NCBI RefSeq assembly: GCF_022808715.1
Contig: NZ_JAKZKX010000010.1
Span: 62,001-126,000 of the forward strand
DNA length: 64,000 nt
Source of the DNA: Fundidesulfovibrio agrisoli
Lineage (GTDB): Bacteria; Desulfobacterota; Desulfovibrionia; Desulfovibrionales; Desulfovibrionaceae
Reading direction: 5' to 3'
The notes beneath the pieces were generated by a model. It was not told the DNA's origin. It did not search any database and saw only the letters and a list, made by a program, of their open reading frames with translations. Below are positions 1 to 64,000 of the stretch, in pieces. Each line of letters opens with the position of its first letter. Position 1 is the first letter of the stretch. The position numbers and the translations under genes were made by a program.

Positions 1-183
1 GATGGTGATGAGCCCGGCCGTGCCCAGGGCGATGGCCGCCATGACGCCGATATAGCGGCGGCGTTTGCGCACCACCTCGCGGAAGCTGATGCGCAGCAGG
101 TCGCTGAAGCGCAGAAGGCGGGTGCCCCTGTCCTTGGGGAGGAAACCTTCTGCCCTCAGGCTTTGCAGTGTCTTGTTGGCCAT
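1..183 (-). CDS. ABC transporter permease (FtsX/MacB-like), N-terminal part, cut by window edge
   Basis: Sixty-one codons read leftward from an ATG at 183 without a stop to the window edge. The peptide starts MANKTLQSLRAEGF and continues with a basic stretch (RKRRRY) followed by a hydrophobic segment that would be the first membrane helix. The pattern 'LRISFREVVRKRRRYIG' then a helix is typical of the start of FtsX/MacB-type permeases, in which helix 1 is followed by a large periplasmic domain. It lies 60 bp downstream of the alpha-oxoamine synthase on the same strand, so the two are probably cotranscribed. The family call rests on about 60 residues only; a different bitopic protein is possible. 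Confidence 0.55.
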   Translation of the reverse strand, partial: MANKTLQSLRAEGFLPKDRGTRLLRFSDLLRISFREVVRKRRRYIGVMAAIALGTAGLITI

Positions 184-243
184 GCTCTCTTGTGGGCGGG
201 CTGGGCGCCCGTCCCTTATTGGACCCGTTTCACCGGGCTCCGG

Positions 244-1533
244 TTACAACAGGGACTGGCTGGAGCGCGCCCCGGCGATGTTGGACGCTCCGGCGGACTC
301 GTCCTCGCCCTGGACCTCTTCGTCCTGGTCCTGCACGCGGATGCGGTATTTCTTGGCCATGTCGTCCATGACCTCCAGCACGTAGTCGAGCTGGCGGTCC
401 TGGTGGGTGGACATGCACGCGGTGCGGATCAGGGCCTCGCCGCGGGGCACCGCCGGGTAGATGGCGGGCAGGGCGAAGATGCCGCGCTCGAACAGCTCGC
501 GGGCGAACATGAAGGCCTTCTCGTCCGTGCCGATGGTGATCGGGATGATCGGGGAGATGGAGTCCGTGATGCGCAGGCCCATCTCGCGGTAGGCGTTGCG
601 CATCTTGCTCGTCACGGCGCGCAGGCGCTCAACGCGCTCCGGCTCCTTCTCCATGATGTCGATGCAGGTCATGGCCGCCACGGTGGAGGCGGCGGGCAGC
701 GCGGCGGAGAATATCTGCGTGCGGGACTGATGCTGGATGTACTCGAGCACGTCGTCGTGGTCCGAGGCGATGAAGCCGCCGATGGAGGCGAAAGCCTTGG
801 AGAACGTGCCCATGATGAAGTCGGCGCGGTCGGTGATGCCGAAATGGTTGGCGGTGCCGCGCCCGTTCTCGCCCAGCACGCCCAGGCCGTGGGCGTCGTC
901 CAGGTAGATCAGGATGTCGGGGAACTGGTCCTTCAGGGCGGCCAGCTCGTCCATGCAGGCCACGTCGCCGGACATGGAGAAGATGCCCTCGGTGATGAGC
1001 AGCACCTGGCCGTCGAAATCGGATTTGCCCAGCTCGTTGGCGATCTTCTTGGCGGCCGAGGCGGCGTCGTTGTGGGCGAAGGTGCCAAGCTTCCGGGTGC
1101 TGGTGGTGCCGGCGAAGATGGAGGCGTGGTTCTCGCGGTCGCAGAGCACGTAGTCGCCGGGGGTGAGCAGGCAGCCCAGGGCGCCCAGATTGGTGGAGAA
1201 GCCCGTGACGTGAAGCACGGCGCGCTTCTTGCCCACGAAGGCGGCCAGGCGCTCCTCCAACTGCTGGTGCAGCACCATGTTGCCGGAGAGGAAGCGCGAG
1301 CCGCCGGGGCCGGTGCCCATGCGGTAGAGGGCCTGGGCCGCGGCTTCCTTCACGCGGGCGTCATGGGACAGGCCGAGATAGTCGTTGGAGCCGATCATCA
1401 CCAGGCGTTTGCCGGCCACCTCCACCTCGGTGCCCCAGGAGCGTTCGATGGGGCGGAAGTAAGGGTAGATGCCCGCTTCCCTGAGGTGGCGGGTGATGCC
1501 GGAAACTTTCTGGCAGCGTTCATGCAATTTCAT
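244..1533 (-). CDS. Alpha-oxoamine synthase, serine palmitoyltransferase-like (PLP enzyme)
   Basis: A 429-residue PLP-dependent fold-type I enzyme of the alpha-oxoamine synthase family (BioF, KBL, ALAS, SPT), which condenses an amino acid with an acyl-CoA or acyl-ACP with loss of CO2. Visible landmarks are SNDYLGL near residue 50, GPGGSRFLSGN near 95, the DDAHGLGVLG motif that contacts the cofactor, and GTFSKAFASIGGF carrying the Schiff-base lysine. The latter is closer to serine palmitoyltransferase than to BioF or KBL. The last 30 residues are an acidic, low-complexity tail. The ATG at 1533 follows a GAGGAA ribosome site. The neighbouring ABC permease and glycosyltransferases suggest lipid or glycolipid synthesis. 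The acyl and amino acid substrates cannot be read from sequence. Confidence 0.8.
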   Translation of the reverse strand: MKLHERCQKVSGITRHLREAGIYPYFRPIERSWGTEVEVAGKRLVMIGSNDYLGLSHDARVKEAAAQALYRMGTGPGGSRFLSGNMVLHQQLEERLAAFVGKKRAVLHVTGFSTNLGALGCLLTPGDYVLCDRENHASIFAGTTSTRKLGTFAHNDAASAAKKIANELGKSDFDGQVLLITEGIFSMSGDVACMDELAALKDQFPDILIYLDDAHGLGVLGENGRGTANHFGITDRADFIMGTFSKAFASIGGFIASDHDDVLEYIQHQSRTQIFSAALPAASTVAAMTCIDIMEKEPERVERLRAVTSKMRNAYREMGLRITDSISPIIPITIGTDEKAFMFARELFERGIFALPAIYPAVPRGEALIRTACMSTHQDRQLDYVLEVMDDMAKKYRIRVQDQDEEVQGEDESAGASNIAGARSSQSLL

Positions 1534-1644
1534 CGGCAGGTGTTCCTCGCGAATGGATTTGCCGGGCTGGCAAGACGGCGCTTTGCGGCCATTTTAGGAA
1601 CGGGGCTCTACCCCAAATACCCGGCGCGCGCAACCTCTTGCGGG

Positions 1645-2124
1645 TCAGGGGGTCGTACGCCCCATATATTCCCGGACGTGGCGGGCGTTTTCGCCCATGA
1701 TCTTGGACAGGGCGGTGGCCGCTCGCCCCAGTTGTTTCGGGAAGGCCGGGGTATAATAGGCCTCGTCGTCATCGTCGGCCAGCACCAGGGTGTAGCTGCG
1801 GGTCCACAGTTTGCGCTTGGCGGACCACTCCAGGTAGATCCAGGCCAGTCGCTCGCGCCCGTCGGCGGTGCGGCACAGGGCCGTGCCCCAGCAGTAGGCC
1901 TCGTCACCGGTCTCCACGGGGCGGTACTTGATGAAGGTGTCGCCCTGGAACGTAAGCCCGCTGGACTCGCAGAAACCCTTGGCGGCGCGCTCCCAGGCGG
2001 TGCGGTACTGGTCCTTGCCGAGGTCCGTGAGCCCCATGGGCGGGTAGACCCAGGCGTTGAAGAAGGCGAACGAGCCTATGGCCAGCGCGAGCACGGTCAG
2101 GAGCGCCAGGATGATTTTCTTCAC
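1645..2124 (-). CDS. Small membrane-anchored protein of unknown function
   Basis: A 159-residue protein starting at GTG 2124, where the start overlaps the TGA of the upstream gene in a GTGA junction, indicating translational coupling. The N-terminus (MKKIILALLTVLALAIGSFAFF) is an uncleaved signal anchor or signal peptide. The rest is soluble, presumably periplasmic, with two cysteines close together (YCWGTALC) and an acidic run DDDDE. I do not recognise the family. It is the last gene of a three-gene set with a GT-C glycosyltransferase and another small anchored protein, so it may be an accessory to that enzyme. The open frame extends further upstream, but that part lies inside the neighbouring gene and is not protein-like. 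Confidence 0.65.
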   Translation of the reverse strand: MKKIILALLTVLALAIGSFAFFNAWVYPPMGLTDLGKDQYRTAWERAAKGFCESSGLTFQGDTFIKYRPVETGDEAYCWGTALCRTADGRERLAWIYLEWSAKRKLWTRSYTLVLADDDDEAYYTPAFPKQLGRAATALSKIMGENARHVREYMGRTTP

Positions 2125-2585
2125 GGCCTGCCCGCCTCCGCGCCCAGGTCGTCGAAGCGGGGGAAGTCCGCCCCGCCGAGGCTCCAGCCCAGGGACCAGC
2201 CTTCGGCCTTGAGGCGCCTGGCCCGGTCCAGCTTCTCCTGCGCCAGCAGCACGTAGTCGGCGTTGCGGGCGTCCTTGGCCAGGCATTTGCCCAGGGCCAG
2301 CTCCGCGCGCTCGCGTGTGACCAGCGCCGTGTCGGGCGGGGTCTCGCCGCGCTCGCGCATCTCCCTGAGGCGCATGGCGACGGCCAGCCCGGTCTGGTAA
2401 TTGAAGTCGAAGTGGCGCTCCTTCATGACGAGGGAGTTCTCCCCGTCGTTGATCAGGCCCCGGTAGAAGCGCTCGGGGTCCAGCACGGGGTAGACCTCGG
2501 GCAGCTTCATGAAGCCCTTGTAGAAGGTGAGCGCCAGGCACAGGAACAGCCCCAGCTTCACCACGCGGGTCGCGTCAATCCGCAC
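2121..2585 (-). CDS. Small membrane-anchored protein of unknown function
   Basis: A 154-residue protein. I choose GTG at 2585 over an in-frame ATG at 2615 because AAGGAGG lies six bases upstream of the GTG. That start overlaps the end of the glycosyltransferase gene by 11 bases. After a short basic N-terminus there is one hydrophobic segment (VVKLGLFLCLALTFY), then a soluble region rich in Arg, Glu and Ala that looks helical. Phrases such as YPVLDPERFYRGLINDGEN give no family I recognise. Tight packing with the GT-C enzyme upstream and the anchored protein downstream suggests a three-protein membrane complex or pathway; this is inference from gene order. Confidence 0.65.
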   Translation of the reverse strand: MRIDATRVVKLGLFLCLALTFYKGFMKLPEVYPVLDPERFYRGLINDGENSLVMKERHFDFNYQTGLAVAMRLREMRERGETPPDTALVTRERAELALGKCLAKDARNADYVLLAQEKLDRARRLKAEGWSLGWSLGGADFPRFDDLGAEAGRP

Positions 2586-4185
2586 GGGGGGCCTCCTTGC
2601 GCCTGTAGACCTCAAGCGTCGCCTGGGGCGGCCCGGCGGGCACGAAATAATGGAAGTAGGGGTCCGCGCGGTTGCCGAAGGTCTCGTCGGGCTGGGTCAT
2701 GGGGACGCGCTCGTAGTCCCGCTCCAGGTTCAACTGCTCCAGAATGAAAACGCGCGGGGCGAAGACCAGACCGTCGCGGTTCACGCGCACGTCGCGGCGC
2801 ATGCTCACCCAGTCGGGTCTCTCATCCGGGGCGATGGGGCCCTGCAGGCCGCCGAGAACGCGGAAGGGGGTGTGGAACTGCAGCACCATGTCGCCGTACT
2901 CCGCCAGGATGGTCTGGCCGGGCTTGGCGTTCTTGTTGAAGAAGCGGATCAGCGCGGTGTTCACGTCCGGGTAGCCCCGCGTGAGTTCGGTCAGATGGAG
3001 CTTGATGGGGATGTTCACGCTGGTGAGCATCCTGAAGTCGTTCTGCCAGGGCCGGTTGACGATGCCCAGGCGCTCCATGGGGATCAGGTGCAGCCAGTTG
3101 GTCAGGCCCACCAGCACCAGGAACAGCACGGCGGACGGGCGGGAGAAGCGCCACAGCCTGAGCCCGGCCCAGGCCAGGATGATGGAGCAGGAAGGGTAGA
3201 AGTGCACGATGTAGCGGTGGAAGCGCTGGGGGAACAGAGCCAGGATCATGAAGCTGCCGATCATCAGCAGCACCATGAACAGGCAGAAGCGCTCCCGCTG
3301 GCCTTCGGGGCCGCCGCGCCCCGCGAAGAAGCCGCGCCAGCGCCAGGCCAGCACCGCCAGCACCGGCAGCGGGATCATGAACATGAGCCAGTCCGCGAAG
3401 TAGAGCTCCAGGTTCTCGGGCACCAGCATGATGTTGAACAGCGTGGACTGGCGGCCCAAGCGGTAGAGCAGCACCCCCGGCACGATGAGCGCGGACGCCC
3501 ACAGGCCGATGAGCACGAGCCTCTTGAAGGGCACGGGTCTGTAGAGCAGGTAGGTGGCCAGCACCAGCGGGGGGCCCAGCGAAATGAGCAGCAGGTAGTT
3601 GGCGTGGAAGAGCACGCCCAGGGTCAGCCCGATGACGGCCGCTGGCAGCGCCCTGCGCCGCCAGTCGCCCAGGAAGCCCCAGAACAGGATGAGCATGAGC
3701 AGCGCGCCCGCCGAATAGTAGCGCCCCTGGCGCGCGAACAGGAGGAAGGGCACGTGCAGGGTGAGCAGCGCGGCGGAGAGCAGGGCCCAGGCCCTGTCGC
3801 CGAAGCGGCGCAGGATGAGCAGGTATGTGCCCGCCACGCAGGCCAGGCCGGTGAGCGCGAAGAAGAACCGGGCCCAGTAGGCCGAGGTCTTGTCGATGAG
3901 TTGGCCCGCCGCGGACATGTAGATCTGCAGCCAGGGGGACCAGCGCCAGACCATGTCCGCGTCGAACTCGCGGCGCTCCTCCTGGGAGACGAGGTTCACC
4001 CCGTCGGTGACGTAGGGCACGCCGGTCTTGAGGACGTTGCGGGCCAGATTGGCGGTCTCCGCTTCGTCCTGCCAGAGTGGGCGGTCGCCCAGGCCCTTGA
4101 AAATAAGGAAGGCGGCCAGGGCCATGATGGCCAGGAACAACGGGTCGCGCCAGGCGCGTGGGGGGGCTGCTGTGGTGTTGGTCAT
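2575..4185 (-). CDS. GT-C fold membrane glycosyltransferase (ArnT/PMT-like)
   Basis: A 536-residue polytopic protein with about eleven hydrophobic segments in the first 370 residues and a soluble C-terminal part. Near residue 40 it has WQDEAETA, matching the acidic loop motif of GT-C enzymes such as ArnT and the PMT family, where the Asp-Glu pair contacts the polyprenyl-phosphate sugar. Such enzymes take a sugar from a polyprenyl-phosphate donor and add it to a lipid, glycan or protein on the outer face of the cytoplasmic membrane. It is the first gene of a minus-strand set with two small anchored proteins. The acceptor is unknown. The divergent gene on the other strand is a GT2 enzyme, which could make the lipid-linked donor. 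Confidence 0.8.
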   Translation of the reverse strand: MTNTTAAPPRAWRDPLFLAIMALAAFLIFKGLGDRPLWQDEAETANLARNVLKTGVPYVTDGVNLVSQEERREFDADMVWRWSPWLQIYMSAAGQLIDKTSAYWARFFFALTGLACVAGTYLLILRRFGDRAWALLSAALLTLHVPFLLFARQGRYYSAGALLMLILFWGFLGDWRRRALPAAVIGLTLGVLFHANYLLLISLGPPLVLATYLLYRPVPFKRLVLIGLWASALIVPGVLLYRLGRQSTLFNIMLVPENLELYFADWLMFMIPLPVLAVLAWRWRGFFAGRGGPEGQRERFCLFMVLLMIGSFMILALFPQRFHRYIVHFYPSCSIILAWAGLRLWRFSRPSAVLFLVLVGLTNWLHLIPMERLGIVNRPWQNDFRMLTSVNIPIKLHLTELTRGYPDVNTALIRFFNKNAKPGQTILAEYGDMVLQFHTPFRVLGGLQGPIAPDERPDWVSMRRDVRVNRDGLVFAPRVFILEQLNLERDYERVPMTQPDETFGNRADPYFHYFVPAGPPQATLEVYRRKEAPRAD

Positions 4186-4247
4186 GATGAGAGCGGCCCG
4201 TCTGTAACCGCAAACGCCGGAGAAAACAAGGCCGGTGTTATTTGGGG

Positions 4248-4276
4248 TTGACAGGGGGCGGCCTTTGGGGATTAAT
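4248..4276 (+). promoter_or_regulatory. Probable sigma70 promoter of the GT2 gene
   Basis: TTGACA (4248-4253), a 17-base spacer, then ATTAAT (4271-4276). The -35 is a perfect consensus match and the -10 matches at four positions. The start codon of the GT2 gene follows at 4326. Confidence 0.5.
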
Positions 4277-4325
4277 CCCGCGTTCCCGATTTATCCTCGA
4301 CGAGACCATTCGGAGGAATTCCCCG

Positions 4326-5135
4326 ATGATGAACGGCAAGAAAGTGGTGGTGGTGATGCCGGCCTACAACGCCGCCGCCACCCTCGAACGCACCTACGCC
4401 GAGGTGCCCAAGGACATCGTGGACGACGTCATCCTCGTGGACGACGCCAGCCGCGACAACACCATCGAACACGCCCGCAACCTGGGCATCAAATGCTTCC
4501 TGCACGAGCGCAACTGGGGCTACGGCCGCAACCAGAAGACCTGCTACTCCGAAGCCCTCAAGCTGGGCGCGGACGTGGTCATCATGGTGCACCCCGACTA
4601 CCAGTACACCCCGCTCATCATCCCGGCCATGGCCAACCTGGTCACCTCCGGGCTGTACGACGCTGTGCTGGCCTCGCGCATCCTGGGCGGCTCCGCCCTG
4701 CAGGGCGGCATGCCCATGTGGAAGTACGTGGCCAACCGCTTCCTCACGGCCAGCCAGAACATGCTCATGGGCGCCAAGTGCTCCGAGTACCACACCGGGT
4801 ACCGGGCCTTCTCCCGCGAGGTGCTCGAGAAGCTGCCCCTGTGGGAGAACTCGGACGACTTCGTGTTCGACAACCAGATGCTGGCCCAGACCATCTACTT
4901 CGGCTTCAAGATCGGCGAAGTGAGCTGCCCCACCAAGTACTTCAAGGAGGCAAGCTCCATCAACTTCCGCCGCAGCTGCATCTACGGCATGGGCTGCCTG
5001 AAGACCGCCTCGCAGTTCCGGCTGCAGAAGATGGGCAAGGCCGACTACAAGATCTTCGATCCCAAGGGCCGCGGCCTCAAGGATCAGGACGCCTCCTACT
5101 ACTCCGACCAGACCCGCGAGTGCTGCGAAGGCTAG
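4326..5135 (+). CDS. Family 2 glycosyltransferase (DPM/polyprenyl-phosphate glycosyltransferase type)
   Basis: A 269-residue GT-A glycosyltransferase. It begins [12 protein letters not shown], followed by the nucleotide-binding [11 protein letters not shown] and later the acceptor-side motif [14 protein letters not shown], in which GYRAF is typical of dolichyl- or undecaprenyl-phosphate sugar transferases. There is no C-terminal membrane segment, so it is cytosolic or peripheral. The start ATG 4326 (a second ATG follows at once) has GGAGGAATT upstream; the open frame extends further 5' but without support. It stands alone between its own promoter and a strong terminator and faces away from the GT-C gene. 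A reasonable pairing is that this enzyme makes the polyprenyl-phosphate sugar used by the GT-C enzyme; that is inference. Confidence 0.85.
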
Positions 5136-5162
5136 TTCGCGGACATCCGCACGATTCGAAAA

Positions 5163-5204
5163 GAAGCCCCCGGACGTGTGAGTGTCCGGGGGCTTCCGCT
5201 TTTT
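5163..5204. terminator. Bidirectional rho-independent terminator
   Basis: A perfect 13-bp stem (5163-5175 with 5184-5196, arm GAAGCCCCCGGAC), eight-base loop, then CCGCTTTTT. On the other strand the hairpin is followed by a short T-rich run. It separates two convergent genes. Confidence 0.85.
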
Positions 5205-5230
5205 GGGGGAGCATGGGGAGGACGCGGGGC

Positions 5231-6436
5231 TCAGCGCAAATCGAAGGCCGCCTTCATGGAGCCGCTGCCCTTCTTGTCGAAGCTGGACTGGAAGGCCTGT
5301 TTCCAGTCCTCCAGCTTGAAGAGCCCGGTGAGCAGGCCCCGCGTGGGGTAGCCGCCCGAGGCCAGCAGATCCAGGCAGAGCTGGTAGGTGCGCACGCGCT
5401 CCCCGTTCCAGAGGGCGGTCGCATACGCCATCGTGCCCGTGACCTTGAGCTGGCGGAACCACAGGCTGGAGACGTCCACGCCCGAAAGCGCCCCGGCGGT
5501 GCCCACCATCACGTAGCGCCCCCTGGCGCGCAGGGCCAGCAGGCCGTCCTGCACGGTGCGCGGGGAGGCCACGCAGTCGAAGATCACGTCCGCGCCGCCC
5601 TCGATGTTGCCCCCGCCCATGGTGGTGGGCACGAAGCGCGCCCCCAGGGCCTTGGCCAGCTCCTGGCGGGAGGCCGAGCGCAGCACGGTGTCCGCGCCGC
5701 CCTCCCTGGCCAGTTCGGCCTGGAAGGCGTGCCGGGCCACGGCCACGATGCGGCCCTCGAAGCCCAGGGCCCGCAGGCAGCGCACCGCGTGCTGCCCGAG
5801 CACGCCCGCGCCCCAGACCAGCGCGGTATCGCCCGGCTCGGGGAAGTTCTCAAGCACGGGCTGGGCCACGGAGGCCATGGAGTCCACCAGCACGGCCTCC
5901 TCGTCGGAGAGGCAGTCCGGCACGGGAAGAATTTTCGAGGGGTGCGCGGCGGTGCGCTCGGCCATGCCGCCCGAGGCCGCCGCGTTGAAGCCCAGGGTGG
6001 AGCCGGGGGGCAGCGCGCCGTCCAGGAAATTTTCGCAGAGGTTGTAGTCGCCACGGGCGCAGAAGCGGCAGGGGGGCAGCTCGCGAACGGCGCAGTCCAG
6101 CACGGGCTCGATGACCACGCGCTGCCCGGCCTTCAGGCCGGAGCCCTCGGGCGCGTCCTCCAGCACACCCACGATCTCGTGGCCCAGGACCATGGGCAGG
6201 GAGGCGTAGGGCTCCAGCAGCATGGACTCCGCGCCCTTGAGCAGGTTCAGGTCCGAGCCGCAGATGCCGCAGAGGCTCACGCGGACCGTGGCCCAGCCTG
6301 GGCGCGCCGGGGCGAAGGGCACCTCCGCCAGGGAGAGCGGGGTGACGAGATGATGGAAGCGCCTGCGCTGCAGTTTGGAAAAAAATGCCGAGAGCAGATA
6401 GCGCGGAATGGAGCGGCGATAGAGGAGGGCTTTCAT
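5231..6436 (-). CDS. Zinc-dependent medium-chain alcohol/polyol dehydrogenase
   Basis: A 401-residue MDR-family oxidoreductase. The catalytic zinc cysteine is in GICGSDLNLLKG and the conserved GHEIVG follows. The structural-zinc region has several cysteines (CAVRELPPCRFCARGDYNLC), and the Rossmann motif is VWGAGVLGQHA. The family oxidises or reduces alcohols or sugar alcohols with NAD(P)H. I start at ATG 6436 (MKALLYRR, a usual MDR opening); an in-frame TTG at 6472 would add an atypical extension. About 45 residues between the start and the zinc motif are longer than in most relatives. In this glycan region a sugar or lipid-alcohol substrate is plausible, but nothing fixes it. Confidence 0.85.
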   Translation of the reverse strand: MKALLYRRSIPRYLLSAFFSKLQRRRFHHLVTPLSLAEVPFAPARPGWATVRVSLCGICGSDLNLLKGAESMLLEPYASLPMVLGHEIVGVLEDAPEGSGLKAGQRVVIEPVLDCAVRELPPCRFCARGDYNLCENFLDGALPPGSTLGFNAAASGGMAERTAAHPSKILPVPDCLSDEEAVLVDSMASVAQPVLENFPEPGDTALVWGAGVLGQHAVRCLRALGFEGRIVAVARHAFQAELAREGGADTVLRSASRQELAKALGARFVPTTMGGGNIEGGADVIFDCVASPRTVQDGLLALRARGRYVMVGTAGALSGVDVSSLWFRQLKVTGTMAYATALWNGERVRTYQLCLDLLASGGYPTRGLLTGLFKLEDWKQAFQSSFDKKGSGSMKAAFDLR

Positions 6437-6519
6437 GCCCCGGGTTGTGTGGCAGGCCGTCCGCGCTGTCAAGGTTGACCCGGAAGGCTTCCCCGGTTAG
6501 TAGACCCCGCTTCTTTGGG

Positions 6520-6547
6520 TTGACAAACCCCTCCCGATTCCTACACT
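6520..6547 (+). promoter_or_regulatory. Sigma70 promoter of the radical SAM gene
   Basis: TTGACA (6520-6525), 16-base spacer, TACACT (6542-6547). Both boxes are close to consensus and the radical SAM ATG follows at 6582. Confidence 0.65.
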
Positions 6548-6581
6548 GCGCCGTCGCCGACTTTTCGGCCTGCGAGGTTCC

Positions 6582-7796
6582 ATGTCCAAGCGTTCAAGCA
6601 TCGCCCTCGGCACCATTCTCAAGAATTTTGCCCGCGTCTCCCGCCATCCCTGGATCGCATCCCGGCTGGTGGCCCTCGAAAAGGAGAAGATGCTCTTCAA
6701 GTGGCTCAACCCCAAGGCGGAGGAGGGCTACGCCCGCTCCATCCGGCAGGTCTCCGTGCGCATCACGGACATCTGCAACCTGCGCTGCCACACCTGCGGT
6801 CAATGGGGCGACCAGGGCTTCCTGCACTGCGCTGACCTCAAGAACCTCAAGAAGTCCGAGGTGACGCCCGAGCGCTACCACCTGCTCCTGGGCGACCTGG
6901 CCACCCACGGCCACTTCCCCTCCGTGTACCTCTGGGGCGGCGAGCCCACCATGTACAAGGGCTGGCTGGAGATCATCGAGCACGCCACGGCGCTGCGCAT
7001 GCCCACCTCCATCGCCACCAACGCCACGGGCATCGCCAAGGCCGCCGAGCGCCTGGTGGCCGCGCCCATGTTCCTGCTGCAGATGTCCATCGACGGCCCC
7101 GACCCGGACACCCACAACGCCGCGCGCCCCTCGGCCGGCGGGGGCAACAACTTCCAGGACATCCTCGATTCCCTGGAGGCCGTGAACGAGGCCAAGAAGC
7201 GCACCGGCCGCAAGCTGCCGCTCACCGCCTCGCTGACCACCATCTCCCAGGCCAACGTGGGCCGTCTGGTGGACATCTACGAGACCTTCAAGGACAAGGT
7301 GGACCTCTTCGTGTTCTACCTCTCCTGGTGGATCGACGAGCAGAGCGCCGACGCCCACGAGGTGGACTTCATGCAGCGCTTCGGCTTCGCGCCCAAGCTG
7401 CACCGTGGCTGGGTGGGCGACTGGACCATCAAGGAGTACGCCACCCTGGACGCGCAGCTCAAGGAAGTGCTGGCCCGCTCCAAGAGCTGGGACAGCCCCG
7501 CCGTGAACATCATCCCCAACATCACCGGGGTGGACAACCTGCGCGAATACTACTCCGACCACTCCACCACCTACGGCTACAACCAGTGCATCTCGATCTA
7601 CCAGGCGGTGGAGATCGACTCCAACGGCGACATGTCCCCCTGCCGCGACTACCACGACTACGTGGTGGGCAACGTCAAGGACCAGACCATCACCGAGATC
7701 TGGAACAACGAGAAGTACCGCAAGTTCCGCTCCAGCCTGCAGACCAAGGGGCTGATGCCCGTCTGCACCCGCTGCTGCGGCCTGATGGGCTACTAG
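6582..7796 (+). CDS. Radical SAM protein with SPASM-like C-terminal cysteine region
   Basis: A 404-residue radical SAM enzyme. The [4Fe-4S]-SAM motif CNLRCHTC lies near residue 63, followed by the SAM-binding LWGGEPTMY near 117. The C-terminal part has CISIYQAVEIDSNGDMSPC, then CTRCC, as in SPASM/twitch domains that hold auxiliary Fe-S clusters. The phrase 'VGNVKDQTITEIWNNEKYRKFR' is the usual ending of this group. The reaction is unknown. SPASM-type enzymes of this kind modify peptides or, in glycan clusters, sugars and lipids. It has its own promoter and is followed by a hairpin and a GT4 gene, so it may act with that enzyme. An oxygen-sensitive cluster fits an anaerobe. Confidence 0.85.
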   Translation: MSKRSSIALGTILKNFARVSRHPWIASRLVALEKEKMLFKWLNPKAEEGYARSIRQVSVRITDICNLRCHTCGQWGDQGFLHCADLKNLKKSEVTPERYHLLLGDLATHGHFPSVYLWGGEPTMYKGWLEIIEHATALRMPTSIATNATGIAKAAERLVAAPMFLLQMSIDGPDPDTHNAARPSAGGGNNFQDILDSLEAVNEAKKRTGRKLPLTASLTTISQANVGRLVDIYETFKDKVDLFVFYLSWWIDEQSADAHEVDFMQRFGFAPKLHRGWVGDWTIKEYATLDAQLKEVLARSKSWDSPAVNIIPNITGVDNLREYYSDHSTTYGYNQCISIYQAVEIDSNGDMSPCRDYHDYVVGNVKDQTITEIWNNEKYRKFRSSLQTKGLMPVCTRCCGLMGY

Positions 7797-7810
7797 GCCG
7801 AGATTCCTCT

Positions 7811-7840
7811 CCGGGCCGGGGGCTGACCCCGGCCCGGTTT
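7811..7840 (+). terminator. GC-rich hairpin, probable terminator or attenuator
   Basis: An 11-bp perfect stem (7811-7821 with 7827-7837) with a GCTGA loop, followed by only three T. It lies between the radical SAM and GT4 genes, so it may only partly stop transcription. Just downstream, CCCAGCTCGAC occurs twice in tandem (about 7860-7882). Confidence 0.55.
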
Positions 7841-7896
7841 CCGCCTTCTCCCAGTCCGCCCCCAGCTCGACCCCAGCTCGACCGAGGTTGCACCCC

Positions 7897-8970
7897 ATGG
7901 CCCAGCCCAAACGCCTCGTCCTCCTCTTGCAGGATTTGCTCTTCGGCGGCACGCAGCGCCACGCCCTGGAGCTGGCCCGCCGCATCGACCGCACCCGCTT
8001 CGCCCCCGAATTCTGGATGATGAGCGCCGGGCGCGATTTCGAGGCCCAGGCCCGCGAGGCGGACATCACACTGGCCTGGGTTGACGATAAGCGTTCGATA
8101 AGCGCCGGAACAATTCTCAAGCTGCATCAGCATCTTAAGCGTGAGCAGCCGGACATCCTCATGCCGCTCACCGCCGTGCCCAACATCTGGGGGCGGGTGC
8201 TGGGCAGGCTCTCCGGCCTGCCCCTGGTGCTGGGCACCTGCCGGGGCGGGGGCAACATCACCCGCCAGCACGAGCGCTTCCTGGCCCGCTTCGCCCACCA
8301 TCACATCACCAACACGCAGGCCCTCAAGAACGCCCTGCTGGCCCTGGGCCGCAGCGACGAGCAGGTGACCGTGATCCAGAACGGTGTGGACACCGATTTC
8401 TTCAGCCCCGACCCCGACGGCTTCGCCCCGGTGCGCAAGGTTGTGCTCTGCGTGGCCCGCTTCGTGGAAGACAAGGACCATCTGACCCTGCTCCAGGCCT
8501 TCGACAAGGCCTGGAAGGCCGTGCCCGAGGCCGAGCTGTGGCTGGTGGGGGATGGGCCGCTCAAGGGGCGCGTGGAGCACGCGGCGCGCAAGCTGGGCTG
8601 CGCGCGCAACATCCGGGTGTATCCGGGCGGGCCTGATTTGCGTCCTTTCTATCGGCAGGCCACGATACTGGCTCTGTCCTCCCTGCGGGAGGGGTTGCCC
8701 AACGTGGTGCTGGAGGGCATGGCCACCGGCCTGCCCATCGCGGCCACAAACGTGGGCGGCATCCCCGAAGTGGTGGAGCAGGGCCGCACCGGCCTGCTCA
8801 GCCCCGCGCGCGACGCCGACGCCCTGGGGGCCAATCTCGCGGCGCTGCTCTCGGACGAGGAACGCCGCGCGTCCATGGGCTCGCAGGCCCGGGCCGCGGC
8901 CCTGGAGACCTACTCCATGGAGGCCATGGTCAGGCGGCACGAGGAGCTGCTCACGCGCCTCGCCGGATGA
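7897..8970 (+). CDS. GT4-family glycosyltransferase (GT-B fold)
   Basis: A 357-residue GT-B enzyme. The N-terminal half opens with LLLQDLLFGGTQRHALELA, the glycine-rich acceptor-side loop of GT4 enzymes. The C-terminal half has VGDGPLKGRVE, then SSLREGLPNVVLEGMATGLPIAATNVGGIPEVV, which includes the EX7E motif that binds the nucleotide sugar. It therefore transfers a sugar from a nucleotide-sugar donor at the cytoplasmic face. I use ATG 7897, preceded by GAGG nine bases upstream, rather than a TTG three codons earlier. No membrane helix is present. Confidence 0.88.
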   Translation: MAQPKRLVLLLQDLLFGGTQRHALELARRIDRTRFAPEFWMMSAGRDFEAQAREADITLAWVDDKRSISAGTILKLHQHLKREQPDILMPLTAVPNIWGRVLGRLSGLPLVLGTCRGGGNITRQHERFLARFAHHHITNTQALKNALLALGRSDEQVTVIQNGVDTDFFSPDPDGFAPVRKVVLCVARFVEDKDHLTLLQAFDKAWKAVPEAELWLVGDGPLKGRVEHAARKLGCARNIRVYPGGPDLRPFYRQATILALSSLREGLPNVVLEGMATGLPIAATNVGGIPEVVEQGRTGLLSPARDADALGANLAALLSDEERRASMGSQARAAALETYSMEAMVRRHEELLTRLAG

Positions 8971-8985
8971 GCAGCGAGTGATTAT

Positions 8986-9137
8986 ATGGGATTCCAAAGG
9001 GAGGAACTCCCTTTGGCCGCCGGAGGCTCTCTTGATGCCTGATCGCGCCGGAGAACGTAGAGCGCCTCCGGCGGCCCAAGAGGGCTCCGCCCTCTCGGGA
9101 CTCTCCCGCCAAAGGGCCTTCGGCCCTCTGGACTCCC
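8986..9137. repeat. Head-to-head pair of dispersed hairpin repeats
   Basis: The 282-base gap after the GT4 gene is mostly two inverted copies of a dispersed intergenic repeat. The left copy has a 10-bp stem, CCAAAGGGAG/CTCCCTTTGG (8994-9003, 9007-9016), next to GCCGCCGGAGGC (9016-9027). The right copy holds the reverse complement GCCTCCGGCGGC (9064-9075), then stem AGAGGGC/GCCCTCT (79-85/89-95 of the 9000s), then CCAAAGGGCC with GGCCCTCTGG (9109-9131, one mismatch) and GACTCCC. Related copies lie at 10954, 11138 and 62098. No coding function is apparent. Confidence 0.7.
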
Positions 9138-9252
9138 ATGCCGCTTCGCGCCTGTCCGGCGGGGATTGTGGGCTGGGGCAGCGATATGCGGGCTGTTCAA
9201 TCCAGTTGCGAACGTTTATAAGGCGCGGGCGAAGCCCCCGCTGGAGTATGAT

Positions 9253-9663
9253 ATGAAGCCTATAACGACGGCCTGCGCCGTTCTGCTGGCCCTCGCCCTG
9301 GCCCTGCCCGCCGCCGCCTCGGCGGACATGACCGGGCTGTGGGAGGCCGACTTCATGGGCAACCGCGTGGAGTGCCACCTGGAGCAGCGCGGCAATTTCC
9401 TCTACGGCGTTGCCTACGTGTTCACCCGCAGCGGCGATCGCAACACCTACCACCTGGCGGGCATGGTGGACCACGGCCGCATCCGCGCGCAGCACGGCAG
9501 CGGCAACTATTTCGAGGGCGCGCTTCAGAACGCGGACACGGCCGCGGGCACGTTCTACTTCAAGGACGGCCCCTCGGTGCCCATGCAGGCCAAGCGCACC
9601 GCCAAAGGCCGCACAGCCCCCGGCGGGCTGGAGTGGCCGGCGGGATTCCCCCCCGCCAACTGA
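9253..9663 (+). CDS. Small secreted protein of unknown function
   Basis: A 136-residue protein starting at ATG 9253 with a clear signal peptide (MKPITTACAVLLALALALPAAASA, cleavage near residue 24). The mature part has a run of alternating hydrophobic and polar residues (TGLWEADFMGNRVECHLEQRGNFLYGVAYVF) suggesting a small beta-barrel or beta-sandwich, with a single cysteine. It looks lipocalin-like in pattern, but I cannot name the family. It lies 21 bp upstream of a membrane glycosyltransferase on the same strand, so the two are likely cotranscribed. A periplasmic role connected to glycolipid handling is possible but unsupported. Confidence 0.75.
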   Translation: MKPITTACAVLLALALALPAAASADMTGLWEADFMGNRVECHLEQRGNFLYGVAYVFTRSGDRNTYHLAGMVDHGRIRAQHGSGNYFEGALQNADTAAGTFYFKDGPSVPMQAKRTAKGRTAPGGLEWPAGFPPAN

Positions 9664-9684
9664 TTTTTCAAGGAACCATACGCA

Positions 9685-10857
9685 GTGAAAACCCTTTTCG
9701 TTCTCTCGGCCCTGGCCGAAATCGCAGTCCTTTTCGCGCTCTATTTCGCGGGCCGCAAACACGTGCTGAGCGGCATGCGCCTCCAGCCGCCCCTGGACAG
9801 GCCCCCGGCCAAGCCCCTGCGCGCCGCCATGATCGTGCCCGTCACCGGGGATACGCCCACGGTGCGAAACGGCCTGGCCAGCCTGCTCAAACAGGAATAC
9901 CCCGGCATCCGCTACGTCATCGTCACCCGCGACGAGGAAGACCCGGCCACGGACATGGTCCGCGCGCTCATCGAGGGCCGCGAGGACGCCGTGCTGCTCA
10001 CCAGCGGTCCCGCCACCACCAGCGGCCAGAAGAACCACAACCTGCTGGCCGGTGTGCGCCACCTGGGCGACTGGCCCGAGGCCTACATCTTCTGCGACTC
10101 CTCGCACCTGGCCAAGCCCGACCTGGCCGCGCTGCTGCTGGAGCCGCTGGCCAATGAATGGGCCGTGATCTCCGGCGGGTTCCATCGCGTCATCCCGCGC
10201 GACACGGTCATCCCCACCCTGGGCATGCTCAACGTCTGCCTGGCCCTGCACTGCCTGCAGCCCATCCGGGCCATCACCCAGCCCTGGGGCGGGGCCATGG
10301 CCATCACCCGCGAGGCCTTCGAGGAAAACGGCGTGGCCAAGGTCTGGGCGCACAACATCGTGGACGACTTCTCCATGGGCCCCCTGCTGGCCAAGAAGCG
10401 CATCCGCACCTGGCCCGTGGCCGACGCCTGCCTGGACACCCCGCTCAAGGCCGTGAAGTGGAAGCTCTGGGAGGACTGGCTCACCCGCCAGCTGCTCTAC
10501 CTCAAGTTCTGCACCCCGGAGATGTGGCTCGGAGCGCTGGCGGTGGTCTGGCTGTTCCTGTTCCCGCCGCTGGCCGCGCTGGGCGGCGTGCTGGGCGCGC
10601 TGCTGGGCTGCGCCGGGTGGTGGTGGCTGGGCGCGGCCCTGGCCTACGCTGGCGGGTTCACCGCTGTGGGCATGGCCTTCAGGAACTTCAGCCCGCGCCC
10701 CATGCCCCTCTGGCACTGGATGCTGGGATTCTTCACGACCTTCCTGGTGACCTCCTGGTGCTACCTGCGCACCTGGACCACGTTCACCATGTCCTGGCGG
10801 GGGATATCCTACAAAGTGACCTGGGGCGGGCGCGTGGTGAAGGTGCTCAGGAGCTGA
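9685..10857 (+). CDS. Membrane GT2 glycosyltransferase, ceramide glucosyltransferase-like (GT21)
   Basis: A 390-residue protein with an N-terminal membrane helix (about 5-22), a cytosolic GT-A domain, and C-terminal helices from about 285 to 365. The layout matches GT21 ceramide glucosyltransferases and related HpnI enzymes. Likely donor-site acidic residues sit in TRDEEDP and IFCDSSH, and the catalytic-base region is HNIVDDFSMG. The terminal Q/RXXRW motif of true ceramide glucosyltransferases appears only as RQLLYLKF, so the acceptor may differ. GTG 9685 is the start, with AAGGAA nine bases upstream. It follows the small secreted protein and ends at a strong terminator. An SPT-like enzyme 8 kb away makes a sphingolipid-like acceptor worth considering. 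Confidence 0.75.
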   Translation: MKTLFVLSALAEIAVLFALYFAGRKHVLSGMRLQPPLDRPPAKPLRAAMIVPVTGDTPTVRNGLASLLKQEYPGIRYVIVTRDEEDPATDMVRALIEGREDAVLLTSGPATTSGQKNHNLLAGVRHLGDWPEAYIFCDSSHLAKPDLAALLLEPLANEWAVISGGFHRVIPRDTVIPTLGMLNVCLALHCLQPIRAITQPWGGAMAITREAFEENGVAKVWAHNIVDDFSMGPLLAKKRIRTWPVADACLDTPLKAVKWKLWEDWLTRQLLYLKFCTPEMWLGALAVVWLFLFPPLAALGGVLGALLGCAGWWWLGAALAYAGGFTAVGMAFRNFSPRPMPLWHWMLGFFTTFLVTSWCYLRTWTTFTMSWRGISYKVTWGGRVVKVLRS

Positions 10858-10891
10858 GCGGACGGGCGCTCGACGCTACGATGCGATGAAG

Positions 10892-10924
10892 GCCGGTGCG
10901 GGATGTTCCCGCACCGGCTTTTTT
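10892..10924 (+). terminator. Rho-independent terminator
   Basis: A perfect 12-bp stem (10892-10903 with 10907-10918, arm GCCGGTGCGGGA), TGT loop and six T. It ends the secreted-protein and GT21-like transcript. Confidence 0.9.
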
Positions 10925-10953
10925 CTGTTCGGTCGGGGGAGGTGTTTGAAGAC

Positions 10954-11002
10954 GCGGGGCGCTGCCCCGCACCCCGCCAGGGGGCGTGGCCCCCTGGACC
11001 CG
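10954..11002 (+). repeat. Dispersed double-hairpin intergenic repeat, copy on plus strand
   Basis: Hairpin 1 is GCGGGGC-GCT-GCCCCGC (10954-10970). A short ACCCCG linker leads into hairpin 2, CCAGGGGGC/GCCCCCTGG (10977-10985, 10989-10997), followed by ACCCGC. It shares the plan hairpin, C-rich linker, CCA-stem-TGG, AC-CCC with the copies at 9079-9137 and 11138-11195, while the stem bases differ. It sits in the 361-base gap between a terminator and a convergent flippase gene. Confidence 0.65.
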
Positions 11003-11137
11003 CAAATGGGACAGGATCGCCCTCCCTACGTGCGTATGGGGCCGCCTGTGTCAGTGGTGATGAAACACTCGCAGCCTGTCTGCCCAGTGGGGGGCAGGCT
11101 GTCGGGATAATTGCCGCCGGACGGCGCGAAGCTATTG

Positions 11138-11195
11138 GGGGTGCAGGGGAGTCACTCCCCTGCCGGTGGGGTTTGGGGAGGCGGAGCATCCCCAA
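11138..11195 (-). repeat. Dispersed double-hairpin intergenic repeat, copy on minus strand
   Basis: Read on the minus strand: hairpin 1 TTGGGGA/TCCCCAA (11189-11195 with 11173-11179), linker ACCCCACCG, hairpin 2 GCAGGGGA/TCCCCTGC (11156-11163 with 11143-11150), then ACCCC. It is the inverted counterpart of the copy 150 bases to the left. Between the two copies there is a further imperfect inverted repeat, CAGCCTG and CAGGCTG (about 11072-11101). No gene is visible in 10925-11218. Confidence 0.55.
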
Positions 11196-11218
11196 GAAAT
11201 ATCGTCTAACAGGTCTCT

Positions 11219-12667
11219 TCAACCCTTCTGCAACTGCCCCCGCATCTCCTTCCACCACTTCCAGCCCAGCACGACAAACGGCGCAATCGCCGCGCCTTCG
11301 GCCAGTTCCCTGATCCCCAGGGGGCGCAGGGCGAAATAGAGCGCCGCGCCGATGGCCGTGGTCAAGGCCACGGGCGCCACGGCCCGCCATTTGATGAGCT
11401 GCATGGTGCGCTGGCAGTAGAGCGTCGTGCAGGCCCCCACCACTCCCTTGGTGATGACGATGGCCAGCCCGGCGCCAAGCAGCGGGTTGTGCGGGATGAG
11501 CAGCGCGCACAGGGCCACGTTCAGGGCCAGCCCGGCCCCGTAGATCCAGAACAGGGCGTTCTGGCGGTGCTGGCTCATCATCAGGTAGGCGGCGAGGTTG
11601 TGGATGAAGCTGAACATCACCGAGGGCACCAGCCACTTCTGCAGCCACATGGCCTGGGTGTAGCTCTGGCCGTAGATCAGGCCGATGATCCTGTCGGACT
11701 CGATGAACAGGAAGAACATCACCGGCACGGAGGCCCCCAGCAGCCACTTGACCGAGTTGTCCTTGAGGCGGTCGAATTCGTCCTTGTTGTGCCGCCAGAG
11801 CCCAACGAACAGCGGGAAGAGCACGCTTTTCATCAAGAGGCTTGAGATGGGGATCTGGATGGCGTCCACCACCTCCCAGGTGGCGGAGTACTGGGCCACG
11901 AAGTTGGGGCCTGCCACGCGCTGCAGGAAGAAGAGGTTGGCCTTGTTGTAGAGGATGGAGAACAGGGCCATGAACACGAACACCAGCCCGCCCTTGGCCG
12001 TGGCCCAGGTGCGGGCCAGGGCCTTGCCCTTGAGGGTCAGGCTCTGGATGTCGGTCTTGTTGATGGCGATCCAGGCGCCGCCCACCAGGTTGATGCCGTT
12101 CTCGATGATCTTGAACAGGGCGATCCAGTGGGGCTGGAACCCAAGGGCCAGGGTGCCCAAAGCCCAGCCGTAGCCGCAGACCGCGCCCACGGTGCGGATG
12201 CGGGCCTCCAGATCCTGCCGGCCCTGCACGCGGCAGGCCACGAAGAAGGTGCTGGCCAGGGCCTCCAGGCCCACGCCCGCCGTGATGACCTGGATGAGGT
12301 TGGTCAGGCCGCCGGTGTAGCGCTGCTGCATGACGAAGGCCGTGACGCCCAGCCACCCGAGGACCAGGATAGTGGCTTTGATGAGCGTGTACTGCACCAG
12401 GATGTCGCCCTTGTGCCCGAACTTCTTGGAGAGCGAGGAGACAAGGGGCTGGTTCAGGCCGAACTCGCCAAGGAAGAGCACGATGACGGCCGTGTTGAAG
12501 GCCAGCTGGAACTCGCCGTAGTGGCTCTGGTTCACGCGGGCCAGGTAGATGAAGAAGGCGGTGTGCAGCAGGTCGCGGATGGTCTGGGCGGAGGCCAGAT
12601 GCAGGAATTTTCCCAATATGCCGTGGGATTTGACGCCGGTAGTCGACGATGCGGGCGGACGGCTCAT
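11219..12667 (-). CDS. Oligosaccharide flippase (Wzx/MATE-like, MOP superfamily)
   Basis: A 482-residue protein with about 12-14 hydrophobic segments spread evenly over its length, as in Wzx-type flippases. These move lipid-linked glycan repeat units across the cytoplasmic membrane. The N-terminal pattern (LASAQTIRDLLHTAFFIYLARVNQSHYGEFQLAFN) is the usual first-helix region of the polysaccharide synthesis family. Basic residues cluster in the short cytosolic loops and at the C-terminus (WKWWKEMRGQLQKG). It lies 58 bases downstream of a radical SAM gene on the same strand, with a perfect hairpin between them. It links the glycosyltransferases of this region to export. Substrate specificity cannot be predicted. 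Confidence 0.85.
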   Translation of the reverse strand: MSRPPASSTTGVKSHGILGKFLHLASAQTIRDLLHTAFFIYLARVNQSHYGEFQLAFNTAVIVLFLGEFGLNQPLVSSLSKKFGHKGDILVQYTLIKATILVLGWLGVTAFVMQQRYTGGLTNLIQVITAGVGLEALASTFFVACRVQGRQDLEARIRTVGAVCGYGWALGTLALGFQPHWIALFKIIENGINLVGGAWIAINKTDIQSLTLKGKALARTWATAKGGLVFVFMALFSILYNKANLFFLQRVAGPNFVAQYSATWEVVDAIQIPISSLLMKSVLFPLFVGLWRHNKDEFDRLKDNSVKWLLGASVPVMFFLFIESDRIIGLIYGQSYTQAMWLQKWLVPSVMFSFIHNLAAYLMMSQHRQNALFWIYGAGLALNVALCALLIPHNPLLGAGLAIVITKGVVGACTTLYCQRTMQLIKWRAVAPVALTTAIGAALYFALRPLGIRELAEGAAIAPFVVLGWKWWKEMRGQLQKG

Positions 12668-12694
12668 GCGGTTGGCGTCTTATGGGGATGGAGA

Positions 12695-12718
12695 GGGGCG
12701 GGCCGGTCGGCCCGCCCC
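12695..12718 (-). terminator. Perfect hairpin between radical SAM and flippase genes
   Basis: A 10-bp stem GGGGCGGGCC/GGCCCGCCCC with a four-base loop, placed just after the radical SAM stop codon. No T-tract follows, so it may be an intra-operon attenuator or mRNA-stabilising hairpin rather than a full terminator. Confidence 0.5.
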
Positions 12719-12725
12719 TGCGGCA

Positions 12726-14273
12726 TCACTTGGATTTTTTGGCCTTGGAGGCCTTGGATTTCTTCGCTGCTGATTCAGCTTTGGGCTTTGCCTTGGGGTT
12801 GGCCGCCGGAGCGGGCTTCGCGGCGGGCGCTGCAACGGGTTCTGACACGGCGGGCAGCGGCGTCTCGTGCACCACGGGCAGGGGCATCTGCTTCACCTGG
12901 GGCAGGGCCTCCTCCTTGGGGGTGGGCAGATGCTCCTCGGCCACGGCCGGGGCCGGCGCGGCCTTGGGTGCCTCGGCCTCGGCCGCTTCGGGCTGGGTGT
13001 CGCCCTCGGGGGCCTGCTCCTGGGCGGGGGCGGCCTGGGCCGCGCCGCCGCAGCATCCGCCGCGAGGCGTGCAGGAGATGAACCCGCCGAACTTCTCCAA
13101 TTCGTCCACGCGGCAGCTCCAGACCATCTTGCCCTTGTAGTGGATGGCGTCCGGGCAGCCGTCGCACATGTTCTGGCGGCCGTCGTCGAAGACGTCGCAG
13201 GGCTGGATGATCATGATGGACTGGATGTGCAGGCAGTCGGCCCACTTGGAGGGGGCCTTGAGCCAGCGCCCGAAGATCTTGCGGATGGACTTGTCGAACA
13301 GCGCCAGGGGGAACATGGCCTGGGCCGTGTTGGTCAGCCAGGGGCGCCCGTAGGCCAGGTAGGTGCCGAAGAACAGGTGGTGGAAGCTCTGGACGAGCTC
13401 CGCGAACTTGGGGGAGAGGTGCCCCAGGATGCGGTTCTTGTCGCCAACGCGCAGGGTGAGCAGCCACTTCATGGACTGCGGGTCCTCGGTGCCGTTCAGG
13501 TAGGCGCAGGGCTCGAATTCGGGGCAGATTTCGCGGATCTTGTCCGCCACTTCCTGGGCCACGATGTCCTTGTGGGTCTCCATGTGGTCCAGCTGGTAGA
13601 CCAGCTCGGTGGGCTTCACCTCGCGCCCGCCCACGTGCACGTCGAAGTTCCACTGGGTTCTGGCGGAGCGGAACAGGATGTAGACCATGGTCTGCACCAG
13701 GTCCATGTGCTCCTGGGCCCAGTTGGTGAGCATGGGGATGTCGTCCAGGGTGTCGCGGTAGATGGTGGCGTTGAAGGCGCAGGCCACCTTGCCGCCGCTG
13801 TGCTCCTTGATCATCCTGGCCAGCTTCAGGCGCAGCTCGCATAGTTCCGCCTCGGTCTTGCCGATCCAGCCGGGACGCTTCTGGTGGGAGTCCACGTGCA
13901 TGGTGAAGCCCACCAGCCCGGCCTTGGTCAGGTCGCGCACCAGGGCGGGCGTCAGGGCCTGGCCGTTGGAGTTGATGATGGGCTTCCAGCCCTGTGCGGC
14001 CACGTAGCGCACCAACTCAACGATGTCGGGGTAGATCAGGGGCTCGCCGCCCGCGATGGAGATGCCGTCCGTGCGGCGCAGCGCGCGGACCTGCTCAAGG
14101 TCGCGGATGACGTCGGCCAGGGGCTTGTGCCCCTCCGGGTCGTTCTCGCGGTAGCAGCCCTCGCAATAGAGGTTGCACTTGGTGGTGGGCTCCAGCCAGG
14201 TGATGGCGTTGTCGGCCAGGTTCCAGGGGAGACGGTAATAGCTTCCGGGAGTCAGGGGGCGTTTCGCATTCAT
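12726..14273 (-). CDS. Radical SAM protein with SPASM-like region and Ala/Pro/Lys-rich tail
   Basis: A 515-residue protein. The radical SAM cluster motif CNLYCEGC lies near residue 33, followed by IAGGEPLIYPDI near 73. A cysteine-rich part follows about residues 340-400 (ADCLHIQ, QPCDVFDD, MCDGCPDA, WSCRVDELEKFGGFISC, GGCCGG) that could hold auxiliary clusters. The last 110 residues are low-complexity, rich in Ala, Pro, Glu and finally Lys (AAKKSKASKAKKSK), a disordered basic tail. The reaction is unknown; the phrase 'MKWLLTLRVGDKNRILGHLSPKFAELVQSFHH' recurs in anaerobe radical SAM proteins of unknown role. It leads toward the flippase and may act on the exported glycan or lipid. Confidence 0.8.
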   Translation of the reverse strand: MNAKRPLTPGSYYRLPWNLADNAITWLEPTTKCNLYCEGCYRENDPEGHKPLADVIRDLEQVRALRRTDGISIAGGEPLIYPDIVELVRYVAAQGWKPIINSNGQALTPALVRDLTKAGLVGFTMHVDSHQKRPGWIGKTEAELCELRLKLARMIKEHSGGKVACAFNATIYRDTLDDIPMLTNWAQEHMDLVQTMVYILFRSARTQWNFDVHVGGREVKPTELVYQLDHMETHKDIVAQEVADKIREICPEFEPCAYLNGTEDPQSMKWLLTLRVGDKNRILGHLSPKFAELVQSFHHLFFGTYLAYGRPWLTNTAQAMFPLALFDKSIRKIFGRWLKAPSKWADCLHIQSIMIIQPCDVFDDGRQNMCDGCPDAIHYKGKMVWSCRVDELEKFGGFISCTPRGGCCGGAAQAAPAQEQAPEGDTQPEAAEAEAPKAAPAPAVAEEHLPTPKEEALPQVKQMPLPVVHETPLPAVSEPVAAPAAKPAPAANPKAKPKAESAAKKSKASKAKKSK

Positions 14274-14340
14274 GGCGTATCCGTAATCGCTTAGGTGACT
14301 GTCCTATTTTTTACACATCCTGCCCGAACTAGCGCAATCG

Positions 14341-15405
14341 TCAATCCTTGGCAACGGCGGGGAGGCGCTTCCCGCCTATGTAGCTTTCCACGAGCCCGAA
14401 GGCGTACTCGTTGCCCCTGAAGTCCACGGCCGCGACGCGCTCCCGGCAGCGCTCCACCTGGCCCTCGAAGCCGGAGACGGCGGCCTCGTCCAGGTGGTGC
14501 ATGTCCAGGTGCAGGCCGTAGCCGAGCTTCTGCAGGTAATGGGCGTTGAGCCACTGCTCGAACGCGCCCTTGACCGGCAGGGAAATGATGGGCTTGCCGT
14601 AGTAGAGGGCCTCGCTCATGAGCGTGTGCCCGCCGCCGCAGATCACGTATGCGGCGGAGGCCATGTCCTTGAGCAGGCCGTCTTCGCTGAAGGTCTTGAA
14701 GGTCAGGGGGCCGTCCACCTCGTCGCGGTGGTAGCCGTAGACGATCACGGGGCGGCCCAGGGTCTTGAGCAGGGGCACGAAGCGGTCGCAGATGGAGCAG
14801 CTCTGGTAGACCAGCACGTGTTCGCCGATGCTCGGCGCGTGCTCGAAGACCTTCTCCCGGTGGATGGGCGGCGAGATGGCCCGGTGCGGCCCGGGCTTCA
14901 GCGGGGGCTGATAGAAGGAGATCACCAGGTGGTCCGTGGAGTTGGAGAAGAGGTTGTCCACGGAGAAGGACGTGGAGCGCAGGTCCCACCAGACGGAGCG
15001 GGGCAGGTGGTGCTGGCAGAGCGTGATGACGTGCTGGTGGTCGATGGAGAGGCAGCGGATGCCCGCGCGCTTGGCCGCGATGGGCACGAAGTATTCGTAG
15101 TCGGAGATGCAGGCGTCGGGCTTGAAGCTTTCGATCACGCGGCCCAGGCGTTTCAGCTCGCTTTCGCGCCGCGCCAGGGTCTTCACGCCGAGCTTCATGG
15201 TCTCCCAGAGGTCCAGGGAGTAGTTCTTGTAGCGGGTGCCGGGGTTGAGCGCGGTCTCCACGCGGTAGTCGCGCCGCAGGATGCCGGCGGCCTCCTCGCT
15301 GGTGACGAAGAGGAACTCGTGCTGGGGGAAGCGCCGGGCCAGGGTCAGGGCGCGGATGGCGTGCCCGTGCTGGGAGCCGTGAACGCCGTAGAGGATGCGT
15401 GCCAT
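14341..15405 (-). CDS. GT-B glycosyltransferase of the MJ1255/MurG-like group
   Basis: A 354-residue protein opening MARILYGVHGSQHGHAIRALTLA, the glycine-rich first loop of the MJ1255-type (Glyco_tran_1_3) glycosyltransferases related to MurG. The second half has the typical ICGGGHTLMSEALYYGKPIISLPVKGAFEQWLNAHYL, in which GGGHTLMSEAL corresponds to the nucleotide-sugar binding loop of MurG-like enzymes. It probably transfers a sugar from a nucleotide donor to a lipid or glycan on the inner membrane face. It lies 25 bases downstream of the asparagine synthase gene on the same strand, in an apparent run GT4, asnB, this gene. Confidence 0.8.
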   Translation of the reverse strand: MARILYGVHGSQHGHAIRALTLARRFPQHEFLFVTSEEAAGILRRDYRVETALNPGTRYKNYSLDLWETMKLGVKTLARRESELKRLGRVIESFKPDACISDYEYFVPIAAKRAGIRCLSIDHQHVITLCQHHLPRSVWWDLRSTSFSVDNLFSNSTDHLVISFYQPPLKPGPHRAISPPIHREKVFEHAPSIGEHVLVYQSCSICDRFVPLLKTLGRPVIVYGYHRDEVDGPLTFKTFSEDGLLKDMASAAYVICGGGHTLMSEALYYGKPIISLPVKGAFEQWLNAHYLQKLGYGLHLDMHHLDEAAVSGFEGQVERCRERVAAVDFRGNEYAFGLVESYIGGKRLPAVAKD

Positions 15406-15430
15406 GTTCGGTCCGTTCCCTGGGCGCGGC

Positions 15431-17326
15431 CTAGCCGATGCTCGGGTTGTTGTGCTTGAGCCAGAGCTGGAGCACCAGCAGGGTCCACAGCTCCTTGCGG
15501 CGGTCGGCGCGGCCCGTGGCGTGCTCCTCCACCAGGGCGCGCACGGCCTTTGGCTCGAACAGGCCCTGGGCGCGCAGGTGCGCCTCGCCCAGCAGCTCGT
15601 CCACCAGGGGGCGGAGCCTGCCGCGCAGCCACTTGGCCACCGGGATCAGGAAGCCGCGCTTGTTGCGCGTGAGGATCTCCCTGGGGAGCACGTCCGCCAG
15701 GGCCTTCTTCAGGATGTATTTGCGCTTGAGCCCCCGTAGCTTGAAATCGAAGGGCAGCCTGCAGGCGAACTCGGCCACGCCGCGATCCAGGAAGGGGGCG
15801 CGGGCCTCCAGGGAATGCATCATGGTGCAGCGGTCCACCTTGACCAGGATGTAGTCCAGTAGGAACTGCCTGGCGTAGGTGTGCGCGGCCTTGTCCATGA
15901 CGGAGCCGGGTGCGCGCTCGAAGATGCGCCTGGTGGAGTCGTAGAGGTTCTCGCCCTTGAGCGCGCCCATGCCCTGGTCCAGCCAGAGGGCGCGCTGCTG
16001 CGCGGGGTGCAGGGCCGTGAGCCAGGTCTGTATGCGCAGCCACTCGGGCTTCGTGGCCCCGGCCAAAAAGGTTGCCGCTCCCAGGCGCAGGTTCACGTAG
16101 CCCTCGGAGGCGGGCAGCACGGCGCACAGCGGCTCCACCACGCCCCGGCGCAGGAAGCCGGGCAGGGCGTTGTACCAGCGCGAGGCCTTGAGCCCGATGA
16201 AGTGCTCGTAGCCTGAGAAAAGTTCGTCCGCGCCGTCGCCGCCCAGGGCCACGGTGACCTTCTCCCGCGTGATCTTGGAGAGCAGGTAGGTGGGCGCGAT
16301 GGAAGGGTCGGCCATGGGCTCGTCGAAACGGGTGACGATCTCGGGCAGCAGGTCGGCGCAGTCCTCGGCGGCCAGGATGCGCTCGTGGTGGTCCGTCTCC
16401 CAGCGTTTGGCCACCACGCGCGCATAGGAGGACTCGTCGTAGCTGGCCTCCTTGAAGCCGATGGAGAAGGTCTTGATGCGCGGGGCCAGCTGGGCCATGA
16501 GCCCGGCCACGATGGAGGAGTCGATGCCGCCGGAGAGGAACACGCCCAGGGGCACGTCCGAGACGAGCCTGCGCTTCACGGCCAGGGTCAGGCGCTCGCG
16601 CAGCTCTTCGCAGAGCTCCTCCTCGGTGGCGTGGGTGGGTTCGGGGCCGGGCAGGTGCCAGTAGGGCTCCACCACCACCTGCGCGTCGTGCAGCAGCAGG
16701 AAGTGCGAGGGCGGCAGCTTGCGCACCTCGCGGTAGATGCTCTCCGGCGTGGGCACGTATTCGTAGGCCAGGAAGCGGGCCAGGGTCTCGGAGGCCACGG
16801 TCAGCTTCAGGCCCGGGTACTGCGCCAGGGCGGTGAGCTCCGAGGCGAAGGCGAACACGCCGTTCTGCACGGTGTAGAAGAAGGGCTTCTTGCCGAAGCG
16901 GTCGCGGGCGCAGAACAGGGTGCGGGTGGAGTCGTCCCAGAGGGCGAAGGCGAACATGCCCTCGAAGCGGTCCAGGCAGTCGGGGCCCCACTCCAGCCAG
17001 CCCGCCAGGATGATCTCCGTGTCGGAGCTGGTGCGGAAGCCGTGGCCCCTGGATTCTAGCTCGGCCTTGATCTCGCGGTAGTTGTAGATCTCGCCGTTGA
17101 AGGTCACGGCGCAGCGGCCCGAGTGGTGCTCCATGGGCTGGCCGCCGCTGGAGAGGTCGATGATGGAGAGCCTGCGGTGGCCCAGGGCCGCCGGGCCGCG
17201 CAGCATGTGCCCCCAGCCGTCCGGGCCGCGGTGGGCCATGCGCGAGGTCATGCCCTCCAGCACCTGGGTGGCGTCCTGGGGCAGGGGCTCGCCGCCCGTG
17301 AGAACGAAACCGGCTATGCCGCACAT
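15431..17326 (-). CDS. asnB: Asparagine synthase (glutamine-hydrolysing)
   Basis: A 631-residue AsnB. After the initiator Met, Cys2 (MCGIAGFVL) is the N-terminal nucleophile of the glutaminase domain, with HRGPDGWGH, the HRRLSIIDLS substrate site and the FNGEIYNYREIK motif. The synthetase half has the PP-loop FLSGGIDSSIVAGLM for ATP pyrophosphatase chemistry and GGDGADELFSGYEHF. It makes asparagine or amidates another carboxylate with glutamine nitrogen. AsnB paralogues of this length are common in surface-polysaccharide loci, where they probably amidate uronic acids; its place between two glycosyltransferases favours that role over bulk asparagine synthesis. It starts 4 bases after the upstream GT4 stop. 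Confidence 0.92.
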   Translation of the reverse strand: MCGIAGFVLTGGEPLPQDATQVLEGMTSRMAHRGPDGWGHMLRGPAALGHRRLSIIDLSSGGQPMEHHSGRCAVTFNGEIYNYREIKAELESRGHGFRTSSDTEIILAGWLEWGPDCLDRFEGMFAFALWDDSTRTLFCARDRFGKKPFFYTVQNGVFAFASELTALAQYPGLKLTVASETLARFLAYEYVPTPESIYREVRKLPPSHFLLLHDAQVVVEPYWHLPGPEPTHATEEELCEELRERLTLAVKRRLVSDVPLGVFLSGGIDSSIVAGLMAQLAPRIKTFSIGFKEASYDESSYARVVAKRWETDHHERILAAEDCADLLPEIVTRFDEPMADPSIAPTYLLSKITREKVTVALGGDGADELFSGYEHFIGLKASRWYNALPGFLRRGVVEPLCAVLPASEGYVNLRLGAATFLAGATKPEWLRIQTWLTALHPAQQRALWLDQGMGALKGENLYDSTRRIFERAPGSVMDKAAHTYARQFLLDYILVKVDRCTMMHSLEARAPFLDRGVAEFACRLPFDFKLRGLKRKYILKKALADVLPREILTRNKRGFLIPVAKWLRGRLRPLVDELLGEAHLRAQGLFEPKAVRALVEEHATGRADRRKELWTLLVLQLWLKHNNPSIG

Positions 17327-17329
17327 GCG

Positions 17330-18571
17330 CTAGGGTTTCTCCGTGTCCTGGGGGGTGAGGTGCCGGGCGAAAAGCTCGAAGAGCGCTTTGGCGTTGGCCT
17401 GCGGGTCGAACATGGTCTTCACCAGTTCGCGCCCTTTCGCCGCCATCTCGACGGCGCGGCCCCTGTCGGAGGCCATCCGGCGCACGGCGGCGGCCAGGGC
17501 GGCCGGGTCGCGCTGGGGCACGATCAGGCCGGTCTCGCCGTCGCGGATCACCTCGGGGATGCCGCAGACGTCCGTGGCCACCACGGGCATGCGGTAGGCC
17601 AGGGCCTCCATGATGACGTTGGGGATGCCGTCGCGGTCTCCGCTGGAGTGCACGACGCTCGGCACCAGGAACACGTCGTGGGTCTTGAAAAGGTAGGCCA
17701 GCTGGTCGTGCGGCAGGAAGCCGGGCATGTCCACGCAGTCCTTGAGGCCCAGCAACAGGCGCAGGGCGCGCAGGATGGGGCCCTGGAAGCCCGCGCCCAC
17801 CAGGGTCAGCTTGAAGCGCACCCCCTGCTTCTTGAGCAGGGCGCAGGCCTTGAGCAGCACGTCGAAGCCCTTGGTGCGGGCGAAGCGGCCCACGGCCAGC
17901 AGCTTGAGCGGCTCGGCCATGGCGGCGTCGCAGTCGCCGTTCTCGCGCAGGGTCAGGCTGTTGTAGACCAGGTTGACCTTGTGCTCCTGCCCGGGCGCGA
18001 AGGAGCCCAGGTAGCCCACGTTGGCCAGGTTGTTGGCGCGCACGAAGGCGCTGTCGCGGATCTTTTCGGCCAGGGCGCCGTCGGGGGGGTAGATGTCCCC
18101 CGCGCGGCCGGCCATGGAGAAAGGAATCCCGGTCAGGCGCGAGGCCACCCAGGCCGCCGTGGCCGGGCCGTTGGCCCAGGGGGAGTGGATGTGCCCCACC
18201 TGGTCGCGCTCCAGCAGGCGCGCCAGCCTGAACCCGGCGAGAAAGGCCCACCAGGCCTCGCCCTTGACCTCCAGGCAGCTCCACTTGCGGTTCAGCACCT
18301 CTTTGGCCAGGGCCTTGAAGCATCCGGGGATGCGCCTGTTCCAGTAGAGGATGTCGCGCACCATCAGCGGCAGGGCCTTGAGGCCCATGCGCCGCACCCC
18401 GTAGGAGGCGTCCAGCATCTCGGGAGAGAGGTTGGAGAGCTTCTTGCCGTACAGGCTGTAGACGAGCACGTGCAGACCCTGCTGACGCAGGGACTTGACT
18501 TCGCGGAAGATGAAGGTTTCCGATGAGAGAGGAAACCAGAGCAGTACGTATGCGGTAGTGGGCAGATTCAA
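17330..18571 (-). CDS. GT4-family glycosyltransferase
   Basis: A GT-B enzyme of about 413 residues. The N-terminal part contains YVLLWFPLSSETFIFREVKSLRQQGLHVLVYSLYG, the usual opening of the colanic-acid-type GT4 group. The C-terminal domain has LLAVGRFARTKGFDVLLKA, SSGDRDGIPNVIMEALAYRMPVVATDVCGIPEVI (with the EX7E-type donor site), and GETGLIVP. The frame is open to an ATG at 18691, but the extra 40 residues are not family-like and that ATG has no ribosome site. I therefore prefer TTG 18571, six bases after GGGGA; start is uncertain. It is the first gene of the run with asnB and the MJ1255-like enzyme and is divergent from cheV. Confidence 0.82.
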   Translation of the reverse strand: MNLPTTAYVLLWFPLSSETFIFREVKSLRQQGLHVLVYSLYGKKLSNLSPEMLDASYGVRRMGLKALPLMVRDILYWNRRIPGCFKALAKEVLNRKWSCLEVKGEAWWAFLAGFRLARLLERDQVGHIHSPWANGPATAAWVASRLTGIPFSMAGRAGDIYPPDGALAEKIRDSAFVRANNLANVGYLGSFAPGQEHKVNLVYNSLTLRENGDCDAAMAEPLKLLAVGRFARTKGFDVLLKACALLKKQGVRFKLTLVGAGFQGPILRALRLLLGLKDCVDMPGFLPHDQLAYLFKTHDVFLVPSVVHSSGDRDGIPNVIMEALAYRMPVVATDVCGIPEVIRDGETGLIVPQRDPAALAAAVRRMASDRGRAVEMAAKGRELVKTMFDPQANAKALFELFARHLTPQDTEKP

Positions 18572-18765
18572 AAGTGGTCCCCAATGGCGGATCGGTCCAT
18601 GATCCCTTGCTGGGGTGTAATCCAGCACGGGCCGTGTGTAAAGTGTGCAGGTCCGGAAGAAAGGCTTGACAAGCGAAGGTTTGTAACACATCCGGTATGT
18701 GGCTTGAACTGAAGCGGTTTATGCCCGTGTGACTTCATTTCGCACCACATTTTCCAGGGCAGGAC

Positions 18766-19737
18766 ATGAGCCAGACCAACATCCTCCTCGAATCCGGCAC
18801 CAACGAGCTTGAGATCGTCGAGTTCTATATCGACGAAACGGGCGAAGACGGCGCGACCTACCGCAGCCATTTCGGCGTGAACGTGGCCAAGGTGCTGGAG
18901 ATCATCCGCAAGCCCAAGGTCACCAAGCTGCCGAGCACCCCCCACCCCTCCGTGGAGGGCACCTTCAACCTGCGCTCGCGCATCATACCGCTCATCGACC
19001 TGTCGGTCTGGCTGGGCAAGGTCATGGTGGAGACGGACAACGCCAAGGTCATCGTCTCGGAGTTCAACAACATCACCAACGCCTTCCTGGTCTCGGGCGT
19101 CACGCGCATCCACCGCCTGAGCTGGGAGCAGGTGGAGCCGCCCAGCGGCTACGTGGCCAGCTTTTCTTCCAACAGCTTCACCGGCGTCATCAAATTCGAG
19201 GACCGCATCGTGCTTCTGCTGGACATGGAAAAGATCATCTGGGACCTCAACCCCAGCCTGGCCATGCGCGAAGACCCCGATGCGGACGCCCGCGTGGAGG
19301 CGACGGAGGATTTCCATTACCGCGCCCTGGTGGTGGACGACTCCACCTCCATCCGCAAGCTCATCGCCGGCACCCTGGCGCGCGACGGCTACGAGGTGGA
19401 GCAGGACATCAACGGGCAGAAGGCCTGGGAGCGCCTGCTCGCCATCAAGCAGATGGCCTCCGAGCGCGGCGTGGACATCCTGGACGCGGTGAACCTGGTG
19501 GTCACCGACATCGAGATGCCGGCCATGGACGGACACAACCTCTGCAAGCGCATCAAGGACGACCCCGTGCTGCGCGACATCCCCGTGATCCTGTTCTCCT
19601 CGCTCATCAACGACAAGCTCTACCACAAGGGCCAGTCCGTGGGCGCGGACGACCAGGTGACCAAACCCGAGATCACCACCCTGACCGTGCGGGCCAAGAA
19701 GCTCATCGAGCAGAAGGGCAAGCGCCTGGGCATTTAG
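18766..19737 (+). CDS. cheV: Chemotaxis coupling protein CheV (CheW-receiver fusion)
   Basis: A 323-residue protein with an N-terminal CheW domain (about 15-170; VEGTFNLRSRIIPLIDLSVWLG is the signature) and a C-terminal receiver domain (about 188-320). The receiver has an acidic pair in VVDDSTS, the phosphoacceptor Asp248 in VVTDIEMPAMDG, and the lysine of QVTKPE. CheV couples chemoreceptors to CheA and lets phosphorylation tune that coupling. A perfect TTGACA lies at 18666-18671, but I see no convincing -10 at the right distance. A PilZ-like protein gene follows 33 bases later, probably in the same transcript. Two chemoreceptor genes lie elsewhere in the window. Confidence 0.92.
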   Translation: MSQTNILLESGTNELEIVEFYIDETGEDGATYRSHFGVNVAKVLEIIRKPKVTKLPSTPHPSVEGTFNLRSRIIPLIDLSVWLGKVMVETDNAKVIVSEFNNITNAFLVSGVTRIHRLSWEQVEPPSGYVASFSSNSFTGVIKFEDRIVLLLDMEKIIWDLNPSLAMREDPDADARVEATEDFHYRALVVDDSTSIRKLIAGTLARDGYEVEQDINGQKAWERLLAIKQMASERGVDILDAVNLVVTDIEMPAMDGHNLCKRIKDDPVLRDIPVILFSSLINDKLYHKGQSVGADDQVTKPEITTLTVRAKKLIEQKGKRLGI

Positions 19738-19770
19738 GCGCTTAAGCCCGGCCCGAGCCGGAGAGGACCC

Positions 19771-20487
19771 ATGAGCATTCGGGTGTTGCTTGTCTGCGAG
19801 GAGGGGCCCGCCAGGCGGGCCTATCTGCTCGCCCTCGAAGGGCCGGACCTGCGGGTGGACGTGGCGGACTCGCCGCGCAGCGTGAAGGAGCGCATCCAGA
19901 CCGTTGCCTACCAGGGCGTCGTGGTGGACATGCACACCCTGATGCGCGACCGGACCTACGACAAGCGCGAGCTCTTCCGCCTGGAGGAGCGGTTCCCCGT
20001 GGTCCGCGTGCGCCTTGACCCGGCCACCGGCGAGATCGCGGGGGTCTCCTGCGGGGAGGCCATACGCGGCAAGGCGGGCCTGCGGGAGTTCATCGTGAGC
20101 CAGTGCGGCTGCGCGAGGTCCGCGGCGGCCCATCTGGCGGAGGGTGTGCCCCTCAATCTGGCCGTGATGATCTGCCCCGCAAGATCAAGCCTGGAAGAGA
20201 AGTGCGGCAAGTCCGTTACGCTGCGCATGGCCTTGGCCGGGTGCTCGGTGTTCGCGCCCGCGCCGCCCGAGGAAGGCGCGCTGCTCTGGCTCATATTCCC
20301 CGACCTCAGCGACCGCACGCCCATACCGTCCCGGGTGGTCTGGCGGGTGCCCTGGGGCGGCAAGCGCGCCGCGCCGGGCATGGGGCTCACCTTCACCTCG
20401 CTCACGCAGGCGCAGTTGCGCGAGTTCCTGGATATGGGGCTCACCGGCCCGCAGCCTCCCCTTGCCCCGGACCTCCAGGACGTGTAG
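19771..20487 (+). CDS. PilZ-like protein with receiver-like N-terminus
   Basis: A 238-residue protein. The first 115 residues alternate strands and helices (SIRVLLVCEEGPARRAYLLAL, VAYQGVVVDMHTL) like a receiver or receiver-derived fold, but without a clear acidic pocket. The second half (about 118-225) resembles a PilZ domain in strand order (TLRMALAGCSVFAPAPPEEGALLWLIFP, then SRVVWRVPWG). It lacks an obvious RXXXR motif, so c-di-GMP binding is doubtful. It follows cheV at 33 bases, which suggests a link to motility or surface behaviour. This is a weak family call made from pattern and context. Confidence 0.55.
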   Translation: MSIRVLLVCEEGPARRAYLLALEGPDLRVDVADSPRSVKERIQTVAYQGVVVDMHTLMRDRTYDKRELFRLEERFPVVRVRLDPATGEIAGVSCGEAIRGKAGLREFIVSQCGCARSAAAHLAEGVPLNLAVMICPARSSLEEKCGKSVTLRMALAGCSVFAPAPPEEGALLWLIFPDLSDRTPIPSRVVWRVPWGGKRAAPGMGLTFTSLTQAQLREFLDMGLTGPQPPLAPDLQDV

Positions 20488-20505
20488 ACACTTGGCCCAC
20501 GGCGC

Positions 20506-20595
20506 GGAGGGATGGCCGAGCGGTTTAAGGCGGTGGTCTTGAAAACCATTGAGGGGGAGACCCCTCCGGGGGTTCGAATCCCTCTCCCTCCGCCA
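20506..20595 (+). tRNA. tRNA-Ser(UGA)
   Basis: A 90-base class II tRNA. The acceptor stem GGAGGGA (20506-20512) pairs with TCCCTCC (20585-20591), followed by G and an encoded CCA. The D-arm GGCCGAGCGGTTTAAGGC, anticodon loop CTTGAAA (anticodon TGA), a long variable arm and GGTTCGAATCC in the T-arm are all present. The 3' end is not duplicated nearby, so there is no sign of an integrated element. Confidence 0.97.
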
Positions 20596-20872
20596 TATCG
20601 GCGCCTATCGAGCCTTCTCCCGTTTTTTGCCGCTCCCGCGGTGTCTTCTTCTTCCGACGATTTCCTCATTCTTACGTTGCCTTCCCGAACGCCGTATTTC
20701 GTGAACAAGGCCGCCATCGGCTGAGTCGCGCTGGCGACCATGCTCCTCAGTCCGGCGGTCAGGCGGTTCAACCGGGCCAAAGGAGGTGCGGGAGAATCCT
20801 TTTCGGGTGACGCTGGGGCAAACCAGCAGAGTTCACATCCCAACGGCATCGAATCCCAAGAGAAGCAGCACC

Positions 20873-23839
<2,967 letters not shown>

Positions 23840-23887
23840 GTGTTCCTTGCGTAGACGGCCAGGGATTATGGAAGTTTTCTATAAATA

Positions 23888-23916
23888 ATTCTGTCTTCCG
23901 GGGGATTGTTTGTCAA
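23888..23916 (-). promoter_or_regulatory. Sigma70 promoter of the hybrid kinase gene
   Basis: On the minus strand: TTGACA (23911-23916), a 17-base spacer, CAGAAT (23888-23893). The -35 is perfect and the -10 matches four of six. The start codon is 49 bases further on. Confidence 0.55.
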
Positions 23917-23996
23917 TGAGGCCTCGCAGCCCAAAGCCGCGAACGGCAGGAGGCGTGATGAAGCCTGCGCGGCCCCGGCTCCGGCCGAGCCCATCC

Positions 23997-26705
23997 TCAG
24001 GAAAGCCCCTCCAGCGGCTCGCTCTCCCCGCCTTGCCCCTCGTACCCGTCTGACAACAATCCATCCGCCAGCAGTTGTTCGGGCGGCATGGGCCTTGCGA
24101 AATAGTATCCCTGCCCGATGCGGCAGCCCAGCGCCTTGAGGGTGCTGAACTGCTCGATGGTCTCGATGCCTTCGGCCACGACCGACAGCCCCAGCGACTC
24201 CGACATGGCGATGATGGCCTGGGTGATGGCGCGGTCGTCCGGGCTGCGGTCCACCTCCATGATGAACGAGCGGTCGATCTTGAGCTGGTTGATGGGGTAG
24301 TGGCGTAGCGACGACAGGGAGGAGAAGCCCGTGCCGAAGTCGTCGATGGCGACCTCCAGCCCCATGTCCCGGAAGGCGGTCAGGGCCTGCTGCACCTCCT
24401 GGCGGTCGGACATCAGGGCCGTCTCGGTCAGTTCGATGGCCAGCAGCCGGGGCGGGATCCCGTGGCGCTTGAGGATGCGCTCGATCATGGGCTGGACGTC
24501 ACCTCGCCGGAACTGGCTGGGCGAGAGATTGATGGCCACCTGCGGCGGAGCGAGCCCCGCCTTCAGCCAGGCTGCTATCTGGGCGGCGGCCGTATCCGCG
24601 ACCCACTCCCCCAGGAGGTCGATCAGCCTGCTCTTCTCGGCCTGAGGGATGAAGCGGCCGGGGAGAATGCACCCCTCCACGGGGTGCTGCCAGCGCACCA
24701 GGGCCTCCAGTCCGACGACCTTGAGCGAATCCATGTCGAACTTCGGCTGGTAATGCAGCAGGAGTTCGCCATGTTCGATGGCGCGGGGCAGCCCGGTCTC
24801 GATGTTCAGTTGCTCGTTCACCACCTGCTGGAGCTGGTCCGTGAAGAACCTGTAGGTGTTCTTGCCCTGGTCCTTGGCGAGGTACATGGCGGTGTCGGCG
24901 TTCTTGAGCAGGCTCAGCGCGTCGGCCCCGTGCTCTGGGTAGAGCGAGATGCCGATGCTGGCCCCGGCGTATATCTCCTGGCCGCCCACCCTGATCGGGC
25001 GGGTCAGGGCTTCGCTGATGCGCCGCGCGGTCTTGTCGGCGATGGCCCGGTCCGCGTTGTGGAGCAGCATGGCGAACTCGTCGCCGCCGAAGCGGGCGAT
25101 GATGTCCGTGGCGCGCAGCAGCTCCCGCAGGCGTTTGGCCAGCTCCCTGAGCAGCTCGTCGCCGGTGGAGTGCCCCAGGGAGTCGTTGACGATCTTGAAG
25201 TTGTCGATGTCGATGAAGGCCACGGCGAAGCGCCCGCCAGTCGCGGCGCAGCCCTCGATGGCCTGCTGGATGCGGTCGTTGAACAGGGTCCGGTTGGGCA
25301 GCAGGGTCAGCTCGTCGTGGGTGGCCAGGAACTCGATGCGCCGTTGGGTGCCCGCGATCTTCTTGATGTCCGAGAACACGCCGATATAGTTGAGCGGCTC
25401 GCCCCGGCTGTTGTGAATGACGTTGATGCTCAACCATTCAAGGTAGATAGTGCCGTCCTTCTTGCGGTTCCAGATTTCTCCCTGCCACCAGCCCCTTGTG
25501 TTGATGCTGTCCCACATCTCCTTGTAGAATTTCTGGTCATGCCGCCCGGAGGCCAACTTGCGGGGCGTTTCGCCCACGATTTCATTGTGGGTGTAGCCGG
25601 TGATGCGGCAGAAGGCGTCGTTGACGGTGAGGATGGTGGTGTCCACGTCCGTGATGCAGATGGCCTCCCCGGAGCGGTCGAAGACGTTGGCCGCGAGCTG
25701 CAACTGGCGCTTGGCCCGCTCCCGGTGGCGCAGATTGTCGATGATGAGCGCCGCGAGGATCAGCAGGATCACGGAAACCGACGCCACCACGAGGATGACG
25801 GTGTTGCGGACCTGCTCGAAGGGCGAGAACACGGACTCCACCGAGCGCCCGCTGACGAAGGTCAGCCCGTACAGGGGGAGCCTGTAGAACCCGAAGACCC
25901 GCTCGATGCCGTCGATCTGGGAGGCCCGCCGGAAGTTGCCGCTCATGGGCGGGGCCGGCACCAGGTAGGGCGTGTCGGTGATGGTCCCGCCGAAGATGTT
26001 GTCCGTGGTGGAGGCGCGCGCCAGCAGCACGCCGTCGTCGCGGACGATGTCCACCACGTCCTTCTCGTCCAGGCCCAGGCTCCAGAAGAAGTGGGCGAAA
26101 TAGTCGGGGTCCACCGAGAGCACGATCACTCCCGCCAGCTTGCCGTCGCGCACGATGCGCCCCGAGAACTGGATGGACCACTTGCCGGAGACGCGCCCAA
26201 GCACGGGCTTGCCGATGAAGATCGGCTTGCGCGGGCCGGAGAGGTGGGCCTTGAAGTGCTCCCGGTCGGCGATGCTCACCGGTGCGGCGCCCAACTGCGT
26301 GGAGGAGTAGGAGACCAGGCCGTCCGGCTCCGCCAGGGATATCTGGAAGGCCAGGTCGTCGATTTCGGTGCGCAGCCGCTGGGATTCGTCGATGAACCGG
26401 GCGTGGTCCGGAGTCCAGGCGCGGTCCAGCACCTTGAGGACCATTTCGATGCGCTTCACCGTGGAGAGCATGTGCTCGGCCAGGATCCTGGCGAGGTTCT
26501 TCGTCATGGTCTCGGCGGCGGCCCGGGCGTCCTGCTCGGCCCGGGACAGCTCCCAGAGGGTCGCCCCCCACAGCGCGGCCAGCAGGCAGATGAAGAAGAC
26601 GGCGACAGTGGCCCGCGAATGCCACCTGCGGGGCTGGCCTGCGCCCGTGGCCTGCCTGCCGCCTGTCTGCGCGTCTCTCGTGGGATATTCTTGGGTGTTG
26701 GTCAT
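23997..26705 (-). CDS. Cache-PAS-GGDEF-EAL c-di-GMP signalling protein
   Basis: A 902-residue bitopic protein. Helix 1 (about 33-52) and helix 2 (about 310-332) frame a periplasmic sensor of double-Cache type. A PAS/PAC unit (about 345-460) follows. The GGDEF domain has an intact RFGGDEFA near 538, so diguanylate cyclase activity is possible. The EAL domain has [11 protein letters not shown] near 665, [15 protein letters not shown] and [10 protein letters not shown], which are the metal and substrate residues of active phosphodiesterases. Either activity may dominate; GGDEF may act as a GTP-sensing regulator of EAL. It has its own promoter. A receptor for c-di-GMP could be one of the PilZ proteins in the window. 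Confidence 0.93.
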
Positions 26706-26745
26706 CTATGGGAACCGTAAAGGTGCTGGTAAACGGTACAAAGCA

Positions 26746-26775
26746 ATTATACGCCTCACGATGCGGTCTTGTAAA
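26746..26775 (-). promoter_or_regulatory. Sigma70 promoter of the GGDEF-EAL gene
   Basis: On the minus strand: TTTACA (26770-26775), 18-base spacer, perfect TATAAT (26746-26751). The start codon ATG 26705 follows after about 40 bases. Confidence 0.65.
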
Positions 26776-27212
26776 TGATTCTTGCCCCTTTGGAAAAGCG
26801 GCGCTGTCGAATCATCCCCGACTGTAAAACAGGAGTGGAATTGTCTTGATTGAAGCAGGCGAAAAAGATGCGGCAGGCATTTCCCCAGCCTAAGTTGGCC
26901 GGGCCGCGCACTCCGGGGCGTATCCCGGCGGGGGGGGGGGAAGGCCCAGCCGGGTGGGACGCCGCGAGAGTCATCCGGGTGTGGAAGCACGTGGGATGGG
27001 GCTCCAGCCTTGTGTCCCCAACGGGGTTGGCGCGCAGCCCCCGTGCGAAGTGCCTTGGGCGTCAGGAGCGGCGCGCCCCTTCGACTGCTGACGGCACAAG
27101 GCCAGAGTGCGGGGCGTCATCCCCGGCGTAGCCCGGCGCGGCCCTTCATGGTAGTCTTGAGTCTAGGCGGGAGGCCGGTGCGGCCAATTGTTCGACCCGC
27201 GGGAGGCAGCCG
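26776..27212. other. Intergenic region with an 11-G tract
   Basis: A 437-base gap between divergent genes. It holds an uninterrupted run of 11 G (26930-26940) and GC-rich partial repeats. A 93-codon open frame runs through it from 26850, but its composition is not protein-like. No convincing promoter for the downstream small gene is visible. Confidence 0.5.
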
Positions 27213-27518
27213 ATGGACGACGCCGATATCGTGGAGCTTCAGGCCCGCAGCGTGGCCTATTATTCGCCCGGGGATGAGGAGGCCTTCTTCGAGTGGCTGG
27301 ACAGGATCGAGTGCGTGGAGGGCGGCTCCGGGAGCGGCGACACGCTCTACATCTCGGTGGACAGGGCCGAGCTGGACGAGGAGTGCCTCACCGAATTGCT
27401 GGCGCTGTTCAGGCGCTACGGGGTGGATCTGAAACAGTTGCGCGTCTTCGACAGCGAGGAGTTCGCGTCCTGGTTCCGCAACCCCGAAGCCTTTTGGTAC
27501 GCCGAAGTGTTCGGCTAG
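27213..27518 (+). CDS. Small acidic protein of unknown function
   Basis: A 101-residue soluble protein, strongly acidic (DDADIVE, GDEEAFFEWLD, ELDEECLTELL). It has an alternating helix and strand pattern (DTLYISVDRAELDEECLTELLALFRRYGVDLKQLRVFDSEEFASWF) and an aromatic-rich C-terminus (WFRNPEAFWYAEVFG). I do not recognise a domain. It lies alone between the GGDEF-EAL gene and a chemoreceptor and ends before a GC-rich hairpin. The ATG is preceded by GGGAGGCAGCCG, an adequate ribosome site. The regular secondary-structure pattern and codon use support a real gene. Confidence 0.7.
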   Translation: MDDADIVELQARSVAYYSPGDEEAFFEWLDRIECVEGGSGSGDTLYISVDRAELDEECLTELLALFRRYGVDLKQLRVFDSEEFASWFRNPEAFWYAEVFG

Positions 27519-27529
27519 AGGCCAGGCTG

Positions 27530-27559
27530 GCCCGGGGCGCGCGAGCGCGTTCCCCGGGC
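27530..27559. terminator. GC-rich hairpin between convergent genes
   Basis: GCCCGGGG with CCCCGGGC forms the outer stem (27530-27559), and CGCG/CGCG the inner stem, interrupted by TT on one side. No T-tract follows, so termination strength is uncertain. Confidence 0.45.
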
Positions 27560-27596
27560 CTGCATGGCAAGGTTTTCGCCTGCCGGAGCGGCGTCC

Positions 27597-29537
27597 TCAG
27601 CCGGAGTGCTTCCCGCCAGGGAGCCCGCGGCGTGCCTGCGGGCGGGACGCGCCCTCGTCCTTGAGCTTGAAGAAGCTCACCGTGGAGAGCAGCTGTTCGG
27701 CCTGGCTGGAGAGCTCCTCCGCGGTGGAGGCCATCTCCTCCGAGGCGGAGGCGTTCTGCTGGACGACCTGGTCCAGCTGCTGCACGGCCTTGTTGATCTG
27801 GCCCGCGCCGTTGTTCTGTTCGCGGGAGGCGGCGGATATCTCCTGGATGAGGGCGGCGGTCCTGCGGATATCGGGCACGATCTCCCTGAGCATCTCCCCG
27901 GCCTTGTCCGCCACGGCCACGGATTCCGCCGAGAGGGCCGATATCTCGGTCGCGGCCCGGCCCGAGCGCTCGGCGAGCTTGCGCACCTCGGCCGCCACCA
28001 CCGCGAAGCCCTTGCCGTGCTCGCCCGCGCGGGCGGCCTCGATGGCGGCGTTGAGCGCCAGCAGGTTGGTCTGCCGCGAAATCTCCTCGATGATGGAGAT
28101 CTTCTCCGCGATCTGCTTCATGGCCCCCACGGTCATGGTCACGGCCTGGCCCCCGGCCTCGGCGTCCTGCGCGGCCTTCAGGGCCAGGGCCTCGGTCTGG
28201 GTGGCGTTTTCCGCGTTGTGCTGGATGTTGGAGGCCATCACGTCCATGGAGGAGGAGACCTCCTCCACGCTGGCGGCCTGCTGCGAGGCCCCCTGTGAGA
28301 GCGTCTCCGAGGTGGCCGAGAGCTCCTGCGCGCCCGAGGCCACGTTGCCAGCTCCCTCGATCACCTCGCTCATGACTTCGCCCAGGCGTTGGGTCATCTC
28401 GCGCAAGGCGGCGGCGAGCATGCCGATCTCGTCCTTCTGGTCCACGTCCAGGTCCTGGCTCATGTCGCCCGCGGCCATGCGTTCGGCGAACGCCACGCCT
28501 TTGCGCACAGGGACCACGATGCCCCGGGCCAGCAGCACGGCGAGCGCGATGGCCAGCGGCAGGGCCACGGCCGTGGCCGCGATGATGGTCGAGCGGGTGT
28601 TGGCGGCGGCCTCCAGCATGGCCTCGTCGGTCATGATGTGGGCGCTTATGGCGTCCTTGGTCTTGTCCAGAAGCTCCTGGACCTTCACCAGGTTGGGGAT
28701 GGTTTCCGTGGAGTAGGCCTTCTTGGCCTCCTCGGCCGTGAGCATCCTGGCGTTGTGCCAGCCCACCACGCCGGTGATGGAGGCCAGGGCCAGGCCCGCC
28801 TCCTTCTCGGTGACGTCGCGGAAATACTGCTTGGCATCGTTGTTGCGGCCTTCGCCCAGCAGGGCGTTGATGCGGACCACGCTCTCGTGCAGGCGCTCGT
28901 GCGGGCCGAAGACCGCGGTGATCTGCTTGTCGAACTCGGGGTCGGCCTGGCGCAGCGCCGCCATTTCATCGGAGTAGAGCCACTTGCCGAGCCCGCATTT
29001 GTGCGGGTCGGACTCCACCTCCACCTTGCGGCTGGCCTCGTCGGCCAGGGCCTTGAGCACGGCGTTGCTCCACTTCAGGTGGTCGGCCAGCTTGTCGCGC
29101 AGGAACCCGCCCAGCTCCGGGTTCACCGGGACGAACTTCTCCTTGATGGTGGCGGCGGAACGATGCAGCCCCTCGTGGTAGCGCTCGATCTCGGCCAGCA
29201 GCGGCGCGATGGCCGGCACAAGCTTTTCGGCCTCCTTGCGGCCCTCGCCGTAGTACCATTTGCCGAAGGCGCACAGGCGCGGGTTGAGCTGCACCTCCAG
29301 CGTGGAGGCCTTGGAGCTGTTCAGGAACTCGCTGAGCTTGCTGGCCCAGTTCAGGTGGTCGACGATCCTCTGCGTGAACTCCCCCCTCAGTTTGTTGCCC
29401 ACGATGACGATCTTGGCGTCGTCAACGATCGAATTGACTCCGGTGATCGAGATCACGCTCGCGGTGAGCATGAAGAATATCACCGCGCCGAAGCCGATGG
29501 CGAACTTCCATTGGATCCTAACATCCTTCCAACGCAT
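27597..29537 (-). CDS. Methyl-accepting chemotaxis protein with two periplasmic CZB zinc-binding domains
   Basis: A 646-residue chemoreceptor. Helix 1 is about 12-32 and helix 2 about 318-342, so 33-317 are periplasmic. This sensor holds two copies of a CZB-type 3His/1Cys pattern with identical spacing: His61, Cys89 (LCAFGKW), His121, His125, and His153, Cys181 (KCGLGKW), His213, His217. A HAMP domain follows (about 342-395), then the signalling hairpin whose tip is [37 protein letters not shown] domains bind zinc and are usually cytosolic; a periplasmic tandem suggests direct sensing of zinc or of an oxidant acting on Cys-Zn. No CheR-tethering pentapeptide ends the protein. A sigma28-like promoter lies upstream. 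Confidence 0.92.
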
Positions 29538-29639
29538 CAGTTTCCCCCCCCTGAGATACGAAAGGCGTGATGTTGCACAAGGCCATATGGATCAACGGCG
29601 CGGGATGAAGAAACACGAAGTCATCAGGCACCGATAGTG

Positions 29640-29666
29640 GAATCGGAAGCTGCTGTTGCAACTTTA
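29640..29666 (-). promoter_or_regulatory. Sigma28 (FliA)-type promoter of the CZB chemoreceptor
   Basis: On the minus strand: TAAAGTTG (29659-29666), 11-base spacer, TCCGATTC (29640-29647). The family consensus is TAAAGTTT-N11-GCCGATAA, so the -35 matches seven of eight and the spacing is exact. The chemoreceptor ATG lies about 100 bases downstream. Confidence 0.6.
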
Positions 29667-30026
29667 GAACGCAAGGCCGCCCGGCTTGCGGCAACGCACA
29701 AGGGCGCAAGAAGGGATGCGGCGGCCCGCGTTCCCGTATGCCGGGCATCGTCGGGAAGAGGGAAGCCGCAAGGGCAGGCCGGGAGCCGGGCTCCGGCGGA
29801 GCGCCGCCGGGGTGGAGCATCAAGGGCCGCGCTGACGGCCATGCCGCCAATCCCGCCGGGCGGGAGCGGCCCAGGCCGCGCTCCGGCTCAGGCCGATAGC
29901 GCCGAAGAGCCGGCGGCAGTTGGTAACCGCCACGATTTGCACCACATTTTTCCGAATTTGTCCAGGGGCTCCGGGTGGCCCCGCCGGACGGCGCCCGCCC
30001 GGGGCGGTCCGGCAGGGCCTCGCGCC
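29667..30026. other. Intergenic region without recognised features
   Basis: A 360-base gap between the chemoreceptor promoter and the 3' end of the potassium transporter gene. It holds several short GC-rich inverted repeats (for example GCCGCCCGGCTTGCGGC near 29675) but no T-tract terminator, promoter or small gene that I can support. Confidence 0.4.
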
Positions 30027-32021
30027 CTATTCGGCCGGGATGGCCTCCCGCAGGGCGATGGGCATGATCATGAAGGGGATGCCCACCTTGTAGATCTGGC
30101 GTTGCAGACTGAAGACCACGTAGTTGTGCAGCATGCGGGTCAGCAGGGTCTCCTTCTCGAACACCAGCTGCCCGCCGAAGAACACGCAGCGGGGGAAGCG
30201 CTCCTTGATGACCGGGGCCAGCTCGAGGATTTCGTGCACCACGTCCGTGCCCACTGCCCAGTGGGCCTCGGCGTGGAACCCGCGCGAGAGCGTCAGGGCG
30301 ATGTATTTGTCCATGCTGGAGCGGATGGTCTGCTTGAGGCGGTCCAGCTCGGCGTGGTCGCGCATCACCTGCACGTCCACCACGCCCACCTGCAGGAACA
30401 CGTAGTTCTTGAACTCCTCCCCGTGCAGGCGCAGCACGTTGGTGAGGGTGTGCAGCCCAAGCCCGTTGTATCCGTTCACCAGGATCACGGCCGTCTTGGC
30501 ATCCGTATCCTCGGCGGGGGCGGCGGCCGGATCGGGGGTGGGGCTGCCGACGGACTCCACCAGGGTGTCCAGGGCGCGTATCTGCTCCCAGGTCTCGTCG
30601 TAGTGGCGCTTGATCTTCAGCGCCAGGGCGGCCAGGGCGGCGGTGATGAGGATGGTCAGCCAGCCGCCCTCGAAGAACTTGACCACCACCACCGAGGCCA
30701 GGATGAAGGCCGTGAGCCCCAGGCCAAGGCCGTTGAGCATAAGCCCCTTGAACCACCTGCCCCCGCCGTGGCGCTCCTGCCACCAGTGGCGCACCATCCC
30801 CATCTGGGAGAGCACGAAGGTGATGAACACGTTGATGGAGTAGAGCACGATCAGGAAGTCCACCGAGCCCCGCGAGATCAGCATCAGCGCCAGGGCCGAG
30901 CCGCCCATGAGCAGGATGCCGTTCTGGCTGACCAGGCGGTCCGAGAGCATGGAGAAGCGGGTGGGGAACCAGCGGTCCAGCGACATGTTGGCCAGCACGC
31001 GCGGCCCGTCCAGGAAGCCCGCCTGCGCGGCCACGAAGAGCAGCAGCGCCTCGGAGGCCAGGGTCACCCAGACGAAGCCCGTGCCCAGGGGCGCGGGCCA
31101 CGAGACGGTAAGCGCCTCGAACAGGACGGCGTTGAGGGTCTTGCCCTCCTGGTGGCGCACGTCGAACAGCAGGTAGGCCAGCATCAGGCCCGTGACGGTC
31201 ACCGCCAGGGAGACGGCCATGTAGGCCATGGTGCGTTTGCCCGTGCGCACCTTGGGCTCGCGCAGGATGGGCAGGCCGTTGCTCACTGCCTCGATGCCCG
31301 TGTAGGTGCCCGCGCCCATGGTGTAGGCCCGCAGGATCAGCAGGAACATGCCCATATAGCCCAGTTGGGTGTGCGCGGCGGAGGCGTCCTGGGCGATGTG
31401 GGCCACCAGCTCGGGGCCTTGGGCAGCGTGGGTTCCCAGGGCGTAGCCCAGGGCGATGACGTGGGTGACCACGAAGGTCATGAAGATCGGCACCAGCACC
31501 GTCACCGATTCCTTCACCCCGCGCAGGTTGAGCAGCGTGAGCAGCAGCACGCCCGCCACGGCCGTTTCCAGCTTGTAGGGCGCGAAGGTTGCCGGCAGCG
31601 AGCTGAACACCGCGTCCGCGCCGGAGGCGATGGAGATGGTGATGGTCAGCACGTAGTCGATGAGCAGGGCGCAGCCCGACACCATGCCCACCCTGGGGGA
31701 GAGCAGCCGGGAGGCCACAAGGTAGCCGCCGCCGCCCGAAGGGAAGAGCTCGATGATCTGCGAATAGCTGGCGGAGATGATGAGGATGGTCACGGCCGTG
31801 CCCAGGGCCACGAAAACCGCCAGGAAGGTGTGTTCGCCCAGGGCCAGGAAGGCCTCCTCCGGGCCGTAGCAGGATGAGGACAGGCCGTCCGCGCCCAGGC
31901 CCACCCAGGCGAAGAAGGCCATGAGCGACAGGTGGTGGAAGATGGAGGTGTCGCCCAGGTTGAGGCTTTCGCCTATGAGGGCGTTCTTGACGCGCTTGCC
32001 GACGGACGCACGCTGATCCAT
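30027..32021 (-). CDS. KimA-like potassium/APC-family permease
   Basis: A 664-residue protein with 12 hydrophobic segments (about 35-500) and a cytosolic C-terminal domain of about 150 residues. The first helix region GLGADGLSSSCYGPEEAFLAL and FPSGGGGYLVASRLLSP match the KimA/YdaO group of the APC superfamily, high-affinity K+/H+ symporters. The C-terminal domain begins after a Pro/Ala-rich linker (GSPTPDPAAAPAEDTD) and resembles the nucleotide-regulated soluble domain of KimA. A general amino acid permease is the main alternative. In Firmicutes kimA is preceded by a c-di-AMP riboswitch; none is recognisable here. A 383-base gap separates it from cusA. Confidence 0.75.
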   Translation of the reverse strand: MDQRASVGKRVKNALIGESLNLGDTSIFHHLSLMAFFAWVGLGADGLSSSCYGPEEAFLALGEHTFLAVFVALGTAVTILIISASYSQIIELFPSGGGGYLVASRLLSPRVGMVSGCALLIDYVLTITISIASGADAVFSSLPATFAPYKLETAVAGVLLLTLLNLRGVKESVTVLVPIFMTFVVTHVIALGYALGTHAAQGPELVAHIAQDASAAHTQLGYMGMFLLILRAYTMGAGTYTGIEAVSNGLPILREPKVRTGKRTMAYMAVSLAVTVTGLMLAYLLFDVRHQEGKTLNAVLFEALTVSWPAPLGTGFVWVTLASEALLLFVAAQAGFLDGPRVLANMSLDRWFPTRFSMLSDRLVSQNGILLMGGSALALMLISRGSVDFLIVLYSINVFITFVLSQMGMVRHWWQERHGGGRWFKGLMLNGLGLGLTAFILASVVVVKFFEGGWLTILITAALAALALKIKRHYDETWEQIRALDTLVESVGSPTPDPAAAPAEDTDAKTAVILVNGYNGLGLHTLTNVLRLHGEEFKNYVFLQVGVVDVQVMRDHAELDRLKQTIRSSMDKYIALTLSRGFHAEAHWAVGTDVVHEILELAPVIKERFPRCVFFGGQLVFEKETLLTRMLHNYVVFSLQRQIYKVGIPFMIMPIALREAIPAE

Positions 32022-32404
32022 GACCAGGCTCCTTGCCGATCCTTGCGGGATCGGGCCGAGAGCGGATGTCAGCCAACGGGCGCGCGTCGAGAATCAGACC
32101 GGGATGTCGTGGGGCGCCCATCGGCAAACACAACAGGCGCGCGGCGCGGCGGTTCGCTCGGCCACAGAACGCGGGCAGAGCCTCGCCACCGGAATGGAAA
32201 GGTTCTCCCCCTCGACGCCTGCGAGGTTAGCTGACGGGCTCGGGCCGAGGAAGTTGCCCTACGCCTTGCGGCGATACGCCCCGGGATTTTGGGTCCCCCG
32301 CTTCCGCTTTTGCGGAACTCGGCGATTGATTCGCGCCAGATACGCCCGGCATGCCCCCCTGGCAAGGGGGGGACGATTACAGTTTTGGAAACGTTTCCGG
32401 GCGG
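32022..32404. other. Intergenic region with a perfect 12-base palindrome and a hairpin
   Basis: Just past the cusA stop is GGAAACGTTTCC (32387-32398), a perfect palindrome, then a hairpin CCCCCCT/AGGGGGG (32354-32360 with 32365-32371) that could terminate or protect the cus mRNA. The rest, upstream of the transporter gene, has no supported gene. Confidence 0.45.
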
Positions 32405-35400
32405 CTACCCCCTGGGCAGCCCCCGGCCCTTCCAGAGCGCGAAGATGGCCGGATACAGGAGCAGCTCCAGGATGGTTGAGGTCACCACGCCGCCGATCAT
32501 GGGCGCGGCGATGCGCTTCATCACGTCCGAGCCCGCGCCCGTGGAGAACATCACCGGCAGCAGGCCCGCCAGGATCACGGCCACGGTCATGATCTTGGGG
32601 CGGATGCGCTTCACCGCGCCGTGCTCCACGGCCTCGCGCAGGTCCGCCTGGGTCTTGAGGCGGCCCTCGTCCCGCCACTGCTTGTAGGCCAGCTGCAGGT
32701 AGAGGAGCATGACCACGCCCGTCTCAGCGTCCAGGCCCGCCAGGGCGATGATGCCCACCCACACCGCGATGCTCAGGTTGTAGCCCAGCAGGTAGAGCAG
32801 CCAGAATGAACCCACCAGGGAGAAGGGCACGGCCAGCAGCACGATGCAGGTGGAGGCCAGGGACTTGGTGTTGATGTAGAGCAGCATGAAGATGATGAAG
32901 ATGGTCAGCGGGATGACCATCTCCAGCCGCTCCTGGGTGCTGACCAGGTTCTCGTACTCGCCGCTCCAGACAAGGCGGTACCCGGCAGGCAGCTGCGGCA
33001 GCACGGCCTCCGCCACGGCCTTTTTCAGGCCGTTGACGTAGCCGCCCACGTCGGAGCCGGTGAAGTCGATGTAGACGTAGGCCGTGGGCATGCCGCCCTC
33101 GCTCTTTATCATGGAGGGGCCGTTGGTCACCTTCACGTTGGCCAGCTCGCCGAGCGGCACCTGCAGCATCCTGCGCGGCGCGGGCGGAACGCCCATCCTT
33201 GGCCTGGCCTCCTCGCCGCCGGGGCCTGCGCCCTGCACCGGAACGAGCATGGCCTTGATGGTCTCCACGTCCTGGCGCAGCTCGCGCGGGTAGCGCACGT
33301 TCACGGGGTAGCGCTCCCGGCCCAGGATCACGGTGGTCAGGTTGCGCCCGCCCACGGCGGACTCGATGATGTCCTGCACGTCGGCCACGGTGAGCCCGTA
33401 GCGCGCGGCGGCCTGACGCTTCACGCTGATGTCCAGGTAGTAGCCGGTGTTGACCTTGTCCGCGAACACGGAGCGGGTGCGCGGGTCGCGCTTGACCACC
33501 TCCTCCAGTTTGGTGCCGATCATCTCGATCTCGGCCAGGTCCGGCCCCAGGATCTTGATGCCCACCGGGGTGCGGATGCCCGTGGAGAGCATGTCGATGC
33601 GGGCCTTGATGGGCATGGTGAAGGCGTTGACCACCCCCGGTATCTGCAGGCGGGCGTCCAGCTCGGCCTTGAGCTTCTCCACGTTCATGCCCGGGCGCCA
33701 CTGGGCCTCGGGCTTGAGGTTGATGACCGTCTCGAACATCTCCATGGGCGCGGGGTCCGTAGCGGTCCCGGCGCGCCCGGCCTTGCCGAACACCTGGGCC
33801 ACCTCGGGCACCGAGGCCAGGATGGAGTCCTGCAGCTTGAGGAGCTTCCCGGCTTCGGCGATGGAGATGCCGGGCATGGTCACGGGCATGTAGAAGAGCG
33901 TGCCCTCGTAGAGCGGGGGCATGAACTCCGAGCCCAGGCGCGTCACGGGCCAGACCGTGGCCGCCATGACCAGCACGGCCAGCAGGATCATGGTCTTCTT
34001 GAAGCGCAAGGCCAGCAGCACGAAGGGGTGGTAGATCAGGCGCAGCACGTGGCTGAGTGGGTTCTTGTCCTCCGGGCGCACTGTGCCCCGGATGAAGAGC
34101 GTCATGAGCATGGGCGTGAGCGTCACGGCCAGGAAGGCCGAGAAGAGCATGGCGAAGGTCTTGGTGTAGGCCAGGGGCTTGAACAGCCGCCCGGCCTGCC
34201 CCTGGAGCGTGAACACGGGCAGGAAGCCCACGGTTATCACCAGCAGGGAGAAGAACAGCGAGGGCCCCACCTCCTGCGCGGCCTCCAGGATGACCTCCAC
34301 GCGGGAGCCGGGCCTGCCCGCGTGCTCCCACTCCTCCAGCTTCTTGTGGGCGTTCTCCACCATGATGATGGCCGCGTCCACCATGGCGCCGATGGCGATG
34401 GCGATGCCGGAGAGGCTCATGATGTTGGAGGTCACGCCCAGGGCGTTCATGCAGATGAAGGAGATGACGATGGCCAGCGGCAGGGTCAGGATGATGACCA
34501 GGGCGCTTGGCAGGTGGAACAGGAAGACCACGCACACCGCGCTCACGGCCACGGTGAGTTTGACGATCTCCTCCGTGAGGGTGGAGATGGCCCTGTGGAT
34601 CAGGTCGGAGCGGTCGTAGGTGACCTCGAACCTTACGCCCGGCGGCAGCGATGGCGCGACCTCGGCTATCTTGGCCTTCACCCTGTCGATCACGGAGAGC
34701 ACGTTCTCCCCGAAGCGCACCACCACGATGCCCCCCGCCACCTCGCCCCGGCCGTCAAGGTCGGCAAGGCCCCGGCGCATCTCCGGCCCGAGGCTCACCT
34801 GGGCCACGTCCTTGAGGAAGACGGGCGTGCCCCGGTTGTCCGTGCCCACGGAGACGCTCTCCAGGTCCGCCAGGCTCTTCACGTAGCCGCGCCCGCGCAC
34901 CATGTACTCCGTGCCGGACATCTCCACCACGCGGCCTTCCACGTCGTTGTTGGAGAGGCGCACGGCCTCCAGCACCTTCTGCAGGGGCAGGCCGTAGCCG
35001 AACAGCCGCCCCGGGTCCACGGTGATCTGGTACTGGCGCACGAAGCCGCCCAGCGAGGCCACCTCGGAGACGCCGGGCACGCTCTCCAGGGCCAGCTTGA
35101 CGTTCCAGTCCTGCAGGGAGCGCAGCTGGGAGAGGTCGAGCCGCCCGGACGTGTCGACCAGCGCGTAGGAGAAGCCCCAGCCCAGGCTGGTGGCGTCCGG
35201 GCCGAGCACGGGGTTCACGTCGGCCGGTATCTTGGCGCGCACCGACTGCAGGTATTCCAGAACCCGCGAGCGCGCCCAGTAGATGTCCGTGCCTTCCTTG
35301 AAGATCACGTAGATGAAGGACGAACCCAGGAAGGAGAAGCCGCGCACCGCCTGCACGCCCGGCGCGGCCAGCAGCGAGGTGACGATGGGGTAGGTGACCT

Positions 35401-35593
35401 GGTCCTCCACCAGGTCGGGGCTGCGGCCCTGCCACTCGGTGTAGACGATGACCTGCGGGTCCGAGAGGTCCGGGATGGCGTCCAGGGGCGCGCTGCGCAT
35501 GGCCCACACGCCCCACAGCCCCAGCGTGGCGCACATGATGGTCACGATGAGCCTGTTGCGGCCCGAGAACCCGATGATGCTCTGGATAATCAT
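32405..35593 (-). CDS. cusA: Copper/silver efflux RND pump CusA
   Basis: A 1062-residue RND transporter with the usual 12 helices and two large periplasmic loops. It is the proton-driven inner-membrane pump of the CusCBA tripartite system, exporting Cu(I)/Ag(I). The three methionines that form the metal site of E. coli CusA (573, 623, 672) are all present, at 569 (FYMPVTMPG), 619 (APMEMFETV) and 668 (RIDMLSTGIR), at a constant offset of four. This supports monovalent copper or silver rather than the divalent Czc substrates. GIAIAIGAMVDAAIIMVENAHK in helix 4 carries the proton-relay acids. It lies 12 bases downstream of cusB at the end of the operon. Confidence 0.95.
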   Translation of the reverse strand: MIIQSIIGFSGRNRLIVTIMCATLGLWGVWAMRSAPLDAIPDLSDPQVIVYTEWQGRSPDLVEDQVTYPIVTSLLAAPGVQAVRGFSFLGSSFIYVIFKEGTDIYWARSRVLEYLQSVRAKIPADVNPVLGPDATSLGWGFSYALVDTSGRLDLSQLRSLQDWNVKLALESVPGVSEVASLGGFVRQYQITVDPGRLFGYGLPLQKVLEAVRLSNNDVEGRVVEMSGTEYMVRGRGYVKSLADLESVSVGTDNRGTPVFLKDVAQVSLGPEMRRGLADLDGRGEVAGGIVVVRFGENVLSVIDRVKAKIAEVAPSLPPGVRFEVTYDRSDLIHRAISTLTEEIVKLTVAVSAVCVVFLFHLPSALVIILTLPLAIVISFICMNALGVTSNIMSLSGIAIAIGAMVDAAIIMVENAHKKLEEWEHAGRPGSRVEVILEAAQEVGPSLFFSLLVITVGFLPVFTLQGQAGRLFKPLAYTKTFAMLFSAFLAVTLTPMLMTLFIRGTVRPEDKNPLSHVLRLIYHPFVLLALRFKKTMILLAVLVMAATVWPVTRLGSEFMPPLYEGTLFYMPVTMPGISIAEAGKLLKLQDSILASVPEVAQVFGKAGRAGTATDPAPMEMFETVINLKPEAQWRPGMNVEKLKAELDARLQIPGVVNAFTMPIKARIDMLSTGIRTPVGIKILGPDLAEIEMIGTKLEEVVKRDPRTRSVFADKVNTGYYLDISVKRQAAARYGLTVADVQDIIESAVGGRNLTTVILGRERYPVNVRYPRELRQDVETIKAMLVPVQGAGPGGEEARPRMGVPPAPRRMLQVPLGELANVKVTNGPSMIKSEGGMPTAYVYIDFTGSDVGGYVNGLKKAVAEAVLPQLPAGYRLVWSGEYENLVSTQERLEMVIPLTIFIIFMLLYINTKSLASTCIVLLAVPFSLVGSFWLLYLLGYNLSIAVWVGIIALAGLDAETGVVMLLYLQLAYKQWRDEGRLKTQADLREAVEHGAVKRIRPKIMTVAVILAGLLPVMFSTGAGSDVMKRIAAPMIGGVVTSTILELLLYPAIFALWKGRGLPRG

Positions 35594-35605
35594 GGCTGCC
35601 CCGGG

Positions 35606-37084
35606 CTAATGGTGGTGATGCTCGCCGCCGCTGCCGCTCTTGAGGCGCGTTTCGGCGTCCAGGAGGAAGTTGGCGGAGGAGGCCACCTTGGTGCCGGGGG
35701 CCAGGCCGGAGAGAATCTCCACGAAGCCGCCGGAGCGGATGCCGGTGGTCACGTCCTGGGGCTCGAAGTTGTTGGGGCTGGACTCGTAGTAGACCACCTT
35801 GCGCAGGCCCGTGTCTATGATGGCCGACTCGGGCACGGCCAGGCGCTGGCCCAGGTCGGTGCCCATCTGGATCTCGGCGTACATCTCGGGGCGCAGCAGG
35901 CCCTTGGGGTTGGGCAGCACGAAGCGCACCTTGGCCGTGCGGGTGTCGGCGGCGATCACGGGGTAGATCTGGGCCACCTTGGCCGTGAGCGGCGGGCCGG
36001 AGACGCCCGTGAGGGTGATGAGCGCGGCCTGGCCCTCCTTGAAGAAGGGCAGGTTCTCCTCGTAGACGTCGGCCAGCACCCATACGGTGCTGAGGTCGGC
36101 CAGGTCGTAGAGCTTCTCGCCCGGGGCCACCTGCATGCCCAAGGTGGCCTGGCGGGAGATCACGTAGCCGTCCACCGGGCTTGTGAGCACGTAGTCGCGC
36201 GAGGGCTTGCCGGTCTTCTCAAGCTGGGCTGCCAGGCCGCCCGCGTCCAGCAGGGCCAGGCGCTGCCTGGCGGCGGCGAGCAGGGCCTGGCTGTCGTTTG
36301 CGAGCATGGCCGCGTATTCGCCCCCGCCTTCCGTCGAGGCTTTGGGCTGGGCGCTCCTCCAGCGCAGCAGGTTCAGGTACTCCAGCTGCGTGGCGTAGAC
36401 CTCGGGGCTGTAGATGGCCAGCAGGGGCTGGCCCTTTTTGACCATCTGGCCGGTGTGGTCCACCATGAGGCGCTCCACGTAGCCTTCGGCCTTGGTGGTC
36501 ACGGTGGCCAGGCGGGTTTCGTCCGGCGCCACGCGCCCCGTGGCCCGGATGATGGTCTTGAAGGGGCGCATGGCCGCCTGGGTGACGGTGACGCCGATGA
36601 GCTTGGCCTGTTCGGGGGTGAGCATGGCCATGGGGGGCATCGTTCCGGAGGCCGGAGGCGCTCCGTGGCCCTCGTGCCCTGAAGACGCCGGCGCGGCAGG
36701 CGCGCCGTGCCCGGCGTGGCCCTCGTGCCCGGCGGACGCGGCCGGTGTGGCGGGAGCCGCCGGTGCGCCATGGCTGGAATGATCCATGCCAGAGGTTGGG
36801 GCCGGGGCGGGCTGCTGCACGCTCTGGCTTCCGGAGGACATGTCCATGCCGGGCATGGAGTGCCCGGCGTGCCCCTGCTGCGGCGCTTGTGGCGGAGCCT
36901 GCGGCCCGGCCGGGGCCGGGGCGCCGTGCCCGGAGTGGTCCATCCCGGCCATGGAGCCCGTCCCGCCCGGTTGGGCCGGGGCCTGGGCCAAAACTCCGCC
37001 CGGCAACGCCAGCGCGGCGGCCAGGCAGGCCGCCAGCAACACGTCCTTCAACGTCGGTCCCGCCGTGGATGGCAACGCCCGCAT
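35606..37084 (-). CDS. cusB: Cus efflux adaptor CusB with long His/Met-rich N-terminal extension
   Basis: A 492-residue periplasmic adaptor with a signal peptide (about 1-34). Residues 45-141 are a low-complexity segment rich in His, Met, Gly, Ala and Pro with repeated GMDHSGHG, GHAGHSMPGMDM, SGMDHSSHG and GHEGHAGHG elements. The canonical adaptor follows from about 153 (MLTPEQAKLIGV), with the lipoyl and hairpin region (AEGYVERLMVDHTGQMVKKGQPLLAIYSPEV) and beta-barrel (ADLSTVWVLADVYEENLPF). The protein ends GGEHHHH. E. coli CusB carries only three N-terminal Met ligands, so this extension may act as a metal sponge feeding CusA. No separate cusF is present. The operon order is cusC, Met-repeat gene, cusB, cusA. 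Confidence 0.92.
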   Translation of the reverse strand: MRALPSTAGPTLKDVLLAACLAAALALPGGVLAQAPAQPGGTGSMAGMDHSGHGAPAPAGPQAPPQAPQQGHAGHSMPGMDMSSGSQSVQQPAPAPTSGMDHSSHGAPAAPATPAASAGHEGHAGHGAPAAPASSGHEGHGAPPASGTMPPMAMLTPEQAKLIGVTVTQAAMRPFKTIIRATGRVAPDETRLATVTTKAEGYVERLMVDHTGQMVKKGQPLLAIYSPEVYATQLEYLNLLRWRSAQPKASTEGGGEYAAMLANDSQALLAAARQRLALLDAGGLAAQLEKTGKPSRDYVLTSPVDGYVISRQATLGMQVAPGEKLYDLADLSTVWVLADVYEENLPFFKEGQAALITLTGVSGPPLTAKVAQIYPVIAADTRTAKVRFVLPNPKGLLRPEMYAEIQMGTDLGQRLAVPESAIIDTGLRKVVYYESSPNNFEPQDVTTGIRSGGFVEILSGLAPGTKVASSANFLLDAETRLKSGSGGEHHHH

Positions 37085-37115
37085 GTCTCTCCCCCGCGCC
37101 TTGTGGTTCCGGCTG

Positions 37116-37553
37116 CTATTGCTGGCCCTGGTTCATCTTCATCATCTCCTCGGGCGACATCTCCTTCATCTGGCCGGGCTGGCCAGGCTGGCCAGTCTGG
37201 GATGGCTGGGCCTGCCCGTGCGCCCCGTGCTGGGCGTGGCTGGCGGGCATGGCCTGCATCTGCTCGGGCGACATCGCCTTCATCTGCTCAGGCGTCATCT
37301 GCTCCATCTGCTGGGGAGTCATAGCCTTCATCTGCTCGGGGGTCATGTGGCGCATGAGCTCCGGCGGCATGTTGTGGATCTCCTCCGGGGTCATCTGGCG
37401 GACCTCCTGCGGGGTCATGGCCTTCATCTGCTCGGGGGTCATCATATGGCCGGAGCCGCCGTGCCCGCCGTGCTGCATCTGGGCCTGGGCCACGCCGCCC
37501 AGGGCGATCAGGGAGGCCGCGGCAAGAGAGAGGATCAATTGCTTCGATTTCAT
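37116..37553 (-). CDS. Periplasmic Met-rich octapeptide-repeat protein of the cus operon
   Basis: A 145-residue protein starting at ATG 37553, with GAGG six bases upstream, eight bases after the cusC stop. Residues 1-24 are a signal peptide (MKSKQLILSLAAASLIALGG). The mature N-terminus is His/Gly-rich (QMQHGGHGGSGHM). Residues 38-101 are eight tandem octapeptides of the form M-T/S/P-P-E/Q-x-M/I/V-x-x, such as MTPEQMKA (three times), MTPQEVRQ and MPPELMRH; a ninth related unit ends the protein (MSPEEMMK). A His/Gln-rich linker lies between. Met and His in this density suggest Cu(I)/Ag(I) binding, in the place CusF would take. I know no named family for it; its role is inference from composition and operon position. 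Confidence 0.85.
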   Translation of the reverse strand: MKSKQLILSLAAASLIALGGVAQAQMQHGGHGGSGHMMTPEQMKAMTPQEVRQMTPEEIHNMPPELMRHMTPEQMKAMTPQQMEQMTPEQMKAMSPEQMQAMPASHAQHGAHGQAQPSQTGQPGQPGQMKEMSPEEMMKMNQGQQ

Positions 37554-37561
37554 GTTCCACC

Positions 37562-39016
37562 TCATTTCAATTTGGCCGGGGCGTTGCGGGCGCCCGTCGC
37601 TGCGTCCCCGGTGGGAGGCTGCGCGGCGTCCCCGCCCTCGTCCAGTGGTTTAGGGATGTTCAGCCCGTCGGAGAAGCCCGCCAGGCTCTCCAGCCTCGCG
37701 ATGGCCTTCTGCTTCTCGGACAACTGGATCCAGTACTGCACTTCGTAGTCCAGCACGGCCTTGAGCCGGGCGACCACGGCGTAGATGTCGCCCTTGCCTC
37801 CGGCGTAGTTCGCGGCCGCGAGCTGGAAATCCTGCCGGGTCTTGGGCAGGGTTCCGCCGGCGAACAGCTCGCTCAGCTTCTCGGCGGACTGGAGCATGGA
37901 ATAGTTCTCACGGATGGAGGAGGCCACGAGGTTCTTGCCCGCCTCAAGGTCGTAGCGGGACTCGGCCAGGTCCGCCCGGGACTCCTTGAGGCCCTCGGCC
38001 TGTTTGACGAAGAAGTACAGCGGCACCGTCACGGAGACGCCCGCGCTCCACATGTCCTGCCATTTCTGCTTGATGCCGGCCGGGCCGAGCAGCTCCGAAC
38101 CGTCCGGGCCGGTGACCGACTGGGGTTCCTGCGCGATCCTCCAGCCCTTCTGGGAGTATCCGGCCGAGAGGGTCACGTCCGGCACGAACTCGGCCTTGGC
38201 CTGGGAGACCTTGGCTTCGGCCCGCTCCACCTTCTTCATCCGGGCCTTGGTGTCCGGGGAGTCGAAGGATGCCTTGACCAACAGGTCCTCCAGGCTGCGC
38301 TTGTAGGGGGCCTTGGAGGGCTCGGAGGGCTTGGCCAGGGGGGAGTTGACCTCCCTCCCAAGCATGGAGTTGAGCATGCCTTCCAGGGTGGAGAGGCGCT
38401 GGCGGACCATCTGCTCCTTCTCCTTGAGCATGTACTTCTCGGTCTGGGCCATCACGGCGTCGCGCTGGTCGCCCAGGCCGGAGGCGTAGCGGGCCAGCGC
38501 GGCCTTCTCCACCTGATCCAGAAGTTTGGCCTTGTCGTCGAGTATCTCGAGGGTGCGGTGCGCGGTGAACAGGTCGTAGTAGAGCTCCTTGACCCGGGCC
38601 ACGGTGGAGAGGCGCAGGGCGTGCAACTGCAGGCCCAGGGTCTCCATCTCCTTCTCGGCAACGCGGCCCTTCTGCACGAGCTTGCCCGGGAAGGGCACGG
38701 TCTGGGAGACGCCGAAGGCCCACACCGAGTCGTAGGAGTTGCCGAAGGTGTACTGGCTCAGGCCCGTGTTGGTGTACCCGGCGGAGACCGAGGGGTCGGG
38801 CAGGGCCTTGGCCTGGGGGATGCGGTGCCGGGCGGAGGTGACGCGCTGCTGCCCGGCGCTCAGCTCGGGGTTGTTCTTCAGGGCTTCGCCCACCAGGGCG
38901 TTCAGGTCGAGCGTCTCGGCGGCCTGCGCCGGGGGGATGAGCAGGAGGGCGCAGAGGGCCGCGCAGCAGGCCAGCTGCAGGGCGGTCGGGCGAAGCGGGG
39001 CGGGCGTCTTGGTCAT
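37562..39016 (-). CDS. cusC: Outer-membrane efflux channel CusC (TolC family)
   Basis: A 484-residue TolC-family protein starting at ATG 39016 with a signal peptide (ALQLACCAALCALLLIPPAQAAETL). There is no clear lipobox, so unlike E. coli CusC it may not be lipidated. The repeated helical pattern (LNALVGEALKNNPELSAGQQRVTSARHRIPQAKALPDPSVSAGYTNTG near the N-terminus and the related AESRYDLEAGK and GGKGDIYAVVARLKAVLDYEVQYW later) is that of the two OEP halves. It provides the outer-membrane duct for the CusBA pump. It is the first gene of the cus operon; the open frame continues upstream but the extension has no signal sequence. The C-terminal 40 residues are Gly/Ala-rich. Confidence 0.9.
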   Translation of the reverse strand: MTKTPAPLRPTALQLACCAALCALLLIPPAQAAETLDLNALVGEALKNNPELSAGQQRVTSARHRIPQAKALPDPSVSAGYTNTGLSQYTFGNSYDSVWAFGVSQTVPFPGKLVQKGRVAEKEMETLGLQLHALRLSTVARVKELYYDLFTAHRTLEILDDKAKLLDQVEKAALARYASGLGDQRDAVMAQTEKYMLKEKEQMVRQRLSTLEGMLNSMLGREVNSPLAKPSEPSKAPYKRSLEDLLVKASFDSPDTKARMKKVERAEAKVSQAKAEFVPDVTLSAGYSQKGWRIAQEPQSVTGPDGSELLGPAGIKQKWQDMWSAGVSVTVPLYFFVKQAEGLKESRADLAESRYDLEAGKNLVASSIRENYSMLQSAEKLSELFAGGTLPKTRQDFQLAAANYAGGKGDIYAVVARLKAVLDYEVQYWIQLSEKQKAIARLESLAGFSDGLNIPKPLDEGGDAAQPPTGDAATGARNAPAKLK

Positions 39017-39201
39017 GGCGTAATCCGCGTTGGGGTGAAGCCGGGGAATAGAAAAGATAGTTAGGGCATCCACGGGATTATTGCAATGACAAGCGGGAGA
39101 ATACCGCATGTTGATCGATGCATCGAACCTCGGCAGGGCGTGCGCCCCGGGGGGCGGCGGAGCGCCTGGCCGAGCCGCCGGCGGGCATACCGCCCGCAAC
39201 G

Positions 39202-39234
39202 AAAAAGGCCCCGGACCGTGCGGTCCGGGGCCTC
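39202..39234 (-). terminator. Rho-independent terminator of groESL
   Basis: On the minus strand a perfect 12-bp stem (AGGCCCCGGACC with GGTCCGGGGCCT, 39206-39217 with 39222-39233) is followed by TTTTTC. It lies 25 bases past the groEL stop. Beyond it is a second small hairpin (GCGGGC/GCCCGC at 39181-39197). The rest of the gap to cusC, the presumed cus promoter region, shows no clear consensus promoter or operator. Confidence 0.9.
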
Positions 39235-39258
39235 GTCAATGCGGGGACGGGGCGTTGT

Positions 39259-40896
<1,638 letters not shown>

Positions 40897-40941
40897 ATGT
40901 GTCTCCTTCTTGAGGATGAATGGTTCGGATGAAGCGGAAAC

Positions 40942-41229
40942 TTAGTCGATGACGGCCAGGATGTCGTCCTCGCGCATCATCAGGAACTCTTCGCCGTCGA
41001 TCTTCAGCTCGGTGCCGGCGTACTTGTTGAAGAGCACCTTGTCGCCGTTCTCGACGGACATCTTGGCGCGCTTGCCGTCGTCGCCGATCTTGCCGGGGCC
41101 AACGGCGATGACTTCGCCGCGCATGGGCTTTTCCTTGGCGGAATCGGGGATGATGATGCCGCCCTTGGTCACCAGTTCTTCTTCGAGGCGCTTCACGAGA
41201 ACGCGGTCGTTGAGGGGTTTGAGCTTCAT
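40942..41229 (-). CDS. groS: Co-chaperonin GroES
   Basis: A 95-residue GroES, the heptameric lid of GroEL, of standard length. It starts [18 protein letters not shown] and has the mobile loop ([24 protein letters not shown]) and the C-terminal [26 protein letters not shown]. First gene of the groESL operon, transcribed from the promoter at 41309-41337 with a CIRCE operator in its leader. It has a good ribosome site (GGAGGTTTATCCGCT before the ATG on the minus strand). Confidence 0.99.
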
Positions 41230-41271
41230 AGCGGATAAACCTCCGGTGGAATGTGCGTTTTTGCGTCGTTG

Positions 41272-41298
41272 CTAGCACTCTGCGTTGGCGAGTGCTAA
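41272..41298. promoter_or_regulatory. CIRCE operator (HrcA-binding) of groESL
   Basis: CTAGCACTC (41272-41280), nine-base spacer, GAGTGCTAA (41290-41298). This is the CIRCE inverted repeat TTAGCACTC-N9-GAGTGCTAA with one mismatch in the outer arm. It lies just downstream of the groESL -10 box, in the untranslated leader, so HrcA would repress until heat shock. hrcA is not in this window. Confidence 0.93.
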
Positions 41299-41308
41299 CG
41301 ACGGCAGC

Positions 41309-41337
41309 GTAATAGGGCAATTCAGGGGAAATGCCAA
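41309..41337 (-). promoter_or_regulatory. Sigma70 promoter of groESL
   Basis: On the minus strand: TTGGCA (41332-41337), 17-base spacer, TATTAC (41309-41314). Transcription would start near 41302, immediately before CIRCE. No sigma32-type CCCCATNTA box is seen. Confidence 0.7.
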
Positions 41338-41615
41338 TACCCTTGGACGCAAAAAATCGACACGTCCGGCCGTTTGTCAAGGAAGAGGGCGAAAAAAAAC
41401 CGACATTTCCCGCGCAAACAAGGAACCATGCGGCCTGCGGGGCGGGTCCCGCTGGAGGCCCTGTCGCTCGTGCCGCTTGACTTCGCGACCTCTTCGGGGG
41501 AATTTGCTGCGGCCGCAGGTGCCCCTCCCGGTCCGGAAGGTGGCCGCCGTCTGGGGCGGGCAAGCCGTATCTGCCCTGAATCATAAGATCATCCGCCTGG
41601 AGGGCCGGGCACCAT

Positions 41616-42470
41616 ATGAACGCCATCATAGGCATTGTCGTTGTCCTGGGCAGCGTCATCGGCGGCTACGTGCTCTCGCACGGGCAGCTGATCGTGCTGG
41701 TCCAGCCTTACGAGTTCCTGACCATCGGCGGGGCGGCCTTCGGCGCGTTCTTCATCTCCGCGCCCATGAGCACGGCCATCGACGTGCTCAAGCACATCCC
41801 CCAGATATTTACCGCCAAGGAAGACTCCAAGGCCTTCTACCTCGAGCTGCTCTCCCTGATGTACGAGCTGTTCCAGCTGGCCCGCCGCTCCGGCGCGGTG
41901 GCCCTGGACGCCCACGTCAACCGCCCGTCGGATTCCGACGTGTTCCGCCGCTACGCCTCGGTCTCCAAGAACAAGACCGTGCTCAACTTCATCTGCGACA
42001 ACCTGAAGATCGTCATCGCGGGCAACATCGAGCAGCACCACTACGAAGCCATCATGGATACCGACATATCCACCCGCAAACACCACGACAACATGCCCGC
42101 CGCCTCCGTGAGCAAGATCGCGGACTCCCTGCCGGGCCTGGGCATCGTGGCCGCGGTGCTGGGCATTGTCATCACCATGGGCGACATCAACCAGCCCCCC
42201 GAGGTGCTCGGCCACCACATCGCGGCAGCGCTCGTCGGCACCTTCCTGGGCGTGCTGCTCTGCTACGGCTTCGTGGGCCCCATGGGCTCCCTGCTGGAGC
42301 ACCAAGCCGCGGCCAAGCAGGCCCGGCTGAAGGTGGTCAAGTCCGCGCTGATGGGCTACTCCATCGGGCTGGCCCCCATCCTGGCCGTGGAGTACGCACG
42401 GCGGGCCATCCCCTCCAACGTGCAGCCCTCCATGGAGGAGCTCGAGGAAGGCATGAAGAAGGGCGGCTGA
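41616..42470 (+). CDS. motA: Flagellar motor stator protein MotA (no adjacent motB)
   Basis: A 284-residue MotA with four membrane segments: about 3-22, 33-52, 172-192 and 200-222. DSLPGLGIVAAVLGIVITMG and CYGFVGPMGSLLE carry the two prolines needed for ion flow, and the cytosolic loop between helices 2 and 3 holds the charged residues facing FliG. With MotB it forms the ion-driven stator. Unusually, no motB follows: the gene ends at a terminator and the next gene is on the other strand. The partner must be elsewhere. GGAGGG is upstream of the ATG at 41616, with a rather long gap of 11 bases. Confidence 0.9.
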   Translation: MNAIIGIVVVLGSVIGGYVLSHGQLIVLVQPYEFLTIGGAAFGAFFISAPMSTAIDVLKHIPQIFTAKEDSKAFYLELLSLMYELFQLARRSGAVALDAHVNRPSDSDVFRRYASVSKNKTVLNFICDNLKIVIAGNIEQHHYEAIMDTDISTRKHHDNMPAASVSKIADSLPGLGIVAAVLGIVITMGDINQPPEVLGHHIAAALVGTFLGVLLCYGFVGPMGSLLEHQAAAKQARLKVVKSALMGYSIGLAPILAVEYARRAIPSNVQPSMEELEEGMKKGG

Positions 42471-42500
42471 TCGCGCTTCACGCCCCGCGCATCAAACGAC

Positions 42501-42536
42501 AACGCCCCCTTCGGCCAGGCCGAAGGGGGCGTTTTG
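42501..42536. terminator. Bidirectional rho-independent terminator
   Basis: A perfect 14-bp stem (AACGCCCCCTTCGG, 42501-42514, with 42520-42533) with a five-base loop and T on the plus side. It separates convergent motA and the PilZ gene. Confidence 0.85.
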
Positions 42537-42554
42537 CATTCTGGGCGGGGCGGA

Positions 42555-43151
42555 TCAGGCCTTGCGCTGGGCGGCCTTGGCCTCCTTGGCCAGGCGGGCG
42601 GCGCGGATGATCTCCAGCTCGCGCATCAGGCGCTCAAGGCGCAGCCCGCTTGGGGGGCGGTGGTGCTGGCCCAGGGCCTTGCGGTTCATGTCGTCGCACC
42701 ACTTGGTCAGGTCGGCGATGCCGTACTTGGTGGCGTCCGCGAAGGAGACTGCCTTCTCGTTCTGGTCGGGTACGCCGTCCCAGTGGAGCCTGAGGCCCAG
42801 GTAGTCGCGCGCGCCGTGGTGCTGGGAGAACTGCACATCGTACCCGGTGAAAAAGCTCAGAGGCTCGCCCATGACGTCCATGGGGTCCACCAGCTTGAAA
42901 TAGACCAGCACGGCCACCCCGAGGAACTTCTCCGTGGGCACGGGCTGCTCCGAGCGGAAGGAGAGGCACATGCCGTTGGACGAGATGTCGTCGATGCGCG
43001 GCAGTGGAGGCCTGCCCTGGATCATCTTGGGATCGCCCAGGTCGCTCAGGTGCAGGTGCCCCATGGCGGAACTCCTGCGCAGCCAAACCGCCAGTTCAAG
43101 GACGTAGCTCTCGTCCACCTCGACCCTGAACGTAGACCTGTAATCGTCCAT
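42555..43151 (-). CDS. PilZ domain protein
   Basis: A 198-residue cytosolic protein with a PilZ-type domain in the first 130 residues. IDDISSNGMCLSF matches the D-x-S-x-x-G half of the c-di-GMP motif; the preceding RXXXR is represented only by YRSTFR near the N-terminus (Arg and Arg four apart), so binding is plausible but not certain. The C-terminal 60 residues are helical and basic (RLERLMRELEIIRAARLAKEAKAAQRKA). I use ATG 43151 (MDDYRSTF) with a GAGAGG site; the frame runs on to a TTG at 43181. It is convergent with motA, which fits a role in motility control. A sigma70-like promoter lies upstream. Confidence 0.75.
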   Translation of the reverse strand: MDDYRSTFRVEVDESYVLELAVWLRRSSAMGHLHLSDLGDPKMIQGRPPLPRIDDISSNGMCLSFRSEQPVPTEKFLGVAVLVYFKLVDPMDVMGEPLSFFTGYDVQFSQHHGARDYLGLRLHWDGVPDQNEKAVSFADATKYGIADLTKWCDDMNRKALGQHHRPPSGLRLERLMRELEIIRAARLAKEAKAAQRKA

Positions 43152-43189
43152 CACGCCTCTCTCCTGGGAGCCCAACGCCAAAAGGAAAC

Positions 43190-43218
43190 ATTATCCATGT
43201 GTTCGAGCTGTCTGGTAA
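43190..43218 (-). promoter_or_regulatory. Probable sigma70 promoter of the PilZ gene
   Basis: On the minus strand: TTACCA (43213-43218), 17-base spacer, GATAAT (43190-43195). The ATG at 43151 follows about 32 bases after the expected start site. Confidence 0.5.
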
Positions 43219-43273
43219 CGTTTTTTTGCGCACAAGCAAAGAACCTGGAGCACTTCCCGAGAACTTCTGCCCT

Positions 43274-43288
43274 GTGTCATTCTGACAC
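43274..43288. promoter_or_regulatory. Perfect inverted repeat, candidate operator
   Basis: GTGTCA-TTC-TGACAC, a perfect 15-base inverted repeat, in the 451-base region between the divergent PilZ and ech genes. It is 56 bases upstream of the PilZ -35 box and about 135 bases upstream of the candidate ech promoter. I cannot name the regulator. Confidence 0.4.
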
Positions 43289-43422
43289 GGGAAATTCGTC
43301 CGCCGTTTACCGAGAGATTTCTGCCGTTCACCGGCCGATTGCGACCGCTTATGCCGGGCCGGAAAAACAATCCGCCAGCGGAGCGCGAGAAACAGGCGTG
43401 CGGCCTGGAAATCCGGCCCGGC

Positions 43423-43451
43423 TTGACCGGAATGTTCCAATTCCTTAAGAC
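43423..43451 (+). promoter_or_regulatory. Candidate promoter of the ech operon
   Basis: TTGACC (43423-43428), 17-base spacer, TAAGAC (43446-43451). GGAATGTTCC, a near-palindrome, covers the start of the spacer (43429-43438). The echA start is 150 bases downstream. The -10 is weak, so this is tentative. Confidence 0.35.
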
Positions 43452-43602
43452 TTACGCCCAATATCAAAATCCAGAATCGGCAGTTGGCGGTCGGCCGGGG
43501 GGCCGGCGGTGTATCATAACGCACATCGGGGGAGGGAAAGGAAAAGGCGCAGAGATTTCGAGGCGAGGAGACTGACTCGACACAACCTAACGTGAGGTGA
43601 AT

Positions 43603-45549
43603 ATGGACATCTTGGTTTTCGCGACCGTGGTGCTCCCGTTCCTGGCGGCAATCGCTCTCTTGCTGCTTCGGGACAAGGGCTCCAGAGGCCTGATCGTGGT
43701 CGGAACTGCGGTGGTCCTGGCCGCGGCTTCCCTGGCCCTGGTCGGGCAGGGCGCGTTCGAGTACGGACCTAAAAGCATCCTTGGCATCAGCCTGGACGGT
43801 TTGATCACGCTGCTCGATTTTGCCCTGTTGTTCGTCATCCTGGTCATCGCCATGACCAAGCTCAAGAACCCTCTGGTCGCAGCTCTCACCGCGATCCAGA
43901 TCGTCGGGCTCATCTATCTTGAATTCTTCATGATGGACCACGGCGCGGCCAAGGCCGCCCCCGCCATGTTCGCCGACAGCCTGTCGATGATCATGGTGCT
44001 GGTCATCTCCATTGTGGGCTCGCTCATCTGCGTGTACGCGCTGGGCTACATGCCCGCCCACGAGGATCACCTCCACCTCGCGCGCTCGAAGCAGCCCCGC
44101 TTCTTCTTCTACCTCGTCGCCTTCCTCGGCGCCATGAACGGCCTGGTTCTGGCCAACAGCCTGCTGTGGCTCTACTTCTTCTGGGAAGTGACCACCTTCT
44201 GCTCCTTCATGCTCATCTCCCACGACGGGGACGAGACCTCCGTGAAGAACGCCACCCGCGCCCTGTGGATGAACATGACCGGCGGCGTGGCCTTCGTCTT
44301 CGCGCTGATCTTCCTGCAGAAGACCGGCACCGGCCTCTACCTGAGCGAGCTGCTCAAGCCCGGGTTCTCCGCCGCGGGCGCGGCCGCGCTGATCCCGCTG
44401 TTCATGCTCTGCTACGCGGGCATCACCAAGTCGGCCCAGGTGCCCTTCCAGAGCTGGCTCACGGGCGCCATGGTGGCCCCCACGCCGGTCTCCGCGCTGC
44501 TGCACTCCTCCACCATGGTCAAGGCGGGCGTGTACCTGGTGCTGCGCCTGGCCCCGGCCTACGCGGGCACCATGCTCTCGGGCACGCTGGCCATGTTCGG
44601 CGCGTTCACCTTCCTGACCACCTCGGCCCTGGCCGTGGGGCAGTCCAACGCCAAAAAGGTGCTGGCCTACTCCACCATCGCCAACCTGGGCCTGATCATC
44701 GCCTGCGCGGGCATCAACACCCCGGCGGCCATCACCGCGGCCATCGTCATCATCATCTTCCACGCGGTGTCCAAGGCGCTCATGTTCCTGTGCGTGGGCA
44801 CCATCGAGCAGAAGATCCACTCCCGCGACCTCGAGGACATGCGCGGGCTCTACATGGTCATGCCCAAGACCACCATCGTGGCCCTGGTCGGCGTGGTGAC
44901 CATGCTGCTGCCCCCCTTCGGCGTGCTGATGGGCAAGTGGATGGCCATCGAAAGCGCGGCCGCCATGAAGTACATGCCCGTGACCGTGATGCTCGCCCTG
45001 GGCTCCGGCCTGACCGTGATGTTCTGGGCGCGCTGGGCCGGCATCCTGCTCTCCACCCCGTACCCCAAGGGCGTCCCTGCCGAGCCCCAGGCCGGAACCG
45101 TGCGCGGTCCCCTGGTGCTCTTGGCCGCCGGCGCGGTGCTGCTCTCGCTGTTCGTGCCCTTCATCTACGGCGGGCTGATCGAACCCGCGGTGCGCAGCTC
45201 CCACAAGGCGGCGGGCTTCGTGCTCGACGGCTTCAACTTCGTGAACCAGCAGGGCGTGTTCTACGTCTACCCCCTGTTCCTGGTGCTGGGCGTGGGCTTC
45301 TACTTCGCCTGGAAGCAGGCCCGCAAGGTTGAAGCCGCCGATTGCGTGGGCCCCTACCTCTGCGGCGCGCAGTCCCCCGGCGACGACAAGGCCTTCCTGA
45401 GCACCGCCGGCGCGCCCGTGGGCTACCAGGCATCCAACTTCTACCTGACCTGGCTCTTCGGCGAGGAACGCCTCACCGGGCCGATCAACATGGTCTCCGG
45501 CGTGCTGCTCGCGGTCATGCTGGGCCTTCTGCTGGGAGGGGTGATCTAA
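43603..45549 (+). CDS. echA: Ech hydrogenase membrane subunit EchA (NuoL/antiporter-like)
   Basis: A 648-residue protein with about 16 hydrophobic segments, homologous to NuoL and Mrp antiporter subunits. LLWLYFFWEVTTFCSFMLI carries the conserved helix-5 Glu and ITKSAQVPFQSWLTGAMVAPTPVSALLHSSTMVKAGVYL the conserved helix-7 to 8 Lys and His of ion-channel subunits. It is the ion-translocating arm of the energy-converting hydrogenase. ATG 43603 is preceded by GAGGTGA; a GTG two codons earlier lies in that ribosome site and is less likely. First of six genes echABCDEF; its TAA overlaps the echB ATG by one base (TAATG). Length matches EchA, not the much longer CooM. Confidence 0.93.
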   Translation: MDILVFATVVLPFLAAIALLLLRDKGSRGLIVVGTAVVLAAASLALVGQGAFEYGPKSILGISLDGLITLLDFALLFVILVIAMTKLKNPLVAALTAIQIVGLIYLEFFMMDHGAAKAAPAMFADSLSMIMVLVISIVGSLICVYALGYMPAHEDHLHLARSKQPRFFFYLVAFLGAMNGLVLANSLLWLYFFWEVTTFCSFMLISHDGDETSVKNATRALWMNMTGGVAFVFALIFLQKTGTGLYLSELLKPGFSAAGAAALIPLFMLCYAGITKSAQVPFQSWLTGAMVAPTPVSALLHSSTMVKAGVYLVLRLAPAYAGTMLSGTLAMFGAFTFLTTSALAVGQSNAKKVLAYSTIANLGLIIACAGINTPAAITAAIVIIIFHAVSKALMFLCVGTIEQKIHSRDLEDMRGLYMVMPKTTIVALVGVVTMLLPPFGVLMGKWMAIESAAAMKYMPVTVMLALGSGLTVMFWARWAGILLSTPYPKGVPAEPQAGTVRGPLVLLAAGAVLLSLFVPFIYGGLIEPAVRSSHKAAGFVLDGFNFVNQQGVFYVYPLFLVLGVGFYFAWKQARKVEAADCVGPYLCGAQSPGDDKAFLSTAGAPVGYQASNFYLTWLFGEERLTGPINMVSGVLLAVMLGLLLGGVI

Positions 45550-46397
45550 TGGGTAAGCTCCTGCTCGCCACCTTGGCGGTGTTCCTGGCCCCGATCGTGG
45601 GCGGCCTGATCGCCGGTATCGACCGCAAGATCACCGCCCGTCTGCAGTCGCGCTTCGGTCCCCCGATCCTGCAGCCCTTCTACGACGTGTTCAAACTGCT
45701 GGGCAAGGCGCCCATGATCATGAACCCCTGGCAGGTGCTCACCGTGTGGGTCTACCTGCTGAGCTCCATGCTCACGGTGTTCCTGTTCTTCATGGGCTCC
45801 GACCTGCTGCTCATCTTCTTCGTGATGACCATCGGCGCGGTCTTCTTCGTCATGGGCGCGCTCTCCACCCAGTCGCCCTACGCCCAGGTGGGCGCCCAGC
45901 GCGAGCTCATCACCATGCTCACCTACGAGCCGCTGATCATCCTGGTGTTCGTGTCCATCGCCATGGTCACGGGCAGCTTCAAGGTCAGCGAGGTGTTCGC
46001 CTACGGCAAGCCCCTGCTGTACCAGCTGCCGCTGATGTTCATCGTGCTCGGCTACGCGCTGACGATCAAGCTGCGCAAGTCGCCCTTCGACATCTCCGCC
46101 TGCCACCACGCCCACCAGGAGCTGGTTCGCGGCGTCCTGACGGAGTATTCCGGACCCCAGCTGGCCATCATCGAGATCGCCCACTGGTACGACGTGGTGT
46201 TCGTGCTCGGCCTGTGCGCCCTGTTCTGGGCCACCAGCGCGCCCGGCATGATCATCCTGCTCGTGGTCACGTACTTCGCCGAGCTGGTCATCGACAACGT
46301 CACGGCCCGCATGACCTGGAAGTGGATGCTCCAGAGCGTGTGGTGCTGGGGGCTCGCCCTGTCGGTGCTGAACCTTCTCTGGCTGTACGCCGGCTAA
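45549..46397 (+). CDS. echB: Ech hydrogenase membrane subunit EchB (NuoH-like)
   Basis: A 282-residue membrane protein with about eight helices, homologous to NuoH, which links the hydrogenase module to the ion channel. GIDRKITARLQSRFGPPILQPFYDVFKLLGK is the family signature (RxGPxxxQPxxDxxKL), as is KSPFDISACHHAHQELVRGVLTEYSG near residue 180. The start codon overlaps the echA stop. It follows the ech gene order and is 24 bases upstream of echC. Confidence 0.95.
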   Translation: MGKLLLATLAVFLAPIVGGLIAGIDRKITARLQSRFGPPILQPFYDVFKLLGKAPMIMNPWQVLTVWVYLLSSMLTVFLFFMGSDLLLIFFVMTIGAVFFVMGALSTQSPYAQVGAQRELITMLTYEPLIILVFVSIAMVTGSFKVSEVFAYGKPLLYQLPLMFIVLGYALTIKLRKSPFDISACHHAHQELVRGVLTEYSGPQLAIIEIAHWYDVVFVLGLCALFWATSAPGMIILLVVTYFAELVIDNVTARMTWKWMLQSVWCWGLALSVLNLLWLYAG

Positions 46398-46421
46398 TCC
46401 TTCGTCACCGGGAGAAAATCC

Positions 46422-46871
46422 ATGAGCATGCTCAAAGACTGGATCAACAAGGGCCGGCTGAAGTCGCCGTGGGTCGTTCATTTCGACTGCGGCTCCTGCA
46501 ACGGCTGCGACATCGAGGTGCTGGCCTGCCTCACCCCCGTCTACGACGTGGAGCGGTTCGGCATCCTCAACATTGGCGACCCCAAGCACGCCGACGTTCT
46601 GCTGGTCACCGGCACGGTGAACCACCGCAACAAGCACGTGCTCAAAAACATCTACGACCAGATGCCCGAGCCCAAGGCCGTCATCGCCATGGGCGCCTGC
46701 GGGCTGACCGGCGGCGTTTTCCGCGAGGCCTACAACGTGGTCGGCGGCGTGGACAAGGTCATCCCCGTGGACGTGTACGTCCGCGGCTGCCCCCCCAAGC
46801 CCGAGGCCATCATCGACGGCGTGGTCCTTGCCCTGGAGAAGGTCAAGGCCAAGCTGGAAGCCGCCGGCTAA
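46422..46871 (+). CDS. echC: Ech hydrogenase small subunit EchC
   Basis: A 149-residue [NiFe] hydrogenase small subunit of the NuoB type. Cys26 and Cys29 (in DCGSCNGCDIE), Cys93 (GACGLTGG) and Cys123 (RGCPPKP) are the likely ligands of the single proximal [4Fe-4S] cluster. There is no Tat signal, so the complex faces the cytoplasm. It passes electrons from the large subunit EchE toward EchF. Preceded by GGGAGAAAATCC, a good ribosome site. Confidence 0.95.
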   Translation: MSMLKDWINKGRLKSPWVVHFDCGSCNGCDIEVLACLTPVYDVERFGILNIGDPKHADVLLVTGTVNHRNKHVLKNIYDQMPEPKAVIAMGACGLTGGVFREAYNVVGGVDKVIPVDVYVRGCPPKPEAIIDGVVLALEKVKAKLEAAG

Positions 46872-46895
46872 CCACAGCCCAGAGAGGTATCGAAC

Positions 46896-47282
46896 ATGCT
46901 TGCCAACGAACAGGCCGTCACGGTGGACACCCTGATCCCCGAGTGCCAGACCCGCTTCGACGCGGGGCTGCGCCTCGTGGGCATCTCCGCGGTGGAAATC
47001 AAGACCGACTCCACCTTCGACGTGCTGTATCACTTCGACAAGGATCTCCAGGTCTCGCACCTGCGCCTCAACGTGCCCAAGGCCGACGCCGTGCCCTCCA
47101 TCTCCGGGGTGTACTTCGCGGCCCTGCTGGCGGAAAACGAGATCAAGGACCAGTTCGGCGTCAACTTCCAGAATATCGTCATCGACTTCGGCTGCACGCT
47201 CTACCTCGAGCCCGAAGTGGTGAAGAGCCCGTTCTGCACCTTCACTTTCGCCAAGAAAGACAAGGTCAAGGAGGAGGCCTAG
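46896..47282 (+). CDS. echD: Ech hydrogenase subunit EchD (NuoC-like)
   Basis: A 128-residue protein of the NuoC/30-kDa family, which in Ech is short. TFDVLYHFDKDLQVSHLRLNVPKADAVPSISGVYFAALLAENEIKDQFGVNFQNI corresponds to the conserved core around the 30-kDa subunit signature (ERExxDxFGI; here AENEIKDQFGV). It has no metal ligands and serves as a structural subunit between EchC and EchE. Four bases separate its stop and the echE ATG. Confidence 0.93.
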   Translation: MLANEQAVTVDTLIPECQTRFDAGLRLVGISAVEIKTDSTFDVLYHFDKDLQVSHLRLNVPKADAVPSISGVYFAALLAENEIKDQFGVNFQNIVIDFGCTLYLEPEVVKSPFCTFTFAKKDKVKEEA

Positions 47283-47285
47283 CCC

Positions 47286-48359
47286 ATGCGTACTATACTT
47301 CCCTTCGGTCCCCAGCATCCGGTGCTGCCCGAGCCCATCCACCTGAAACTGGTGGTGGAAGAGGAAAAGGTGGTCGAGGCTCTCCCCAACCTGGGCTACG
47401 TGCACCGCGGCCTGGAGAAGCTCACCGACATCCGCGACTACAACCAGATGGTCAACATCGTTGAGCGGGTGTGCGGCATCTGCTCCTGCATCCACGCGCT
47501 GAACTTCTGCGAGGCCGTGGAGGAGATGATGAAGATCGAGGTGCCCCAGCGCGCGCACTTCCTGCGCGTGATGTGGTCCGAGATCCACCGCATCCACTCC
47601 CACCTGCTGTGGCTGGGCCTCTTCGCCGACGGTTTCGGCTTCGAGTCCCTGTTCATGCAGCTGTGGCGCATCCGCGAACGCTCCATGGACCTGATGGAAG
47701 CCACTGCGGGCAACCGCGTGGTCATCTCCACCAACATCGTGGGCGGCGTCCGTAAGGACATCACCGAGGAGCAGAAGACCTGGATTCTCGCCGAGATCGA
47801 CAAGATCGAGGCCGAAGTGCGCCAGGTGGAGAAGACGCTCCTCTCCGACTACACCGTGAAGAGCCGCTGCTGCGGCAAAGGCGTGCTCACCAAGGAGCAG
47901 GCCCACCAGCTCGGCGCCGTGGGCCCCTGCCTGCGCGGCTCCGGCTGGGCGCAGGACGCCCGCATGACCGGCTACGCCGCCTACGGCCAGCTCGATTTCG
48001 AGCCCGTGGTCGAGCACGACGGCGACTCCTACGCCCGCTGCGTGGTGCGCTTCCGCGAGGTCTACACCTCGTGCGACCTGGTGCGCCAGGCCCTGGCCAA
48101 GCTGCCCGGCGGCGAGCTGGCCGCCAAGTTCAAGGCCAAGCCCGAGGGCGAGGTGTGGCGCAGGGTGGAGCAGCCCCGCGGCGAGCTCTTCTACTACATC
48201 AAGGGCAACGGTTCGAAGTTCCTGGAGCGGGTCAGGATCCGCACTCCGACATTCGCCAACATCCCGCCGCTCCTGGCCATGCTGCCGGGCTGCGACCTGG
48301 CCGACGTGCCGGTCATCGTGCTGTCCATCGACCCGTGCATCTCCTGCACCGAGCGCTAA
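47286..48359 (+). CDS. echE: Ech hydrogenase catalytic large subunit EchE
   Basis: A 357-residue [NiFe] large subunit of group 4. The active-site cysteines are all present: Cys63 and Cys66 in ERVCGICSCIH, and Cys351 and Cys354 in DPCISCTER. This rules out a complex I NuoD, which lacks them. The protein stops three residues after the last cysteine, so there is no C-terminal peptide to cleave during maturation, as is known for Ech and Coo enzymes. It reduces protons with ferredoxin electrons, or oxidises H2 to reduce ferredoxin at the cost of the ion gradient. The hyp maturation genes are not in this window. Confidence 0.96.
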   Translation: MRTILPFGPQHPVLPEPIHLKLVVEEEKVVEALPNLGYVHRGLEKLTDIRDYNQMVNIVERVCGICSCIHALNFCEAVEEMMKIEVPQRAHFLRVMWSEIHRIHSHLLWLGLFADGFGFESLFMQLWRIRERSMDLMEATAGNRVVISTNIVGGVRKDITEEQKTWILAEIDKIEAEVRQVEKTLLSDYTVKSRCCGKGVLTKEQAHQLGAVGPCLRGSGWAQDARMTGYAAYGQLDFEPVVEHDGDSYARCVVRFREVYTSCDLVRQALAKLPGGELAAKFKAKPEGEVWRRVEQPRGELFYYIKGNGSKFLERVRIRTPTFANIPPLLAMLPGCDLADVPVIVLSIDPCISCTER

Positions 48360-48374
48360 GAAGGAGCCCGAGCC

Positions 48375-48743
48375 ATGTTCGAAATGACGCGAAACGTGCT
48401 GAAGAACCTCATGGGGAAATACTCCACGAGGCTCTACCCCTTCGACACCCGTGAGCCCTTCGAGCGCTTCCGGGGCACCCTGGACATCAACGTGGAGGAG
48501 TGCATCTTCTGCTCCACCTGCGCCAAGAAGTGCCCCAGCCAGTGCATCACGGTGGACGTGAAGAACCGCACCTGGACCTGCGACTCCTTCGCCTGCGTGT
48601 ATTGCGCGGTCTGCGTTGAGAGCTGCCCGACCCAGTGCATGAGCATGTACCCCGTGACCAAGCCCGCCGCCGGCGAGAAGAGCCTGATCTTCTACCAGGG
48701 CGCGGCCAAGATCAAAAAGCCCAAGGCCGAGAAGCCGGCCTAA
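48375..48743 (+). CDS. echF: Ech hydrogenase ferredoxin-like subunit EchF
   Basis: A 122-residue protein with two [4Fe-4S] motifs: Cys43, 46, 49, 53 (CIFCSTCAKKC) and Cys74, 77, 80, 84 (CVYCAVCVESC). It is the polyferredoxin-like (NuoI-type) subunit that takes electrons from soluble ferredoxin. The C-terminus is Lys/Ala-rich. A good ribosome site (AAGGAG) precedes it and a terminator follows 23 bases after the stop, closing the operon. Confidence 0.95.
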   Translation: MFEMTRNVLKNLMGKYSTRLYPFDTREPFERFRGTLDINVEECIFCSTCAKKCPSQCITVDVKNRTWTCDSFACVYCAVCVESCPTQCMSMYPVTKPAAGEKSLIFYQGAAKIKKPKAEKPA

Positions 48744-48766
48744 AGGGCGTAACACCCTGCAAACGA

Positions 48767-48798
48767 AAGCCGCTCCGGGAGACCGGGGCGGCTTTTTT
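48767..48798 (+). terminator. Rho-independent terminator of the ech operon
   Basis: A 12-bp stem with one G-T pair (AAGCCGCTCCGG 48767-48778 with 48783-48794), GAGA loop, then T to 48798. It also lies beyond the 3' end of the convergent TPR gene. Confidence 0.9.
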
Positions 48799-48853
48799 GC
48801 GTTGCGGACTGTATGGAAGGGAAAGGGGCGGCGGGAGAGGGCCAGGAGGGCGG

Positions 48854-49738
48854 TTACTTGCCCTTGCCGCCCTTGCCGGCCAGCTCGGCCAATCCTTCCC
48901 GGGCCTGCGGGTCCTGCGGGTCATAGCCCAGCACGCCGCGCCAGAGGCGCTCGGCCTCCTCGCGCTTTCCTTCCGCAAGGGCCTTGCGGGCCTGATTCCC
49001 CAACACGGTGACCACGGCCAGCCGCGCGGCCCCGCTCTGGGGTTCGAAGGCCAGGGCCTGACGCCAGGCGTTGAGCGCCAGGTTGTCCATGCCCTGGCGC
49101 AGATAGGCCCGGCCCGCCAGCACAAGGCCCGGGGTGTTGCGCGGGTCCAGGTCCAGGGCGCGCTCCAGCTCCAGGCGGGCGTTCACGGGCAGGCCCATTG
49201 CCAGAAAGGTTTCGCCCAGGGCGAAGTGCAGGGTGGCGTCGTCTCCGGCGGTCTCCTGGGCCTTGGCCAGAAGCGGGGCGGCCTGCCGCTCGCGCCCCTG
49301 GGCCAGCAGGCAGGAGGCCGAGCCGAGCTGGGCCCAGCCGTTCTGCGGGTCCAGGGTGGCGGCGCGGGAATAGGCGGTGTACGCAGTGGCCGGGTAGCCC
49401 TGGGCCAGGTGCACGTGGCCCAGCCAGATCAGGGCCAGCACGTTGTCCGGGTCGCCCTCCAGCACGGCCTTCAGGCCGTCCGCCGCCTCGTCCAGCTTGC
49501 CCTGGAGGGCGTCCAGCTGCGCCAGGCGCACCAGGGCGAAGCTATCCCGCGGGGCCAGGCGCAGGGCCGACTCCACGCTGCGCCGGGCCTCGCCCAAGTT
49601 GCCGCGCGCCTGCCACTCCTGCGACATGAACAGCTCGTCCAGCGCGGTCTGCGCCCCGGCGGGAGCAGCCCCGGCCAGCAGCAGCGCGGGCAGGGCCAGG
49701 GCGGCCAACAGTGCGCTCAGGGCCTTTTGAAGGGACAC
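48854..49738 (-). CDS. Secreted TPR-repeat protein
   Basis: A 294-residue protein with a signal peptide (about 1-29, ALLAALALPALLLAGAAPAGA) and five to six tetratricopeptide repeats covering about 35-285. Clear units include ALVRLAQLDALQGKLDEAADGLKAVLEGDPDN, ALIWLGHVHLAQGYPATAYTAYSRAATLDPQN and ALGETFLAMGLPVNARLELERALDLDPRN. The protein probably serves as a periplasmic scaffold. Its start overlaps the end of the COG3146 gene by 22 bases, so the two are coupled. No partner can be named from sequence. Confidence 0.85.
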   Translation of the reverse strand: MSLQKALSALLAALALPALLLAGAAPAGAQTALDELFMSQEWQARGNLGEARRSVESALRLAPRDSFALVRLAQLDALQGKLDEAADGLKAVLEGDPDNVLALIWLGHVHLAQGYPATAYTAYSRAATLDPQNGWAQLGSASCLLAQGRERQAAPLLAKAQETAGDDATLHFALGETFLAMGLPVNARLELERALDLDPRNTPGLVLAGRAYLRQGMDNLALNAWRQALAFEPQSGAARLAVVTVLGNQARKALAEGKREEAERLWRGVLGYDPQDPQAREGLAELAGKGGKGK

Positions 49739-50886
49739 ATGGCCTCCAGGTGTTGGATGTGCTCTTGGGCGATGGCGTTGAGCTGCGGGATGTGGCGGGT
49801 GAACACCTTCGCGAGCACGGGGTCAATGTAGCGGTGCATGCTGCGCGTGGTCAGGGAGCGGAAACCACGGCGCGGCTTGTGCTCGCCGCCCATGCCGGGG
49901 TCGTAGCGAGGGATGCTGCGGCGGATGGCCCATTCCATGGGCGCGTAATAGCACAGCTCGAAATGCAGGAAAGGTATTTCGCGGGCCGCGCCCCAGTAGC
50001 GGCCGTAGAGGGCGCCTTCGTCGTGGATTAGCAGGGCCAGCCCCACCGGGTCGTCGCGACCGTTCTCGAAGGCCGCGCTGAAGGCCAGGCGCTCGCGGAA
50101 GCAGTCCGCCAGCCCCAGGAAGAATTCGCGGGTCAGGTACTTGCAGCCCCACTCGCCGAACTTGTCGTTGGTGTCCTCGTAGTAGTGGTGCATGAGCCCG
50201 AACCACTCCTCCGGGGCCTGCGTCCCCTCCACCACCTCCACCTTCACGCCGGATTCAGCGAGGCGTTTGCGCTCCTTGCGGATGGTGGTGCGCGCGCCGC
50301 TGCGCATGGTGGCCAGAAAGTCCTCGAAGTCCGCGTATCCCGGGTTCTCCCAGATGAATCCCTGATGCTCCCAGGCGGTCATGCCCCACTGTTCGAGCTG
50401 GTCCCCGAAGTCGTCCTGGATGAAGAGCGCGTGCAGCCCGCTGAAGTTGTTGGACTGGGCAAGTTGGAGCATCCCCGAGAGCATGGAGTGGTGCAGGGCG
50501 GCCCGGCGCGGGAAGGAGGGCCGGGAGAGGAATCTGTAGCCCCGCACGGGGGTGAAGGGCGAGGCGGCCACCAGCTTGGGGTAGTATTCGATGTTGAGCT
50601 GCCGGGCCAGGTCCGCCCAGAGGCGGTCGTACACGAACTCGCCCTCGCCGTGGCCCTTGGCGTAGAGCGGGGCAGCGCCCACAAGGCCGGCCTCGTCGCG
50701 CACGGCGCAGTGCAGGGGCAGCCAGCCGGTCTCCGGGCGCACGCTGCCCGAGCGCTCCAGGAGGTCAAGCCATTCCCAGCGCATGAAGGGCGTCGTCCCC
50801 GCGGCCAGGGTGTTCCACTCCAGCGGGTCGAAGCCCTGCATGGAGCGCTCCCAGGAGATGGTCACGGTGTCGTCGGGATGGCTCAT
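49717..50886 (-). CDS. COG3146-type predicted N-acyltransferase (FemAB/GNAT-like)
   Basis: A 389-residue protein of the DUF482/COG3146 group, predicted acyltransferases with two GNAT-like halves related to FemAB. FMRWEWLDLLERSGSV near residue 34, SGLHALFIQDDF, RTTIRKERKRL near 200 and the C-terminal HFELCYYAPMEWAIRRSIPRYDPGMGGEHKPRRGFRS are characteristic of that group. The substrate is not established for the family; peptidoglycan-related and other amine acceptors have been proposed. It is the middle gene of a minus-strand set: small secreted protein, this gene, TPR protein. Confidence 0.8.
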   Translation of the reverse strand: MSHPDDTVTISWERSMQGFDPLEWNTLAAGTTPFMRWEWLDLLERSGSVRPETGWLPLHCAVRDEAGLVGAAPLYAKGHGEGEFVYDRLWADLARQLNIEYYPKLVAASPFTPVRGYRFLSRPSFPRRAALHHSMLSGMLQLAQSNNFSGLHALFIQDDFGDQLEQWGMTAWEHQGFIWENPGYADFEDFLATMRSGARTTIRKERKRLAESGVKVEVVEGTQAPEEWFGLMHHYYEDTNDKFGEWGCKYLTREFFLGLADCFRERLAFSAAFENGRDDPVGLALLIHDEGALYGRYWGAAREIPFLHFELCYYAPMEWAIRRSIPRYDPGMGGEHKPRRGFRSLTTRSMHRYIDPVLAKVFTRHIPQLNAIAQEHIQHLEAMCPFKRP

Positions 50887-50937
50887 GGCGGGGGGAGGAA
50901 AGGCCGGGGCCCGAAGGCCCCGGCGGGCGGGCGGAAG

Positions 50938-51294
50938 TTATTTTATGTTGGCCCAGGCCTGGTCGCCCTTGAGGAAGAGCTCGATCTCCACGGCCTTGCA
51001 GATGTCCACGTCCTTGATGGTGTAGCCGAGCTTGTCCACCACGGTGTAGCGCAGGTCCCACATGCAGTTTCCGCGATCATGCGGGACGGCGATGTTGGTC
51101 TTGGTGCCGGGCTTGAGCTTGTACTTCTTCAGCAGGTTCTGACCATACTGCTTGGTGCCGGTGGGGGCCAGGAAGATGCCCTTGATCTCCACGTCGGCGG
51201 AGTTGATGAAGACGATGCGTTTTTCCGCCGCGAAGGCCTGAACGGACGCCAACATGGCGACGAGCAGCACGGACAGGACGAGGAACTTTCGCAT
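50938..51294 (-). CDS. Small secreted protein of unknown function
   Basis: A 118-residue protein starting at ATG 51294 (GGAGA six bases upstream) with a signal peptide (MRKFLVLSVLLVAMLASVQAFA). The mature protein is about 96 residues, basic, with strands suggested by RIVFINSADVEIKGIFLAPTGTKQYG and two cysteines (GNCMWDLRYTV and DICKAVEIEL) that could form a disulfide. I do not recognise the family. It lies 51 bases upstream of the COG3146 gene and is probably cotranscribed with it. The open frame extends upstream to 51396 but the extension has no secretion features. Confidence 0.75.
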   Translation of the reverse strand: MRKFLVLSVLLVAMLASVQAFAAEKRIVFINSADVEIKGIFLAPTGTKQYGQNLLKKYKLKPGTKTNIAVPHDRGNCMWDLRYTVVDKLGYTIKDVDICKAVEIELFLKGDQAWANIK

Positions 51295-51434
51295 GGTTTT
51301 CTCCGGTTCGGGTTCTGGGGCGGCGTCCGCGCCCCGGTGGCTGCGCCTCACATCGGTTGGCCCCGCGCATCCGCAGGGAGAAACCGTATCCGACACCTAG
51401 CGTTTCTTGCGCCCCGTGTCCAATGCCTCGCGCC

Positions 51435-52994
51435 TCAGCGGGAGCCGTCCTTGCGCAGGACGCGGCGGTGGAACTCCGAGATGGAGAGCCTGCGGCTGGA
51501 TGGCCCGGCGCGCACGTAGAACTCTTCTTCCTTGGCGCCCTTGAGGAACACCGGCTCCTCCGAGGGGGAGCACTCGATCAGCAGCACCTGGGCCTCCCCC
51601 ACGCTGCGCAGGGCGAAGCGCGCCAGGCGCATGAACTCGGTGCCGATGTGCTGGGCGAAAAGGGAGCAGAAGTGGCGCAGCAGGTGGTCGTCGTTCTCGA
51701 AGCCGTCGGCCTCCAGGCCCAGCACCTGGCCCTGGTCGTCCACGCCCACGGCCAGGATGCCGCCGTCGGTGTTCATGTAGGCCGCCAGCGTCTTCATGCT
51801 GGCCAGCTCGATCTCCTTGCCGAACTTGCCCGAGGCCAGGTTGAGGCGCAGGGTGGATTTGAACTCAAGGCGTTCGCTCTCGCCGCGCGCCAGAAGCTTG
51901 AGCACGTCGGCCTCGGTCTCGAAGAAGGGGCCGGGCGAAGCGCGCCCGCGTTTTCGCAACTGCACGCCCAGCACCACCAGCAGCCCGAGCACCAGGATCA
52001 CCCCGCCGCCCAGCAGCAGGGGGGTGCGGTTGTCCGTCAGGATGAGGGAGAGCAGGGCCTCCTGCGAGACGGCCAGCCCGGCCGAGGCCGGGTACGCCGC
52101 GTCGGACACGGGTTGCAGGGCGGCCCACCAGGCCGCGCCCCCGGCCTGGAAGCTGAAGGCCTCGCCCACGGGCTTGTCCTGGGCCAGCCAGGCGTTCATG
52201 GCGCCCGCGCGGGCCTTGTCCTCCACCTGCTGCCGGGGCACGAACAGGGGGCCGGGGCCGGGGGCCTGGCCCGCGCGGTCCAGGTCGAGCAGGAGGCCGG
52301 AGGGGGTGAAGAGCAGGGGGCGCACGTCCTGCAGGTGCTGCTCGCCGCTTAAGGCGTCGCGCAGCCGCTCCACGGTGAAGCTGAAGCAGAACTCCTGGGC
52401 GGCGTTTCCGTCAGGCCCGGCGGGCGCGGCCACGCTCACGGCGGAGCGGCCGGAGCCGGGCAGGGGGTGCACGCCGGTCCAGGCGGGCCAGGAGCGGGGC
52501 TCACGGCCGGAGGCCCGCATTATCTCGGCGGCCAGGGCGGCCAGGTTGTCGTCGGAAATGTCGGCCTGCCCGGCGGGGTGCATGTTCCTGTCCAGGAGCA
52601 GGCGCTTGCCCTGCGGCTCCTCGCCGCCCGGGCGCACGTAGAGGGCGAAGCCCTCGGGCAGGCGCGCGGCCAGGGCCACCACGCCCCGCTGGTCCAGCAG
52701 GGTGGCCGCGTCCACGGAGGCCTCGTTGGTCAGGGTGGAGAGCACCAGCATCTCCGGGCTGTCCGGGGCCAGGCCCCTCGTCTGGGACTGGCCCAGCAGC
52801 CTGCTGGTCAGGCTGAGGGAGGTGAGCGCGGGCACCAGGTGCGCGCTCAGGCGGTCGCGCACGCCCCGGCTCTCGGACTCCACGATCTGTGCGTAGAACA
52901 TCCGCGAGACCCGGGCGAACTCCAGGGAAGCCAGGGAGGCAACCACTGCCACCAGCAGGATGATGATCGCAAGCGTCGCGCGCGGGCTCTTCAC
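51435..52994 (-). CDS. Membrane sensor with cytosolic AlbA_2/Schlafen-like domain
   Basis: A 519-residue protein starting at GTG 52994 with AAGGA upstream. Helix 1 (about 7-25) and helix 2 (about 340-365) frame a periplasmic domain of about 310 residues that looks like a Cache or sCache-type sensor (ESRGVRDRLSAHLVPALTSLSLTSRLLG then a helical and strand-rich part). The cytosolic part (about 380-519) is an AlbA_2 (Schlafen AAA_4-type) domain: GESERLEFKSTLRLNL, then KTLAAYMNTDGGILAVGVDDQGQVLGLEADGF and REXR-like basic end. AlbA_2 proteins are often linked to nucleic-acid or NTP binding. This joins an external sensor directly to such a domain without kinase or receiver. The signal and output are unknown. 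Confidence 0.8.
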   Translation of the reverse strand: MKSPRATLAIIILLVAVVASLASLEFARVSRMFYAQIVESESRGVRDRLSAHLVPALTSLSLTSRLLGQSQTRGLAPDSPEMLVLSTLTNEASVDAATLLDQRGVVALAARLPEGFALYVRPGGEEPQGKRLLLDRNMHPAGQADISDDNLAALAAEIMRASGREPRSWPAWTGVHPLPGSGRSAVSVAAPAGPDGNAAQEFCFSFTVERLRDALSGEQHLQDVRPLLFTPSGLLLDLDRAGQAPGPGPLFVPRQQVEDKARAGAMNAWLAQDKPVGEAFSFQAGGAAWWAALQPVSDAAYPASAGLAVSQEALLSLILTDNRTPLLLGGGVILVLGLLVVLGVQLRKRGRASPGPFFETEADVLKLLARGESERLEFKSTLRLNLASGKFGKEIELASMKTLAAYMNTDGGILAVGVDDQGQVLGLEADGFENDDHLLRHFCSLFAQHIGTEFMRLARFALRSVGEAQVLLIECSPSEEPVFLKGAKEEEFYVRAGPSSRRLSISEFHRRVLRKDGSR

Positions 52995-53131
52995 GGGGCG
53001 TCCTTGATCTGGGAATGCGCGGGCGGAGCCAGGCCCGCCCGGGAGATGGGTACAGGGCGGCGTGGCGAAACACAACAGCAAAACGCCCGGTTGGGGCGAA
53101 GGAAAAGAGCGGGGATGCGGGGGGCTTGCGC

Positions 53132-53275
53132 TCAGGGCAGCAGAGGGAATAGGAAGCGTTCGTAGGCGCGGCACACTTTCTTGGCGACCGGCCCGGGCAG
53201 CCCGAAATCCTTCAGGCGGCAGTAGACGTGCAGCGGATTGAAAACGTGCTGGATTGCGTTGCGGATACGAGCCAC
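53132..53275 (-). CDS. Conserved-looking 47-residue small protein
   Basis: A short gene starting at GTG 53275 and ending TGA at 53132. The peptide begins ARIRNAIQHVFNPLHVYCRL and continues DFGLPGPVAKKVCRAYERF, ending LFPLLP. It is basic, with two cysteines and amphipathic helices. I recall similar short 'NPLHVYCRL' proteins in Desulfovibrionaceae genomes, though I cannot check this here. A stop lies just upstream in frame; AGGGGG about ten bases before the GTG could be the ribosome site. It lies in another frame of the region upstream of the AlbA_2 gene, divergent from cbiR. Function unknown. Confidence 0.7.
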   Translation of the reverse strand: MARIRNAIQHVFNPLHVYCRLKDFGLPGPVAKKVCRAYERFLFPLLP

Positions 53276-53378
53276 TCCTCGGGTCCCCCTGACAAAAATG
53301 AAAACTCATAACCTGCTGCAATTATTGAGCAAGGTCGAGTCAATCAAAGACATGCTTTTGTAACAAGCAGCCCCAGGC

Positions 53379-54143
53379 ATGACAAGCGAAAACATTCCTT
53401 CCTCCGAGGTTCCCTCCCGCGTGCTGGCCGCCACGAGCTGGCTCTGGCCCACCACCCTGGCCGACAACCTGGCGCGCATCGCCGCCTGGGACCTGCCCGT
53501 GCGCCAGGCCGCGCTGCTCTTCTACCAGAGCGCGCCCTCCCTGGCCTACACCCCGGAAGACATCCCGGCCATCCCCGGCCTGGAATCCCACGCGCACCTG
53601 CCCGTGGATCTGCCCTGGGAGCGCGGGGCCGAGGCCGTGTACGCCGTGATCTCCCGGCTGATGGAGCTGGCCGGGAACCTCTCGCCCTGGGGCGGGGTGC
53701 TGCATCCGCCCGCCGACCCCGGGCAGCTCGAGGGCGTGGCCGCGCTCTGGCGCGAGGCCGCCCCGGGCTGGCGGCTGCTGGTGGAGAACGTGCCCGGCCA
53801 GGGCCTGCGGCGGCACTGGCCGGTGATCCAGGCCCTGGATCTGCCCGTGTGCCTGGACGTGGGGCACATGATGGCCTTCGGGCAAGCCTGGCTGCCGGGC
53901 CTGCCCGGCCTGTGGGAGCGGGTGGAGCTTTTGCACTGCTACGCCCCCGGCACCGAGGCGGGCAGGCACAGCCACCTGGCCCTGGACAGGCTCACCCCGG
54001 CGCAGGCGGAAGAACTGCGCGCCGTGTTCGAGGCCTTGCCCGCGAAAACGCCGGTGCTTTTTGAAGTTTTTTCCGAAGAGGACTTGCGGGCCAGCCTGGA
54101 AACATTCTACGGTCTGCACCACGAGTGGGGAACTGCCCCATGA
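53379..54143 (+). CDS. cbiR: Cobamide remodelling phosphodiesterase CbiR-like (AP endonuclease 2 / TIM-barrel superfamily)
   Basis: A 254-residue TIM-barrel protein of the AP-endonuclease-2/sugar-phosphate-isomerase superfamily. Likely metal ligands are in ESHAHLP, VENVPGQ, CLDVGHMMAFG, LLHCYAPG and VLFEVF. CbiR uses this fold to hydrolyse the nucleotide loop of cobamides so that the lower ligand can be exchanged. The immediate overlap (ATGA) with cobU, which handles adenosylcobinamide, strongly supports the assignment. The alternative is a general sugar isomerase. ATG 53379 has a weak ribosome site. No cobalamin riboswitch is seen in the 100-base gap upstream. Confidence 0.75.
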   Translation: MTSENIPSSEVPSRVLAATSWLWPTTLADNLARIAAWDLPVRQAALLFYQSAPSLAYTPEDIPAIPGLESHAHLPVDLPWERGAEAVYAVISRLMELAGNLSPWGGVLHPPADPGQLEGVAALWREAAPGWRLLVENVPGQGLRRHWPVIQALDLPVCLDVGHMMAFGQAWLPGLPGLWERVELLHCYAPGTEAGRHSHLALDRLTPAQAEELRAVFEALPAKTPVLFEVFSEEDLRASLETFYGLHHEWGTAP

Positions 54144-54646
54144 TCCGGCTGGTGCTTGGCGGCGAGAAATCGGGCAAGTCCGACATGGCCTACGGCCTGT
54201 TTCAGGAGGCGCCCGGGCCGGGCGTGATCCTGGCCATGGGCCGGGCCCGCGACGAGGGCTTCCGCCGGCAGATCCTGGCGCACCGCCAGGCCCGCGACCC
54301 CGCGCTGCCCGTGCTCGAACCCGGGCTGGAGCTGGGCGCGGCCCTGCAGGAGGCCTCGGCCAAGGGCCTCAAGGTGCTGGTGGACAGCCTGGACTTCTGG
54401 GTGTTCGCCTGCCTGGAGGACGGGCGGGACCGCTCTGAGGAGCTGGCCCGCGCCCTGGAGGCCTTTCGCGGGGCGGACGCCCCGCACTGCCTGCTGGTGA
54501 GTTGCGAGGTGGGCCTCGGCCCGGTGGCGGCCACCTCCCTGGTGCGCCGGTTCGCCAGGGCGCAGGGCGCGCTCAACCAGCGGCTGGCGGCCCTGGCCGA
54601 CGAAGTTCGCCTGAGCGTGGCCGGGCTGCCGCTCAGGCTCAAGTGA
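54140..54646 (+). CDS. cobU: Adenosylcobinamide kinase/adenosylcobinamide-phosphate guanylyltransferase
   Basis: A 168-residue CobU. The P-loop GGEKSGKS starts at residue 7, and HRQARDPALPVLEP is the region around the phosphate-accepting His. LVDSLDFWVFACL, SCEVGLGPVAATSLVRRF, QGALNQRLAALADEVRLSVAGLPLRLK matches the conserved C-terminus. It phosphorylates adenosylcobinamide and transfers GMP, preparing it for lower-ligand attachment. I start at ATG 54140, which overlaps the cbiR stop. It is a little shorter than E. coli CobU (181) but complete. It lies 7 bases upstream of the DHH gene. Confidence 0.9.
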   Translation: MIRLVLGGEKSGKSDMAYGLFQEAPGPGVILAMGRARDEGFRRQILAHRQARDPALPVLEPGLELGAALQEASAKGLKVLVDSLDFWVFACLEDGRDRSEELARALEAFRGADAPHCLLVSCEVGLGPVAATSLVRRFARAQGALNQRLAALADEVRLSVAGLPLRLK

Positions 54647-54653
54647 GAGGGAC

Positions 54654-55706
54654 ATGGCGATCTTCAGAGTGCTCACCGAAAAGCTGGCCGGGCTCACGGG
54701 CCTGATGCGCCCCCAGCAGCGCTGGCTGATCGTCATCAACGCCGATCCCGACGCCATCGGCAGCGCCATGGCCCTGCGCCAGATCATCCGCAGCCGCGGA
54801 GCCCAGGCCGACATCGCCCACGTCAACGAGATCTCCCGCCCGGACAACCTGACCATGATCCACAGCCTGCGCATCCCCCTGGCCAGGCTGACCCCGGGCA
54901 TGACCGGCCTCTACCAGCATTTCGCCATGGTGGACTCCCAGCCGCACCACTGCACCGAGTTCCCGCCCCTGGACTACGACGTGATCCTGGACCACCACCC
55001 GCTGGACCCCAGGCACCCCGTGCAGGCCAAATACGTCGAGATACACCCGGAGTACGGCTCCTGCAGCGCGTTGCTCACGGAGTACCTCTACAACCTGGGC
55101 ATCGTCCCGGGGAAGCTCCTGGCCACGGCCCTGCTCTACGCCATCAAGACCGACACCATGACCTTCGAGCGCCACTTCTGCGACACGGACGTGAAGGCCT
55201 TCAGCTACCTCTCCAAGTACGCGGACAAGATGCTGCTGCGGCGCATCGTGCACTCGGATTTCCACCGCCGCTGGCTGAAGTTCTTCTCCCGGGCCTTCGC
55301 CCGAGCGCGCTACATCGGGCGGGAGGGCTTCCTGGCCTACGTGGGCAAGGTGGAAAACCCCGACGTGCTGGTGGTGCTGGCCGACTTCTTCCTGCGGGTG
55401 CACGGCCTCTCCTGGGATTGCATCGCGGGCCAGTACGGCGACAAGCTGGTGGCCGTGATGCGCTCCGACGGCCTGCGGCGCGACATGGGCAAGAAGGCCC
55501 ATGCCTGGTTCGGGGACTACGGCAGCGCGGGCGGGCACATGATGGCGGGCCGGGCCGAGATGGACATCGCCCGGCTGGACGGGCGCGACCCGGAGCAGTT
55601 CCTGCTGGCGCGCCTCACCGGGCGGGCCAACCCGTCAGGCGCGGGCCACCGGGCCGCGAAGGAGCACCCGGTCCAGGCGCAGAGCGAGGGGAGACAGGCC
55701 CCATGA
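54654..55706 (+). CDS. DHH-family phosphoesterase
   Basis: A 350-residue member of the DHH/DHHA1 family that includes RecJ, NrnA and GdpP. Motif I is INADPDAIGSAMAL near residue 30, motif III is VILDHHP near 106, and the DHHA1 domain ends with SAGGHMMAGRAEMDI, the substrate-binding glycine-rich motif. Such enzymes degrade nanoRNA, pAp or cyclic dinucleotides. There are no membrane or PAS segments, so it is closer to NrnA than to GdpP. The stop overlaps the HD-GYP start (ATGA), so the two are coupled. A link to pGpG or nanoRNA breakdown after c-di-GMP hydrolysis is attractive but is inference. Confidence 0.88.
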   Translation: MAIFRVLTEKLAGLTGLMRPQQRWLIVINADPDAIGSAMALRQIIRSRGAQADIAHVNEISRPDNLTMIHSLRIPLARLTPGMTGLYQHFAMVDSQPHHCTEFPPLDYDVILDHHPLDPRHPVQAKYVEIHPEYGSCSALLTEYLYNLGIVPGKLLATALLYAIKTDTMTFERHFCDTDVKAFSYLSKYADKMLLRRIVHSDFHRRWLKFFSRAFARARYIGREGFLAYVGKVENPDVLVVLADFFLRVHGLSWDCIAGQYGDKLVAVMRSDGLRRDMGKKAHAWFGDYGSAGGHMMAGRAEMDIARLDGRDPEQFLLARLTGRANPSGAGHRAAKEHPVQAQSEGRQAP

Positions 55707-56707
55707 ACCCTGTGCACAAGCCCGGCGCGAAGCCCTCCCTGATCTCGCAGCGCGGGGAGGACTACTTCCCCATCCAGCCCAACACCATCCTGCCCGGCAC
55801 GGAGGGCATGTTCGACCTCTACCTCCAGCGCGCCGGGGGATTCGTGCTCTACGCCCGCAAGGGCGAGATCTTCAGCGTGGAGCCCAAGCTCAAGCAGGCC
55901 CTGGATCTCACGGCCTTCTACATCCGCGTGGACCAGCGCTTCGACTACGAGTCCTACCTGGCCAGGAACCTGGGCGCGGTGCTGCTCAACCCCGACATCC
56001 CCGTGGAGGAGCGCTCCCGCCTGTTCTACCAGATCTCCTCGGGCATCATGAAGCAGAGCTTCACCGGCAAGCTGCCGCGCGGCCTGGACGAGAAGACCTA
56101 CCAGGAGCTGCAGACCCTGGTGAAGCGCGGCCTGGCCTTCCTCTCAAAGCCGGGCACGCTGACCAGCCTGTCGGAGTTCCTCTCTCACAAGTACCACACC
56201 TACACGCACTCCCTGAACGCCATGGTGCTGACCATCGCCATGCTGCAGTCCCTGCCGGACGTGGACCGCTCCATCCTGTTCGACGCGGGCCTGGGCGCCG
56301 CCCTGCACGACATCGGAAAGACCGAGATACCCGACGCCGTGCTCAACAAGGCCGGGCCGCTCACCCAGGCGGAGTGGGAGATCGTGCGCACGCACCCCGT
56401 GCGGGCTCTGGGCATCTGCGCCACCATGCCGCTCAACCACGTGACCACCAACACCATCCTCTTCCACCACGAGCGCTGGGACGGCAAAGGCTACCCCGGG
56501 GGCATGTCCGGCGAGGCCATCCCGCTCACGGCGCGGGTGCTGGCGCTGTGCGACGCCTACGACGCCCTGACCTCGGAGCGGCCCTACGCCAAGGCGCTCA
56601 ACCCCTACAAGGCCCTGGCCGTCATGCGCGAGGAGATGCAGGGGGCCTTCGACCCGCAGCTCTACAAACGCCTGGTCTTCGTGCTGGGCAACGCGCGCAT
56701 CGTCTGA
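55703..56707 (+). CDS. HD-GYP domain phosphodiesterase
   Basis: A 334-residue cytosolic protein starting at ATG 55703, overlapping the DHH stop. The N-terminal 140 residues are a separate domain of the DUF3391-like kind or related. The HD-GYP domain (about 150-325) has SHKYHTYTHSLN, the HD pair HDIGKTEIPDAVLNK, HP in RTHPVRAL, and HHERWDGKGYPGGMSGEAI, then LCDAYDALTSERPY. All metal ligands and the GYP motif are intact, so c-di-GMP hydrolysis is likely. Its fusion in an operon with a DHH phosphoesterase suggests a two-step route from c-di-GMP through pGpG to GMP. It ends 7 bases before the 3' end of the convergent chemoreceptor. Confidence 0.9.
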   Translation: MNPVHKPGAKPSLISQRGEDYFPIQPNTILPGTEGMFDLYLQRAGGFVLYARKGEIFSVEPKLKQALDLTAFYIRVDQRFDYESYLARNLGAVLLNPDIPVEERSRLFYQISSGIMKQSFTGKLPRGLDEKTYQELQTLVKRGLAFLSKPGTLTSLSEFLSHKYHTYTHSLNAMVLTIAMLQSLPDVDRSILFDAGLGAALHDIGKTEIPDAVLNKAGPLTQAEWEIVRTHPVRALGICATMPLNHVTTNTILFHHERWDGKGYPGGMSGEAIPLTARVLALCDAYDALTSERPYAKALNPYKALAVMREEMQGAFDPQLYKRLVFVLGNARIV

Positions 56708-56714
56708 CGTTCGC

Positions 56715-59090
56715 CTAGTTCCCCATTCCCCTGATGAGCTCCTCCAGGCTGGCGGCCTGGTTGTCCACGTCGGCCAGCGCGCGGGAGGCCTCCTCCATGC
56801 CTTGCGCCGTGCGGGAGGACACGTCCTCGATCTCGGCCACGGCCTGGCTGGCCTGCATGCTGGCGCGGGCCTGGTCCCCGGCGGCGTGGGCGATGGCCTT
56901 GGCCTGCTCCGACGCGCCTTCCACGATGGAGACGATGCGGCCCAGGTAGTCGCCGGAGGACTGGGCCAGCTCCGTGGTCTCCACGATCTCCTTGGCGGCC
57001 TTCTCCGTGGCGGAGAGGGTGCCGGCCGCGCCGGAGCGGATGGCGTCCAGGGTGGCGCCCACCTCGTGGGTGGCCTGCATGGTCTTCTCGGCCAATTTTC
57101 GCACCTCGTCGGCCACGACCGCGAAGCCGCGCCCGGCATCGCCCGCGCGGGCCGCCTCGATGGCGGCGTTGAGGGCCAGCAGGTTGGTCTGATCCGCGAT
57201 GTCGCCGATCACCTGGAGCACCTTGCCCACGTTCTCGGCCTGCGCGCCCAGCTCGCGCATGCGCTGCTGCAGCTCGAGCACCTGGCCCTGCACCGAGGCG
57301 ATGGACTTCACGGCCGTGCGCACCATGGCCTCGCCCTCCTGGGCGGTGCCGCGGGCGGTCTCGGCGCTCTGGGCGGCCTCCCCGGCCAGGTCGGCCACCT
57401 GCTGGGCCGAGCCGTTCATGGCGGCCACGGCGGAGACCGTCTCGGAGGCGCGCTCGTTCTGGAGGCTGGCGCCCTCGGCGGCCTGGGCGATGCAGCCGGA
57501 GAGCCTGCGCATGGCCTCGCCCAGGCCCACGGCGATGTCCTGGGAGGTGCTGGCCGCCAGGGCCAGGGCGTTGTTGCGCTTCTCCAGCTCGCTCTCGTGG
57601 CGCTTGATGTCGGTGATGTTGGTGAGCACGCCGCAGACGCCGATGACGTTGCCGTCCAGGTCGTGCAGCAGCTCTGAGTCCACCAGGGCGTGGTGGATGT
57701 TGCCCCGGCGTGTGGTGAAGTCGATCTCGGCCTTGTAGGCGCAGCGCTTGTTGTCCAGGCAGTCGGACATGATGGTGGGCTTGGTGGCGTCGTTGCGTAC
57801 CAGTTCGGCCACGGTGAGCCCGGTCCAGGCCTCGGGCTTGCCCTCCACCTCGATGAAGTCCAGCAGCTCCTGGTTGGTGTAGGTCACCTTGCACTCGGCG
57901 TCGGCCACCAGCAGGGGCACCTTGAAGGCCCGCAGCAGGCCCTGGTTGAAGCCCAGGCGCTTGCGCAGCTCGCGCACCATGTCCTGGATGTCCCCCGAAA
58001 GTTCGGCGAATTCGGCACGGCAGTCGCGGGGGAGGGGCGCCTCGAGCTGGCCGTGGGAGACCTTCTCGGCGTAGCCGCGCAGGCTGCGCAACTGGATAAC
58101 GATGCTGCGGCCGATGAGGGCCACCATGGCGCAGGCCGCCAGCACGGCCAGCAGGCTCAGGCCCAGGGCCAGGATGGCGTTGCGCTTGTAGTGGGCCACG
58201 CGCTTGGCCAGCAGGGTGTCGAGCTCCTTGGAGCAGGTGTCCCAGAGGGCCATGTCCGCAACGATGGCCTTGTCGCCCAACGCGGCCAGCTCGTCGCGCA
58301 TGACCCTGCCGCCCCGGTTCATCTTCTCCATGGCCGAGATGAGATCCTTGTTGGCCTTCTCGTAGGCCTGCATGGCGGGAGGCACGTTGCTCTGGAGCGT
58401 GGGGGAGACGCCGTAGAAGTTCTCGTCCTCCTTGATGGCGGTGCCCAGGTCCGCCAGGACGCGCTCCAGGTCGGATTCGCGCAGCATGGCGGTGTACACG
58501 GCCAGGGCGCTGCGTTCGGACAGGCTCAGGTCGCTGCCGCCGGTCATGGGCAGGGCGTCGCGCAGGGCCTTGGCCGTGCGGTCCAGCGTCTGGGGCACGG
58601 CCAGCAGCACCACGTCCATGAGGTAGTAGCTGTCCAGGTCGGGGTCCAGGATCAGGTTGGAGGCGTCGCCCGCGTGGGAGATCATGCCGCGCACGTCCGC
58701 CACGATGGCGTCCAGGGCCATGGGGGTGGCCTTGGGGCCGGCGCTCTTCCAGCCCTGGGCCACCTTGTCCGGGTGGTAGGCTTCGCGCCCGCGCTTGGCC
58801 AGCTCCGCCGGGGTGAACTGGAGGTCCGCCCCGAGCCGCGCCTGGAGTTTGCCCAGCGCTGTGAAGTCCTGGTCCACCTTGGCGGAGGATTTCTCCGCGT
58901 CGGGCAGATGGGCCAGCAGAGAGACCAGCGGGCGCAGGTAGGCGTTGCCCGAGATTTCCAATTCCGCGAAATCGATATCCTTGTTCAGGCCCTGCAGGGT
59001 GAAGTAGGTCAGAACGGCGATGGGCAGCGCGAAAGCGAGGCAGCTCCCGGTCAGCTTGAGCGGGATGCGGGCGTTGGACAAAAACGACAT
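56715..59090 (-). CDS. Methyl-accepting chemotaxis protein with periplasmic helical sensor and PAS
   Basis: A 791-residue chemoreceptor. Helix 1 (about 13-31) and helix 2 (about 305-325) frame a long, mostly helical periplasmic sensor (about 32-300) of the nitrate/methyl-accepting four-helix type. A HAMP-like segment (about 328-385) is followed by a PAS domain (about 390-500; [38 protein letters not shown]). The signalling domain's tip is [44 protein letters not shown]. The combination of a periplasmic sensor and cytosolic PAS allows two inputs. It differs from the CZB receptor elsewhere in the window and lacks a zinc motif. I see no clear sigma28 promoter in the 102-base gap upstream. Confidence 0.92.
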
Positions 59091-59192
59091 GTTACGGCTC
59101 CATCCAGAACAGATTTACAAAAACGTCATGGACGGGTGCAATACGACATACGGTTTTTGACAGCAAGCACTTCACGGGGGCATAATCGGGGC

Positions 59193-59915
59193 GTGACGAA
59201 ATCAGAACGAATCACCCCGGAGTACAGGCTCAGGGTTTCGGGCAGGGCCCGCAACGTGCGGCTGGTGGTGGCTCCGGGAACGGGGCTGACAGTTGTGGTG
59301 CCCAAGGGCTTCGACCCGGCGGAGGTGCCCACCATCGTGGCCCGCCGGGCGGACTGGGTGCTCGGCCACCTGGAGCGGCTGCGCGGGCTGGGGCTGGACG
59401 CCCCCAGGCAGGAGCCGCCCCCGGCCTCCATCGAGCTGCGCGCCCTGGGCGAGAGCCTGCCCGTACGCTACCGCACCGGGCCGGGCAAAACGGTGCGCGT
59501 GGCCGGGGACGGGCCCGGCGGCGTGAGCGTGGCCGGGGCCATCGCCGAGCGGGAGCTGGTGGCGCGCGGCCTGAGGACGTGGCTCAAGCGCAAGGCCGCC
59601 CAGGCCCTGCCAGCCTGGCTGGGTGATGAGTCCTCGCGGCTCGGGCTGCCCTGCGGCCCGGTGAGCGTGCGCCTGCAGCGCTCGCGCTGGGGCAGCTGCA
59701 CGGCCAAGGGCGGCATTTCCCTCAACGCGCGGCTGCTGTTCCTGCCGCGTGAGCTGGCGGGTTACGTGCTGGTGCACGAGCTGGCCCACACCGTGCACCT
59801 CAACCACTCTCAGGAGTACTGGCGCTTCCTGGAGGGGCTGCTGCCGGGGGCGGCGGTTCTGGACCGGGCCCTGCGCTCGGCCCGGCGCTACGTGCCCGCC
59901 TGGGCCCAGGACTAA
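59193..59915 (+). CDS. YgjP-like (DUF45) zinc metallopeptidase
   Basis: A 240-residue protein starting at GTG 59193. The YgjP/SprT-like domain has SRWGSCTAKGGISLNARLLFLP (residues about 165-185), then the zinc motif HELAH in LVHELAHTVHLNHSQEYW, with a third His or acidic ligand downstream, typical of gluzincins. The first half (about 1-130) is the usual beta-rich N-terminal part (RNVRLVVAPGTGLTVVVPKGF; RRADWVLGHLERL). Members of this family have been seen near restriction systems and may act on proteins; here no such partner is adjacent. It is divergent from the chemoreceptor. The GTG is preceded by ATCGGGGC, a weak ribosome site. Confidence 0.85.
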   Translation: MTKSERITPEYRLRVSGRARNVRLVVAPGTGLTVVVPKGFDPAEVPTIVARRADWVLGHLERLRGLGLDAPRQEPPPASIELRALGESLPVRYRTGPGKTVRVAGDGPGGVSVAGAIAERELVARGLRTWLKRKAAQALPAWLGDESSRLGLPCGPVSVRLQRSRWGSCTAKGGISLNARLLFLPRELAGYVLVHELAHTVHLNHSQEYWRFLEGLLPGAAVLDRALRSARRYVPAWAQD

Positions 59916-59933
59916 AGCCCGCTGATTGATGAC

Positions 59934-59953
59934 AAACCCCGTCTTCGGGGTTT
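59934..59953 (+). terminator. Rho-independent terminator
   Basis: An 8-bp stem AAACCCCG/CGGGGTTT with a TCTT loop. The T-run is part of the stem; an adequate small terminator of the metallopeptidase gene. Confidence 0.7.
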
Positions 59954-59967
59954 CGAGAGCCGCTGAC

Positions 59968-60050
59968 GGGCGGCGAAGCCGCCCTGCTCCGGGCTCCGCT
60001 GCGCGGAGGGCTGCCGGCAACGCGGCAGCGCGAGGGCTAAAGCCCTCTTT
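59968..60050 (+). repeat. Cluster of four small hairpins upstream of glgB
   Basis: GGGCGGC-GAA-GCCGCCC (59968-59984), CTCCGC/GCGGAG (59994-60008), GCTGCC/GGCAGC (60010-60029) and GAGGGC-TAAA-GCCCTC followed by TTT (60032-60050). The last looks like a small terminator or attenuator 60 bases before the glgB start. The cluster is not an obvious copy of the double-hairpin repeat at 10954. Confidence 0.5.
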
Positions 60051-60110
60051 CCCTGGCCGGTCAATTGGCCTATCCTGCGCAAAGATACCCAGACGCATCC
60101 AGGAGACGGA

Positions 60111-62030
60111 ATGGCCGCAAACGTTACCCACGGCGTGAGCCTGCTCACCGACCACGACATCTACCTTTTCAAGGAAGGCAGCCACTTCAGGCTCTACGAC
60201 AAGCTGGGCTCGCACCCGCTCTGCGTGGACGGGCAGGAGGGCACGCTCTTCGCCGTGTGGGCTCCCAACGCCCGCAAGGTCTCCGTCATGGGGGACTTCA
60301 ACGGCTGGAACACGCGCAGCCATCCGCTCAGCCCCCGCCTGGACAGCTCCGGCATCTGGGAGGGCTTCGTGCCCGGTGTGGGGCAGGGCGCGGTCTACAA
60401 ATACCACATCACCTCGAACAACGGGGGCCAGAAGCTGGAGAAGGGCGACCCCTTCGCCCTGGCCTGGGAGGTGGCCCCCAAGTCCGCCTCGGTGGTCTGG
60501 AAGCTGGACGACTACCGCTGGAAAGACGCCGCCTGGATGGCCAACAGGGAGGAGCGCAACGGCTTTTCCGCGCCCATGAGCGTCTACGAGATGCACATCG
60601 GCTCCTGGAAGCGCCACCCGGACACCTGGCACTCCTACTCCTACCGGGAGCTGGCGGCGGACCTGCCCGGCTACCTCACGGAGATGGGCTTCACCCACGT
60701 GGAGTTCCTGCCCGTGATGGAGCACCCCTATTTCGGCTCCTGGGGCTACCAGACCCTGGGCTATTTCGCCCCCTCCAGCCGCTACGGCACCCCGCAGGAC
60801 TTCATGCACCTGGTGGACGCCCTGCACGCCGCCGGGATCGGCGTTCTGCTGGACTGGGTTCCTTCGCACTTCCCCACGGACGGCCACGGCCTCTCCCGCT
60901 TCGACGGCACCTCCCTCTACGAGCACGAGGACCCCAAGCAGGGCTACCACCCGGATTGGAAGAGCTCCATCTTCAACTACGGGCGCAACGAGGTGCGGGC
61001 CTTCCTGCTCTCCTCGGGCCTGTTCTGGCTGGACCGCTACCACGCCGACGGCCTGCGCGTGGACGCCGTGGCCTCCATGCTCTACCTGGACTACTCCCGC
61101 CAGGAGGGCGAGTGGGTGCCCAACGTCTTCGGCGGCAAGGAGAACCTGGAGGCCATCGCCTTCATGCGCTCCCTGAACGAGGCGGCCTACACCAGCTACC
61201 CCGGCATACAGACCGTGGCCGAGGAGTCCACGGACTGGCCCATGGTCTCGCGCCCGCCCTACCTGGGCGGCCTGGGCTTCGGCATGAAGTGGAACATGGG
61301 CTGGATGCACGACACCCTGGACTACTTCGCCAAGGACCCGGTGTTCCGCAAATACCACCAGGGCCAGCTCTCCTTCTCCATATGGTACGCCTTCAACGAG
61401 AATTTCGTGCTGCCCCTCTCCCACGACGAGGTGGTGCACGGCAAAGGGTCGCTCCTGAACAAGATGCCGGGCGACCACTGGCAGAAGCTGGCGGGCCTGC
61501 GCCTGCTGCTGGGCTACATGTGGGCGCACCCGGGCAAGAAGCTGCTCTTCCAGGGCGCGGACGTGGCCCAGTGGGCCGAGTGGAGCCACGACGGCGAGGT
61601 GGACTGGGGCCTGCTCCAGCACCCCGGCCACGAAGGCGTGCGCCGCTGGATCAAGGACCTCAACGCCCTGTATAAGGCCGAACCCGCCCTGCACGAGCTG
61701 GACTTCGAGCACAAGGGCTTCCAGTGGGTGGATTTCCACGACGCCGAGGCCAGCGTGCTCACCTTCCTGCGCCTGGCGCGCGACCCCTCGGACGTGGTGC
61801 TGGTATGCCTGAACCTCACCCCGGTGCCGCGCGAGGGCTACATCGTGGGCGTGCCTTCGGGCGGGCTCTGGCGCGAGATGCTCAACTCCGACGCGGACTG
61901 GTACCACGGCTCGGGCATGGGCAACGCCGGGGCCGTGGAGGCCCATGCCTTCAAGGCGCACGGTAGGCCCTTCAGCCTGGAGCTGACCCTGCCGCCGCTG
62001 TCGATCATGTTCTTCAAGCCCGCGCCCTAA
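60111..62030 (+). CDS. glgB: 1,4-alpha-glucan branching enzyme GlgB
   Basis: A 639-residue GH13 branching enzyme, in the normal range. An N-terminal CBM48 domain (LFAVWAPNARKVSVMGDFNGWN) precedes the barrel. The catalytic residues are Asp318 (GLRVDAVASM), Glu371 (VAEES) and the Asp in LPLSHDEVVHGKGS. It cuts alpha-1,4 glucan chains and rejoins them by alpha-1,6 bonds to branch glycogen. ATG 60111 follows AGGAGACGGA. With malQ downstream it forms a glycogen cluster; glycogen is a known energy store in Desulfovibrio gigas. glgA and glgC are not in this window. Confidence 0.95.
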   Translation: MAANVTHGVSLLTDHDIYLFKEGSHFRLYDKLGSHPLCVDGQEGTLFAVWAPNARKVSVMGDFNGWNTRSHPLSPRLDSSGIWEGFVPGVGQGAVYKYHITSNNGGQKLEKGDPFALAWEVAPKSASVVWKLDDYRWKDAAWMANREERNGFSAPMSVYEMHIGSWKRHPDTWHSYSYRELAADLPGYLTEMGFTHVEFLPVMEHPYFGSWGYQTLGYFAPSSRYGTPQDFMHLVDALHAAGIGVLLDWVPSHFPTDGHGLSRFDGTSLYEHEDPKQGYHPDWKSSIFNYGRNEVRAFLLSSGLFWLDRYHADGLRVDAVASMLYLDYSRQEGEWVPNVFGGKENLEAIAFMRSLNEAAYTSYPGIQTVAEESTDWPMVSRPPYLGGLGFGMKWNMGWMHDTLDYFAKDPVFRKYHQGQLSFSIWYAFNENFVLPLSHDEVVHGKGSLLNKMPGDHWQKLAGLRLLLGYMWAHPGKKLLFQGADVAQWAEWSHDGEVDWGLLQHPGHEGVRRWIKDLNALYKAEPALHELDFEHKGFQWVDFHDAEASVLTFLRLARDPSDVVLVCLNLTPVPREGYIVGVPSGGLWREMLNSDADWYHGSGMGNAGAVEAHAFKAHGRPFSLELTLPPLSIMFFKPAP

Positions 62031-62097
62031 GGCCGGGCCCGGAACGCCGGAGTGCGGCCAGGGCCGCCTCCACTGTCCGAAACGGCCTGAAGTGACG

Positions 62098-62150
62098 TGG
62101 GATTCCAAAGGGCGAAGCGGGACTTCGTCCTTTGGCCGCCGGAGGGCTTC
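62098..62150 (-). repeat. Dispersed hairpin repeat between glgB and the YkgJ-type gene
   Basis: GTGGGATTCCAAAGG, then CGAAG-CGGGA-CTTCG, then TCCTTTGGCCGCCGGAGGGC. The outer arms CCAAAGG/CCTTTGG and inner arms CGAAG/CTTCG (62105-62135) give a 13-bp stem with one G-T pair. The flanks TGGGATTCCAAAGG and CTTTGGCCGCCGGAGG are identical to the left copy at 8987-9026. It lies in the 179-base gap. Confidence 0.7.
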
Positions 62151-62209
62151 CCCGGCCCGTCCCCGCAACCAGACAGTATACATTTCAGATTCAAGGATTC
62201 ACCGACCCC

Positions 62210-63145
62210 ATGAACGAACTGCATTTCGGCTGCACCCGCTGCTCCACCTGCTGCCGCTCCAGCATCCCGCTGGGCATCGCCGAGGCCCTGGACTACGACG
62301 ACAGCTTCCTGCTGGCCCTGGTCTTCTCCGTGGAGACCTGGAACCTGGACGACTTCTCCAAGAACCGCCCGGCCACGCCCCTGAGCCACGAGGAGCTGCT
62401 CACGGCCCTGGCCTTCCGCAAGGACAAGCTCGCCCAGGATCCCAGCCGGGACATGGTCTTCCGCGTGGGCAAGCTCAAGGCCACGGGGGAGCGTGTGGCC
62501 ACCTTCATCACCGTGGGGGCCTGCGCCCTGGGCGAGCGCGAGGCCGGTGCCGCGCGCTGCGCCGCGCTGGACCCGCGGGGCGAGTGCTCCCTCTACGAGC
62601 GCCGCCCCCTGGCCTGCCGCGTCTACCCGCTGGACCCGCTCTTCCCGGAGATGCTCCAGAACGTGCCGCTGCGCGCCCTGGGCCAGCGCACGGGCTGCGA
62701 CACCTCCGATGACGCGCCCATCCTCTGGCGCGACGGCAAAATCGTCGACCCCGACGCGGCGGCCGCCCTGGCCGCCCGGCAGGAGACCATCCGGGACGAC
62801 TCGCTCTTCCTGCCCTTCTGGGGCCTGGCTTCGGGCAACTTCCCGCCGCTGCCCGGGCTTTCGGAACTGCTGGGCTCGGTGAAGGGCAACGGCAAGGTGG
62901 ACCTGCCCTTCGCCCCGGCCCTGGTCTACCTGGCGGCCGCCGGCAAAATCACGCCCCGGCGCGCAGAAGAGTGCCTTGAGCGCCAGATGGCCCTGGCCGA
63001 TCGGGCGGTGGCGGAGGCCATGGCCCGCAAGGACAAGTCCGAGCGGGCGCGCACGACGGTGCTGCGCAACTGCGTCACGCTCATGGCCGGGCTCAAGGGC
63101 CGCGTGGCCGACGCGGCGGCCGGGCTGGCCGCCATCACGGACTGA
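62210..63145 (+). CDS. YkgJ-family cysteine-cluster protein
   Basis: A 311-residue cytosolic protein starting at ATG 62210. The N-terminal third has the YkgJ-type cysteine cluster (Zn- or Fe-chelating): CTRCSTCCRS near residue 8, VGACALGE with AARCAALDPRGECSLYERRPLACRVYP, the last being the family signature (C-x-x-Y-x-x-R-P-x-x-C-R). The C-terminal half (about 165-311) is helical and unknown. Members are often annotated flagellin N-methylase-like or Fe-S cluster proteins; function is not settled. It sits between glgB and malQ and is probably cotranscribed with malQ, 13 bases downstream. Confidence 0.82.
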   Translation: MNELHFGCTRCSTCCRSSIPLGIAEALDYDDSFLLALVFSVETWNLDDFSKNRPATPLSHEELLTALAFRKDKLAQDPSRDMVFRVGKLKATGERVATFITVGACALGEREAGAARCAALDPRGECSLYERRPLACRVYPLDPLFPEMLQNVPLRALGQRTGCDTSDDAPILWRDGKIVDPDAAAALAARQETIRDDSLFLPFWGLASGNFPPLPGLSELLGSVKGNGKVDLPFAPALVYLAAAGKITPRRAEECLERQMALADRAVAEAMARKDKSERARTTVLRNCVTLMAGLKGRVADAAAGLAAITD

Positions 63146-63158
63146 GGGGAGGGGAGTC

Positions 63159-64000
63159 ATGCACAAGCGCGGCGCGGGAATCCTTCTGCACATCACCAGC
63201 CTGCCTTCGCCCTACGGCGTTGGCGACATGGGGCCGGGGGCCTACGCCTTCGCCGACTTCCTGGAGCGCGCCGGGCAGTGCTGCTGGCAGATACTGCCGC
63301 TGACGCCCACCTCCAGCTTCATCGGGGATTCGCCCTATTCCAGCGACTCGGCCTTCGCGGGCAACCCGCTGCTCATAAGCCCCGAGATCCTGGCCGAGGA
63401 GGGGCGCATCGGCTGGGCCGACATCGGGGAGATGCCCGAGCACTGCCCGGACTTCGCCGTGTACCCCGCTGCCCAGGCCTTCAAGCAGCGCCTGCTGGAC
63501 CTGGCCTTCCAGAACGCAGCCCCCGGCCTGGAGTCCGACAAGGATTTCCTGCGCTTCAAGGCCCGCCACGCCCACTGGCTGGAGGACTACTGCCTGTTCA
63601 AGGCGGTGAAGGCATCCCTGGGCGGCATCTCCTGGACGCGCTGGCCCGCGCCTCTGCGCGGCCGCGACCCCGAAGCCCTGCTCGAGCGGCGCGAGGCCCT
63701 GGCCCCGCAGATCCTGCGCGAGGCCCACGCCCAGTTCCTGTTCTACGGCCAGTGGGAGCGGCTGCGGGCGCACCTGGCCAGGCGCGGCATCCTGCTCATC
63801 GGGGACGCGCCCATCTACGTCACGCAGGACAGCGCGGACGTCTGGGCCAACCAGAAGCTCTTCAAGCTCGGGCCGGACCGCGAGCCCCTGTTCGTGGCGG
63901 GCGTGCCCCCGGACTACTTCAGCGAGACCGGCCAGCGCTGGGGCAACCCCGTCTACGACTGGGACGCCCACCAGAAGGAGAACTTCGCCTGGTGGATCAG
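63159..64000 (+). CDS. malQ: 4-alpha-glucanotransferase MalQ (amylomaltase), N-terminal part, cut by window edge
   Basis: An open frame from ATG 63159 (GAGGGGAGGGGAG upstream) runs to the window end, 280 codons. It begins MHKRGAGILLHITSLPSPYGVGDMG, and contains CCWQILPLTPTSSFIGDSPYSSDSAFAGNPLLIS, LLIGDAPIYVTQDSADVWAN and VAGVPPDYFSETGQRWGNPVYDW, all typical of GH77. MalQ transfers alpha-1,4-glucan segments and helps recycle the oligosaccharides released from glycogen. The catalytic Asp/Glu (in the second half) lie beyond the window. The family's usual length is about 500 residues, so about half is shown. Confidence 0.95.
   Translation, partial: MHKRGAGILLHITSLPSPYGVGDMGPGAYAFADFLERAGQCCWQILPLTPTSSFIGDSPYSSDSAFAGNPLLISPEILAEEGRIGWADIGEMPEHCPDFAVYPAAQAFKQRLLDLAFQNAAPGLESDKDFLRFKARHAHWLEDYCLFKAVKASLGGISWTRWPAPLRGRDPEALLERREALAPQILREAHAQFLFYGQWERLRAHLARRGILLIGDAPIYVTQDSADVWANQKLFKLGPDREPLFVAGVPPDYFSETGQRWGNPVYDWDAHQKENFAWWI

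Follow-up and report, generated by a model that had tools for sequence, protein, structure and literature searches.

A methionine-rich octapeptide repeat protein conserved in the Cus operons of one bacterial genus, a candidate Cu(I)/Ag(I) buffer or donor

Between cusC and cusB of the Cus operon in the window (the whole stretch of DNA analysed, 64,000 nucleotides) lies a gene for a small secreted protein built of methionine-rich octapeptides, hereafter the Met-octad protein. A conserved, genus-level protein of this kind in a Cus operon without CusF is real, and it is a novel variant rather than a novel kind; we found no description of it in the open-access literature. From its sequence and setting, we consider that it probably serves the CusCBA pump in the periplasm by buffering or donating Cu(I)/Ag(I). 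The features of the locus are as follows.

37116..37553, minus strand: Met-octad repeat protein gene, 145 aa (open reading frame and GAGG; orthologues share the cusC-cusB slot)
37479..37553, minus strand: putative signal peptide, residues 1-25 (sequence read by eye)
37443..37478, minus strand: His/Gly-rich mature N-terminus, residues 26-37 (sequence reading)
37251..37442, minus strand: eight tandem octads of the M-T-P-E-Q-M-K-A type, residues 38-101, a predicted short-helix solenoid (lag-8 test, AlphaFold2, Pfam ALTTAQ, HeliScrew4)
37137..37160, minus strand: detached ninth octad MSPEEMMK, residues 132-139 (sequence reading)
37562..39199, minus strand: cusC-type outer membrane factor (Pfam OEP; probable ATG at 39016 by comparison with the relative G003)
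35606..37084, minus strand: cusB-type adaptor with a Met/His-rich N-terminal extension and a His tail (Pfam HlyD_D23; CusB 3t51_B)
32405..35593, minus strand: cusA-type RND pump with Met569, Met619 and Met668 (TIGR00914 above cut-off; alignment with E. coli CusA)
39205..39234, minus strand: terminator-like hairpin between groEL and cusC (pattern scan)

The gene order on the minus strand is cusC, Met-octad gene, cusB and cusA. The cusC stop and the Met-octad start are 8 nt apart, the Met-octad stop and the cusB start 31 nt. Translation from the ATG at 37553 gives 145 residues, and a Shine-Dalgarno-like GAGG ends 6 bases upstream of it; an alternative in-frame ATG at 37565, four codons upstream, is absent from some orthologues. 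The protein has a signal-peptide-like start (Lys, a hydrophobic core and AQA, judged by eye), and its mature part of 120 residues, with 22 Met, 8 His and no Cys, begins with HGGHGGSGH. The octads start at residues 38, 46, 54, 62, 70, 78, 86 and 94, and a linker rich in His, Gln, Gly and Pro separates them from the ninth. When the mature protein was compared with itself at a lag of 8 residues, 40 identities were observed, whereas 2000 shuffles averaged 11.8 and never exceeded 24, and the other lags from 5 to 12 gave at most 17; in the DNA at lag 24, 120 of 171 positions were alike, the shuffle maximum being 64. A chance origin of the repeat is ruled out by these tests in protein and DNA. The original prediction, which described a secreted protein with a His/Gly-rich start, eight tandem octapeptides at residues 38-101 and a ninth at the end, spaced as an operon member between cusC and cusB, thus stands in all these points; its coordinates were exact, and only the strand had been left unstated.

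The scan for terminator-like hairpins returned 7 such sites against 3.0 expected, and the stem of the one between groEL and cusC was the longest, with 13 pairs. With this hairpin intervening, and with a groEL-cusC distance of about 1.1 kb in G003, groESL is unlikely to be a member of the operon.

The pump itself was assigned from CusA, which scored 1095 bits against TIGR00914 (the CusA/CzcA model, cut-off 701) and aligned with E. coli CusA over nearly the whole length. The Met triad is retained, Met569, Met619 and Met668 standing where E. coli CusA has Met 573, 623 and 672, which we take to be its Cu(I)/Ag(I) ligands. CusA also carries the signature AIGAMVDAAIIMVEN, which conforms to AxGxxxDxxxxxxEN, presumably the rule for the Cu/Ag subgroup (HME4-like). 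Because of the CusA score, the Met triad and the signature, cus is a fair name for the operon, and the pump appears to be of the Cu/Ag kind, as had been proposed. CusB and CusC matched, among other NCBIfam models, some for divalent metals, below the cut-offs of those models. The Met/His-rich N-terminal extension of CusB (35606-37084) exceeds 100 residues, and the protein ends in an HHHH tail; its length varies among orthologues, from 427 to 507 residues in four relatives, with 492 in the window. In the host genome dsrA scored over its cut-off, and the host is therefore probably a sulfate reducer.

The position of the Met-octad gene between cusC and cusB is that of cusF in cusCFBA. CusF is a small beta-barrel, whereas the Met-octad protein is made of repeats, is predicted to be all-helical and had no PF11604 among its Pfam matches up to E 1, which agrees with the earlier remark that it has no CusF sequence. 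The same model did not find CusF in the host genome, although it detected the E. coli control. The copper ligands of CusF are Met47, Met49 and His36 (PMC9302797).

We determined how far the protein extends among relatives. In the genus, an orthologue occupies the cusC-X-cusB-cusA slot in all five operons with a visible cusC-cusB gap, so that the repeat is present in the cus loci of close relatives, which supports the earlier proposal. Pump and Met-octad protein co-occur, five of seven genus genomes having both and two neither as far as found, in a sample of seven genomes from one genus in which one of the latter two (G006) is only 66% complete; the five genomes with the protein are the same five in which CusA is at least 87% identical. 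A second CusA in G004 lies at a contig end, with its upstream genes out of view. In G005, a Gly/Met-rich, secreted-looking open frame was observed just upstream of cusC (L019:9937-10335, minus strand).

Outside the genus, the matches were of other kinds. The search of the host and its relatives matched 6 of 59 genomes, namely the host, four congeners and G030, the last through a giant repeat protein. In the class, 18 of 297 genomes matched: the five genus genomes and 13 through other repeat sequences, of which 11 have octad frames of at least 2000 residues, G163 has a frame of 455, and the match in G112 (L036) falls in a DNA repeat readable in several frames. In the phylum (E <= 1e-6), 3 of 395 matched, consisting of the host, G063 with a giant repeat and G443, an antisense artefact. 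G443 (L114) was rejected as a relative, the match being the antisense of the Met/His repeat at the C-terminus of CusB. This locus, from another family of the phylum, encodes on its minus strand a CusB whose C-terminal tail consists of about nine copies of an octapeptide of the MDHGDMKD kind. A wider scan of genome contigs gave at least two relatives, L022 (Acidobacteria) and L023 (Actinomycetota). Their octad, of the FTPEQMKAM or MSPDQFMKM kind, alternates and is looser (L022:787-2637, L023:2854-3684); no cus genes were among the frames examined in L022, and the L023 contig stops just past the match. A mobile-element or phage source was rejected, with no matches in plasmids, phages or viral contigs, and none of the PADLOC families matched the protein.

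We also surveyed the slot outside the genus. A search with CusB (E <= 1e-30) matched 36 of 149 class genomes, and all 35 non-genus match regions (32 genomes) were inspected for ATG-started frames of at least 40 codons. The Met-octad protein was found in none of these 35 cus-type loci, whose genomes the sequence searches above also covered, and is therefore not a general Cus partner. In ten of them a small secreted protein of the CPVMG...YFCC..C type is encoded between CusC and CusB; the one compared with Pfam YHS scored 29.3 bits, just below the cut-off of 30.3, and these proteins are likely to be another metal-handling accessory. In two of the ten (L112 and L113), the gap contains in addition a Met-rich secreted protein with MMMxG repeats. 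A protein of this family in L079 is 24% Met, and the two members tested against Pfam had no match over cut-off.

Loci L085, L086, L093, L103, L104, L105, L106, L108, L112 and L113: YHS-like gap proteins
L112:2349-2771, the L113 gap and L079:7917-8378 (downstream of cusA): MMMxG-repeat secreted proteins

The remaining 25 loci, among which L080 and L081 have CusA on the opposite strand, show no small secreted gene in the gap, and the pump there therefore needs none. Most of the non-genus CusB proteins are only 30-38% identical and may be components of different metal pumps. Of the 35 loci, 11 have a complete Met triad and two, L087 and L108, a broken one; in the rest the alignment covers it incompletely. 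The CusF model matched none of the 37 genomes in which a CusB or CusA relative is present, namely the 36 from the CusB search plus G005; it detected the E. coli control and found CusF in 7 of the 149 class genomes, none of them among the 36. The role of the slot may thus recur with unrelated small proteins of metal type (YHS type, MMMxG type), the Met-octad protein being specific to its genus.

The passenger explanation, in which an octad repeat protein sits in the operon by happenstance with no metal role, accords with its confinement to one genus and its absence from the 35 loci, but is hardly credible for a protein kept in five visible genus operons despite heavy silent divergence and with conserved Met columns.

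The octad resembles known repeats. The best Pfam match was the ALTTAQ repeat (PF20080). It is a borderline one: the cut-off is 26.4 bits, the whole protein scored 25.8 and the repeat domain by itself 28.5. When the genomes were searched, PF20080 gave 22.7 bits, and no genus genome exceeded the cut-off. A match to Pfam CAAP1 stood exactly at the cut-off (25/25 bits, domain alone) and was taken as chance. TAL effector profile matches were set aside because they reflect a TPEQ-like start within repeats that we take to be longer than the octad. The ALTTAQ family and the giant ALTTTQ proteins share with the Met-octad protein the eight-residue period, Thr or Ser after a hydrophobic residue and hydrophobic positions 1 and 6. 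The giant proteins, mostly frames of some 2000-3100 residues, differ in length and in having Leu at position 1; the Met-octad protein has 145 residues, lies in a cus operon and has Met there. Such giant ALTTTQ-octad frames, about 2000-3100 residues long, were observed in L024-L048 except L036, mainly in genera g25 and g42, in 11 genomes of the family; of three giant-type loci inspected, L024 yielded no frame under the filter applied.

The chain of HeliScrew4 (PDB 9zem), with octads of the LTPEQIAA type, aligned in register with the Met-octad protein at E 2.5e-20, although E-values are inflated for repetitive sequences. Compared by sequence alignment only, it differs in having mostly Leu or Ile where the Met-octad protein has Met. 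For so simple an octad, independent origin is possible. No paper on HeliScrew4 was found in the open-access literature. The suggestion that the protein is an undescribed type of Cus partner is supported in part: it is conserved in the cus operons of its genus, but it is not a general partner, and its octad resembles ALTTAQ and HeliScrew4.

AlphaFold2, given the window sequence alone, predicted one helix of 4-6 residues per octad (40-44, 48-52 and onward at the same step). For the whole protein, pLDDT was 84-89 in blocks over residues 41-100, with a mean of 69.4 and pTM of 0.43, and for residues 34-108 alone the mean was 84.5 and pTM 0.61. Foldseek gave no match at E <= 0.001, the best Z in the fold comparisons was 5.8, and a viral structure library yielded nothing below E 0.1; 9zem was not in the fold search lists. 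The weak matches were to short-helix arrays of mesothelin, MgtE and FliG, and this resemblance is taken as a common short-helix arrangement.

We next consider the methionines. In the five orthologues, 38 of the 40 octads have Met at position 1 and 2 have Leu (7 of the 8 columns being invariant); position 6 is Met in 26, Ile in 12 and Val in 2, and position 3 is Pro in 40 of 40. Among 1225 in-phase octads of the giant relatives, by contrast, 1099 have Leu and 63 have Met at position 1, and 101 have Met at position 6, as counted over 28 frames in 28 loci that are pieces of larger frames, deduplicated and chosen blind to positions 1 and 6. A choice leaning to Leu (frames with at least 4 ALT) gave 1462 octads, with Leu in 1260 and Met in 73 at position 1 and Met in 114 at position 6. 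The 65-residue core of each orthologue has 13-15 Met and no aromatic residue. There are 6 to 8 MxxM motifs per orthologue, the tail included, and HxxM or MxxH is missing from the window protein and from 4 of the 5 orthologues, a single HxxM occurring in G005.

Silent sites have diverged strongly: the window agrees with G005 or G002 at 4 of 14 four-fold sites and with its nearest relative, G003, at 10 of 17. DNA identity was 0.79 between octads of the same index in different genomes and 0.68 between octads within one genome. Repeat homogenisation as the source of the uniform Met was rejected because orthologous octads of the same index are the closer ones, and this likeness, together with the silent divergence, indicates that the array is older than the species split. 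With diverged silent sites and unhomogenised octads, the Met of the octads therefore appears, from these comparisons, to be kept by selection.

A fold can be proposed in which each octad would form one short helix, with Thr2 as N-cap and Pro3 in the first turn, and the helices would stack into a small solenoid. In a hydrophobic staple the residue just ahead of the N-cap packs against the fourth residue of the helix, and Thr2 and Pro3 would put Met1 and Met6 at the staple positions. Met1, Met6 and the MxxM that spans Met6 and the Met1 of the following octad would then face one another in the core, an inward orientation suggested by the hydrophobic pattern. Met-only sites favour Cu(I)/Ag(I), and Met also serves as a plain hydrophobic core residue. 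The rows of thioethers in the core would take up Cu(I)/Ag(I), and the His/Gly flanks may capture metal or pass it on, either to the Met/His-rich extension at the start of CusB or to the Met triad of CusA. A buffer or donor near CusB is the likeliest role because Met-only sites prefer Cu(I)/Ag(I) and because CusF and SilE provide ligand precedents; the protein would stand in for CusF or SilE while related to neither. Counting against this role are the use of Met as an ordinary core residue, the Met/His-rich extension that CusB itself possesses, the 25 loci of other genera with no small secreted gene in the gap and the weak fold matches.

A more detailed version can be offered only tentatively, namely that a Leu-core octapeptide solenoid was converted position by position to a Met core and became an ordered, thioether-lined store of several Cu(I)/Ag(I) that replaces CusF; it would parallel the Cys-lined copper storage proteins (Csp) in a soft, releasable form. 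Csp are Cys-lined four-helix bundles with a sulfur-ligand interior. The likeness lies in the idea of an interior lined with sulfur ligands, and the Met-octad protein differs in having no Cys and in being a repeat array.

SilE and PcoE offer the closest occasion for doubt about an ordered core. Like the Met-octad protein, they are small, periplasmic, Met/His-rich accessories of Cu/Ag resistance operons with helix ligands 3-4 residues apart (PMC5008109). The metal motifs of SilE are HxxM and MxxH according to PMC5008109 and PMC10080550; the Met-octad protein has MxxM octads instead, is predicted to be ordered and is set apart by these motifs, and no SilE-named family was among its Pfam or NCBIfam matches. 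The octads might nevertheless be a sponge of the SilE/PcoE type, disordered in the apo form and turning helical only on binding several Ag(I)/Cu(I). SilE is reported to be disordered when free and to fold on six Ag+ through Met/His ligands at i, i+3 or i+4 (PMC5008109); the MxxM of the octad has the i, i+3 spacing, and AlphaFold2 on a single sequence can display a metal-dependent fold. We nevertheless consider this rather unlikely, since the conserved N-cap/proline pattern (Pro3 in 40 of 40) favours an ordered apo form, pLDDT of the octads is good without an alignment, the solved chain of HeliScrew4 has similar octads, and HxxM/MxxH is missing in all orthologues except for the one motif in the fifth. 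Among other copper proteins, a disordered Met/His region of PcoB is described in PMC12509749, and CopM is the subject of PMC4335983.

The small solenoid could instead help the pump to assemble, binding CusB or CusC free of metal, with Met as a flexible core residue. Solenoids often bind proteins, the gene is placed between those of two proteins that must dock, and the core Met could reflect packing. However, Met has replaced Leu at position 1 almost completely and conservedly across the orthologues, a change that packing by itself would not require, and the slot genes of other genera, where present, are of Met-rich or Cys-rich type; such a helper is distinctly unlikely. An oxidant sink, in which Met of this protein is oxidised in place of the pump Met and repaired by Met sulfoxide reductase, has a parallel in E. 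coli, where copper stress oxidises CusF Met and MsrPQ repairs it (PMC9302797), but is very improbable in a host with dsrA that is probably an anaerobic sulfate reducer, and for Met placed on the hydrophobic positions of the repeat.

We therefore return to the Met-octad protein as a probable buffer or donor. Should it bind Cu(I)/Ag(I), it would store metal in modules, its capacity being expected to rise in step with the number of octads, and it would be a third solution, unrelated to the other two, for the task of CusF and SilE. More widely, the Cus-type pumps found in the class have no recognisable CusF in the 37 genomes searched, and the Met-octad, YHS-type and MMMxG-type proteins are candidates for feeding them.
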